Shown here piece by piece: positions 1 through 47,909 of a stretch of DNA of 47,909 nucleotides (the first letter of the stretch is position 1; every line of letters begins with the position of its first letter). The notes below the pieces were generated by a model. The model had not been told where the DNA came from. It ran no database searches and worked only from the letters and a program-made list of their open reading frames with translations. The translations under genes and the position numbers were made by a program. The stretch comes from Candidatus Methanovirga aequatorialis. GTDB taxonomy: Archaea; Methanobacteriota; Methanobacteria; Methanobacteriales; Methanobacteriaceae. The stretch is taken from NCBI GenBank assembly GCA_031282205.1, contig JAITEE010000121.1, positions 1-47,909 of the forward strand, in the 5' to 3' direction.

Positions 1-1569
<1,569 letters not shown>

Positions 1570-1632
1570 ACCTAATTTTTTTTATTTTCTATTCTTTTTT
1601 TTAAAAAAAAACTTGTAAAATTGTGATAATAA
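1570..1632. terminator. Oligo-T terminator region between convergent genes
   Basis: The short gap between mer (+) and the radical SAM gene (-) holds T-runs at 1576-1583 and 1595-1602, followed by an A-run at 1603-1611. The T-runs serve plus-strand transcripts and the A-run reads as T on the minus strand. That fits archaeal intrinsic termination in both directions. Confidence 0.6.
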
Positions 1633-2598
1633 TCAAATTATCGATGTTCTAATGTTAAAATCATTAGCTATTCTATAAATCCTTTTATTAAGCTTTTCTT
1701 GATAGAACCTACTTGAATAATTCTTTTCTTTAAACATCATACTCGTTCTCTCATGAACTTCTGGATAATTTTCTTTTAAAAGATTTAAATATCTATCTCT
1801 ACTATGATTACCACAATCTCCAAAAAGAGTTAAAGAACCATGAAGCACGTAGTCAACATTACATTTCTTAAAATCAGAGAAAACCTCATTTAAACACTCT
1901 TCACTATCACTAAGAAATGGAAGAATTGGCATTAAAATAACACCAACTAAAAAACCCTCTTTTTTTAATTTGTTAATTGTCTCCAATCTTTTTGATGGTG
2001 CAGGTGCGTTGGGTTCAAATACTTTGGCTACTTCATCGTCGGTAGTAGAAAATGAAAACGATATAATCGATTTTAGCTTATGAAGTTCACATTCTTCTAT
2101 AGTTTGGTTTTCAATCCCATGAGTTGCTTTAACCACAACGTCCTCTGGTAAAGCAGCTGATTTTTGAATTTTCTTTAAAATATCCATATCCCTTAATATA
2201 AGATCCGATTTGGTTATCACATGCACTGAAAACCTAAATCTGTTAACTACTTTAAGTACGTCTCTTGTTAAACCCAATTCTTTTTCGATTGGCATATAAC
2301 AATCAGTTGCAGAACCCAAATTTAATATCCCTCTTTCGCCAGATTTAGCTTTATTCTTCAATTGAGTTTTTAATATTTTATAAGCGTTCGATTTAACCAC
2401 TAAAGAACTTGTATTGTTGCCATATTTACTTCCATTAACATAACAATAAGAACAATCAAATGAACATCCCATATAAGGATTTAAACTATAATCATCCATG
2501 AAAGATGATCTTTCACCCTCTTTTTTATTTAAGATCGTTTTAACGTCCTTCAACTCAAATGAATATTTTTTAGCTATTTCCACAAACTCTGGTTTCAT
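1633..2598 (-). CDS. Radical SAM protein, SplB-like family
   Basis: This 321-residue protein carries a radical SAM CX3CX2C motif at C45, C49 and C52 (MGCSFDCSYCYVNGS), which should bind a [4Fe-4S] cluster and S-adenosylmethionine. The surrounding NPYMGC segment resembles the COG1533 (spore photoproduct lyase-like) group, whose archaeal members mostly lack a known substrate. The rest looks like a TIM-barrel core with no second Fe-S domain. It lies 27 bp downstream of serA on the same strand and may be co-transcribed. The family call is fairly sure; the reaction is unknown. Confidence 0.8.
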   Translation of the reverse strand: MKPEFVEIAKKYSFELKDVKTILNKKEGERSSFMDDYSLNPYMGCSFDCSYCYVNGSKYGNNTSSLVVKSNAYKILKTQLKNKAKSGERGILNLGSATDCYMPIEKELGLTRDVLKVVNRFRFSVHVITKSDLILRDMDILKKIQKSAALPEDVVVKATHGIENQTIEECELHKLKSIISFSFSTTDDEVAKVFEPNAPAPSKRLETINKLKKEGFLVGVILMPILPFLSDSEECLNEVFSDFKKCNVDYVLHGSLTLFGDCGNHSRDRYLNLLKENYPEVHERTSMMFKEKNYSSRFYQEKLNKRIYRIANDFNIRTSII

Positions 2599-2625
2599 GA
2601 TACCTTTAAAAATCCTAAAAAGCGA

Positions 2626-4197
2626 TCAAAGAGTTATTGCGACCGCTTCATAAACATTATCAAGTTTTTCAAGCTCTTTTATAACATTAACAGGCACAGG
2701 ATTATCAACCGTAAGAACCATAATAGCTTGACCTCCTCTTATATCCCTACCAACCTGCATTATACCAATGTTAATATCATGTTCACCCAATTTAGATCCT
2801 ATAACACCAATTGACCCAGGAATATCTTGATATCTTGCAAGAAACATGTTTTTCTCTGGTTTAACGTCGACACGATAATCGTTTATCTTAATTATTCTTG
2901 ATTCATACATCTGAGTACCTTCAATAGTAAAATTGTCATTTTCAGTCCTTGCCTTAACTCTAATTATAGAGTCGTAAGTCTCTGCATTGGATTGTTTACC
3001 CACGACCACATTAATATCTCTTGATTTTGCAATTGAAAAAGAATTAATGGTGTTAACAGGTCTATTTAATACAGGACTTAGAATTCCTTTGAGAATGGTT
3101 CTTGTAAGCATTTCCTGATTTTCAATCTCCGAAAGTTCACCGCAATAAACAACCTCAAGAGTTTTAATTTTCCCTTTAACAAACTGTGAAATAAATCGAC
3201 CTAACTTTTCACTGAGACTGAAGTAAGGTTTAAGTTTTTGAAAAGTTACTGGGTCAACGACAGGTAAATTCAATACATTTTTAGGAGTTTTACCTTTAAA
3301 AACTTTTGTGACCTCATCAGCAGCTATTATAGCGGCATCTCTTTGAGCTTCTTGTGTGGAAGCGGCAATATGAGGTGTTAAAATAATATTCTCCAATTCA
3401 AAAAGTTTACTACCTCCTGGAGGCTCATTTTCATAAACATCTAAGGCAGCTCCAGCTATTTCACCGTTTTTAAGTCCATTATACAATGCTTCCTCATCAA
3501 TTATTCCGCCACGAGCACAATTAACTATAAAAGTACTATTTTTCATGATTTTAAGTTCTTTAGTAGAAATTAGGTGTTTTGTTTGAGGAGTTAAAGGAAC
3601 GTGTATTGTGATAACGTCAGCTTCTTTTAAAACAATTTCAAGGTCTGTTAACTCTGTGCCCATCTCTTCAGCCACCTTCTCTTGTAGATATGGATCATAA
3701 GCAATCGCATCCATTTCAAACGCTTTACATCTACGGACAACTTGAGATCCAATTCTACCCATTCCTACAACACCAAGTGTTTTATTTCTAAGTTCGCTCC
3801 CAAGAAATTTAGATTTTTCCCATTTCCCATCTTTAACAGATCTATCTGCAATTGGTATTTTTCTTGCGATGGCTAAAATTAAGCCCATGGTATGTTCCGC
3901 AACAGTGACTGTAGTTGATTCAGCCGTATTTACAACCATGATGCCTTTATCAGTAGCCGCACTAAGATCGACATTATCTACACCTACACCAGCTCTTGCA
4001 ATTATTTTTAGATTATCTGCTTTATCGATAACATCCTTTGTTAATTTAGTTCGACTTCTAACTATAATTCCATCATAATCATTAATCGTTTTAATTAAAT
4101 CTTCATGAGATATTTGTGTATCAACCACGACTTCAGCAACTTCTTTTAAATTATCAATTCCTTCTTCGTCAATGGAATCTGCAATCAGTACTTTCAT
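2626..4197 (-). CDS. serA: D-3-phosphoglycerate dehydrogenase
   Basis: SerA oxidises 3-phosphoglycerate to 3-phosphohydroxypyruvate with NAD, the first step of serine synthesis. At 523 residues it is the long type: a catalytic domain, an NAD-binding domain with GMGRIG at 145-150, catalytic R229 (CARGG), E258 and H276 (TPHIAAS), an intervening domain, and a C-terminal ACT domain (about 450-523, [13 protein letters not shown]) that usually binds serine. The start is supported by AAAGGTGAG upstream. All catalytic residues are present. Confidence 0.96.
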
Positions 4198-4309
4198 TCT
4201 TTTCTCACCTTTAATTAAATCTTAATAAGACAAGAATCTATTTCAATTAAATATGTTTATAATAATGTGTAATTCAATACATTTATATTTTTAATTTTAA
4301 GGATAGTAA

Positions 4310-5521
4310 TTAAGGGACTGTAAAAAATTGAGAGTGTTCATTTCTGTATTTATTGCAAAAATTTTTAAAGTCACATGCATCACAAGTTCTGTTGTCCCCG
4401 TCGGCCTTCCATGAATTTTTTATTGAAGTTCCTATACCTTCATTTAGTGTGGATTTCTCAATATCATTCACGACGTTATCAAACTCTCTTAAAGCTTTTT
4501 TAACTTTTTCATCATTAATTTCAATTATTCTAATAGATCTATCTAATTTAAATGAATCTGAAAGTTCAGGAAAGTTTTTTTCAGTTCCATCCCAATCTTC
4601 AATTAACTCTCTATCTTCTTTACTTATCTCAACATCGGTTTTATTACTTTCAACATCTCTCTTTATAACGAGTAAATCCTCGTTTGAAGGAAGAAGTTCA
4701 TTTAAATAAAAAATTATTCCAGATATTATTGGCCTTGAATTAGCCTGTCTACATCTAAGCCAGCTGTAAGTCAATATTTGCCACTGATGATAGTTCCAAG
4801 TAGATCTATGTTCTAAATGATTAGAATCATATTGTGGTCTCTTCATTCCTTTATAGTCTATTATTATCTCATATTCTTTTTCAGAGTTTATATGATTTTT
4901 CTTATAAAAATTTTCTTCTTTTAAATAGTCTACAATTAAATTATCCTTAGAAATGGAAGAATTTATTTTTAAAGAACTTATTACATCTATTACTCCATTA
5001 ACACAATAAAAATCCGAACGTCGGTTTATCACGTCTTTTAAAGGCATTTTTCTTAAACCCTTAATCAAAACTTCAGCTGAGTCCATTAAAGGAAATAAGT
5101 GTTTCCCCCATAAGTTAATTGAATTCTCAATTCTTGTACTTATAATTCTTTTTGAAGGATCTTCATCACTTTCACCTACACAGTTATAAGGAGTAAAATA
5201 TTTTGGATTTGGTGGATATAAACCCCTTGCCTGCATTCTTTGATCAATCTTTTCTTCAATTGGTCTAATATCCTTTAACCAATCCCATGGAAATTGGGTT
5301 TTTTTAAGTGTCCATACAGTGTACGCCTCCTCCATGACCCCATGAACAAACTCCCCAAACCAAAGTTGTAACGGTCTTGATGGTGGTAAAAAACCCTTAT
5401 TCTGATATCTATATTGAAGATTACAAGTTAAAAAAGATAATAAGTCTCCAGTTAAGCTATATTCTGGAATGTTATACTCCTTAGATTTTGTTGACAGTTT
5501 CACTTTAATTGACAACTCCAT
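4310..5521 (-). CDS. PD-(D/E)XK nuclease with Fe-S cysteines (Cas4/RecB-like)
   Basis: The 403-residue protein shows a RecB/Cas4-type nuclease pattern: H60 in a FGEFVHG motif, D179, D222-Y-K224 as the (D/E)XK pair, and Q248-x3-Y252 as motif III. One N-terminal cysteine (C33) and three C-terminal cysteines (C380, C383, C389) have the spacing of a Cas4/AddB-type [4Fe-4S] clasp. It probably acts on DNA ends in repair or recombination. No cas genes, helicase or CRISPR array are nearby, so a CRISPR role is not supported. At 403 residues it is about twice the size of Cas4, with extra sequence between the motifs. A head-on gap of about 110 bp separates it from serA. Confidence 0.75.
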   Translation of the reverse strand: MELSIKVKLSTKSKEYNIPEYSLTGDLLSFLTCNLQYRYQNKGFLPPSRPLQLWFGEFVHGVMEEAYTVWTLKKTQFPWDWLKDIRPIEEKIDQRMQARGLYPPNPKYFTPYNCVGESDEDPSKRIISTRIENSINLWGKHLFPLMDSAEVLIKGLRKMPLKDVINRRSDFYCVNGVIDVISSLKINSSISKDNLIVDYLKEENFYKKNHINSEKEYEIIIDYKGMKRPQYDSNHLEHRSTWNYHQWQILTYSWLRCRQANSRPIISGIIFYLNELLPSNEDLLVIKRDVESNKTDVEISKEDRELIEDWDGTEKNFPELSDSFKLDRSIRIIEINDEKVKKALREFDNVVNDIEKSTLNEGIGTSIKNSWKADGDNRTCDACDFKNFCNKYRNEHSQFFTVP

Positions 5522-5580
5522 GCGTGATTAAAAATTTCTTAAGGTCTCTAAAACTAAACAAAAAACATGACGATAACAAC

Positions 5581-6537
5581 TCATGTTAGCGGTTCAACAC
5601 TAACTAGCTTAGAATAACAATATCTTTCTGCAGTTGTATACCCTGGAGGCCAACAAGTCCCCATTATCAACTCTTTCGCACCTTTTTCAAATTTAATAGG
5701 ATTGGTTCCATAATCGTATCTTATATCATCATTTGAAGTCACCTCGTAACCATATCTCTTTTGAGTTAAAAAATCATTAATATATACTCTATCTCCCTTT
5801 ACAAGAGTATGTAAACGATTAAATGGTGCCGAATAAGTTATATCATGGCCTAACAATCCCATAGATCCTTTTTCTCCAGGATAATAGCTATTATCGTAAT
5901 GATAAACACTTTTATACTCGTTTACAGTATCACTCCTTATATTCCAGTTACAACTCAATTTTGGTATTACGACGGTTCCAAATACTGGATTTTTAGTTAA
6001 CGTCTTACTATTTATCTTCATATTGTTCTTGATTATGTCTACAACATTGGAATTGTTTCCATAAAGAATGATACTATAAATAGCATTGTTTTTATTGACC
6101 CATAACTCTTTCACTACTTTGGAACTGTCATTTTTAAGAGTGTAGCTATTTTCATAAACTTCAATATCATTTATTTTTTCTTTTTTATTAGATTTTAATT
6201 TAAGTTCACTTTCACTTCCATCTAATTCCTCAGGAACAAAATTTTTAGGAATGTTGTATCCTGAAGGAGTATATTGCCTATTTATAATAATCTCGCCTAT
6301 TTTAGGGTTGGTTAATTTATCAATGTAACTCCCATCATCAACACCATCGTTAGTCGAATAGTTCCCAAACTTCCAAGTTTCAGGATACTTAAATGAAAGT
6401 TCATTGAACGTGTAGGTTCTAAGAGTCTCGTTGGTTTCATTTATATGATTATCTTCTTCTGTAATCATGATTATAGTTGTAGCTATACTAATCATCACAA
6501 ACACACATATCATTATTATTAAAGTCCTATTTCTCAT
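5581..6537 (-). CDS. Membrane-anchored sortase with N-terminal PsbP-like region
   Basis: Sortases are transpeptidases that attach surface proteins at the cell envelope. This 318-residue protein has one N-terminal membrane segment (about 5-25), an extracellular region (about 40-180) beginning YTFNELSFKYPETWKFG that resembles PsbP/lipoprotein-type domains, and a sortase domain (about 185-318). The catalytic triad is visible: H231 (LLGHD), C295 (IMGTC in place of the usual TLxTC) and R305 (TAERYCY). The start follows AAAAGGTG. Downstream lies the nuclease; upstream lie two exported deacetylases. The surface proteins at 42-48 kb show no LPxTG-like tail, so its substrates are not evident here. Confidence 0.82.
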   Translation of the reverse strand: MRNRTLIIMICVFVMISIATTIIMITEEDNHINETNETLRTYTFNELSFKYPETWKFGNYSTNDGVDDGSYIDKLTNPKIGEIIINRQYTPSGYNIPKNFVPEELDGSESELKLKSNKKEKINDIEVYENSYTLKNDSSKVVKELWVNKNNAIYSIILYGNNSNVVDIIKNNMKINSKTLTKNPVFGTVVIPKLSCNWNIRSDTVNEYKSVYHYDNSYYPGEKGSMGLLGHDITYSAPFNRLHTLVKGDRVYINDFLTQKRYGYEVTSNDDIRYDYGTNPIKFEKGAKELIMGTCWPPGYTTAERYCYSKLVSVEPLT

Positions 6538-7102
6538 TATAACACCTTTTAATTTTTATTCATAATTCATTAAAGTTCTCTAGCAAATATTAAATTTCAT
6601 AGACATCAATAAAGTGAATCCATGTACATGAAAGCTAATTTTGTAAAATTTTAAATGTAGTGAACTTGATAACGTTCTTAAAAAATAAACTCTTTAAAAT
6701 CGTATTTAATCAATATAAATTCTTTTATAACATTAAACAACCATTTTTAAAAGATATAATTTTAAAACAAATATTTTAATAATACTAAAATTAAAAATAA
6801 AGAAAAAACAAGTTTTTTCTGATTGAACAAGTTCAATAAAGAAAATAAAAAATTTTCTAAATTAAAACAAAGTTTTAATTAAGGAAAACTTCGTTTATTC
6901 ACAAAATGAATAATGATCTGATTTCTTTCAAACTATCTCAGACATATAAAATATAAAAACTTTCTTTTATTACCTGTGTAACAATATGCAATATCAAAAG
7001 TCTCTTAATAAAATTGTTTATTAATAACTCTGATATAAACTTGTGTAACAATATGCAATATCACATATTCTCCATATATTACTTTATATAGTTATATATA
7101 TT
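6538..7102. other. Non-coding gap with a 22-bp direct repeat
   Basis: This is a 565-bp AT-rich stretch between the sortase gene and the first deacetylase gene, without a credible ORF. It should hold the sortase promoter on its left and the deacetylase terminator on its right. A perfect 22-bp repeat occurs at 6975-6996 and 7042-7063. Nothing else is recognisable. Confidence 0.6.
6975..7063. repeat. Pair of identical 22-bp direct repeats
   Basis: Positions 6975-6996 and 7042-7063 are identical over 22 bp (core GTAACAATATGCAATATC), with starts 67 bp apart. The core contains the near-palindrome AATATGCAATAT. They could be paired operator sites or a small duplication. Confidence 0.8.
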
Positions 7103-7870
7103 CTATTGACTTAATTCAACAATTGAATCCTTATTATAATAAACTCTTTCTGGACCAAAACCGATTACTCCATCACTACGAGGATAAAATGAAGGTAAAA
7201 TAGTATTTATATTGTAATAAACTTGGAATAACTTCTTTTTTGTATTACCATATTTATCAATATTTACATCCAGATATTGAGAATTTAAAGGCTCTGGTTT
7301 GGCTTGTTGGTGATGATAATAATAAACTGGAAATTGTCTGTATTTCAGATCTGGATATTTTTCTTGCATTCTTCTCATCGCCTCATGACAAGCATGATGA
7401 TCTGGATTTCCATCACCAGTCGTCGTGTAAAATATTGTGTACCCTTCCTTCAGATATAAATTCTCCATGACTTCAAATGCTTCGTCGGTGGTTAACGTAC
7501 CATCATCAATATGATGCATTGAATAATCACTCACGTTAAGTATCATCATCACCTGCTTAAAAGAATCCTCACGAATTATGCCTTTTCGACCCGCCTCACT
7601 CTCATTTTTAGAAATATTAAGGTTGTAATAATTATCCACTATACGTAGTGTAGGAGACAAACTATTTCCTGACGTCATTAAATCAAAATGAAGCTTATAT
7701 CCTTTTTCTATCAACAGGAATATTAGACCTCCAGCACCAATGGTTTCATCGTCAGCGTGAGGAAGAATAAAGGCTACTTTTTTTGAGTCGTCATTCAAAT
7801 GACAGAATATGTATACAGATAACAAAGATAAAACAACAATCCCTACCACCATTAAAACATGTTTATTCAT
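7103..7870 (-). CDS. PIG-L family deacetylase, membrane-anchored (copy 1)
   Basis: The PIG-L/LmbE family are zinc-dependent N-acetylglucosamine deacetylases. The metal-binding motif PHADDE is present (H38, D40, D41), with the second conserved motif NPDHHACHEA (about 155-164). A single N-terminal membrane helix (about 4-24) should anchor the enzyme facing outward, so a surface glycan is a plausible substrate. The ATG at 7870 is preferred to an upstream in-frame GTG at 7879 because AGGTGAT overlaps the latter. It is a tandem paralogue of the gene at 7946-8722, and the two share almost identical C-terminal halves. Confidence 0.83.
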   Translation of the reverse strand: MNKHVLMVVGIVVLSLLSVYIFCHLNDDSKKVAFILPHADDETIGAGGLIFLLIEKGYKLHFDLMTSGNSLSPTLRIVDNYYNLNISKNESEAGRKGIIREDSFKQVMMILNVSDYSMHHIDDGTLTTDEAFEVMENLYLKEGYTIFYTTTGDGNPDHHACHEAMRRMQEKYPDLKYRQFPVYYYHHQQAKPEPLNSQYLDVNIDKYGNTKKKLFQVYYNINTILPSFYPRSDGVIGFGPERVYYNKDSIVELSQ

Positions 7871-7945
7871 ACTTATCACCTATACATCGCCACCACTTTA
7901 ATTTGATTAAAAGTTTATTTGATCAAAGTTAAATCAAATATTTCA

Positions 7946-8722
7946 TTAAATAGAATTATAATAAATTCTTTCTGGACCAAAACCGATTACTCCATCACTA
8001 CGAGGATAAAATGAAGGTAAAATAGTATTTATATTGTAATAAACTTGAAACATTCTTTTTTTCATGTTACCATACATATCAACATTCACATCCACATATT
8101 GAGAATTTAAAGGCTCTGTTGGTTTTGTTATGCCTCTATCGTAGAAATAATAATAAATTGGAAATTGTCTATATTTCAGATCGGGGTATTTTTCTTGCAT
8201 TCTTCTCATCGCCTCATGACAAGCATGATGATCTGGATTTCTATCACCAGTCGTCGTGTAGAACACCGTGTACCCCTCCTTCAGATATAAATCTTCCATG
8301 ACTTTATAAACCTCGTCGGTGGTTAAGGTACCGTCATCAACATGGTGCATTGAATAATCATTCACGTTAAGTATCATCATCACCTGTTTAAAAGAATCCT
8401 CACGAATCATTCTCTTTCGATCTTTCTCACTTACATTCTCTGGTAATCTCACATTATAATAATTATCAACTCTAATTGTACCATGACCTATACCATTTCC
8501 TGATGTCATTAAATCAAAATGAAGCCTATATCCTTTTTCTACCAGCATGGATATTAGACCTCCAGCACCAATGGTCTCATCGTCAGCGTGAGGAAGAATA
8601 AACGCTACTTTTTTATCACTATCATTAACAACAGGATTTATTGAATAAAGGGTTGATAAAAATAAGAGAAACAATGTTATGAATAACAAAGTTATCACTA
8701 AAATATGCTTCAATATTTTCAC
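7946..8722 (-). CDS. PIG-L family deacetylase, membrane-anchored (copy 2)
   Basis: This tandem paralogue of the preceding entry has 258 residues, an N-terminal membrane helix (about 7-28), PHADDE at 44-49 (H45, D47, D48) and NPDHHACHEA at about 162-171. The copies differ mostly in the membrane anchor and in the loop around residues 75-105. Long DNA stretches near the 3' ends are nearly identical, which suggests recent duplication or gene conversion. The 75-bp gap suggests one transcript. The substrate is not known; proximity to a sortase suggests envelope work (inference). Confidence 0.83.
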   Translation of the reverse strand: MKILKHILVITLLFITLFLLFLSTLYSINPVVNDSDKKVAFILPHADDETIGAGGLISMLVEKGYRLHFDLMTSGNGIGHGTIRVDNYYNVRLPENVSEKDRKRMIREDSFKQVMMILNVNDYSMHHVDDGTLTTDEVYKVMEDLYLKEGYTVFYTTTGDRNPDHHACHEAMRRMQEKYPDLKYRQFPIYYYFYDRGITKPTEPLNSQYVDVNVDMYGNMKKRMFQVYYNINTILPSFYPRSDGVIGFGPERIYYNSI

Positions 8723-9063
8723 ATCCAGCTATCTTTTAAGTAAAGGGAATTTAATCAACAATCATGATCTCGATAAATGTAGTTATATTAATATATAGGT
8801 TGTAATTGAATCCAAGCTTACAAGAGAAAAAATATCTAATTTATAAAAGAACCTTAGATTCCATACGAAAGGGGATTTTTTGGAACTTTATTAACCTCCA
8901 TGATATTTTAAATCCTGAAGTTTGGCTTACGATTATATCTCATGAAGCTATTAATTTTATTGTAAGCATTATTTATATATATTGTTACAACAAGTATTAC
9001 CATTGTTAGAATTTATAATCTTTATATATTATACTTTGATAAATTTATATTACTGGTGATAGT
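8723..9063. other. Divergent promoter region
   Basis: This is the gap between the deacetylase pair (-) and the TctA-like gene (+). A TATA box TTTATATATT at 9021-9030 and an RBS GGTGAT at 9055-9060 serve the plus-strand gene. A 67-codon ORF starting with TTG at 8806 has no recognisable family and is not called. Confidence 0.55.
9021..9060 (+). promoter_or_regulatory. Promoter and RBS of the TctA-like gene
   Basis: TTTATATATT (9021-9030) is a good archaeal TATA box and predicts transcription from about 9052-9056. GGTGAT (9055-9060) is 18 bases before the first ATG (9079) but only 3 bases before an in-frame ATT at 9064. Confidence 0.55.
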
Positions 9064-9078
9064 ATTTTTGATCTTTTA

Positions 9079-10305
9079 ATGGCCTGTTTTTTAGGAATAG
9101 TTTGTGGTTCTATAACTGGTTTAGTTCCAGGAATTCATGTGAATACAGCGGGAGCGATAGTGTTTACATCGTCAACTTTTTTATTAAACTTCATATCCCC
9201 AGAATTCTTATGTGTTTTATTGGTGTCTATGTCCATAACCCATGCAATGATAGAATTTATTCCATCGATATTTCTCGGTGTTCCAGATGAAGGAACAGCT
9301 TTAACCATTCTTCCAGGCCATAAAATGGTTTTGGAAGGTAGAGGTGCAGAAGCGATTAGAATTGTTGCAGTTGGTGGATATGGTGCAATTATCGTCACAG
9401 TAGTTCTACTACCTTTGTTTGCAACTATTCTTCCACCACTTCAAAACACTATCAAACCTTACACATGGATAATTCTGGCTTTAACTTCAATTTATTTAAT
9501 ATTCAGATTAAGTAATGGAAAAACCTCATTATTTTATAGCTCAACTCTTTTTATTCTCTCAGGAATATTAGGCTGGACAATATTTCAAACCCCTATTTCT
9601 TCAAATTTATCTTTAATGTGTTTATTCACTGGGCTTTTTGGAGTTAGTACAATTTTATTCAGCCTAAATCAGAACTCCATCATTCCACATCAAAGTAAAT
9701 TTTATGAACTTCATTTAAATATGAATATGTTGAAAGGAATCTTTGCAGGAGGCACAACAGGTGCAATTTTAGGTTTTCTACCTGGTTTTGGACCTGCACA
9801 AGGCGGAATCTTAGCCCAAGAAATCAGTGGTGCAGACGAAAAAAATAGTCCAAAAGAATTTTTAACAACCATCAGTGGATTAAATACAAGTGATACCATT
9901 TTTTCTCTTTATTGTATCTATTTGATTGGAAATCCAAGAAGTGGAATAGCAGTTTACATGTCACACATAGTTGAAAACTTTTCAATTAACCATCTATTGA
10001 TCTTTACGTTCGCCTCGTTAATTGCAGTTTCAATATCTTTAATCATGTGTCTAAAATTAGGTGATAGTTTCTCTAAATTTATGGTCGGAGTGGATTACAA
10101 GAAGATTTCCATAACCTCCATTCTCCTAATGGTAGGAATTTTGTATCTTTTTATATTAATCTACAACGGTCCAATTCCATATCTTACATTGGCCTTAATA
10201 AGTTCAACGGCTTTAGGTCTAATTCCTCATTACGTTGGTGTTAGTAAATCTCATTTAATGGGTGTTCTTATTGTTCCAGCTATTGTAATCTATATCAACA
10301 TGTAG
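9079..10305 (+). CDS. TctA-like (DUF112) multispanning membrane protein
   Basis: The roughly 410-residue protein has about ten membrane helices. It resembles the archaeal COG1784 group, related to TctA, the large permease subunit of tripartite tricarboxylate transporters. Two internal-repeat signatures are visible: GLVPGIHVNTAG near the N-terminus and GFLPGFGPAQGG near residue 230. No TctB or TctC partner is nearby, as is usual for the archaeal group, so the substrate is unknown. Translation may begin at the in-frame ATT at 9064, which would add IFDLL before the annotated Met. It is a solitary gene whose stop codon is followed at once by a MITE target duplication (10307). Confidence 0.78.
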   Translation: MACFLGIVCGSITGLVPGIHVNTAGAIVFTSSTFLLNFISPEFLCVLLVSMSITHAMIEFIPSIFLGVPDEGTALTILPGHKMVLEGRGAEAIRIVAVGGYGAIIVTVVLLPLFATILPPLQNTIKPYTWIILALTSIYLIFRLSNGKTSLFYSSTLFILSGILGWTIFQTPISSNLSLMCLFTGLFGVSTILFSLNQNSIIPHQSKFYELHLNMNMLKGIFAGGTTGAILGFLPGFGPAQGGILAQEISGADEKNSPKEFLTTISGLNTSDTIFSLYCIYLIGNPRSGIAVYMSHIVENFSINHLLIFTFASLIAVSISLIMCLKLGDSFSKFMVGVDYKKISITSILLMVGILYLFILIYNGPIPYLTLALISSTALGLIPHYVGVSKSHLMGVLIVPAIVIYINM

Positions 10306-10306
10306 T

Positions 10307-10316
10307 ACCGCTAAAC
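10307..10316. repeat. Target-site duplication, left copy
   Basis: ACCGCTAAAC here is repeated exactly at 10501-10510, directly abutting both ends of the MITE. A 10-bp duplication is the mark of transposase-mediated insertion. Confidence 0.9.
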
Positions 10317-10500
10317 CAATGCTGTCAAGCTAATATTTATATTACTTTGAATACAAATTTTTGTATTGATTTAGGGTGTAAAAAAGTTGGAGTTTTTCAT
10401 AAAAATCAACACTTATTTATAAAGAAAACGTCAAAAATTGAAAAAATTCCACAAAATTTTACAGTCTCATCAATACAAACATATTAACTTGACAGCATTG
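10317..10500. mobile_element. MITE-like element, 184 bp, copy 1
   Basis: The element begins CAATGCTGTCAAG and ends with its exact complement CTTGACAGCATTG; the inverted similarity continues to about 20 bp. It is flanked by the 10-bp duplication ACCGCTAAAC and encodes nothing. Internal hairpins include AATACAAATTTTTGTATT (about 10350-10368) and a GTTG...CAAC stem around 10390-10412. A full parent element is not in the window, so the mobilising transposase is unknown. The second copy at 11367-11539 is about 90 percent identical apart from an 11-base deletion. Confidence 0.9.
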
Positions 10501-10510
10501 ACCGCTAAAC
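10501..10510. repeat. Target-site duplication, right copy
   Basis: ACCGCTAAAC is identical to 10307-10316 and directly follows the right inverted repeat of the MITE. Confidence 0.9.
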
Positions 10511-10915
10511 CTAAAATTTAGTGAACATAAAAAGTCCAAGTGACACTTTAATTCCTTATTAAATGAAATGAAGTATACGGTTTTTTTTTTCCGTTGAAAC
10601 TCTTTAAAACTGAGTATCTAAAAAAATCAATGAAAAAATAGAGTTAATGTTATTTAAAATGGGAAAAATGAAGCCACTCCATTTTCTCCAAATTTTTTGG
10701 GAGGAGTGAACGAAATAGCATAAAAATTTAACGCTCATGCACCTGACTTAGTACAATTTCATTAAATATGTTTTAATTAAAATATCTGTTTATTAAACCA
10801 ATGACAATGAGATATTATTAGTCATAATAACCATTAAAATCAATTTAATTGATTTATAAAATTTGCACTATAATAGTTACATGAACGAATTTTAAATTGT
10901 TTTATCATTTAATAT

Positions 10916-11366
10916 TCATTTTCTGAAGTTTTGAACAGGAAGATTTGTGACTTTACTGATTAAATTTAAGTCCAATCCTTCTTTTAACAAGTTAATAGCT
11001 ATATCCATTTTTTCTTTATTTTTACCTTTTATTTCACCTTCTTCTCTACTGTGATCTATTTCTCCTTCAAATTCTATTTTTGCTAACTGTCTCATTTGAT
11101 AGTCATGAAACGCTTCCTCATCTGAAAGTAGTTCATTGAATTTCTTATCTGCTGATTTAATACTTTCATCCATTTCAATTACCTCTTTTAATTGTTTATT
11201 TGAACTTTTAATATCAAAAAATATCATCCATCTGTGTAATGGATTATTTAAATCTTTTCTAGTCTTTCTAAATGCTGGAACATTTAGATTATATATATTC
11301 ATATACTTTGAATATAAACAATCATAAATTTCCCAACATATTAAACTTTTGAATATATACGTCGTC
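10916..11366 (-). pseudogene. Rpn family nuclease/transposase, C-terminal fragment
   Basis: The reading frame is open from the MITE border at 11366 to a TGA at 10916, although the first ATG is only at 11302. The sequence (VPAFRKTRKDLNNPLHRWMI, then a charged helical tail with SREEGEIKGKNKEKMDIAI) matches the C-terminal half of Rpn/PDDEXK_2 proteins, roughly 280-residue recombination-promoting nucleases. The catalytic half is missing here; part of it is found on the far side of the MITE at 11542-11709. The ATG at 11302 is probably just an internal Met. Confidence 0.75.
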
Positions 11367-11539
11367 CAACGCTGTCAAGCTAATATTTATATTACTTTGA
11401 ATATAGATTTTTGGGTGTAAAAAAGTTGGAGTTTTTCATTAAAATCAACACTTACTTATAAAGAAAACGTCAAAAATTGAAAAAATTCCACAAATTTTTA
11501 CGGTCTCATCAATACAAACATATTAAATTGACAGCATTG
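11367..11539. mobile_element. MITE-like element, 173 bp, copy 2
   Basis: It begins CAACGCTGTCAAG and ends TTGACAGCATTG, and matches copy 1 along its length except for an 11-base deletion near 11404-11416 that removes one internal hairpin. The flanks (GTCGTC on the left, ATTTAG on the right) do not form a target duplication, so sequence next to it was lost after insertion or the copy has recombined. It separates the two halves of the Rpn pseudogene. Confidence 0.88.
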
Positions 11540-11541
11540 AT

Positions 11542-11709
11542 TTAGATAACCCCCCTTTTTTCAACTGAATTTGCGAATTCTTTTGATAGGTAAAGTAAAC
11601 TTCTTCTTTTGAAATAATATTGATCATTTTGTTGCACCTCAACTATAAAACGCCTACCATCAGCAGCCATCAATTTTAAATCCAATACACGATTCTTTTT
11701 ACCTCTATT
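11542..11709 (-). pseudogene. Rpn family nuclease, catalytic-core fragment
   Basis: Reading minus-strand codons down from 11709 gives 55 residues beginning NRGKKNRVLDLKLM, then RRFIVEVQQND and KRRSLLYLSKEF, ending in a stop at 11542-11544, three bases from the MITE. D...(I/V)E-x-Q followed by R-x-L-x-Y is the PD-(D/E)XK core of Rpn proteins. It has no start of its own and is in frame with the HTH gene upstream, separated only by that gene's TAA. The usual N-terminal 45 or so residues are absent. It is a broken gene. Confidence 0.72.
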
Positions 11710-12042
11710 TTAATCTCTATGAAATTTTTTGAGATTTTCAGTTACAAGGGTATGAGATTTTGAGATACCATATCTTTTAGCAATTTCAGTAATTGTCCGC
11801 TCCGAACAACCAAAATATTCAGCACAATACTTCCTCGTCTTGTTCTTAACAATATATAAATCATGCAATTCATATTTTTCTATTTTAAATCCCTTCTTTT
11901 TCTTCGAGAGCCTCCATTTTCTCGCTCTCTTTGAAATAGTTGTTGGATGGCAATTAAAATGTTTAGCAATTTCTTTTATGGTTTTATCTTCCTTCCACAA
12001 TTTTTTTAGTTCTGCTGCAGTAATTGTATCTTTTTTGTTCAT
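11710..12042 (-). CDS. Small protein with two helix-turn-helix motifs
   Basis: The 110-residue basic protein has two HTH-like segments: TIKEIAKHFNCHPTTISKRA (about 21-40) and YCAEYFGCSERTITEIAKRY (about 72-91). The pattern is seen in resolvase/terminase-type DNA-binding proteins. It has no catalytic domain. The next in-frame codons after its TAA encode an Rpn nuclease core, so it may be a fusion remnant or a regulator captured by the mobile region. The ATG at 12042 has AAAGGAGATAC just upstream, which is a good RBS. Confidence 0.6.
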   Translation of the reverse strand: MNKKDTITAAELKKLWKEDKTIKEIAKHFNCHPTTISKRARKWRLSKKKKGFKIEKYELHDLYIVKNKTRKYCAEYFGCSERTITEIAKRYGISKSHTLVTENLKKFHRD

Positions 12043-12615
12043 GTATCTCCTTTAAAAAGTGTTATAATGTTTATTTATAATTCTTTATCCTAAATCCAAA
12101 AAAATAAGACCACGAAAATAAAATGAACAAAAAGAATGTAATATTCACTGCCCATTTTTTTCGTTGTACTCCTAAATATTTAATCAACTAATTTTTTTTT
12201 TATGTTTATTTAAAATCTTTATTATCTGTAATAATAATATCTATAGTGATTCGTATATTTTATAATTTTATTTTTTCTTTATTTTTATAGCAAACTATTA
12301 TATAATATCTTCTATGATGTAATTTTTAACTAATTAAATATATAAATAAAAAACTAAAAAATATAAGAAACACTATATTTTCAGTTTAACTTATTATAAC
12401 GATGTACTTCCACTCATAAATAGTTCTTAATTCGTAAAAGATTAAAATATATAAATTAATTAGAATTTAAAATTGATTGGTTAAGCCACACGCCCCAGTC
12501 CATCAACTACAAAAATTTTTTATATAACCTGAGCATGAAAGATATATGAAGAGATTAAAATCTATTCAAGCGATAATTAGTTTTTAACTTTATTTAAAGC
12601 CACATTTTTTAAAGC
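12043..12615. other. Non-coding gap downstream of the por operon
   Basis: This is 573 bp of extreme AT content with one GC-rich patch at about 12485-12511. On the minus strand that patch follows a TATA-like GGTTATATAA at about 12520-12529. No ORF is credible. It should contain the porF terminator and the promoter of the HTH gene. Confidence 0.5.
12485..12530 (-). promoter_or_regulatory. TATA box plus GC-rich patch, possible small RNA start
   Basis: Read on the minus strand, GGTTATATAA is followed about 15-20 bases later by a GC-rich run including GGACTGGGGCGTGTGG. GC islands in AT-rich archaeal genomes often mark structured RNAs, and the TATA distance fits a transcript starting in the island. 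No RNA family was recognised. Confidence 0.25.
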
Positions 12616-13035
12616 TTAGGTTTTTAATTTTTTTAACTCTTCAATAAACTTACTTTGTTTTGTATTAACCATGTTACTGGAGTCGTTGGTTAATGCTCCA
12701 GTTGGACAACTATCAATACATTGTTGACTGTCTTCGTTAATACAAAGATCACATTTAGTTGCTAATCCATCAATATCCATTGAAATTGCTCCAATTGGAC
12801 ATACATCCCTACACATTCCACATCCTATACATATATTTGAATCTATAGTGATAGCTCCCCCAGTTTCTTTAATGGCCCCTTCTGGACATATATTTAAACA
12901 AGGTGCTTTTTCTGGACTGCAGTGCATACAGAATAGTGGAACTCCATCATAAATCCTAATAGCATTTTGTGGGCAGTTTCTTTCACATTTCATGCAATCA
13001 ATACAGAGTTTAGGGTTTGCAATCAGTTCTCTCAT
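12616..13035 (-). CDS. porF: Pyruvate ferredoxin oxidoreductase-associated polyferredoxin PorF
   Basis: The 139-residue protein has several 4Fe-4S motifs: CIDCMKCERNCP (17-28), CMHCSPEKAPCLNICP (36-51), CIGCGMCRDVCP (70-81) and a CDLCINEDSQQCIDSCP set (about 95-111). It is the last gene of porCDABEF and should move electrons between the oxidoreductase and ferredoxin partners. The gap to porE is 10 bp, indicating one transcript. Confidence 0.88.
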   Translation of the reverse strand: MRELIANPKLCIDCMKCERNCPQNAIRIYDGVPLFCMHCSPEKAPCLNICPEGAIKETGGAITIDSNICIGCGMCRDVCPIGAISMDIDGLATKCDLCINEDSQQCIDSCPTGALTNDSSNMVNTKQSKFIEELKKLKT

Positions 13036-13045
13036 TTACATAACC

Positions 13046-13543
13046 TCACTTTTTATCTAAAAGTTTATTCGCTTTTGCAGAAGTTTCAATAATATCAATG
13101 AAGCTTTTTTGAGGTCTTTTTTCCATTTCAACTAACTTACTAAAGTATTCTTGTTGTTTTTGTGATGTTAACATATCCGTATCTATTAATGCAAGAGCTC
13201 TTTTAGAACAGGATTGTATGCATCCTGGCCCTTCATTAATTCCTTCGCATCTGTCACATTTGTTAGCTTTTCTGTCATGAATATAAACGGCACCAAATGG
13301 ACAGACCATCACACATAGTCCACAACCAATACATTCTTCAGTAATAACCTTATCTTGCTCCATTGCATTAGTTGGGCATATAATTACACAAGGGGCAGTC
13401 TCACACTGTTGACAAACAACATGATAATATTTAGAGTCAACTTCTTTAATGTTAATTCTTGATATTCCATAAAGACCAGAACATGCATGTTCACAATCCA
13501 AGCAACCATCACATAAATCTGATTGAATTATTATTTTCTCCAA
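13046..13543 (-). CDS. porE: Pyruvate ferredoxin oxidoreductase-associated polyferredoxin PorE
   Basis: The 165-residue polyferredoxin has Cys clusters CDGCLDCEHAC (11-21), CQQCETAPCVIICP (44-57), CIGCGLCVMVCP (71-82) and CDRCEGINEGPGCIQSC (about 94-110), followed by a charged tail without cysteines. Position and composition match PorE of Methanobacteriales. Its role is electron transfer to or from Por, possibly linking it to Ehb-reduced ferredoxin (inference). Confidence 0.88.
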   Translation of the reverse strand: MEKIIIQSDLCDGCLDCEHACSGLYGISRINIKEVDSKYYHVVCQQCETAPCVIICPTNAMEQDKVITEECIGCGLCVMVCPFGAVYIHDRKANKCDRCEGINEGPGCIQSCSKRALALIDTDMLTSQKQQEYFSKLVEMEKRPQKSFIDIIETSAKANKLLDKK

Positions 13544-13556
13544 AAGTAACCCTCCA

Positions 13557-14423
13557 TTACATTCCTAGTGCTTCAAACTGTTGATCCACATATTCTTGAA
13601 TTTTTTCTATTTCTTCCTTTTGTAGATGTCTAAATCTTTTTTGAGCACTTAAATATTCGTTCACTGGTTTTCTAACACGAGGTTTGTAGGTTAGTTTAAA
13701 TTTTCCATTAACCACTTCATATAACATCCATAATCCAGTTTCAACAGCTAATCTCCCTAATTTTATGGTTTTTGATGGTTCATATCCCCAACCTGTAGTG
13801 CATGGTTGATTAAGATGAATGTAGCAAGGACCCTTAATTTCTGATGCCTTTTTAACTTTTTTCATGAAGTCTTCTGGATAAGAAATAGATGCAGTGGCCA
13901 CGTAAGGTATTCCATGAGCAGCCATTATTAATGGCAAATTTTTTTTAGGTTTATCCTCACCAAAACTTTTTTTCCCGACAGGTGAGGTTGTAGTCGATGC
14001 ACCAAAGGGGGTAGATCCGCTTCTTTGTATTCCAGTATTCATATATGCTTCGTTATCATAACATATATATGTCAAATTATGACCTCTTTCCATAGCACCA
14101 GAAAGGGATTGGAATCCAATATCTGCAGTTCCACCATCACCACCAAACGCAACAATATTTATATCTTCCATACCTTTTGCTTTCATTGCCCTTTCAACAC
14201 CAGAAGCCACAGCTCCTGCATTTTCAAAGGCAACATGTATCCATGGTATTTCCCATGCAGTTTCTGGAAAAGGAGTAGTTATAACCTCTAAACAACCTGT
14301 TGCAGAAATAGCTATTGTATTTCTACCTAACGCTTTAAGAGCTAATCTAACTCCTATCGTAGCTCCACAACCTGCACATCCTCTATGTCCTGGAGCCAAT
14401 AACTCTTCTTCAGGTATTTTCAT
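13557..14423 (-). CDS. porB: Pyruvate:ferredoxin oxidoreductase beta subunit (TPP-binding)
   Basis: PorB binds thiamine pyrophosphate and a proximal 4Fe-4S cluster. Visible are [13 protein letters not shown] near the N-terminus, [19 protein letters not shown], and the TPP-Mg motif end [14 protein letters not shown]. With the ATG at 14423 the protein has 288 residues. That start is chosen because AAGGAGG precedes it, and an upstream in-frame TTG at 14444 would overlap porA. It pairs with PorA in pyruvate synthesis from acetyl-CoA and CO2. Confidence 0.96.
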
Positions 14424-14424
14424 T

Positions 14425-15570
14425 CTATGCCTCCTTAAGTCCAATCCAACTTATATCCCTAATTGGATTTTTAGTCTTTTCGATAATTTCATCTACTTCT
14501 TTAGGATTTATATCTCTTCCTCCAAGTCCAACAATAAAACTATAAGCTTCAATATCTGTTTTTGCTTTGATGTCGATATATAGTGCTCCTCCAATGCCAA
14601 AAGCAATGTTCTTATCTAAGACACCTACCTTTTTAACATTCACCAAAGCCTCCTTAATTTCTTCCACAGGGAAAGGTCTGTATGATTTTACTTTCAATAA
14701 ACCAATTTTTTCCCCATTTTCCCTATATTGATCTACCGTATATCTTAAGGTTGTGCAAATAGAACCCATAGCTATTAAGACTATGTCGGCATCTTCACAC
14801 TTGTAAGCATCAATTAAACCATATTTTCTTCCAAAACTATCTTTAAATTGAGTATCCACCTTCTTTATAACACCCATAGATTTCCTCATAGCTTCCTCAA
14901 TTTGGTATCTTATCTCCATATAATGTTCAGTATCTGCAAGTGTACCAACAGATGCTGGTTTTTTGGGGTCTAAAAACGAATATTTTCCATGATATTTAGG
15001 TAGAAAATCATCAACTTTATCCTGGTCAGGGATCTCCACTGGTTCAACAGTATGGGTCAGGTAAAAACCATCTAAACAAACCATTACTGGGAGAAGAACG
15101 TTCTCATTTTCAGCTATTTTATACGCCTGTAATACCGTATCAAGAGCCTCTTGAGCATTCTCAACATAAAGTTGTATCCATCCAGAATCTCTTTGAGCTA
15201 TTGAATCCTGTTGGTCGTTCCAAATGTTAATAGGTGCTGAAATAGCTCTGTTAGCATTTGCCATAACTATGGGTAATCTCATTCCAGCAGCAGCGAAGAT
15301 AATTTCATGCATTAGCATAAGTCCCTGTGATGATGTAGCCGTGAACACTCTAATTCCAGCTCCTGAAGCACCAATAGAGGCACTTAATGCACTGTGTTCA
15401 GATTCAACACGTATGTACTCTGAATCAATGTCTCCATCTGCTACATATTGAGCAAGATATTCAGATATTGTCGTCTGAGGTGTGATAGGATATACTGGAA
15501 TAACATCTGGCTTAACTAACTTGACCGCCTCAGCAACAGCTTGATTTGATGTAATAACTTTTTTTATCAT
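14425..15570 (-). CDS. porA: Pyruvate:ferredoxin oxidoreductase alpha subunit
   Basis: The 381-residue alpha subunit carries the pyrimidine-binding signature [13 protein letters not shown] (about 21-33), the [10 protein letters not shown] helix (about 80-89) and domain II near the C-terminus. With PorB it makes the active site that interconverts pyruvate and acetyl-CoA plus CO2. It lies between porD and porB in the conserved methanogen order, with gaps of 1-10 bp. Confidence 0.96.
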
Positions 15571-15580
15571 TTCATCACCT

Positions 15581-15823
15581 CTACTCTCTCTCCATTTTTA
15601 TTGCATCTACTGGACATTCCTCTGCACATATTCCACATCCTTTACAATAATCATAATTAATATCATGATCCTTGTCTATAACACCTTCTGGACAGAACAT
15701 AATACAGTTATCACAATCTTTACATTTCTCCTTATCAAGTATAGGTTTAAATGTTCTCCAATTTCCAGTCTTATTTGATCTTGTGCTTCCTGGGTTAAGA
15801 ACCACTCCTCCTTTAGATTCCAC
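15581..15823 (-). CDS. porD: Pyruvate:ferredoxin oxidoreductase delta subunit
   Basis: The 80-residue ferredoxin-like subunit has two 4Fe-4S motifs, [12 protein letters not shown] (34-45) and [12 protein letters not shown] (60-71). It passes electrons from the PorAB active site to soluble ferredoxin. It starts with GTG at 15823, the base next to the porC stop, behind AAAAGGTG; this arrangement indicates translational coupling. Confidence 0.94.
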
Positions 15824-16354
15824 TTAATCACCTTTTAGTTGATCATAAGCAATTTGAGTTGCTTTTATGTTCTTTTCGCCTATTTTCCCTGAAAAAGTGT
15901 CTCCAATAACTTTAATAAGGGAATTGAGACCTATAACTCCACTTTTCTTTGCAAATGAACCAAGCATAATTGTATTGACAATGTTAACACCAAGATTTTC
16001 TAAGGCAATACCCGTTGCATCGATCACTGCAACACCTTTTTTAGAGCCTAATTCTTTCTTAGTCGTATTAATTAAAACATGTCCATCTTCCTTTAATCCA
16101 GAATAAACATCTACAACACCCATTAAACCATCATCGAGAACTAATACATAGTCAGGATTATAAATTTGATATCTAACTTGTATTGGTTTGTCATCTATTC
16201 TTGTAAACGCCATAACTGGAGCCCCTCTTCGTTCAACACCAAAAAAGGGAAAGGCTTGAGAATATTTACCATCTTCAAAAGCAGCTTTTGCTAAAATTTC
16301 TGCCGCTGTAACAGAACCCTGTCCACCACGACCATGAAATCTAATTTCAATCAT
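15824..16354 (-). CDS. porC: Pyruvate:ferredoxin oxidoreductase gamma subunit
   Basis: The 176-residue gamma subunit begins [19 protein letters not shown], the hallmark of POR/KOR gamma chains, and has the conserved [10 protein letters not shown] segment. It is the first gene of the porCDABEF operon. The start is backed by GGAGGAATTAA, and TATA-like sequences lie at 16442-16451 and 16411-16420 on the minus strand. Confidence 0.95.
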
Positions 16355-16441
16355 TTAATTCCTCCATAACTACAACTCCCTCAATAACAACATATGAAGT
16401 ATCGACTTTCAATATATTAATAACAAATATTGAACTCAAAC

Positions 16442-16467
16442 GTATATATAATTTATTGAATTCAATA
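16442..16467 (-). promoter_or_regulatory. por operon promoter with upstream palindrome
   Basis: On the minus strand TTATATATAC (16442-16451) is a strong TATA box for porC, giving a leader of about 60-65 nt. Directly upstream lies the perfect 14-bp palindrome TATTGAATTCAATA (16454-16467), in the position of an activator site or BRE-flanking operator. Confidence 0.5.
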
Positions 16468-16535
16468 CATAAGAACATATTAGAAGGGTTATTCCTCAAA
16501 AGTAAAAGTATCCCGACATTTCCTATTTGAACTAT

Positions 16536-16556
16536 TACGGCTTTTAGGAAGCCGTA
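16536..16556. ncRNA. Right-end hairpin, likely part of the TnpB guide RNA scaffold
   Basis: TACGGCTT, loop TTAGG, AAGCCGTA: a perfect 8-bp stem between the element tip and the tnpB 3' end. In characterised IS200/IS605 elements the reRNA/omegaRNA runs from the tnpB 3' end to the right end, with the guide in the flank, here around 16505-16524. The role is inferred from position. Confidence 0.45.
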
Positions 16557-16579
16557 GATTCGGTCTCTAAACCAATTTC

Positions 16580-17755
16580 CTAATCCACTAACTTAATGTT
16601 AGTTTTACTAAAGGCAAACCCTGTTGTTCCAACAGTTTGAATGTTTATAGCAGCATTTATATCTCGATCATGTTTGCTGTTACATTCAGGACAGGTCCAG
16701 GTACGTACTCCTAAACCAAGTTCCAGTAACTTGTACCCACAATTACTACAAGTTTTAGATGTATATTTTTCGTTTACTACTTTGAATTTTTTATCGTACC
16801 AGTCTGATTTGTATTCTAATTGTCTTTTTATTTCATACCAGTGTTGATCAGCTGTTGTCTTAGCAAGTTTCTTATTTTTTAATCCTAATTGATTGTTCAC
16901 ATTACCAACATAGATCTGATCATTATTGTTTACAATTTTAGTAGTAATTTTATGGATAAAGTCTTTTATATAATTTTTTTTATTGATGTAAGTTTGAGCT
17001 AGCTTGACTTTCGTCTTACTCCAATTACAACTATCTTTTATTCTATTAGCTATTTTTTTACCTAATATTTTTATTTTATTATCAAAAAATTTTAGTTGTA
17101 TTTTACCTGATTTTTTACCGTTACTACAAGTAATGGCATCTTTGAGTCCTAAATCTATACCTACAATTTTGCCTGTTTTAGGTTTACTTGTAATAATAGA
17201 CTTAGATACATTGATACTAACATACCATTTGTTATTTTCTTTACTAATGGTACCAGATAAGATTTTACCTTTTATGGGTCGACTATATTTCATTTTAATA
17301 GTTTCTTTCAATTTAGGTATCTTTAATTTACCATCTATTACTTTGATGTAAGTTGTTGTGAAACTTTGAACAGGATTATGACGACTTTTATATTTAGGCA
17401 TACCAAAACCACTTTTCTTGAAATTTAACATAGATTGAGTAAAAGAATGAGCCGTTCTCATAGTATTATGACTATCTATATCATTCAACCAAAGAAAAAC
17501 TTTTTTTAACTTTGTATTATAATTTTGTGTAATATATTTACTAAAAGGATTGAAATTATAACCTTCAGGTATTGAATTACCATAACAATAATTCTTATAT
17601 AAAAACTCTTGCAATCCTTTTAATTGATTGAATACGAATCGACTACCACCAATAGATTGAATTAAGTATTTTTCTTGTTCAAATGAAGGATAGATTCTAT
17701 ATTTATAAGATTTATTTACCTCTTTGAATTTTAATATATTGTTTGATAACGTCAA
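16580..17755 (-). CDS. tnpB: TnpB-type RNA-guided nuclease homologue
   Basis: The 391-residue OrfB/TnpB protein has an N-terminal helical and beta-barrel region (1-190), RuvC-I with D201 (VGIDLG), RuvC-II, a zinc ribbon (C336, C339, C355, C358) and RuvC-III (KHDRDINAAINI, D363/D365). The usual RuvC-II Glu is replaced: the motif reads IYVGNVNNQLGL, with G284 where Glu is expected, while VNEKYTS supplies a nearby E329. Some TnpB lineages are known to have this rearranged pattern, so it need not be inactive. It starts with TTG at 17755 behind GAAGGAA. No transposase accompanies it. Confidence 0.85.
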   Translation of the reverse strand: MTLSNNILKFKEVNKSYKYRIYPSFEQEKYLIQSIGGSRFVFNQLKGLQEFLYKNYCYGNSIPEGYNFNPFSKYITQNYNTKLKKVFLWLNDIDSHNTMRTAHSFTQSMLNFKKSGFGMPKYKSRHNPVQSFTTTYIKVIDGKLKIPKLKETIKMKYSRPIKGKILSGTISKENNKWYVSINVSKSIITSKPKTGKIVGIDLGLKDAITCSNGKKSGKIQLKFFDNKIKILGKKIANRIKDSCNWSKTKVKLAQTYINKKNYIKDFIHKITTKIVNNNDQIYVGNVNNQLGLKNKKLAKTTADQHWYEIKRQLEYKSDWYDKKFKVVNEKYTSKTCSNCGYKLLELGLGVRTWTCPECNSKHDRDINAAINIQTVGTTGFAFSKTNIKLVD

Positions 17756-17808
17756 CTTGAATTCCTTCTTTTATATAGTTTTATTTGAAGTCCTATATGT
17801 ACTTTTGT

Positions 17809-17835
17809 ATTATATTCAAGAAAATTGAATATAAT
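17809..17835. repeat. Left-end hairpin of the tnpB element
   Basis: There is a perfect 11-bp inverted repeat, ATTATATTCAA and TTGAATATAAT, with a 5-base GAAAA loop. It lies upstream of tnpB in the position of the subterminal hairpin that TnpA recognises in IS200/IS605 elements. Confidence 0.7.
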
Positions 17836-17919
17836 CTAAAACCATGCTCCCAACATCCATTTACACCCTATTAGGACGTAGAATTAAGCTGGATTTTTAG
17901 TTAATTTTCAATTATGTAG

Positions 17920-18180
17920 TTATGACTCGTTTTTAACATTTTCTAACTCTTTCTTTGCTTTTTTAAAGAGTGTTAAAAAGTTATCTTCCTCACTAACAGA
18001 GATTATATCCAATCCTAAATTTCTATGTTCTTCAATCCACTCTTCTTCAAAAATAGGGATCTCAACTTTAACTGATTCTGCCGACTTGTTAACTACAATA
18101 AGGTTCCTATATGGAAAGTTTCGCTCTACTATATAGCCTCCAAGGCTTACAATGTGTCGATCCCTTACTACAAATTTCAT
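17920..18180 (-). CDS. ehbP: Energy-converting hydrogenase B subunit P
   Basis: This small hydrophilic subunit is encoded last in the ehb operon. The start at 18180 gives 86 residues beginning [19 protein letters not shown], the usual EhbP start, and GGGTGATT lies just upstream. An in-frame extension to 18228 is possible but lacks support. Its function within the complex is not established. It lies 30-80 bp downstream of ehbO, and the tnpB element follows it. Confidence 0.85.
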
Positions 18181-18258
18181 ACCAATCACCCACGAAACAT
18201 TGACTAAATTTAATTCTTTATCCAACAACCCTAAAAAACATTGATTATATATGAATTT

Positions 18259-19257
18259 CTATAATAAACTTAAGATTATGGCCAATACTCCAAGTATTGA
18301 CGTTGCAACCACTGCTGGATAAAATTGCTTATTTGTAAATACTGGTGAAAATGCACTTACTATACCCATAATAAGAGTAAATATGAATGCTATAGCTATG
18401 TTTATTAAAATATTCCATGAGAAAATATTTGGTGGAAGTCCAACAAATAAAACTGAAAACAAGGTACTTAGTGTAAATATTAAGAATCCACGAGTTAGAT
18501 ATATAACTCCTCTATATTTAGAAGCATATTCCATGTACGGGCCCTCAATAACATCTGCCTTAGTTTTCAATATGGCGAATGGATATTCATTCATTAGTAT
18601 CATGTATCCTATGAAGAAAACTATAAATCCAAGAATTCCAGGTACTGAAAACAAAATAGGACCATGACTTAGTTGGTAATCCACAATATCTTTAAAATAC
18701 ACACTTCCCACAAGGGATACAGGTACAAATAGTGATAGGTAAAATGGAAAAGACCCAAAAGCTATTAACCTTAATGCTCTACTTGAACTAACATCTTCAA
18801 TAAACGATCTCTCACCGTTTAAATGAACCGCTCCTTTTACTAAATCAGGGAAAGGCATTGGGAGTGACATGATTGATTTTGAAAGAGAACCCATTAAAAC
18901 ATAACAGAACTCTTCAATCTTCAAAAACCCTATAATGGATATTACGCTTGCAAACACACCCATCTGATATGTTTGTGGTATTAAAAATAACAATATAAAA
19001 AATATAGCTATGAAGCATATTATAGGTAATGATTTATACAATCTTGGAACTGTTGAATTTGGACTAACATTTTCTTTAAAGAAAAACTTAATTGGTGCCA
19101 TTATTCCTGGACTTATGACACTAGGTCCAATTCTTTGTTGAATTCTCGCATGAATATATTTTCTTTCAAGTCCAGGGATCATTGTTCCTATAATAAAAGC
19201 TATAACTAGTGTTGATATAACAGCTAAAACTGGATACAAAATTTCTGTATATGTCAT
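18259..19257 (-). CDS. ehbO: Energy-converting hydrogenase B subunit O (NuoH-like membrane subunit)
   Basis: The 332-residue membrane protein of the NuoH/HyfC family has about eight helices. It holds the family loop [20 protein letters not shown] (37-56), and [20 protein letters not shown] (about 132-151). NuoH-type subunits connect the Fe-S/NiFe module to the ion-translocating arm. It lies 84 bp downstream of ehbN. Confidence 0.93.
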
Positions 19258-19341
19258 TTTCTATTCCTACCTTATATATGATTTAGATTAGCTAAACATT
19301 TTATCTAAGTTGACTAAATAACTATCTACAACAACGATCAT

Positions 19342-20487
19342 TTAATCAATTTTATTCAAATCAACGATTTCAATTGCTCGATCTGTACAGGTAAAGCATG
19401 GATCACATTGGACTATACAGAGTTGTGCATCGGTTATATGGTTTCCAATACATGCAAGTTGCATTGCACCAATGTTAGACATTGAAGGAGTCCTTATAAT
19501 AGATCCTCTAACTTTACCTCTATCTATTTTGTATGAATGATATAATGTTCCTCTCGGAACCTCAATATGACTATGAATAATATCCGTATCAAACATTTCC
19601 CAAGATCTGTTTACAACTGAACCTTTTGGTAAGTTTTTAATAGCTTGTCTTATGATACCAATAGCTTCAGGTATTTCTAAAACTCTTAAAAGAATGTTGT
19701 CTTTAACGTCCCCATCTGATAATGTTACTACATTAAAATCAAAGTCCTGGTATTCTTTCATTACCTTTCTAAGATCTTGATCTACACCAGTAGCTCTTAA
19801 ACTTGGACCAGTTACCTCCAATCTTATGGCATCTTTTTGAGATATTTGACCCACTCCTGTAATCCTATTCATTACAATTGAGTCGTTAACAAAACGATCA
19901 GCAAAATCAGCTACTTTTTTCTCAATAAAATCCAATCCATCGGATATTTTTTGGAGTCTTCCACCATCTAAATCACATCTTGGTCTAACCCCACCTATTA
20001 TAGAAACACCATACTGAACCCTATTGCCACCGATCATTCTTAACAGTTCCATCACTGTTTCTCTAATGGAAAACGCCCTCATTGAAAATGTTTCATGAGC
20101 TAAAACTTCACTTCCATGTCCAAGATAGAGTAAATGACTATGCAATCTTTCTAACTCTTCCATAATCACCCTTATGTAGTTGGCTCGTGGTGGAACATCT
20201 ATCTCAAGACCTTTCTCAGCTGTTAAAACAGAATTCCAAATATGAGAATTTGAACATATTCCACATACTTTCTCTGTAAGAGAATTAGCTTTTTCTACAG
20301 GAAGTCCCTCCATGATCCGTTCTATTCCTCTATGATTAACTCCTACAGTTATTTCAGCATCGTTTATGATCTCGTCCTCAACAAAAAGTCGAAGGCGATA
20401 AGGTTCCAATGCAGCTGGATGAACTGTTCCAAGAGCAACTTCAGTTTCTATAACCTTCTCTTGGTTGGATTTATTCTTTTCACTCAT
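19342..20487 (-). CDS. ehbN: Energy-converting hydrogenase B large (NiFe) subunit
   Basis: The catalytic subunit, 381 residues. The NiFe site ligands are visible as C75/C78 (VCGICSNSH) and C364/C367 (DPCFTCTDR). The protein ends 14 residues after the last ligand. Together with EhbM it oxidises H2 to reduce low-potential ferredoxin, driven by an ion gradient. A 211-bp gap to ehbM upstream is unusually wide for this operon. Confidence 0.95.
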
Positions 20488-20698
20488 CTAAAAGCACCTA
20501 TAGCTATTTAAAATATTAGTCAGCATTTCAAATACGCTCTTTATTTGTTGTCTAATTTTTATATCACATAAATTTTATACATACAACAACAATCATATGC
20601 CAATTTAATAATTAAACATCATCTATTTTTTCTACATACAAATATAAATTACTTATGTGACATGATTTTAAAAATCTTAAATTTTTTCAATATAAAAA

Positions 20699-21145
20699 TT
20701 AATCCGCATTTAATAGCTTTGGTAAAGCAGATACAACACCAGCTAAAATATCTTGAGGTCTTACAGCACATCCTGGAACCTTAGCATCAACAGGAATTAC
20801 ATTTTCCACAGGTCCACAAATTTCTTCAGAGGGAATATCACCATGAATATTCTTATAGACCCCTCCCATTAGTGCACAAGAACCTGCAGCAACAACTGCC
20901 TTTGGGTTTGGAATAGCTTCATATATCTTCTCTAAGGGTTTTTTATTCAATTTCGTAACAGGACCAGTTACGACTAAAACATCTGCTTCACGAGGATTCC
21001 AAGTTAAAAAGACGTTATATTGCTCAGCATCAAATTTAGGAGAGAGAACACAATTTACAATCTCTATATCACAACCATTGCATCCTCCCGTATAAACCAG
21101 CATCAAATGTATGGCTTTTCCTCGAGAGTACGATTTAAGACCCAT
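20699..21145 (-). CDS. ehbM: Energy-converting hydrogenase B small subunit
   Basis: The 148-residue NuoB-like small subunit binds the proximal 4Fe-4S cluster through C22, C25 (GGCNGCDIE), C90 ([10 protein letters not shown]) and C126 (VPGCAVRP). It starts directly after the ehbL stop, indicating translational coupling. Confidence 0.94.
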
Positions 21146-21643
21146 TTAATCACTACCTAGTTCTTTATTATTCTCAATAATAGTTTTATCAGATAAAAAT
21201 TGTGAAATAAAGGCAATCTTATCCTCAGATATTTTAACAGGCTGATCCATAAGTTCAGATAATTTCAATTCAACCTTTCCAACATCATTTGGATGTATCG
21301 TAGCACTTTCACCAAATAATGAATAAACTGGACAAAAATCATGACAATAATAACAAAATACACATTTTTCATCATCTAATTCGGGAATTTGAGTCTTAGT
21401 CCAACCTTCCATTAACTTTTCGCTTCTTTCTAAGTTTTTCATGGTTATTGCACCAGTAGGACAAACATTTGAACAACCTGCACACCCAATACACGCTTGG
21501 TTTGCAACTTTGTCCGTCGATTTAACATCACCCCCTAAAATATCTGCCCTCATCTCCATGTCCGTTACACGATCAGTTGCAAAAAATATTTTTTTGAAGT
21601 TTCCATAAGCACCTTCTAAAATTATTCTAATCAGATTTTCCAT
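21146..21643 (-). CDS. ehbL: Energy-converting hydrogenase B subunit L (ferredoxin-type)
   Basis: It has about 165 residues from the ATG at 21643, which GGAG precedes at a good distance. Two 4Fe-4S motifs are present: [12 protein letters not shown] (about 50-61) and [12 protein letters not shown] (about 93-104). It is a NuoI-like electron-transfer subunit. It overlaps or abuts ehbK upstream, depending on start choice (an alternative in-frame start is at 21658). Confidence 0.9.
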
Positions 21644-21645
21644 TT

Positions 21646-22053
21646 TTAAACACTCCAATCAGTATTTAACATCTTCTGGACAGAATTAAGTGATTTTAAA
21701 TATCTTTTCTGTTTTTCTTTAACTAATTTAAATCCATCTATTCTTGAGTTGTTTGGACATATTTTACTACAAATAGTACATCTTGAACAGATACCCCTTG
21801 CTTTACCATCTTTAATGTAGATACTATTTACTGGACATACAAATTCACACATTCCACAACCGTTACATCTTTCTTTATCAACGACATATCCATTTAATCG
21901 ATTTTTAGATATTGCATGATTTGGACAAGTATCAAAACAGATTCCACATGTAGTACAACTGAAAGCCCTTCCATTGATTATGCGAATGGCACCAGTTGGA
22001 CACTGTTTAACACATTCTCCAATTCCTTCACACTTATTGGCTGATAAATACAT
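21646..22053 (-). CDS. ehbK: Energy-converting hydrogenase B polyferredoxin subunit K
   Basis: The polyferredoxin has about 135 residues from the ATG at 22053 (RBS GGAAGGAAAA). Cys motifs: [36 protein letters not shown] and [12 protein letters not shown], so four clusters. It occupies the ehbK position, between the membrane genes ehbA-J and the hydrogenase module. It may feed electrons to the external ferredoxin partner (inference). Confidence 0.82.
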
Positions 22054-22071
22054 TATTTTCCTTCCAAACAA

Positions 22072-22461
22072 TTTTTTTATACTTTAATATTCTTATAACC
22101 TAATTTATTTCGTAAATAATAACAGTATTACAGTATTTTTAGTAGTGATATGTTAAGAGACCTGTACTTTAGGAAATTCAACTGGATAGCAAGTCCTTTA
22201 ACATCCCCGTCATATTCATACCTGATTAACCACAACAACACAAACAAGTCCTTTAACATCCCCGTCATATTCATACATCCGTTATATTCATACATTTTTT
22301 TTGAATATTTTCTTAGTACATTGTATATTAACCACATTCACCACAACCATAGGCTGATAACCATTATGATCATCTATCAAGGTTTTATTAAGGTTTCTGG
22401 GATCTAAATATAATCCTACTCAAGTATTATTAATTATTGAGTTTTTAATTATTGAGTTTAG
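22072..22461. other. Repeat-bearing non-coding gap inside the ehb operon
   Basis: This 390-bp gap splits ehbJ from ehbK. It carries a 32-bp perfect direct repeat (22190-22221 and 22245-22276), a partial third copy (about 22276-22293) and TTAATTATTGAGTTT twice near 22428-22459. ORFs across it on either strand are products of the repeats and match no family. ehbK-P may have their own promoter here. Confidence 0.6.
22190..22276. repeat. Two identical 32-bp direct repeats, 23-bp spacer
   Basis: Positions 22190-22221 and 22245-22276 are identical over 32 bp (core CCTTTAACATCCCCGTCATA). A degenerate third unit CATCCGTTATATTCATAC follows at once. Two copies without cas genes is not a CRISPR array. 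Confidence 0.85.
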
Positions 22462-22707
22462 TCACGTATTCACTATAAATCTTCCAAACATCATTCCAAT
22501 TGCTCCAGATAAGAATCCTGTAGCTATTGGCAAATCATTGTAATAAGGAAACGGTCCTAATTGCCATGCTACCAAAATAGCCACGATTAACATTACCATG
22601 AATGATGACTTAGTAAACGTTATTTCATTCTCAACATTATCTTTAATAGAGAATCCTACTACAAAGCCAATGATAAATCCGAATATAATCGGTCCTAAGT
22701 TTAACAT
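22462..22707 (-). CDS. ehbJ: Energy-converting hydrogenase B subunit J
   Basis: The 81-residue membrane protein has about three helices and a charged loop (SIKDNVENE). It lies at the ehbJ position downstream of the MrpB-like gene. Its function in the complex is not defined. A dispersed repeat copy lies just upstream (22726-22845). Confidence 0.82.
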   Translation of the reverse strand: MLNLGPIIFGFIIGFVVGFSIKDNVENEITFTKSSFMVMLIVAILVAWQLGPFPYYNDLPIATGFLSGAIGMMFGRFIVNT

Positions 22708-22725
22708 CTACCCACTACCTACCTT

Positions 22726-22845
22726 TAAAATATTAATATCCAATATAATTTATTTAAATTTAATTTAAAGAATTTTTATAAAAAATAATTAAATTAACAA
22801 TTGATAAACGTGAAAATTGATAAACGTTACGGCTGTCACCATAAC
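22726..22845. repeat. Dispersed TTATAGTGAT-family repeat, degenerate copy
   Basis: It aligns with the repeats at 32161-32288 and 38259-38401 over AAAATATTAATATCCAATAT and the following AATTTTTATAA segment. It lacks the first 30 or so bases, has an internal GATAAACGT duplication, and ends GTCACCATAA where the others have ATCACTATAA or its like. It lies between ehbI and ehbJ. Confidence 0.65.
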
Positions 22846-22882
22846 AACATTTCATATCCACAATCAATGAATTACATATTAA

Positions 22883-23356
22883 TTAATCTTCTTCAGCACT
22901 TTCAGATCTCTTAAATTGAGAAAATGCAATTACTATTGCACTCAATCCCACAAATACCTTCAAACCCACAAAAATATTTAGATAAGGGACAATCCCAGCA
23001 TTTGTCACATCTGGATAATGGAACATTTCCACAATCATCGAATTTGGAATCAAGTGATAAAAGTCAGCACCCACGTTGTATAAAAAAAATCCAGTGGTAA
23101 ATAACCCAACAAGACCTATCAATATATAACTTAAAGCACCTATACTCTCAATAGTTGATATAAAACTGTGTGATAGTTGTATTGGACTTTTTTCTACTCC
23201 ATAAGTTATTACACACAATATTATTCCACCTGCTATCATAGCTCCACCTTGAAATCCTCCTCCTGGTGTGATGTGCCCACCAAGTATTGTTAAGATCCCA
23301 AGACATATTGTTATAAAAACGGCTGGAAAGACAAATATTTTTAGAATTGTACTCAT
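22883..23356 (-). CDS. ehbI: Energy-converting hydrogenase B subunit I (MrpB-like)
   Basis: The 157-residue membrane protein has about four helices and the MnhB/MrpB signature [19 protein letters not shown] (about 26-44). It belongs to the antiporter-like arm, which couples ferredoxin reduction to ion flow. Confidence 0.9.
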
Positions 23357-23409
23357 TTAATCACCTTTTCATGGTTTTAAAATAATGTTCATTCCCCATA
23401 ATATTTCGA

Positions 23410-23688
23410 TTAATCATCATCTTTTAAGATTCCTCTTCCAAATACTAAAAGAACTACAACTACTGAACTGACCAAGATTAATGCTTCACCTAATGTATCA
23501 TAGCCTCTCCAGTCAAATACAACTAATGTGACCATATTAGGAGCTATTTCCGTCCCTAATCTATTGTAAATTTCACTTACTCCAGGAACGATGAGTCTAT
23601 CTAACTCAAAAAGTGCATTGAACAAACTGGCTGTAAACAAAGCGGTGCTTATTGCTAAAATTAAAGTTCGAAGATTTTTACTTACCAA
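23410..23688 (-). CDS. ehbH: Energy-converting hydrogenase B subunit H (MbhE-like)
   Basis: The 92-residue membrane protein has two helices. The segment APNMVTLVVFDWRGYDTLGE (about 49-68) matches the MbhE / MrpA C-terminal piece of membrane-bound hydrogenases. It lies between ehbG and the MrpB-like ehbI. Confidence 0.87.
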   Translation of the reverse strand: MVSKNLRTLILAISTALFTASLFNALFELDRLIVPGVSEIYNRLGTEIAPNMVTLVVFDWRGYDTLGEALILVSSVVVVLLVFGRGILKDDD

Positions 23689-23730
23689 TTAATCCCCCTC
23701 CTCACTAACAAAAAAACTTATTCAAATATT

Positions 23731-24063
23731 TCATGGTTTAAACCCCCAATAAATAGATGTAACTAGTATTCCAAGGGTCAAAATCATATAAAACATCATT
23801 TTATTAAGGGAATCGCTTTGTTCTCTTTTAAATTTACTAATTAAAGGCATTCCTGTAATCAAATATAGTACTAATCCTAAAACAATTAATATCGTGAGAA
23901 CAACATTCAAATGTCTGAGCATAATAGCTGCAGTTAATACCGTGGAAACAATAGTTAATTCAGCAGCCATTGCAGATGAAACATTTTGATTTGTAATTGG
24001 ATCTTTCCTAATATTACTTTTAAATCCTCTAATTGAGTCACAAATCATGGTGTAAAGATCCAT
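23731..24063 (-). CDS. ehbG: Energy-converting hydrogenase B subunit G
   Basis: The 110-residue protein has a hydrophilic N-terminal 30 residues and then about three membrane helices. It starts two bases from the ehbF stop, so it is translationally coupled. It is assigned by position; no independent function is known. Confidence 0.85.
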   Translation of the reverse strand: MDLYTMICDSIRGFKSNIRKDPITNQNVSSAMAAELTIVSTVLTAAIMLRHLNVVLTILIVLGLVLYLITGMPLISKFKREQSDSLNKMMFYMILTLGILVTSIYWGFKP

Positions 24064-25557
24064 CTATATCAAACCTCCAACAAACCCACTAAATCCATCT
24101 GTAACCAATGTAGGTACAACTCCCAAAACAATACAAATAGCTATTAAAACAACCATAACAAGTACACTTGATCTTGGAACATCACTATTTTCAATAACCA
24201 GGTTTTTTGGCTTTGGCTTAAGATACACTGAATGAAATGCCTTTATAAAAGTCATGAATGTAACTATGCTTATTAATATCATTATCACAGCAAGTTCAGG
24301 AAAATTATCACTTAAAGCCGATTGAACAAGCATCAGTTTACTTTGAAAGCCATTTAAAGGAGGGACTCCTGCCATTGCAAATCCCCCAAGAAGAACTATA
24401 ATAGCTATTTTAGGATTTTTTTCAATGAGTCCCCCTAACTTAGTAATATCCGATGTTTTAGTCATGTATAAAACCACTCCGAAGCCAATGAAGAGTGTTG
24501 CCGTTATTATCATCTCATTAAGACCTTGGAATAGTGCAGCAGTAAGAGATAGTTTGGTCCCAAGACCAAATCCAAGACCAATGTATCCAAGTTCTCCAAC
24601 AGCTAAAAACCCTATCATTCTCTTAAAATCGTTTTCCATAATGGCCATCGTAAGTGAGAGAATCATTCCACATAATGAGAAAAATATTATGAACACTCCA
24701 ATAAAAGGTACACTTGAGTAAATTCTAAATATTGCAATACCTAAGCTAATGAATATAACAACCGATAACGCCTGAAGCAATGCACTCCCACTTGGAACAG
24801 CTTTACTGTATACAGCAGATTTAATTGTATGGAATGGTGGTAAACCTACACTATACAACCAACCAAAGAAAATCAATCCAAAAGAAAACAAAAAAACAGG
24901 TGAGTTTGCGTTTACAAGACCATTTCTAACCACATAAACTATATCAGTTATATTTACACTTCCAACCAACCCAAGTAAAAATCCTATTCCTGTAAGAAGT
25001 ATAGGCCCTCCTATTGAACCTAAAATCATGTATTTCATCGCAATTTCATATCTTTGATTATCCGTAGAGGCCAATATTATTCCCACTTGAGCCACAACAG
25101 CTATTTCAAAAAATATGTACATATGAAAAATATCATCGGATAAAAGCATGGCCGTTACCGCAGCTAAACCCATCAACATTAAAAACATGTAGGAACCAGG
25201 AGTTCTTTTTCTCTCACCAATCGTGGTAAAAATACACAAAAATCCTACCACAAACAAGAAAAAGATTAGAATCTTTTGTAAACTTTCAAAAGAGTAAGTT
25301 ATCCCAATATGAAAGGTCGATAATGGACCATCTGAAATATAAGATGGAAGTGAATTTAACAAGGTTCCATTATCCATCAATGGAGCGTGTCCTCCAAAGT
25401 AATGAAGCCCATAGTTAGATAATATTGGGATGATTGGTAAAACAATGGCCACCAAAAATGAAAGTATTTTTATAGTGGTATTATACTTAATAAAAAGGTT
25501 TAAAAGTATAGCGGCTATTATCGGAACGATGACCATTAAAGGTATTAAATCATTCAT
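24064..25557 (-). CDS. ehbF: Energy-converting hydrogenase B subunit F (MrpD/NuoN-like)
   Basis: At about 497 residues and 14 helices, this is the proton/sodium-antiporter-like subunit of the NuoL/M/N family. Seen are [20 protein letters not shown], the helix with [18 protein letters not shown] and the [20 protein letters not shown] segment that holds the channel Lys. It is the ion-translocating part of the complex. The ATG at 25557 is preferred (TAGGTGAT upstream) over an in-frame GTG at 25566. Confidence 0.93.
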
Positions 25558-25918
25558 GCTTATCACCTAATATTACAGATGCACTTAAACTACCATGTTT
25601 TCTATATAAAACCATAGCTATTGCAAGCATGACAGCCAAAGTACTTGCCCCAATAACTATACTTGTAAGAACCAATGCATGAGGTAAAGGATAGGCTGAA
25701 TTTGAAGCAAACCACTCTGGTGTCATACCTGGTAAAAATATTGGAACCACACCATCTGTCCTATAAGCTAAGGCGATTAAAAACATATTTGCCCCTTCTT
25801 CGATGAAAGATAAACCAATAATCTTCTTAATTATGTTATCAATGAAAACAGCTGCATACAACCCAATGATGATAAAACTTCCTGAAGATAGCAAAGCAGC
25901 CAATTGAGTATCAATCAT
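25550..25918 (-). CDS. ehbE: Energy-converting hydrogenase B subunit E (MrpC/NuoK-like)
   Basis: It has about 122 residues and three helices. The segment [20 protein letters not shown] is typical of NuoK/MrpC, including the in-membrane Glu residues. The stop overlaps the start of ehbF. An alternative TTG start lies at 25927. Confidence 0.88.
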
Positions 25919-26150
25919 CTTCACCAACTCTTTTAGTTTTATGTATGGTTATGGCCAAAAATACTGGAACGATTGCAGCACCAACAATAGCTTGAGTTAA
26001 TGCAACATCTGGAGCAAGCAAAATCTGGAAAAGGAAAGCTATGCATCCTCCAGTTATTCCTGTAAGAATAGCCGCCTTAAGCAAATCTCTTTGTACAAGT
26101 GCAAGAATTGATCCTAAAACCCCAACTATCATTACTACATACTCAATCAT
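25911..26150 (-). CDS. ehbD: Energy-converting hydrogenase B subunit D (MbhD/DUF4040-like)
   Basis: The 79-residue membrane protein has three helices. The segment [19 protein letters not shown] is typical of the MrpA C-terminal/MbhD family. It overlaps ehbE by a few bases. Confidence 0.88.
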
Positions 26151-26153
26151 TTT

Positions 26154-26528
26154 TTAATCCTCATGTACCATATTCAATTTTGAAAGTTCATATCCATCTT
26201 CAGAATCACTAATTTCATAGTCGGTAACTCCATCATTTAAATCTGACTCATAACCGCGATCATCTTCACCATAGTAGTAAGCGTTTGCCATTGCATGTGC
26301 AACTATAGGAGCTAAAATAAAGTAAATACACGCTAAAAGTGGTTGATTTAGCCCAATCATTGCTAAAACTCCCGCAATATCCACAATACCAAGAAGGTGT
26401 ATTCTGACATAGACAACCTTATCAACATCATCGTTAAGCCTTAAAATCCCAATAACCGTGATCATGATTAGAACAGAAGAGATTATTAAACAGACAGATT
26501 GAAATTCCTCAAAATATAGATTAATCAT
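26154..26528 (-). CDS. ehbC: Energy-converting hydrogenase B subunit C (MrpG-like)
   Basis: The 124-residue protein has three helices followed by an acidic 35-residue tail (DDRGYESDLNDGVTDYEISD). The membrane part resembles MrpG/MnhG (ISSVLIMITVIGILRL, IYFILAPIVAHAMANA). The start ATGATTAA overlaps the ehbB stop by 8 bases. Confidence 0.86.
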   Translation of the reverse strand: MINLYFEEFQSVCLIISSVLIMITVIGILRLNDDVDKVVYVRIHLLGIVDIAGVLAMIGLNQPLLACIYFILAPIVAHAMANAYYYGEDDRGYESDLNDGVTDYEISDSEDGYELSKLNMVHED

Positions 26529-26790
26529 GTTTTTCTCTCCTTAAAACCACTGAAAAAGCAACTGTACCTACAACTCCAAGAATAAGAAGTGCAAGAGCAA
26601 TATCTTTACAAAAACTAATATCGTATATTGTACCAACTGCTAAAAGTAAAACAGCTATTCCCAATGAGAATGTAGTACTTCCAATTAGTCCCATAGCTAT
26701 TGTTCGATTGGTTGTAATTTTGACAGCAACAACCAAGAATATAACAAGAGAAACAACTAAAAAATATTGGCTAATTAAGAGCATCTCCAT
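26521..26790 (-). CDS. ehbB: Energy-converting hydrogenase B subunit B (MrpF-like)
   Basis: The membrane protein has about 89 residues and three helices, typical of MrpF/MnhF, with the TNRTIAMGLIGS loop and a basic end RREKHD. In-frame starts at 26799 (GTG), 26790 and 26784 are all possible; 26790 is chosen for its position after a GTGAT motif. Confidence 0.83.
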   Translation of the reverse strand: MEMLLISQYFLVVSLVIFLVVAVKITTNRTIAMGLIGSTTFSLGIAVLLLAVGTIYDISFCKDIALALLILGVVGTVAFSVVLRREKHD

Positions 26791-26961
26791 CTGTATCACT
26801 TATTTATTTAATCACATTTTAATATATTTTAATACAAATTATAGTTAAAAACTTAATTTTTTGCTATGTATTTTTCTTTCCATTTTAAATCATACAATAT
26901 AAATATTAAGCAAAAAAATATGTCTCAAACTATAATACAAGATATTCCATTCTATTTATTC

Positions 26962-27273
26962 TTATTCTAACATTTTAGAAATATAACCTTCAAGAGGAAT
27001 AACATCTTTATTTGATCTTGGAGAGATGATAGCTACTTTTAAGATTGAATTTTCACTATCTATATCAATAGTCAATGTACCAGGAGTTAAAGTTATAGTG
27101 TTAGCCAAGATGGTCTGTGAAACAGGTCTTTTAAGAACGGTTTTAATATCAACAACACAAGGATCTATATCTCCAGTGATGGATCTTTTTGATGTATCAA
27201 TAGTAGATTTTACAATTTCATAAATCAACAGCACAAAAAAAAGAATACCATAGTAAATCCTTTTTAAAAACAT
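26962..27273 (-). CDS. ehbA: Energy-converting hydrogenase B subunit A (MrpE-like)
   Basis: The 103-residue protein has one N-terminal helix pair and the MrpE/MnhE hallmark ANTITLTPGTLTIDIDSE (about 57-74). It is the first gene of ehbA-P, and AGGAGAC precedes the ATG. A 163-bp gap follows before ehbB. With it, every letter from A to P is accounted for. Confidence 0.87.
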   Translation of the reverse strand: MFLKRIYYGILFFVLLIYEIVKSTIDTSKRSITGDIDPCVVDIKTVLKRPVSQTILANTITLTPGTLTIDIDSENSILKVAIISPRSNKDVIPLEGYISKMLE

Positions 27274-27365
27274 TATAACATAGTCTCCTATTAAAATACT
27301 ATACCTCTAATCATTAATGGATTATTAAACACTTAAAATGGAGTATCTAAACTTCATAATAATGA

Positions 27366-27551
27366 TTAGTTAACACTTATACAGCCATTAGGGCAAACAT
27401 CAACACACACTTTACAGTCGATACATTCATCTGGATGGTTAATACTTAACACATCTCCCTCAAGACTAAAGATCTCCATAGGACATACATCAACACATTC
27501 TCCACAGCTATCGCAGTCATCAAAATTCACTTCTATTTCTGGCATAAACAT
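27366..27551 (-). CDS. 2[4Fe-4S] ferredoxin
   Basis: The 61-residue ferredoxin has CDSCGECVDVCP (13-24) and CIDCKVCVDVCP (43-54). It lies between ehbA and mtaA. It could be the redox partner of Ehb, of Por or of the RamA-like activase; context does not decide. Confidence 0.9.
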   Translation of the reverse strand: MFMPEIEVNFDDCDSCGECVDVCPMEIFSLEGDVLSINHPDECIDCKVCVDVCPNGCISVN

Positions 27552-27683
27552 ACATTCCTTTATTTTAAAATTTATATTCCATCTTTTTTATACTTTGTAA
27601 AAAGGCTCTCTCCAAAAGTTTTAATGATGGTCTTACCCTGTAATTTTGGACCGTCCGTAAAAATCAATACAAGTACATGGTCT

Positions 27684-27745
27684 AAAAAAATCTTTCATGG
27701 CTAAAAATCAAAGTTCCAGATCTGAAAGCCATGATCTTTTTAAGT
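27684..27745 (-). terminator. Imperfect hairpin downstream of mtaA
   Basis: AAAAATCTTTCATGGCT (about 27685-27701) pairs imperfectly with AGCCATGATCTTTTT (about 27726-27740). The stem is about 13 bp around an AT-rich loop. Its position 50-100 bases after the mtaA stop suggests a terminator or 3' processing structure. Confidence 0.4.
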
Positions 27746-27792
27746 ACCACCATCAAACTACAACAAAAAGATAAAATAACAATACAATCATT

Positions 27793-28851
27793 TTAAATAT
27801 TATAATATTCATTTCTTGCTTCAACCATAGCTTTAATATTAGTAATAGGAGATAATGGAGCCACACCACAACTTGGAGCTAAAATATCCACGCCATCATC
27901 CAAAGCTTTTTTAACCTCGGCTTTAACATCATCTACTGTTCCTGTAAACAAAGTTTGACTTGTAGATATGTTACCTACAATCTTTGAAGCACTACCTTTT
28001 TTGTTTATTGAACAACAGTCACCAGCTGGTGATGAAGAAGAATGGCTAAGAATGTCTTCTTTGGCCTTAACTACATCCACTTTTTCCTCGATACTGATCC
28101 CATCATAGCCAATACTGGCCATGTCAAGAATTATACCCTGTGTAGAACCACAGATATGGAGAACCTTTTTCACATCAATAAAGCTTGCTAAATCTTCCAA
28201 ACGTGGTTTAGCAATAGATTTAAACTGTAAAGGATCGATGAGTTCAGGAGATGCAGTTGGCTCAGCAACACATATAACATCTGGTTCGAGTTCAGAAATA
28301 GCTTCCACATAGTCCATAGTCGCATCAAGAGAAATTTCAACTTGTTCTTCTACCTCGTTAATGTCAGTCTTTAAAAGCTTCACAAGATTTTCAACACCAA
28401 GTAAATGACCCGCTAAAGTAAAAGGTCCTGTGATTCCAACAACTATCGGAAGATCTTCATGAGTTTCTTTTAAAATCTCAATAGCTTTTAAAACAGTTGG
28501 AATTCTACCATTATCCAAAAAATCACTTGGAATATCTATATTATTAGTATTTGAAAACGGTGCAGATAAAAGGTGAGGAGGTTTATCTTTTCCACCTAAA
28601 TCCACTTGAGCTCCAATTGCTTCTGCCTCAACCGTAAGACAAAACGGTATTCTTGCACATTCAAGACCTGCAAGTTCATATAAAGAACTTCCTAATTTAG
28701 CCATTTTTTCAGGATCTGTATGTGCTTCTGTCCAAGAAGCTCCTGTTTTATCCATGGCTTCAACAACTGCTAGTTGTGTAACACTAACAACTGGTGCAAC
28801 ATCTACATCATTTCCAGAAAGTGCTGATAAAAGATTTTCTTTTAAATTCAC
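27793..28851 (-). CDS. mtaA: Methylcobamide:CoM methyltransferase MtaA
   Basis: MtaA transfers the methyl group from methyl-MtaC to coenzyme M. It is a UroD-fold zinc enzyme; the zinc ligands H-x-C...C are visible in LHICGST (H232, C234) and APSCGVAP (C328), numbered from the GTG at 28851. That start fits AGAGGTGA at the right spacing; an upstream in-frame GTG (28860) overlaps that site. An insertion rich in Ser and Cys (about 268-287, SHSSSSPAGDCCS) before KIVGNIST is not usual for the family. Confidence 0.93.
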   Translation of the reverse strand: MNLKENLLSALSGNDVDVAPVVSVTQLAVVEAMDKTGASWTEAHTDPEKMAKLGSSLYELAGLECARIPFCLTVEAEAIGAQVDLGGKDKPPHLLSAPFSNTNNIDIPSDFLDNGRIPTVLKAIEILKETHEDLPIVVGITGPFTLAGHLLGVENLVKLLKTDINEVEEQVEISLDATMDYVEAISELEPDVICVAEPTASPELIDPLQFKSIAKPRLEDLASFIDVKKVLHICGSTQGIILDMASIGYDGISIEEKVDVVKAKEDILSHSSSSPAGDCCSINKKGSASKIVGNISTSQTLFTGTVDDVKAEVKKALDDGVDILAPSCGVAPLSPITNIKAMVEARNEYYNI

Positions 28852-28886
28852 AAAATTCACCTCTAAGTTTATTTATAGTATTATTT

Positions 28887-28919
28887 AATTTATATATATA
28901 AATTATTATTTATATATAG
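28887..28919 (-). promoter_or_regulatory. mtaA promoter
   Basis: Two TATA-like tracts occur: TATATATATA at about 28891-28900 and TTATATATAG at about 28910-28919. Minus-strand transcription would begin about 25 bases on, near 28865-28890, leaving a very short leader before the RBS. Confidence 0.5.
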
Positions 28920-28936
28920 AATTATTATCTCATGTA

Positions 28937-29105
28937 ATTTGAACTACCATGACTGAATTTCAGTTCATGGATTCTGTCTCTAAACAGATTCCTAATCCAA
29001 GATCTTAAATGATCTTTTGAGCCCTACAAAAAAAGTAGTCAAGTTTTAACAATGTTCGTCAAACTCCAAAGGCAACCCCCGTGGTCCCCACGGTTGCACA
29101 CTACT
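28937..29105 (-). mobile_element. IS605-type right-end remnant with TnpB C-terminal relic
   Basis: ATTTGAACTA (28937-28946) is followed by a hairpin (CCATGA...TCATGG, 28947-28970) and then ATTCTGTCTCTAAAC...TTCCTAATCC, matching the right end of the tnpB element at 16525-16590. The hairpin position is conserved but its sequence differs. Minus-strand codons at 29062-29098 read ATVGTTGVAFGV, like QTVGTTGFAFSK at the TnpB C-terminus. The rest of the gene is gone. Confidence 0.72.
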
Positions 29106-29444
29106 AACCTCTAAACGACTAGTAGCAGGACAAAGTTTTACATCTTTATCCGAGATGGATCCAATCAATCCATGACATTAATATGCTACATTGAAAAATA
29201 TGTAACCCATGTTTTCATTTTTGATAGTTCTAAGTACAAAGTTTGATTATCATCTGAGCTTCAAGCAAACTATTAAAACTAAACATAGGTGTTTGACTTG
29301 ATGTAGATATTATTCTGGGGCACAAGTTTCTCCAGTGTGTATTTTTTAAGAGGGCACTTTCCCTCAATTTTTTTAGTCTTATATAAATATTTCGATTCAT
29401 GAATATCTCATGGCACAAAAGATTACATGAATTAACATGGGATT

Positions 29445-30068
29445 TTAAAACAGTAGTTTCTTCGCAATAGCTATTTCACCGATACCGATCATACCAACGA
29501 AAAATCCTTCAAGACCTCCAGTCGCCCATATAGCTTCTCCAAAGGTAGTGGTTTTGATCTTCTTCAGATATTCCTCTGGTTTGATCTCCTTTCCAACATC
29601 CTTTCTATACATTGCGGTTGATGCATCGATCAGATCATCGAAGGTAATATCTAAATTTTGGGAAATTTCATTATAAATATCAAAAACACTTTTTTCGTAC
29701 ATTTCAGATAGTTGTTCGAGGATAGTACATGATCGAATAATACCTACCACATGATTTTCCCTATTTAAAACAGGTAGGGTGAATACTTTTGAACCTGAAA
29801 GATTTAAAATAGCTAAACGTGCAGAATCATCTGCATATACAGAGACAACCTCATCAAAACTATTCATAACCTCTGAAATTAGTTTTTTATTTTCTCTTAA
29901 ACCTTTAGTAACATTAAGAGATGTGACCCAACCAATTAAGGACATATCTTCATTTAATACTGGCATATTAAATCTCTTTGATTCTTCCATTCTAATCGAA
30001 ATTTCTTCAATTGAATCATTGGTATTTGCATAAAGGAAATCCGTACTCATGAGTTCTTCAGCTTTCAT
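29445..30068 (-). CDS. CBS-domain protein with a C-terminal extension
   Basis: The 207-residue protein has two CBS motifs (about 1-58, MSTDFLYANTNDSIEEIS; and about 66-120, MNSFDEVVSVYADDSARLAI), which usually sense adenine nucleotides or SAM. A C-terminal region of about 85 residues ends in a Gly-rich segment (ATGGLEGFFVGMIGIGEIA) and is not recognised. It lies within the methanol region between mtaA and the unknown gene at 30303. A regulatory role in methanol metabolism is inference only. Confidence 0.75.
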   Translation of the reverse strand: MKAEELMSTDFLYANTNDSIEEISIRMEESKRFNMPVLNEDMSLIGWVTSLNVTKGLRENKKLISEVMNSFDEVVSVYADDSARLAILNLSGSKVFTLPVLNRENHVVGIIRSCTILEQLSEMYEKSVFDIYNEISQNLDITFDDLIDASTAMYRKDVGKEIKPEEYLKKIKTTTFGEAIWATGGLEGFFVGMIGIGEIAIAKKLLF

Positions 30069-30302
30069 TCTCTCCCTCTTAACTTTTTCATGATTTTAAT
30101 TATTTAAATATACATTCAATAAATAAAATTTTACAAAAAATAAATTACAGTTGTTAGTTTTATATCTAGCTTTATATCATTTATATAATTATTTCCATTA
30201 TTATAACATTACTATAACTTAATGGCTCATGAGTATTTTGGCACATAGTTTTTATATGTCATAATATATTTATATGAGTTCTGTGAAATATAATAATGCC
30301 CT

Positions 30303-30872
30303 TTAAACCCCATTTTCTCTTTTTAATGAAAAACTCACAATTATTGTAGCAATTTTAGGATCTTCAACAACCTCATATCTTTTTTTAAGATGAACATCCG
30401 CATGCACTGATGGACTACAAGATACAACGTTATCAATCCCTTCAATACATTCCAATCCCCCAAACCTTACTGGAGGTAAAATAAAAAATTGTTTTTTAGG
30501 ATTTAAATCCTTATTTTTTAAATCATCTTTGAATATCACAAAGTCATCACTTAAAAAATGAGCATTTTCATCGTTTTTAAACCTCTCTTTCTCTTCATCA
30601 GAAAATATATCATGTCCTAATGTTTTACCATCTTCCCTTACAAGAATCAATGTAGAACTTTCAGGGGGTTTAAATCGACCATCTTTAAATAAAACTAAAG
30701 AAAAATCTCTTCTAAAACACTCTTTCAAACCCTCATTAATAACGGGTATTATCTCATTTTCCTGATTAGAGTCAATATCAATTACGTTAGTAATATCTTC
30801 ATTTGTAAGCTTTTCTACCTTTAAAACCCCATCCATTTCTTTAATAACTTGTATCACGTCATCAACTGGCAT
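30303..30872 (-). CDS. Hypothetical protein in the methanol region
   Basis: The 189-residue soluble, acidic protein has no signal peptide or membrane helix. I do not recognise the family. Features seen are an N-terminal segment MPVDDVIQVIKEMDGVLKVE, a middle FFILPPVRFGGLECIEGID and a Ser-Cys segment VVSCSPSVHADVHLKKRYEV with one Cys and two His that could bind metal. The ending SFSLKRENGV is basic. Its base composition matches its neighbours. It lies 234 bp upstream (in transcription) of the CBS gene. Confidence 0.7.
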   Translation of the reverse strand: MPVDDVIQVIKEMDGVLKVEKLTNEDITNVIDIDSNQENEIIPVINEGLKECFRRDFSLVLFKDGRFKPPESSTLILVREDGKTLGHDIFSDEEKERFKNDENAHFLSDDFVIFKDDLKNKDLNPKKQFFILPPVRFGGLECIEGIDNVVSCSPSVHADVHLKKRYEVVEDPKIATIIVSFSLKRENGV

Positions 30873-31368
30873 AAAACATCCCTCAGATATTGTGAAAAAA
30901 TCTTTTAATCCATAAAGTTTGACAAAGATTTGTTATTCTTAAATCCATTTGAACTTTAAATTAGGATTTTCACTTAAATTTTTTTTAAAAAAGTTGATCC
31001 TCGTTGATCTTGACAGATCCATGAAGATCTATTGTTAATAATAATCAATAATATACATGAACTTATTATTTGAACTACTATGTCCTAAGGTTTGAACTAC
31101 TATGTCCTAAGGAGGAAGCAGATTCTAATGAATCTATTTTTTAGATATCTTCGCTTTCATTGTAGCTAAAAATAGCTATCCAGCTAAAGGGGCCAATCCT
31201 TGACTCCCTAATTTTAGAAAACTCATCAATACTAACTGAATCCATATTATTATATAGAGCTTGAAATATAATTTACTTGCTTTTACCATACAAGACCAAA
31301 TCAAGCACCTTACCACTTTGCGTGGATGGATAACACCTATACATTTAGAATATATCTTCAATCCCCGT
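30873..31368. other. Non-coding gap with a third IS605-type remnant
   Basis: The left 190 bases should hold the promoter of the unknown gene at 30303-30872. The right part (31069-31428) is an insertion-sequence remnant. A 61-codon minus ORF at 31176-31361, ending LGSQGLAPLAG, lies in the remnant and is not called as a gene. Confidence 0.55.
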
Positions 31369-31428
31369 TTAGAGATTCATCGTTTTCTTTTGATTATCTA
31401 AAATCATGCTCCCAGCATCCATCTCCAC
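31068..31428 (-). mobile_element. IS605-type remnant, about 360 bp
   Basis: The right tip is ATTTGAACTA (31068-31077), within a 22-bp unit that is tandemly doubled (31069-31090 and 31091-31112). The left end at 31393-31428 matches 17831-17866 of the intact tnpB element (CTAAAA(T/C)CATGCTCCCA, then (A/G)CATCCAT). The interior is a deletion derivative with only scraps of coding sequence. The left end runs into the 3' end of the secreted-protein gene. Confidence 0.62.
31069..31112. repeat. Perfect 22-bp tandem duplication
   Basis: Two adjoining identical 22-bp units (core GAACTACTATGTCCTAAGG). The unit begins with the TTTGAACTA tip common to the IS605-type right ends in this window. Confidence 0.9.
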
Positions 31429-32082
31429 TATCTTCATACTACCTCCATAATAATCATCACCTGAATAATAAAAATTAATATATTTTTTTGTTGTTTTTGT
31501 TTGATTATTAGTAAAATTGAAATCAGCTATACCGTTTAAATCAGTATATTGGCCTTCAAAAATATTATAACTACCCAAACTAAAAGTTACTATTTTTTTA
31601 TTAATTAATGGTTCATTATTTCCATTTAATAATTTAAGTTTAATATTTGTTAATTCAGTTTTACTATCTGATACAGTAATATTCTTAGATTCTTTTGATA
31701 TTAATTGTAATTTTGTAGGTATACCATGAACAGTAATGTGGAAATAATTAGGATCACTCCACCAAAAGCTATCTGTTTTAATTGTATATAAACCTTTTTT
31801 AAATGTACCAGTAACTGTATACCCATCGCTTTTATAATTATTTAAAAACTCACGACCATTCTCTTGAAATATAATTTCAAGATCGCATCGAGCATAATGT
31901 GGTAAATTTACTTTTACACCATTGATTTTTATATATTCAGCATTACCACTACCATCTTGATATTCTAATTGATCACCAACGTTAAAATCCCAATAATAAT
32001 CATATTGTTTAGCCGATACACTACCAATACAACTTGCAATCATTAAACTAATGATTACTAAACTTAATATTTTAGCTTTCAT
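31369..32082 (-). CDS. Secreted protein with Ig-like (Big) domain
   Basis: The 237-residue exported protein has a clear signal peptide (1-24, KILSLVIISLMIASCIGSVSA). A beta-rich region of unknown family (about 25-125) is followed by an Ig-like domain (about 127-220) typical of surface proteins of this order, ending YYSGDDYYGGSMK. The last 19 residues (VEMDAGSMILD...) are encoded by sequence shared with an IS left end, so the natural C-terminus may have been replaced. No membrane anchor is present. Confidence 0.75.
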   Translation of the reverse strand: MKAKILSLVIISLMIASCIGSVSAKQYDYYWDFNVGDQLEYQDGSGNAEYIKINGVKVNLPHYARCDLEIIFQENGREFLNNYKSDGYTVTGTFKKGLYTIKTDSFWWSDPNYFHITVHGIPTKLQLISKESKNITVSDSKTELTNIKLKLLNGNNEPLINKKIVTFSLGSYNIFEGQYTDLNGIADFNFTNNQTKTTKKYINFYYSGDDYYGGSMKIVEMDAGSMILDNQKKTMNL

Positions 32083-32160
32083 ATTCTATAACCTCTAAAC
32101 TTTTTTTAAAAAAAATTTAATCAAAAAAAAAAAAAATTAAAAATATTTAAAACTATATCA

Positions 32161-32288
32161 TTATAGTGATTTTTATAAAGTTTGTCAATTTATAAAATAT
32201 TAATATCCAATATAATCTACTTAAATTTAATTTAGAGAATTTTTATAAGAAATAATTAAATTAATAAACATTACAATTATCACTATAA
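32161..32288. repeat. Dispersed MITE-like repeat, 128 bp
   Basis: The element is bounded by a perfect 10-bp inverted repeat: TTATAGTGAT (32161-32170) and ATCACTATAA (32279-32288). The interior matches the inverse of 38259-38401 nearly throughout, and part of 22726-22845. It lies between the RamA-like gene and the secreted-protein gene. It is non-coding. Confidence 0.8.
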
Positions 32289-32333
32289 ATTTAAAGTATA
32301 TAAAACAACCATTGTTTTTATTTCATTAAAACG

Positions 32334-33962
32334 TTAAACTTCATACACATCTAAAAACTTACCGTAATCAAAAACTTTTTCAGGACAAACAAGTACGCAT
32401 TTTTGACATCCCAGTCCTGCACATTTATCTGCTCTTAAAATTATCTTCCCATCTTTTTCCATTGATATAGCACTTTCAGGACAATTTTTAATACAAATTA
32501 AACATTTTGTACAATTAGCAAATTGAGCCTCCAATCTTAAACCCACTTCAACAATACTCAATCCATTGATCCCTAAATCGTATATGTCCCTTTCAAATAT
32601 CCTATGAATCTTAGGATCAGTCTCGACTTGAGGAATTTTTTGAAAACCATATTTCTCAAGCCATTGGTTATACATCCAAAACGGCATCCCCTCTTCATAA
32701 ATTGAAAGCTCCAAAGAATAAATTTTTTCAAAAGTTTCAGATATCGCAAGCATGATATGATTACTTCGCATTTTATCAGCAATTTCTTGCAATTCATCTA
32801 AAATAGTAGGATTTAAAGCTATATCTTTAGCCATATCAAGAGAAGTATTACCCACTTGAAAAATTTCCCTTGATGAACTTGGAATCTGACCTATATTTAA
32901 AGATTTAAGAGGATCCACATAAAAACCCGAAGCACCAGCCATGTAAACTTCATCAATATCATCTAAAAGTATATCAGCCTTTTCAGCTAATGTCAAGTGA
33001 GCCGCTCTAAATGCACCTAATGCTTTACCAACATTAACAAGATCCTCTTCTCCAACGTACACATCATCTTGCAGATGAATCTTTTTATCATGAGTTTTAA
33101 TTTTAGAATCATGAATTAAATCATTTGAGATACCCAAACTATATGCCGCTATAACTCCAGTACCAGTTATACCCTTAGCCTTAACATCATCTCCTGATCT
33201 TTCAAGGACTTTCCCATTTGATGGGTCAACAACATCTCCATCAGCAATTAAAAGATCCTCATTTAAAACAACATTTTTCCAATAGACTCCTAAATCTTCT
33301 AAATCACAAATAGCACCAGGTGATGCAAGTCTGCCCTTATCTATCATTTGACCTTCAATAGCAGGGCCTGCAGCTGCAGAACAAGTAAAAACCTCTCCAT
33401 CAATTACTAAAGCCATTTCAGCATTTGTACCAAAATCCGTTACTAAAAAGATTCCTTCCCTATTTAAAACACCAGTTTTATAAAGCATAGCAAGAGCATC
33501 GGCCCCAATTTCATGCTGAATAGCAGGAGGAATATAAACAAAGGAATCATCTAAATCTACAAGACCAATTTCCTTAGAACTTACTATCGTCGAATCTCTT
33601 GAAGGAACTTCTATTCCCAATCTTTCTGCTGCATTCTCACCCCAGTAAGCTAAATCCCTAATTTCAATCCCATTAAATAAAGAAAGTTGTATAGGGTTAC
33701 CACAAACAGCAACCCTTTTAATCTTTTTTTTATCAATGTTCAATCCATCTATAACCTTATTGACAGCATCAATCAAGAGATTATGTGCAGTTTCAAGAGA
33801 TACATTCAACGCAAAATTAAGATGATCAACAACATTAGCACCAGGTATAGGATGTCTAAGCGTGATCACAGAAGATACCACTCCCAAAGTATTTATATCT
33901 AATGATAAAGCCCTAATACCACTCGTTCCAATATCAATAGCAATCGCATATTCTTCACTCAT
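32334..33962 (-). CDS. RamA-like corrinoid reductive activase (ASKHA plus 2[4Fe-4S])
   Basis: The protein has about 542 residues. The N-terminal ASKHA ATPase-like domain (AIDIGTSGIRALSLD; later FLVTDFGTNAEMAL and GASGFYVDP) belongs to the RACo/RamA group, which reduces inactive Co(II) corrinoids to Co(I) at the cost of ATP. The C-terminal ferredoxin motifs are C487, C490, C493, C497 and C517, C522, C525, C529 (numbered from the in-frame start at 33971). Next to mtaC and mtaB it should reactivate MtaC. RamA proper serves methylamine systems, so the name is only by similarity. Confidence 0.87.
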   Translation of the reverse strand: MSEEYAIAIDIGTSGIRALSLDINTLGVVSSVITLRHPIPGANVVDHLNFALNVSLETAHNLLIDAVNKVIDGLNIDKKKIKRVAVCGNPIQLSLFNGIEIRDLAYWGENAAERLGIEVPSRDSTIVSSKEIGLVDLDDSFVYIPPAIQHEIGADALAMLYKTGVLNREGIFLVTDFGTNAEMALVIDGEVFTCSAAAGPAIEGQMIDKGRLASPGAICDLEDLGVYWKNVVLNEDLLIADGDVVDPSNGKVLERSGDDVKAKGITGTGVIAAYSLGISNDLIHDSKIKTHDKKIHLQDDVYVGEEDLVNVGKALGAFRAAHLTLAEKADILLDDIDEVYMAGASGFYVDPLKSLNIGQIPSSSREIFQVGNTSLDMAKDIALNPTILDELQEIADKMRSNHIMLAISETFEKIYSLELSIYEEGMPFWMYNQWLEKYGFQKIPQVETDPKIHRIFERDIYDLGINGLSIVEVGLRLEAQFANCTKCLICIKNCPESAISMEKDGKIILRADKCAGLGCQKCVLVCPEKVFDYGKFLDVYEV

Positions 33963-34071
33963 TCTAAACACTACTATCTAACTGTTAAAAATTATTAATA
34001 TATGCCAATATAGATAAATTCCCATTAAGGATCAACAACATTTCTCAAAAAAATATTTTAATCCCAAGCTA

Positions 34072-34824
34072 TTATTTTTGATATGGTGATGGCAACTCAC
34101 AAACGTCCGTATCCTTAGCCAAATATGCATACAACAACGCCGCTATAATAGAACCTACAACGGTTGCAACAAAGTACAAAGGCAAAAGTATACCAATCGA
34201 ATATGATAAACCAACACCACCATTAACTATCAAATCAAGCACATAAGGACCAAAGTATCTTATTGGGGTAATACCTGCACCCGTAATAGGCCCTAAAAAC
34301 ACTATAAGAGCGGTAACAGTTAAACCTACAGATATACCTGCAAAACCAGGTTCTGCTTTTGAATCAACAGCCACACCCATAATAATAGACATAAGTGCAA
34401 AAGCACCTATAACTTCCGCAACGAATGTTGGTAATAAACCAATCCCAGGATTCGGTGCAACAAAATTTGCTGCCACTGTAGAAACTGGCAAAATTAGATA
34501 TACAAACAAGGTCGCAATAACAGAACCAATTAATTGAGCTACTATATACAGTATAGCATCCCCTCCAGAAATATGTTTAGTTATCCACAAACCAATGGTA
34601 ACTCCTGGACTCAAATGGCACCCTGAAACTTTACCCAACATATATATAACCGCTAGAGCCATAATACCAAATACAAAACCAACGGCCAACCAATCGCTAA
34701 GCCCTGTTAATGTTGGGGCCCCTTTAGGCAAAAATGCTACAACAACTGACCCTAAACCAAAAAATACCACTATAAAGGCAGCTAAAACTTCTGATAACAT
34801 CTTTTTTCCAATTCCACAACTCAT
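34072..34824 (-). CDS. MIP-family (aquaporin-like) channel, atypical NPA motifs
   Basis: A 250-residue six-helix MIP channel. The duplicated signature loops are present but altered: SGCHLSPGVTIGLW has SPG (72-74) in place of NPA, and TGAGITPIRYFGP has TPI (186-188) in place of NPA, with R189 kept. Start at 34824 follows AGAGGAG; an in-frame upstream start (34845) is less likely. It lies between mtaC and the activase gene, so a role in methanol or small-solute entry is plausible but inferred. Confidence 0.85.
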   Translation of the reverse strand: MSCGIGKKMLSEVLAAFIVVFFGLGSVVVAFLPKGAPTLTGLSDWLAVGFVFGIMALAVIYMLGKVSGCHLSPGVTIGLWITKHISGGDAILYIVAQLIGSVIATLFVYLILPVSTVAANFVAPNPGIGLLPTFVAEVIGAFALMSIIMGVAVDSKAEPGFAGISVGLTVTALIVFLGPITGAGITPIRYFGPYVLDLIVNGGVGLSYSIGILLPLYFVATVVGSIIAALLYAYLAKDTDVCELPSPYQK

Positions 34825-35072
34825 AAAAACTCCTCTCATCAACACGATTTTATCTTCATATAAATTCTTAAAGATATGAAATCAAAATTTTCACCATCTT
34901 AACTCATAAAAACCTCATAATATATATTACAAAATTAAGTACGTATTAATAATTATAACAACATAATAATTATAATACATGAATAAAAATATTGATATCA
35001 TGCCATTAGTAATATAACATAAAATACAACATCAAAGTATAAAAACTTTAGTGCCATGAAGTATTCATGAGC

Positions 35073-35105
35073 CAAAAAAAAAGAGTACTCTAATTAAGAG
35101 TACTC
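35073..35105 (-). terminator. Intrinsic terminator at the end of mtaC
   Basis: On the minus strand a 9-bp stem made of two GAGTACTC units (35098-35105 and 35083-35090, loop about 5 nt) is followed by a run of nine T (35082-35074). The stem overlaps the last codons and the stop of mtaC. Confidence 0.75.
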
Positions 35106-35915
35106 AGGAACAAATTCTCCAACAATATCAGAATATTCTTTACGAATATCTTCCCAATCTTTTTTGTCTTGCAATATAGCATCAGCCAATTTTGGAGTGT
35201 GATATGCTTCAACACCATAGAAACTCATAGGGAAAGATTCCACATAATCTTTTCTTACAGCTCCACCACCACAGCCAACTGGAACATTGAATCCTGCTTT
35301 TTCAAGTGCTTCTACAACTTTAGGAAAAGCTGTCATGGTTGTTGTCATAAGTGCAGTTCCAGTTAAGAAAATTGGATTGTGCTCTTTAACAGCTGCCACA
35401 ATTCTATCTGCAGGAACGTCTCTTCCTAAATCTATGGCTTCAAATCCTCCAGCTCGTAAGAACATTAAAATTAAGTTCTTACCTATATCATGAGGATCAC
35501 CTTCGGCTACAAAAGTAACCACGGTTGCTTTTGTTTCACTCTTATGTCCTAAAACTGCTTCACATTCTTTTACACTTTCCATCATCGCATCACCAGATAA
35601 CATAAGATCAGGTAAGAAATAAATACCTTTTGTGTAAAGAAGACTTACAGCGTCCATTCCTTTCATTAAACCATTGTTAATTATATCAATTGGAGATACA
35701 CCATCATCCAACGATTTTTTAACCTTGTCCATTGCTCCATCCCTGTCCTGATTAAGTATGGTTAAAGCAATTGATCTGAAAGGGTCATCTTTTGGAAGAA
35801 TTTCTACAATCTCTGGGTCGTCCTCAGGTTTTGTAGCAGCTCCCTCTATTTTTACGTTGTATCTTAAAAAAACATTCTCTTGATTGATTTTATTTTCTAA
35901 TGCATCATAACTCAT
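35094..35915 (-). CDS. mtaC: Methanol corrinoid protein MtaC
   Basis: The 273-residue corrinoid protein has a helical cap (about 45-125) and a Rossmann B12 domain with the DPHDIGKNL motif; H142 is the lower cobalt ligand. FLTGTALMTTTM (about 184-195) and VGCGGGAVRKD (about 218-228) line the corrinoid. It accepts methyl from MtaB and donates to MtaA. The strong RBS is AGGAGGTTAT. The gap of 63 bp to mtaB indicates an mtaBC operon. Confidence 0.97.
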   Translation of the reverse strand: MSYDALENKINQENVFLRYNVKIEGAATKPEDDPEIVEILPKDDPFRSIALTILNQDRDGAMDKVKKSLDDGVSPIDIINNGLMKGMDAVSLLYTKGIYFLPDLMLSGDAMMESVKECEAVLGHKSETKATVVTFVAEGDPHDIGKNLILMFLRAGGFEAIDLGRDVPADRIVAAVKEHNPIFLTGTALMTTTMTAFPKVVEALEKAGFNVPVGCGGGAVRKDYVESFPMSFYGVEAYHTPKLADAILQDKKDWEDIRKEYSDIVGEFVPEYS

Positions 35916-35978
35916 TTTATAACCTCCTACAGAATTCTATAGCATTCATAATTTCAATACCAAAACACAATGAATCCA

Positions 35979-37364
35979 TTATAACTCATAATTTTTAGGA
36001 TCAAAATCGCCTACTTTTCTTGAATATCTCTTAATACAATCCTTAGTAAATTTATCTGATTCGGTTGGTAAACCTTCAAGCACTTTAAGAGCATTATCCA
36101 ATGTATCTCTTTCAAATCTTGTTAAATACATTTTTTTAGCATCAACAGCTTCGTTAATAATCGCTCCTGCCTCAAGAGCAGCTGCTCTTGCTCTAAGATA
36201 AGGATCGTCACCATATTTAACTATAGCTTCTCCTATTCTATAAGCGTTATCATAAGCCAATATTAAAGCTTGAGGATCTCTATACTTATCTGTAAGAACG
36301 TAAAGATCTCTTAACATCTCAGCTTGACCAGTTTCAATAGCTGTATTCATTAAAGCAGCTTCATAACCTAAGCTTTGTAACCAAACTTGAGGAGTGGTAC
36401 CACCCATCTCTTCACGATGATAAACTGACTCGTTACTCCACACATCAGCAACAGCAGCCACTAAGTTACCCATCAAATCGGAATGAGCACAGGTAGCATT
36501 TTTACCTTCTGTAGATATTGGAACACCACTAACAGCCTTCACGATTGGGTTTTCATAACCACAATCTTTTAATGGTCCTTTAGCACCACATTCTACAGCA
36601 ACTAAACTTCTTGCAGCTCCCATAGCTCTTGTAATTGCGGCTAAAGTGTGAGAATTGTCACTACCTAACAAGCCTGCTGCAAGAAACATCGCAGTATTAG
36701 ACTGGGAACAGTCGGTATCTCCACCAGGAACGGTGTTATGTTTGTTACATATACCAACAATTTCAGTCCACATATGTTCCATGTCCATACTACCAAGAAC
36801 ACCTATACCGAAAAGAATAGCCTTTATATCTCCTCTTGAAATTCCGAAATCGGATACAGATTTTCCACCAGTGGTTTCAATAGAAATAATATGAGCACCA
36901 TTTTCAGCACAAGCCTCTACGGTTTCCATAACTTTACCATGTAAATCAGAATTCCAAAGTCCTGTACCTTTTTCTTCATCCCTAATATCTGCAGGTGTAG
37001 CCCTTAAAGCAGTTTTAATACCATATTCATCATGGAAATTCTCAAGAACTTCAACTTGACCTTCCGTACATTCACCTCCCCAATCAGGGTTGTAGGTTTG
37101 CTGAGCTATGTGCTCATGTTCTAAAATAAAAGTAGGTAAACCTATGTTCACAGCTCTAACAGCAGCACTATAAGAAATACCTTTATATTCAGAAACCATC
37201 CTCTCTTTAGATACCTCAGTACCTTCAGCTGGAGCCACATTCAACTCAGGAACCACATAACCAGCACCCACTGCAAAATCTTTACCTAAACTTGATGGAT
37301 ATTTTGCGTGTCCAAACAACATCTTCTCAGGATTTTCATATTCCATTTGAGTAAACCTTTTCAT
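35979..37364 (-). CDS. mtaB: Methanol:corrinoid methyltransferase MtaB
   Basis: The 461-residue zinc enzyme cleaves the C-O bond of methanol and methylates MtaC. Likely zinc ligands are E163, C219 (GGDTDCSQSN) and C268 (GPLKDCGYE), one lower than the E164/C220/C269 set known in Methanosarcina barkeri MtaB, so the active site is intact. The start is set by GGAGGAAATTA. It is first in the mtaBC operon and has a long AT-rich leader with repeats. Confidence 0.97.
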   Translation of the reverse strand: MKRFTQMEYENPEKMLFGHAKYPSSLGKDFAVGAGYVVPELNVAPAEGTEVSKERMVSEYKGISYSAAVRAVNIGLPTFILEHEHIAQQTYNPDWGGECTEGQVEVLENFHDEYGIKTALRATPADIRDEEKGTGLWNSDLHGKVMETVEACAENGAHIISIETTGGKSVSDFGISRGDIKAILFGIGVLGSMDMEHMWTEIVGICNKHNTVPGGDTDCSQSNTAMFLAAGLLGSDNSHTLAAITRAMGAARSLVAVECGAKGPLKDCGYENPIVKAVSGVPISTEGKNATCAHSDLMGNLVAAVADVWSNESVYHREEMGGTTPQVWLQSLGYEAALMNTAIETGQAEMLRDLYVLTDKYRDPQALILAYDNAYRIGEAIVKYGDDPYLRARAAALEAGAIINEAVDAKKMYLTRFERDTLDNALKVLEGLPTESDKFTKDCIKRYSRKVGDFDPKNYEL

Positions 37365-37440
37365 TTAATTTCCTCCTTTATAATTTATAAAAGCTATCAC
37401 AAAGTTTGAAGCTTTTAGAAAAAATTAGTGTTTAAATATA

Positions 37441-37486
37441 GAGTTTCTACTCAACAATTCACAGAGTTTCTACTCAACAATTCACA
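37441..37486. repeat. Perfect 23-bp tandem duplication in the mtaB leader
   Basis: Two adjoining identical 23-bp units (core TTTCTACTCAACAATTCACA) lie about 77-122 bases upstream of the mtaB ATG, within the predicted 5' leader. Confidence 0.9.
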
Positions 37487-37534
37487 ACTTTTTAAAAAAA
37501 AGCCCCAATATCAGTTATTAACAAATAGCTTTCA

Positions 37535-37566
37535 ATATATATTTAAGAACTTAGGAGTATATAAAC
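37535..37566 (-). promoter_or_regulatory. mtaB promoter TATA boxes
   Basis: On the minus strand GTTTATATAC (37557-37566) is a strong archaeal TATA box, and AAATATATAT (about 37534-37543) is a second candidate. Either predicts a start near 37510-37535 and an mtaB leader of about 150-170 nt. Confidence 0.5.
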
Positions 37567-37611
37567 CTTATCGATGAAAGAAGTATTAAAACGGATTTAA
37601 ATTAAATTCAA

Positions 37612-37643
37612 GTCATGTTTAAAAGAGAGTCATGTTTAAAAGA
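37612..37643. repeat. Tandem duplication, about 15-17 bp, upstream of mtaB
   Basis: GTCATGTTTAAAAGA occurs twice in a row (37612-37626 and 37629-37643). It lies upstream of the predicted mtaB TATA box, where an activator might bind. Confidence 0.7.
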
Positions 37644-38258
37644 ATATTTATTAAAACAAAATTGAATTAAATTCAAATAATTTTTAAAATATGTTAATAC
37701 ACTTGAAATGGTTCTGCTCTCCATAGAACGTTAAGTTTTTACAGATACAACCAACACCATCACATCAACGCCATGAATGTAACCATGACCATTCGGGTAG
37801 TCAAAGATGGATACACCATCAAAACTATCAAAACAAGCACATAACGTTACAAAACACTTAAATAGTAGCTTCAACAAGATAGGATACCGTTTTGATGAAA
37901 AAAAATCAACACACAAAAGTGGTGGGTAAACGTAGTTGACAAGTAAGAATTCATTTTTACAAATAGGAACGTGATGCTTTTTTCATCTTTTCAGAGTCTT
38001 AAACAAAGGTCATGTTTTTAAATTTTAAAAGACATGCAATTTCAAATTAATATTCGACAAAAAAAATAACTATATAACCTTCAAATTAAACATTAACTTA
38101 AAATTCCTATTATTCATCTTTAAATTCAATTAATAACAACTAAATTAATAAACGAAAATCAAAAATTTTCCTAAATTCACTCCTGTGAATAAACAAAGAA
38201 TGAATTCCTTTAAGTTCATTTCTGGAACAATAGCAATTTTAATAATATATTTTAATGA

Positions 38259-38401
38259 TTATAGTGATTATAGTGATAATGGTAATGTTTATCAATTATT
38301 AATCTAACTATTTTTTATAAAAATTCTCTAAATTAAATTTGAATAGATTATATTGGATATTGATATTTTATAATTGACAAACTTTACCAAAATCATTATA
38401 A
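38259..38401. repeat. Dispersed MITE-like repeat, inverted copy
   Basis: The reverse complement matches 32161-32288 over nearly its whole length. The left end has TTATAGTGAT twice, overlapping by one base (38259-38268 and 38268-38277), and the right end is ATCATTATAA (38392-38401). It is non-coding. Confidence 0.78.
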
Positions 38402-39083
38402 TAATTAATTTTAATGATTAATCAATATTAAAAATTTTAAAAATATAGCCATTTTATTTTATTATAATAACTATAGATGTATTTATTATAATAAAGTAAA
38501 TCAAGAATTAAAATAAATTACACAAATCATCATATAGCTATTCCATTTCATTAACAATCAAGTCTTGTAAAAAATGAAAAAAGAAATTTAACACCTTAAA
38601 CTCATCAAAATCAATTAAATTCAAATAATTTCACATTAAACAAGTTATAAAATTTTTAAAAAATAGAATATTTAAGATCAAATAATTATAACTTAAATAA
38701 CATTTATATAAACTTTTTTATACAAATTCAACAGTCAAAGAATTAATATTAATTAAAAAAAGAAATATATGAAATAAGAAGAAAACTAAAGAAAAAAACC
38801 TTAAGTTGACAGAGTTGCTCAGCTTATAGATTACTGTTATATTAGTGATGATTAAAATTAACTATTATTAAGATCAAAGTTACATATGATCGTTAGTATA
38901 AATATTGATTAATAATAGCTACATCAAGAAATAGATAACTTTATAAGTGAGTTCTTATTATTATTGTAATATTGATTTATACTTATGAGTATTAAAAGAA
39001 TTAATAAGTATTAGAAATGAGTATTAGAAGAAAACTTTACAGCTCGATTTTTTTTAAAGCTCAAAACGTTAATAAATCTACCG

Positions 39084-39131
39084 TATTTATAAGTATTAGC
39101 AAAATAAAGACTATGATTCTTGAGGGGTGAG
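39084..39131 (+). promoter_or_regulatory. cbiM promoter and RBS
   Basis: TATTTATAAG (about 39084-39093) is a TATA box and predicts a start near 39115. GAGGGGTGAG (39122-39131) is a strong RBS five bases before the ATG at 39136, which shows that the upstream in-frame GTG (39127) is part of the RBS and not the start. Confidence 0.6.
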
Positions 39132-39135
39132 ATGT

Positions 39136-39762
39136 ATGCATATACCTGATGGAGGATTTGTACCTTTTTGGCAATGTATAGTTTACTATGTGATTATAAT
39201 AGTGATTGGATACTTTGCAATTAGGTGGGTGAAGAATAACCTTGATGAAAGAAAAATACCTTTACTTGCAGTATTTGGAGCTGGAATATTTGCAATACAG
39301 ACAATAAATATTCCCCTCCCAGTGGGGAGTGATTTACACATAATAGGAACCGCATTAGTAGCCATATTACTTGGAAGTCCTTATGCCAGTTTTTTAGTTA
39401 TGTTAATAGTAATCATAATACAAAGTTTGATCTTTGGAGATGGGGGGGTAACCACCTTAGGAGTTAACGTACTCAACATGGGTGTCATTGGATCATTTTT
39501 AGGATACTACCTTTTTAAGAGGTTGAAACTAATAATAACCGTTAATCAAGCTGTTTTCATTGCATGTTTCTTATCAGTATTCATTGCAGCAATAGCTCAT
39601 TCTTTTGAATTATTTTTCGCAGGAACATTAACATTACAAGTAGCTTTATTAACCATAGGATTACCTTACTTATTAATAGGTATCGTAGGTGAAGGAACCG
39701 TTAGTACAATAGTTTACATAGCCATCAAAAACCTTAGACCTGATTTAATCAGTGAAGATTAA
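39136..39762 (+). CDS. cbiM: CbiM-family cobalt ECF transporter S component
   Basis: The 208-residue membrane protein has about six helices. It begins MHIPDGG, the family's metal-binding N-terminus (His2 with the free amino group binds Co or Ni). The start at 39136 is set by the RBS and by this conserved start. Partners CbiN, CbiQ and CbiO are absent here and must be elsewhere, if present. Cobalt supply would serve the corrinoid of MtaC (inference). Nickel is the alternative substrate in this family. Confidence 0.83.
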   Translation: MHIPDGGFVPFWQCIVYYVIIIVIGYFAIRWVKNNLDERKIPLLAVFGAGIFAIQTINIPLPVGSDLHIIGTALVAILLGSPYASFLVMLIVIIIQSLIFGDGGVTTLGVNVLNMGVIGSFLGYYLFKRLKLIITVNQAVFIACFLSVFIAAIAHSFELFFAGTLTLQVALLTIGLPYLLIGIVGEGTVSTIVYIAIKNLRPDLISED

Positions 39763-40084
39763 AATAACGACAACAATCATCTTTTGTATGGATTTAACAC
39801 CTTACATTGCTTAAATAATCCCAATTGGCTGGAAAACACTACTTATTTATGGTGTTTATGTTTGTCGTTAGTTAAACATCACATTACCTAACTTTATCAG
39901 TGAAAATTAGGACAACCCTATTTCTCATCTCACAGATGTAAACATCTTTTCGTATTTATTTATAACATCAAAAAGATTCAATATTTTTTTTTTTAATCTT
40001 TCAATGACGTTATATTCTTGATCTAAAGTCTTGGAAGTCACACCGAAGTATAGATTAATCAACTTCAATAAACGAGGAACGAAC
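39763..40084. other. Non-coding gap between cbiM and dapL
   Basis: This 322-bp gap holds a distant inverted repeat AACGACAA (39766-39773) / TTGTCGTT (39862-39869) and a degenerate copy of the cbiM 3' end (TTATCAGTGAAAATTAGGA, about 39893-39911). A T-run near 39985 may end cbiM transcripts. The RBS GAGGAAC (40074-40080) serves dapL. Confidence 0.45.
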
Positions 40085-41320
40085 ATGAGTGTAACAATAA
40101 ATGACAGCTATCTTTTATTACAAGACGGCTATTTATTTGTAGAGATAGCAAGAAGATTGGAAAACTTTCAAAAAGAAAATCCTGATAAAAGTGTAATTAA
40201 AATGGGTATAGGCGATGTCACCAAACCACTACCTAAAACCGTTATAAAAGCTTTCAAAGATGCGGTAGAGGAAATGGGAGATCCAGACACATTTAAAGGA
40301 TATGGTCCAGAACAAGGATATTCATTTTTAGCGGAGACCATCATCAAAAATGACTTCAAGCCAAATGGCGTTAACATAGATACAGATGAAGTCTTTATTA
40401 GCGATGGTGCCAAGTGTGATACAGGAAACATCCAAGAGATATTTGGTCTAAATAATAAGATATGTGTTACCGATCCAGTTTATCCAGTTTATGTAGACAC
40501 AAATGTTATGGCAGGTAGAGGAGGTTCAATCACGAACGATGGGACTTATAAATCCATAGTCTACATGCCATGCACAGAAAAAAACAATTTTATCCCTGAA
40601 CTTCCAAAAGAACCTGTTGACTTAATTTATCTCTGCTTTCCAAATAATCCTACTGGAACAACATTGAACAAAAAACAATTATCCAATTTTGTAGAGTATG
40701 CAAGGGAAAATAATTCAATTATTCTTTTTGATGCAGCCTATGAAGCTTTTATAACCGAAAATAATGTTCCACACAGTATTTATGAAATTAATGGTTCTAA
40801 AGAAGTGGCCATAGAATTTAGAAGTTTTTCAAAAACAGCTGGATTTACTGGTACACGATGTGCATACACAATCGTTCCAAAAGAACTATATGGACTAGAT
40901 TCAAAGGGTGAAAAGGTCTCCATAAACAAACTATGGAACAGACGACAAACCACAAAATTCAATGGTGTCTCCTATCCCGTACAAAAAGCTGCTGAAGCAA
41001 CTTTTTCGCCAGAAGGCAGGAAAGAAATTCGAGAGAACATTAACTACTACATGGAAAACGCCAAAATAATTATAGACAAACTAACAGATTTAGGCTTAAA
41101 CGTCTATGGAGGAATCAACTCCCCATATATATGGGTAAAAACTCCAAGTAATATGAAATCATGGGACTTCTTTGACCTACTTTTAAACGAAGCAAACATT
41201 GTTGGAACACCAGGTGCAGGATTTGGATTGAGTGGTGAAGGTTACCTAAGACTAACAGCATTTAATACCTTAGAAAACACTAAAAAAGCCATGACCAGAA
41301 TATCTAAAATTGAATTATAA
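40085..41320 (+). CDS. dapL: LL-diaminopimelate aminotransferase
   Basis: The 411-residue class I/II PLP enzyme converts tetrahydrodipicolinate directly to LL-diaminopimelate for lysine synthesis. The PLP Lys is K250 in [12 protein letters not shown]. Other family features are [38 protein letters not shown] and CFPNNPTGT. The ATG at 40085 is chosen (RBS GAGGAAC); in-frame sequence upstream to a TTG at 40031 is unlikely to be translated. Confidence 0.94.
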
Positions 41321-41337
41321 AATTAAGAGTCTTGTTC

Positions 41338-42177
41338 ATGAAAAAACTAAAAATAGCCCTCTGTCAAATGAAGGTTGTCGATGATAAGGAAGAAAACCTA
41401 AAAAAGGCAGGGCTGATGATAACCGACTCTAAAAACAAAGGTGCAGATATTGCCATTCTACCCGAAATGTTTATCTGCCCCTATGAAAATGAGAAATTCA
41501 TCGAATACCATGAAAGCCAAGATAACAGTCCAACATTAAAATCAATATCGAAAATTGCCAAAGATTTAAATATTCATATTTTAGCAGGCTCAATCCCCGA
41601 GATGTTAATCGATAAAAATGGTGATAAAAAGATATATAACAGTAGCTTCTTTTTTGATAACTATGGAAAACCACTAGGTTTTCATAGAAAATTACATCTA
41701 TTTGACATAGATATTAAAGATAAGATCCATTTTAAAGAGTCAGATACTCTAAGTGCAGGTAATGAAATCACAGTTGTAGATAGTAAATTGGGAAAAATTG
41801 GAATAGCTATTTGTTTTGATATTAGATTCCCAGAACTTTCAACTGTTATGACCCTAAAAGGAGCTGAAATACTAATATTCCCAGGAGCATTCAACCTAAC
41901 CACAGGACCACTACACTGGAAACTCCTACTACAAGCAAGAGCAATAGACAATCAAGTCTTCACAATAGGCGTCTCCCAAGCACTAAACAAAAACCAAACC
42001 TATCACGCCTACGGACACTCACTAATAGTCAACCCCTTTGGAAAAATCATAACTGAAGCAAACAGTGAAGAAAAACTATTAATAACTGAAATAGATTTAA
42101 ACGAAATATCCATGGTGAGAGAAGAGTTACCAGTCATCAAAAACAAAAGAAACGATCTATACCAACTAAAATATTAA
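41338..42177 (+). CDS. Carbon-nitrogen hydrolase (nitrilase superfamily)
   Basis: The protein has 279 residues from the ATG at 41338. The catalytic triad is E43 (LPEMF), K118 (HRKLHLFD) and C159 (CFDIRFPE). The pattern is close to omega-amidase/Nit2-like enzymes, which hydrolyse alpha-ketoglutaramate or similar amides. It starts 17 bp after dapL and is likely co-transcribed. The exact substrate is not set by sequence. Confidence 0.88.
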   Translation: MKKLKIALCQMKVVDDKEENLKKAGLMITDSKNKGADIAILPEMFICPYENEKFIEYHESQDNSPTLKSISKIAKDLNIHILAGSIPEMLIDKNGDKKIYNSSFFFDNYGKPLGFHRKLHLFDIDIKDKIHFKESDTLSAGNEITVVDSKLGKIGIAICFDIRFPELSTVMTLKGAEILIFPGAFNLTTGPLHWKLLLQARAIDNQVFTIGVSQALNKNQTYHAYGHSLIVNPFGKIITEANSEEKLLITEIDLNEISMVREELPVIKNKRNDLYQLKY

Positions 42178-42854
42178 ACCAACCTTGAGTGAACAAAGTT
42201 TTATATTTTTACTACAAACACGCAAAAAAGATAGAAATTGAAGAATTTTTTAAACACTTGAAAGACAATTGAATCTAAAGTACATTTTTCAGTGTTGCAA
42301 AAGAAGATCTGCTTGTAACCATTAAATTATCCATGAAATCGTTTATTTAGAATTCTATAAATTGAAAATATTTAAATATATAAATAATATTTATTTAACA
42401 ATGATATACAACCATTAAACAATTATAGTATTGGACACAACTTTTGAAAATATAAAGCTTATTATTTTATTAGATTTCATTTAATTAAATATGATTTAAA
42501 GGATTTTAAACAAATTTAAAAATTATCATTATTTTAAAATCAAATGCCGAGTGCTATTGTCATGAAAAATTAATTTTTGCGATAATTTTATATATAGTTT
42601 TTATGAATAATATAAATAAAAGATTCACAAATTGAGCTGGGATTTCACTAAAACGATACAAATGAAAAAAATTATCAAAATATTATATTAGAATAATTAA
42701 ATTTTCACAAACACTATGTCTTAAAAATAAATAAAAATAAAACAAAAAATTTCTTCTAAATTTTAAAAAATAAAAACTAAAGAAAAATATTGTTTTCTAG
42801 ACAAAAAAAAGTCTTAATCAACAATACTACTCTGATTCAATAAAATTTCAGTTA
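42178..42854. other. Non-coding gap between convergent genes
   Basis: This is 677 bp, very AT-rich, without a credible ORF. T-rich and A-rich tracts near 42720-42815, including AGAAAAATATTGTTTTCT (42780-42797) as a small hairpin, could end the surface-protein transcript. No repeat family or RNA gene was recognised. Confidence 0.55.
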
Positions 42855-45581
42855 TTAGTTTCCATTTCCTTTAGAACTACTTTGAATTGCCAGGATTAAT
42901 CCCACAATCCAATCATCAAGATGAACACTTTGAAATAAAAACCCTACACCCTTTGCAATTATTCCAACAAAAGCAAGAGATGCATTCGGATTTAAACCCG
43001 CTTTTCCCAATAGATCTACCACTTGCTCAGCCGTCATAGAAACCCACTTCAAATCTTCAGAAACTACAAATTTATCAAAATACTTAAAACCTTTATTGGG
43101 TATATCATAGTTAATCTTGAACATTGACTCTGCTATACTGGACGTGAGAAGACCAGTGCCTATAGCACAAGCAACAAATATTATTGTAGAAATATACCAA
43201 TATTTAGAATTCCAATCCTCAAACTCAGGACAAGCCGAAGATATACCCTCTTCAATACCCATAAACACTAAACCTGAACATATTGCAATTAAAGCCTCAA
43301 TACCATAAACTGCAGCTGAACAAGCACCGGCAGACCATCCTGCAGCGGCTGCAGCGGCTCCAACTGCACCATATAAACCTGTTGCAGCAGGAACAATAAT
43401 AGACACAGCCGTTATCACTATCATAATTAAAGCTAAACCAACCATAGTACCAACTATCTTAGCAGTCTTATCATGACTTGTATAGTAATCATCACCTGAT
43501 TTTCCCGCGATATTATCCTTAAAATTTGTTGATTGTGCTTCTAAATTATTGCTTTCATCGTAGTATCCTCCACCGTATTCATGAGCTATATTGCTTGTCA
43601 TGTTCACATTGGTTATTTTTATAGCGTTACCATTGTTGTATATGCCTCCACCACTGCTTTGTGCAAAATTGTATTCAAAGTCGCTTAATTCCACGACTAT
43701 ATTGTTACCATCGTTGTATATTGCTCCACCAGATCCAGTACAGGTTTTACTTGAACCAAAACCAGAAAAATAAGTGAAAAAACTATCTGCAAGATTACAA
43801 ACACAACCACCATCCATATTCGCCGTATTGTTACCAAACAACGTCTGATTAACTAAAAAATTTGTTCCTTCCCTATCATTATATACCGCTCCTCCACTAC
43901 CAAGAGCATAGTTGTTATAAACACTGCAATTGTTTAATGAAACATTGTAATGGTTGTTGTATATTGCCCCTCCATTATCTTTACAAAGATTTTCATGTAA
44001 GGTAGTGTAGTTAATTAATCCTTTACTATTTTGATTGTATATAGCTCCTCCACTACCAAGGGCATAGTTTCTATCAAAGGTGTTGTTGTTTATGTTGAAT
44101 ACTCCATTTTTGGAGTATATTGCACCACCATTACTCGTAGTATGGTTTGCACGATTAAAAATCAAAGTGTTATTGTTACAATTAATATATCCACCATCTT
44201 GATATACTGCACCACCATTATCCCCAACGTTCATAGTAAAAACATTAGATCTAATATGTGAATTCTCACATGACCCCAAATACAATCCACCTCCATCGTT
44301 ACTCGCCACATTACCAGTATAATTACAATCAAATGAATTAAAAGAACCACCAGTGTAATAAACACTTCCTCCTTGATGTTCAGCAGTGTTATAATCAAAC
44401 GTTGAATTAACTAAGCTCAGATATTCTCCATTTAGTAAGCTTAAACTTCCACCGTGAGTTGCAGCCGCATTAGAATTGAATGTTGAATTTGTGAAATTAC
44501 AACTGGAATATGAGTCTACACCACCACCTCCACCAGTTTCAGCTGAATTATAAATGAATATAACATCATTAAAGTTCATACTGTCTTTGCCTTCATTAAG
44601 TATGGCACCACCACAATGGCTTGTTGTACTATTTGCAATGTTCCCTGTGAAAGTATCCTTATTCAAGCTGGTTATTTTTCCTTTGTTATATATTGCACCA
44701 CCACCATTATCAGCATAGTTAGAATTAAACTTACAATAAGCCAACAGATTTATAGTGCCTGTATTATATATTGCTCCACCAGGTGAATAGTCATTTGCAA
44801 CATTACCAGTGAAATCCGTTGAATTCAAAGTAAGGTTTCCTTCATTATATATTGCTCCTCCACCACCTTTATTTTGATCACGAACATTATCATCAAAAAC
44901 CTCATTACCATCAAAGTAACAATCATTTATTACTAAATTCCCTTTATTATTAATGGCACCACCTTTTAAACCACTACCATTAACCAAAAAAAGACCATCC
45001 AACTCAAAATTAATATCCGCCTCTACATTAAACATTTTATTATTACCACCATTCAAAATAGTAGCGTTCTCCATATGCTCAACACTGTCGTTATATAAAC
45101 TTGAAGTTTCATTACTACTATTAATCAACTTACAAAAATCCTCATGTGAATAATTAGTATTATTATAGGTCACCCATGACTTAACAGGAACAAGAGATCT
45201 TATCTTTAAATCATGATCAATAGGAATATTCGTATTATTCATCCCAGTGTAGTTCCCTTGAACAAGAAGTATGGTATCACCAGACTTACTATTAATTACA
45301 GCATCCTTAAGATTTTTATAACTCTCATTAGGACCAACAACAACAGTAGTACCAGTCGCTAAGCCATGAACAAGCTCAGAAGTTTCACGAATATTATTAA
45401 CCGCAGCCCTTGCATTAGACTGCAAATCATTTAACGACACTTTTATATCCTTAATAAAATCTTTACTCAAATTATCAGATTTAGTATTCTCAAATGCATA
45501 AAGAAACTGACCATTACCAACAAGTAATGCAAATATCAAACAAAAACCAATTAATTTTTTAATTTCATTTTTTAATTTCAT
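42855..45581 (-). CDS. Adhesin-like beta-helix protein with C-terminal membrane region
   Basis: The protein has about 908 residues from the ATG at 45581 (AAAGGTG upstream; an in-frame GTG at 45590 lies within that RBS). A signal peptide (about 1-28) is followed by about 15 parallel beta-helix / PMP-like units with GGAIYN motifs (about 205-690). The C-terminal 200 residues are different: three or four hydrophobic segments (MVGLALIMIVITAVSIIVPA; an Ala/Gly-rich one; WYISTIIFVACAIGTGLL) and a soluble tail. The repeats mark a surface adhesin; the multi-helix anchor is unusual. No sortase motif is seen. Confidence 0.82.
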   Translation of the reverse strand: MKLKNEIKKLIGFCLIFALLVGNGQFLYAFENTKSDNLSKDFIKDIKVSLNDLQSNARAAVNNIRETSELVHGLATGTTVVVGPNESYKNLKDAVINSKSGDTILLVQGNYTGMNNTNIPIDHDLKIRSLVPVKSWVTYNNTNYSHEDFCKLINSSNETSSLYNDSVEHMENATILNGGNNKMFNVEADINFELDGLFLVNGSGLKGGAINNKGNLVINDCYFDGNEVFDDNVRDQNKGGGGAIYNEGNLTLNSTDFTGNVANDYSPGGAIYNTGTINLLAYCKFNSNYADNGGGAIYNKGKITSLNKDTFTGNIANSTTSHCGGAILNEGKDSMNFNDVIFIYNSAETGGGGGVDSYSSCNFTNSTFNSNAAATHGGSLSLLNGEYLSLVNSTFDYNTAEHQGGSVYYTGGSFNSFDCNYTGNVASNDGGGLYLGSCENSHIRSNVFTMNVGDNGGAVYQDGGYINCNNNTLIFNRANHTTSNGGAIYSKNGVFNINNNTFDRNYALGSGGAIYNQNSKGLINYTTLHENLCKDNGGAIYNNHYNVSLNNCSVYNNYALGSGGAVYNDREGTNFLVNQTLFGNNTANMDGGCVCNLADSFFTYFSGFGSSKTCTGSGGAIYNDGNNIVVELSDFEYNFAQSSGGGIYNNGNAIKITNVNMTSNIAHEYGGGYYDESNNLEAQSTNFKDNIAGKSGDDYYTSHDKTAKIVGTMVGLALIMIVITAVSIIVPAATGLYGAVGAAAAAAGWSAGACSAAVYGIEALIAICSGLVFMGIEEGISSACPEFEDWNSKYWYISTIIFVACAIGTGLLTSSIAESMFKINYDIPNKGFKYFDKFVVSEDLKWVSMTAEQVVDLLGKAGLNPNASLAFVGIIAKGVGFLFQSVHLDDWIVGLILAIQSSSKGNGN

Positions 45582-45635
45582 GAAAAGCACCTTTACCTAT
45601 TAAATCGTCATGATTGACGTGTATTCTATAAATCA

Positions 45636-47249
45636 TTACCACCATTTAAAATAAGTTTCTCCAATATTAGTTTCTCCAATATTTTTCATATCACCATATC
45701 GGCTACTGTGAACATTAACACCACCCTTACCTGCACTATTATTTTTATATTGAATCTTATCCAATACCAGTAGTGTTCCAGTACTACTGGTTGTATTATT
45801 AACACATTTCATATCATAACCACAAAATATTCCACCACCACGTCCCACACATTTATTCAATTTAAATATTGTGTTGGAAATACTGCCACTATTTTTGCCC
45901 ATTAAAAATATTCCACCACCGTCTTGTGAGTTGGCACTGTTATTTTCAAATAGGTTACCTCCTCGACGATTATCATCCAATCTAATTTGACAGTTATTGG
46001 CATGGATACCCCCTCCAGTTCCAGCGACATTATTCTTAAAATCTGTGGCGGTTATTTGAATATTTGTGTTAGTTGCACTTATCGCCCCACCAGTATCCAC
46101 CCCAACATTATCATTTAACTCACAATCAGCTATTACAACACTACCAGCATTAGAATAAATAGCACCACCATACCCATTACATCTGTTATTATCCAGGCTA
46201 CTAATCGTTATTTTAATAAAATCTTTATTTACTATGGCTCCACCATAACCAGAACTCGCAACATTATCCTTCACATTAGAACCGCCCGTAATGTAGAACG
46301 CACCTTTATTGTTATAAACAGCACCATCACCAGCAGTATTGCCTGTTAAATCACTACCTATCATATTAACTTCACCATCTTCGTCGTTAAACACACAAGC
46401 ACCATTAACAGCATAATTATCATTAAAATCCGTACTTCTGATATTAAAATCCTTAGTTCCTTTATTATATATTGCTCCTCCTTTACCATAATCAGCTAAA
46501 CTGGGAGAAGGGACCCTGTTTTCTTTAAAGTGAGAATTTTGAATTGTGAATCCAGCACCACCAACAGTGCATATTGCACCACCATTAGCATCAACACTAT
46601 TATCTGTAAAATTTGAATCAATAATCGTGGTTTTTTTACTTCCAAAAGGAACATCATATAACGCACCACCAAAATAACCATGATTACTCCCAAAACTACA
46701 ATTCTCTACCTTTAAATTAGAACCATTATTAAACAAAGCACCACCATTGTAAGCATCAACTCTATTATTAGTAAAACTACAATTCACAATACTCACATTG
46801 TTATGATTTAGGTAAATTGCACCACCACCATACAAAGACTTAGAATTCATAAATCGGCAATTAACAAGATCTAAAGAAGCATTAATATTACAAAATATTA
46901 ATCCTCCTTTATCAGAACTACCGTTAGCCAAACTAACATTAATAAGAGTCAAATGACAATTAGGATTCACAACAAATATCCTTTCAGCAGAGTCACCACT
47001 AACACTAGTACTAAAATTACTCCCTACAATCGTTAAATTCTTATTAACAACAACACCACGATTCCAAAAACCAGAATAAGAACCATTCCTCAAATAAATC
47101 ACCTTATCGTTCCCACTATTAGCTACTAAACCTCTAAGACTATCATTAGGAGCTACTAAATTAAGACTATTATTAGGACCAGCAATCCCATGAACACCAA
47201 ATAAACCACATAATAACAAAACCGATAAAAATTTAACAATAAACTTCAT
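45636..47249 (-). CDS. Adhesin-like beta-helix protein, secreted
   Basis: The protein has about 537 residues from the ATG at 47249 (GGGAGAGGTG upstream; an in-frame ATG at 47267 sits ahead of that RBS and is unlikely). A signal peptide (about 1-23, ending HGIAG) is followed by PMP-like beta-helix units rich in Asn with GGAIYL/GGAIYN (about 110-510). It ends NIGETNIGETYFKWW without a membrane anchor. It lies 54 bp upstream of the larger adhesin, in the same direction. Confidence 0.82.
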   Translation of the reverse strand: MKFIVKFLSVLLLCGLFGVHGIAGPNNSLNLVAPNDSLRGLVANSGNDKVIYLRNGSYSGFWNRGVVVNKNLTIVGSNFSTSVSGDSAERIFVVNPNCHLTLINVSLANGSSDKGGLIFCNINASLDLVNCRFMNSKSLYGGGAIYLNHNNVSIVNCSFTNNRVDAYNGGALFNNGSNLKVENCSFGSNHGYFGGALYDVPFGSKKTTIIDSNFTDNSVDANGGAICTVGGAGFTIQNSHFKENRVPSPSLADYGKGGAIYNKGTKDFNIRSTDFNDNYAVNGACVFNDEDGEVNMIGSDLTGNTAGDGAVYNNKGAFYITGGSNVKDNVASSGYGGAIVNKDFIKITISSLDNNRCNGYGGAIYSNAGSVVIADCELNDNVGVDTGGAISATNTNIQITATDFKNNVAGTGGGIHANNCQIRLDDNRRGGNLFENNSANSQDGGGIFLMGKNSGSISNTIFKLNKCVGRGGGIFCGYDMKCVNNTTSSTGTLLVLDKIQYKNNSAGKGGVNVHSSRYGDMKNIGETNIGETYFKWW

Positions 47250-47305
47250 AACACCTCTCCCATACATAAAAAAAAATAGTAAATAAAATATTTTTATAAT
47301 AAAAA

Positions 47306-47797
47306 CTAAAGGTTCCCATTACCACCATATACTGAAAAACGTCCACTTTCTCCGTCAGCTTTTCTCCAGCTATTAATAACCCTACCAACATCAGTTTCAA
47401 GAGCATAATCACAGTAAGCGGTACATATTCCGCCTTTTATAGTAAATATGCCAGTATTTTTATGTGTTACCCCATTAGATGTGTATTTAGCAGGAATGAA
47501 CTCAGTATGACCTCCGTTACTACCAGCCATATGGGCGTCTATAGAAACTTTATAATAAGCAGCGTTATCAGGAATTTTTACATGTTGATCCCAATAACAA
47601 CCTTTTTCTTCACTATTACCAGTGTTTAATTGCTTCATTTCAGCGTCATAAAAATAAACCTGGTAGTTATAATTATACCCAGTGTTCCATTTACCTACAT
47701 TCACATAGTCATTTAAGTTACCTTTATCAGCTGATACGGCCCCAAAACTACTTGCCACTATCAAAAGTAACAAACCAATTGCTAATACTCTTTTCAT
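47306..47797 (-). CDS. Small secreted protein
   Basis: The 163-residue exported protein has a signal peptide (1-23, KRVLAIGLLLLIVASSFGAVSA). The mature part is aromatic-rich (GKWNTGYNYNYQVYFYDAEM) with three Cys, including a CTAYC pair. I do not recognise the family. It is the first of three surface genes on this strand, 56 bp ahead of the next, so they may form one operon. The RBS is GAGGTAGATT and a TATA-like AAATATATGA lies about 47830-47840. Confidence 0.72.
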   Translation of the reverse strand: MKRVLAIGLLLLIVASSFGAVSADKGNLNDYVNVGKWNTGYNYNYQVYFYDAEMKQLNTGNSEEKGCYWDQHVKIPDNAAYYKVSIDAHMAGSNGGHTEFIPAKYTSNGVTHKNTGIFTIKGGICTAYCDYALETDVGRVINSWRKADGESGRFSVYGGNGNL

Positions 47798-47799
47798 TT

Positions 47800-47842
47800 T
47801 AATCTACCTCAATTTTACTTTTTTTATTCATATATTTCTAAA
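47800..47842 (-). promoter_or_regulatory. Promoter of the surface-protein cluster
   Basis: On the minus strand AAATATATGA (about 47830-47840) is a TATA-like box and GAGGTAGATT (about 47802-47811) the RBS before the ATG at 47797. The short distance predicts a leader of about 15-20 nt. Confidence 0.45.
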
Positions 47843-47909
47843 ACTCTCAAAGGCTGTTTTCTCGACTTCATCATTTTTTTAGGCTTACCTAAATCGTGTT
47901 AATGATCCA

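Follow-up and report, generated by a model that had tools for sequence, protein, structure and literature searches.

Beside the methanol methyltransferase genes of Candidatus Methanovirga aequatorialis lies a gene for an aquaporin-like protein of the MIP superfamily in which both NPA motifs are replaced, by SPG in loop B and by TPI in loop E, and which we regard as a candidate channel that is probably specialised for methanol use. A functional link of this MIP to methanol metabolism is well supported: the motif change is conserved and under selection, every genome that carries it (3 of 3) also has mtaB, and the gene sits beside mtaC wherever linkage is readable. All positions refer to the window, i.e., the whole stretch of 47,909 nucleotides that was analysed. 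The source organism is a member of Ca. Methanovirga, a termite-gut genus of methanogens that have not been cultured, come from lower termites and in part live inside gut flagellates; no mention of an SPG/TPI MIP was found in three papers on this genus (PMC10684969, PMC13135261, PMC11287868). Altered NPA motifs, up to the loss of both asparagines, have been described for other MIPs, and an aquaporin gene in a broken methanol operon is likewise on record (see below); new are the occurrence of a conserved SPG/TPI subfamily among archaea and its association with intact mtaABC genes.

The MIP gene is an intact open reading frame that starts with ATG and encodes 250 amino acids, and its product matches the Pfam MIP profile (PF00230) with an E-value of 1.6e-37 and 129.9 bits at a cut-off of 25. 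The translation reads GCHLSPGVTIGL around loop B (also given as SGCHLSPGVTIGL) and GAGITPIRYFGP around loop E (also given as TGAGITPIRYFGP), with only the proline retained of each of the two NPA motifs that mark the superfamily. The sequence-only reading had called this protein aquaporin-like with both motifs altered, which the Pfam match and the translation bear out; since NPA exceptions occur in the superfamily, membership rests on fold and profile. Compared to 43 other MIPs of the Methanobacteriota phylum, among which Asn72 and Asn186 are invariant, the protein is altered at 17 of the 61 positions of at least 90% conservation, including both asparagines, both motif alanines (to Gly and Ile), the helix-6 proline and Gly/Thr packing residues of helices 1 and 4. 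The arginine of the ar/R filter (R189) and the buried glutamates of helices 1 and 4 (E12 and E137) are invariant positions that have been kept.

Features of the MIP gene and of the methanol methyltransferase cluster in the window
Feature	Position	Strand	Evidence
MIP channel gene, SPG/TPI variant	34072..34824	-	Pfam MIP E 1.6e-37; AF2 pLDDT 86.8, pTM 0.87
Loop B Ser72-Pro73-Gly74 (SPG) replacing NPA	34603..34611	-	sequence; N and A there in 43/43 relatives
Loop E Thr186-Pro187-Ile188 (TPI) replacing NPA	34261..34269	-	sequence; N in 43/43, A in 41/43 relatives
Thr221 replacing helix-6 Pro	34162..34164	-	P in 42/43 relatives
ar/R H2, Phe52	34669..34671	-	alignment
ar/R H5, Ile174 (AqpM Ile187)	34303..34305	-	alignment
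ar/R LE1, Ala183 (AqpM Ser196)	34276..34278	-	alignment
ar/R LE2, Arg189 (AqpM Arg202)	34258..34260	-	alignment
TATA-like stretch taatatatatta, possible own MIP promoter	34918..34929	-	inspection only
Terminator-like hairpin GAGTACTCTTAATTAGAGTACTC across mtaC stop codon, then T run	35083..35105	-	RNA fold -13.2 kcal/mol, z -4.5; conserved in Ca. M. basalitermitum (L003)
mtaC, methanol corrinoid protein	35094..35915	-	NF040669, 478 bits, cut-off 450
mtaB, methanol:corrinoid methyltransferase	35979..37364	-	NF040651, 750 bits, cut-off 720
Corrinoid reductive activase (RamA-like)	32334..33962	-	TIGR04270, 770 bits, cut-off 500
mtaA, methylcobamide:CoM methyltransferase	27793..28860	-	NF040654, 470 bits, cut-off 400

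These changes are concentrated on the pore centre and on helix packing and spare the ar/R filter. The closest NPA/NPA relatives have an identical filter (F-I-A-R), which departs from the F-I-S-R of AqpM in a single residue and is thus of AqpM type, with a change from Ser to Ala shared with those relatives; the SPG/TPI MIP of a further carrier genome (G002, see below) has Val at the position of Ile174. Because its pore centre is SPG/TPI and not the NPA/NPA of AqpM, we class the protein as AqpM-like but not as AqpM itself. It has neither the Trp-Gly-Phe-Arg filter of the aquaglyceroporin GlpF nor the histidine at H5 of AqpZ, and it scores 97.5 against the AqpZ model PRK05420 with its cut-off of 256. 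In MIPs it is chiefly ar/R that selects between solutes; the main task of the NPA region is to keep out protons and cations. It was therefore loose wording to describe the NPA motifs as the selectivity centre, and the "changed pore" of the sequence-only reading applies to the pore centre but not to the selectivity filter, which matches that of the closest NPA/NPA relatives.

SPG/TPI is found in exactly 3 of 152 Methanobacteriota genomes, a count obtained by a protein search and, independently, by a DNA pattern search (the degenerate pattern for GITPIRYFG matches the window at 34250-34275). Besides the source genome (G000), the carriers are its closest named relative, Ca. Methanovirga basalitermitum (G129, locus L003; 92% identity), and a genome of a different genus, G002 (74% identity). 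The six motif residues do not differ between the three, and this recurrence in two independently assembled relatives, each with mtaB, shows the motif pair to be conserved and, together with the pattern matches in exactly these genomes, rules out chance or an error of sequencing or assembly. A wider scan of genome contigs gave, among the matches listed, only Ca. M. basalitermitum, and viral carriage was set aside after a scan of viral contigs with no relative of this MIP among them. The MIPs of G002 and Methanovirga cluster in the tree with support of 100/100, and their MtaB proteins are sisters with support of 98/96. Both groupings are consistent with a single shared origin, and for this reason the three carriers are not independent observations and may go back to one event.

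MtaB is present in 30 of 139 genomes of the family, and all three SPG/TPI genomes are among these 30; the probability of this outcome is about 0.009 if carriers are taken as independent, which they are not. In the two carrier genera, mtaB and the SPG/TPI MIP are jointly present in the same three genomes and jointly absent from five others (four Methanovirga and G003), in which mtaC, mtaA and activase are missing as well, all of these being drafts of 63-93% completeness. SPG/TPI homologues sitting mostly in non-methylotrophs would have spoken against a role in methanol use, and this is not what we find, as 3 of 3 carriers possess mtaB. Conversely, 27 of the 30 mtaB-bearing genomes, including those of Methanosphaera-like obligate methanol users, do without an SPG/TPI MIP, so that this channel is not generally required for methanol use. 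The MIPs read from mtaB-bearing Methanosphaera-like and Methanobrevibacter-like genomes have NPA/NPA or NPA/NPS motifs, and by contig positions no MIP lies near mtaB in the Methanosphaera-like and in most of the mtaB-bearing Methanobrevibacter-like genomes. A general linkage of MIP and mta genes in the family was not found, with a MIP beside mtaB only in G000 and G129.

The window holds a complete methanol:CoM methyltransferase cluster of mtaA, mtaB, mtaC and activase, in which mtaC and mtaB lie upstream of the MIP gene on the same strand, the activase downstream and mtaA 5 kb beyond. The order mtaB-mtaC-MIP is identical in Ca. M. basalitermitum, where a convergent GTPase gene follows the MIP gene and both activase and mtaA are on other contigs, so that the mtaC-MIP neighbourhood is all that the two species have in common. 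Thus, the placement between mtaC and activase that the sequence-only reading noted is true of this genome, but adjacency to the activase is particular to it and only that to mtaC is shared. Around 16 relatives have the activase directly after mtaC, which marks the MIP gene as an insertion. Linkage is unreadable in G002 because its MIP gene is about 450 bp from a contig end and its mta genes are broken; this draft has two distinct mtaB copies and two mtaA pieces (L083, L084, L121, L122), all of which break off at the same residue where their contigs end; this suggests a duplication of mta genes or an assembly that mixes strains. Neither mtaC nor activase was found among its contigs.

Although the MIP gene is adjacent to mtaBC on the same strand, a conserved terminator-like hairpin lies between them, and its presence at the mtaC stop codon in both Methanovirga species suggests a separate MIP transcript. 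The MIP gene may have its own promoter, given TATA-like stretches seen by eye some 90-95 bases ahead of its start codon, which are weak evidence because the genome is AT-rich. Elsewhere in the window, a cbiM-like cobalt uptake gene (39127-39762, plus strand) lies upstream of and divergent from mtaB and could plausibly supply corrinoid synthesis, and the region between mtaA and activase (29445-30872, minus strand) encodes a CBS-domain protein and a 189-aa protein without NCBIfam match, possibly regulators or accessory proteins. By eye from the translations, two tandem similar genes at 7103-8722 (minus strand) have the look of PIG-L type deacetylases, and an open reading frame at 16580-17755 (minus strand) resembles IS200/IS605 OrfB/TnpB-type transposases with CxxC zinc pairs near its end.

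As the best explanation, to which we would give slightly less than even chances, we propose that a six-helix, two-half-helix MIP of the AqpM lineage arose by duplication of an ordinary NPA/NPA AqpM-type gene, settled next to mtaBC in a few termite-gut Methanobacteriales and passes methanol inward. Methanol, and perhaps other small uncharged solutes, would diffuse down its gradient into the cell and be consumed there by MtaB and MtaC, with F-I-A-R retaining the narrow, hydrophobic gate of AqpM type. At the start of a half-helix, Asn can be exchanged for Ser or Thr, both of which cap helices well. The pair of capping asparagines gives way here to hydroxyl caps with a shorter side chain and a hydroxyl in place of the amide donor, and the alanines that pack across the pore to a small/large pair of Gly and Ile that apparently compensates in volume; both points draw on general knowledge of MIP structures. 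Such exchanges would leave the fold intact but take away the two amide donors that together orient water and contribute to cation exclusion. A stricter version, less likely than not, would see in these proteins a dedicated methanol channel: a subfamily of archaeal MIPs that became fixed in a few methanogens of termite guts, favours small alcohols over water through SPG/TPI and serves methanol-dependent methanogenesis. Against methanol as the solute stand the ordinary, unlinked MIPs in obligate methanol users of the family, the mtaC-MIP hairpin and the ease with which methanol passes through lipid bilayers by itself. In addition, AqpM is known mainly for a weak conduction of water (PMC6912568, PMC3287591).

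The link to methanol could be real and the solute another one, e.g., CO2, ammonia, H2S, ethanol or other one-carbon compounds, or the channel could balance water and turgor during growth on methanol. We consider this unlikely. The unchanged AqpM-type ar/R filter speaks for it, as do AqpM relatives, which conduct water and have been suggested as routes for CO2 (PMC3287591, PMC6912568), but it leaves unexplained why the motif change accompanies mta genes and adjoins mtaC, and the genome also keeps an ordinary NPA/NPA AqpM.

It is rather doubtful that the MIP gene is a drifting duplicate that came to lie beside mtaC by accident, be it an ordinary water channel or a gene heading to loss. The SPG/TPI trio does form a long branch in the tree (1.2-1.3 changes per column), carriers are few and a separate transcript is likely, but dN/dS of the MIP gene between the two Methanovirga species is 0.05-0.075 and not above that of mtaB, mtaC or the genome's orthodox AqpM, which shows strong purifying selection. 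Moreover, its reading frame is unbroken in all three carrier genomes, the motif changes are fixed across 26% divergence and the MIP is carried only together with mtaB. The AF2 model has helices at residues 5-31, 42-67, 73-81, 87-111, 130-154, 159-181, 188-201 and 210-236, that is, six membrane helices and two re-entrant half-helices that are predicted to start at residues 73 and 188, right at the altered motifs. Foldseek places AqpM (2evu) first and the A. fulgidus AQP (3ne2) among the top PDB matches, with TM about 0.85 for both. Low dN/dS and this complete AqpM-like predicted fold make decay of the gene unlikely; it looks like a working gene rather than a relic, and pseudogene formation or drift as the sole explanation is improbable given dN/dS and intact frames.

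Loss or closure of the pore, which would leave a structural, sensor or scaffold membrane protein for methyltransferase or activase, is improbable: it would fit the 17 of 61 changed positions, which include both asparagines, the helix-6 proline and the packing residues of helices 1 and 4, but the ar/R residues and the buried E12 and E137 are retained and the predicted fold is that of an ordinary channel. Least probable of all is a relaxed exclusion of charge that lets protons, cations or small anions pass, possibly tied to corrinoid reduction or ion gradients. In its favour, the NPA centre contributes to proton exclusion (PMC3287591) and both amide donors are gone; against it, the ar/R arginine is kept, the half-helix dipoles should persist and a methanogen would pay dearly for a channel that leaks.

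Regarding the origin of the proposed methanol channel, the best sequence match is AqpM of Methanothermobacter marburgensis (2evu/2f2b; E about 3e-45, TM 0.85), with which it shares Cys-His ahead of the loop B motif and from which it differs, apart from SPG/TPI, in shorter loops A and C, a helix-6 change from GP to AT and another tail. NPA/NPA MIPs of Methanobrevibacter-like genomes that are linked to DUF2193 are about 50% identical and share with it the ar/R filter, the C-terminal tail DVCELPxP and MxCxI at the N-terminus, but lie downstream of a DUF2193 gene and away from mta genes. An AU test of one clade with the DUF2193-linked class (p 0.06) or with the AqpM-like class (p 0.36) rejected neither. 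The shared tail and filter nonetheless suggest duplication from the DUF2193-linked class as the best reading.

In the available portions of the sources, natural MIPs with Asn replaced at one or both motifs include one of Segniliparus rotundus with TPV/VPA, in which both asparagines are replaced (PMC6912568), bacterial GLPs with SPA and a Trichoderma aquaglyceroporin with SPA/NMA (PMC6912568, PMC7927018); they differ from our protein in lineage and residue sets, and those portions describe no link to methanol genes. Desulfofundulus kuznetsovii TPOSR has an aquaporin gene inside a disrupted methanol methyltransferase operon (PMC10907483), which is alike in placing a MIP among such genes but unlike in that the host is a bacterium and the operon incomplete. 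If methanol is conducted, the SPG/TPI MIP would represent a channel dedicated to a substrate of methanogenesis and would suggest an investment in methanol scavenging by some Methanobacteriales of termite guts, in a genus with members able to live inside flagellates. The protein would then also offer a natural test of the role of the two NPA asparagines, being a channel conserved without either and having a close NPA/NPA relative in the family for comparison.

Two observations concern other MIPs of these archaea. AqpM-type NPA/NPA MIPs of Methanobrevibacter-like genomes (L064, L067, L070-L073) lie directly downstream of a DUF2193 (PF09959) gene of about 499 aa, a pair also seen in a more distant genus (G134:C1:435300-437839); none of the searched Methanovirga genomes has DUF2193, nor do two Methanosphaera-like genomes. 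The second MIP of the source genome (L002, G000:C151:20292-21014) has NPA/NPA motifs and the ar/R filter F-L-G-R and follows a gene resembling geranylgeranyl reductase, a membrane-lipid enzyme.
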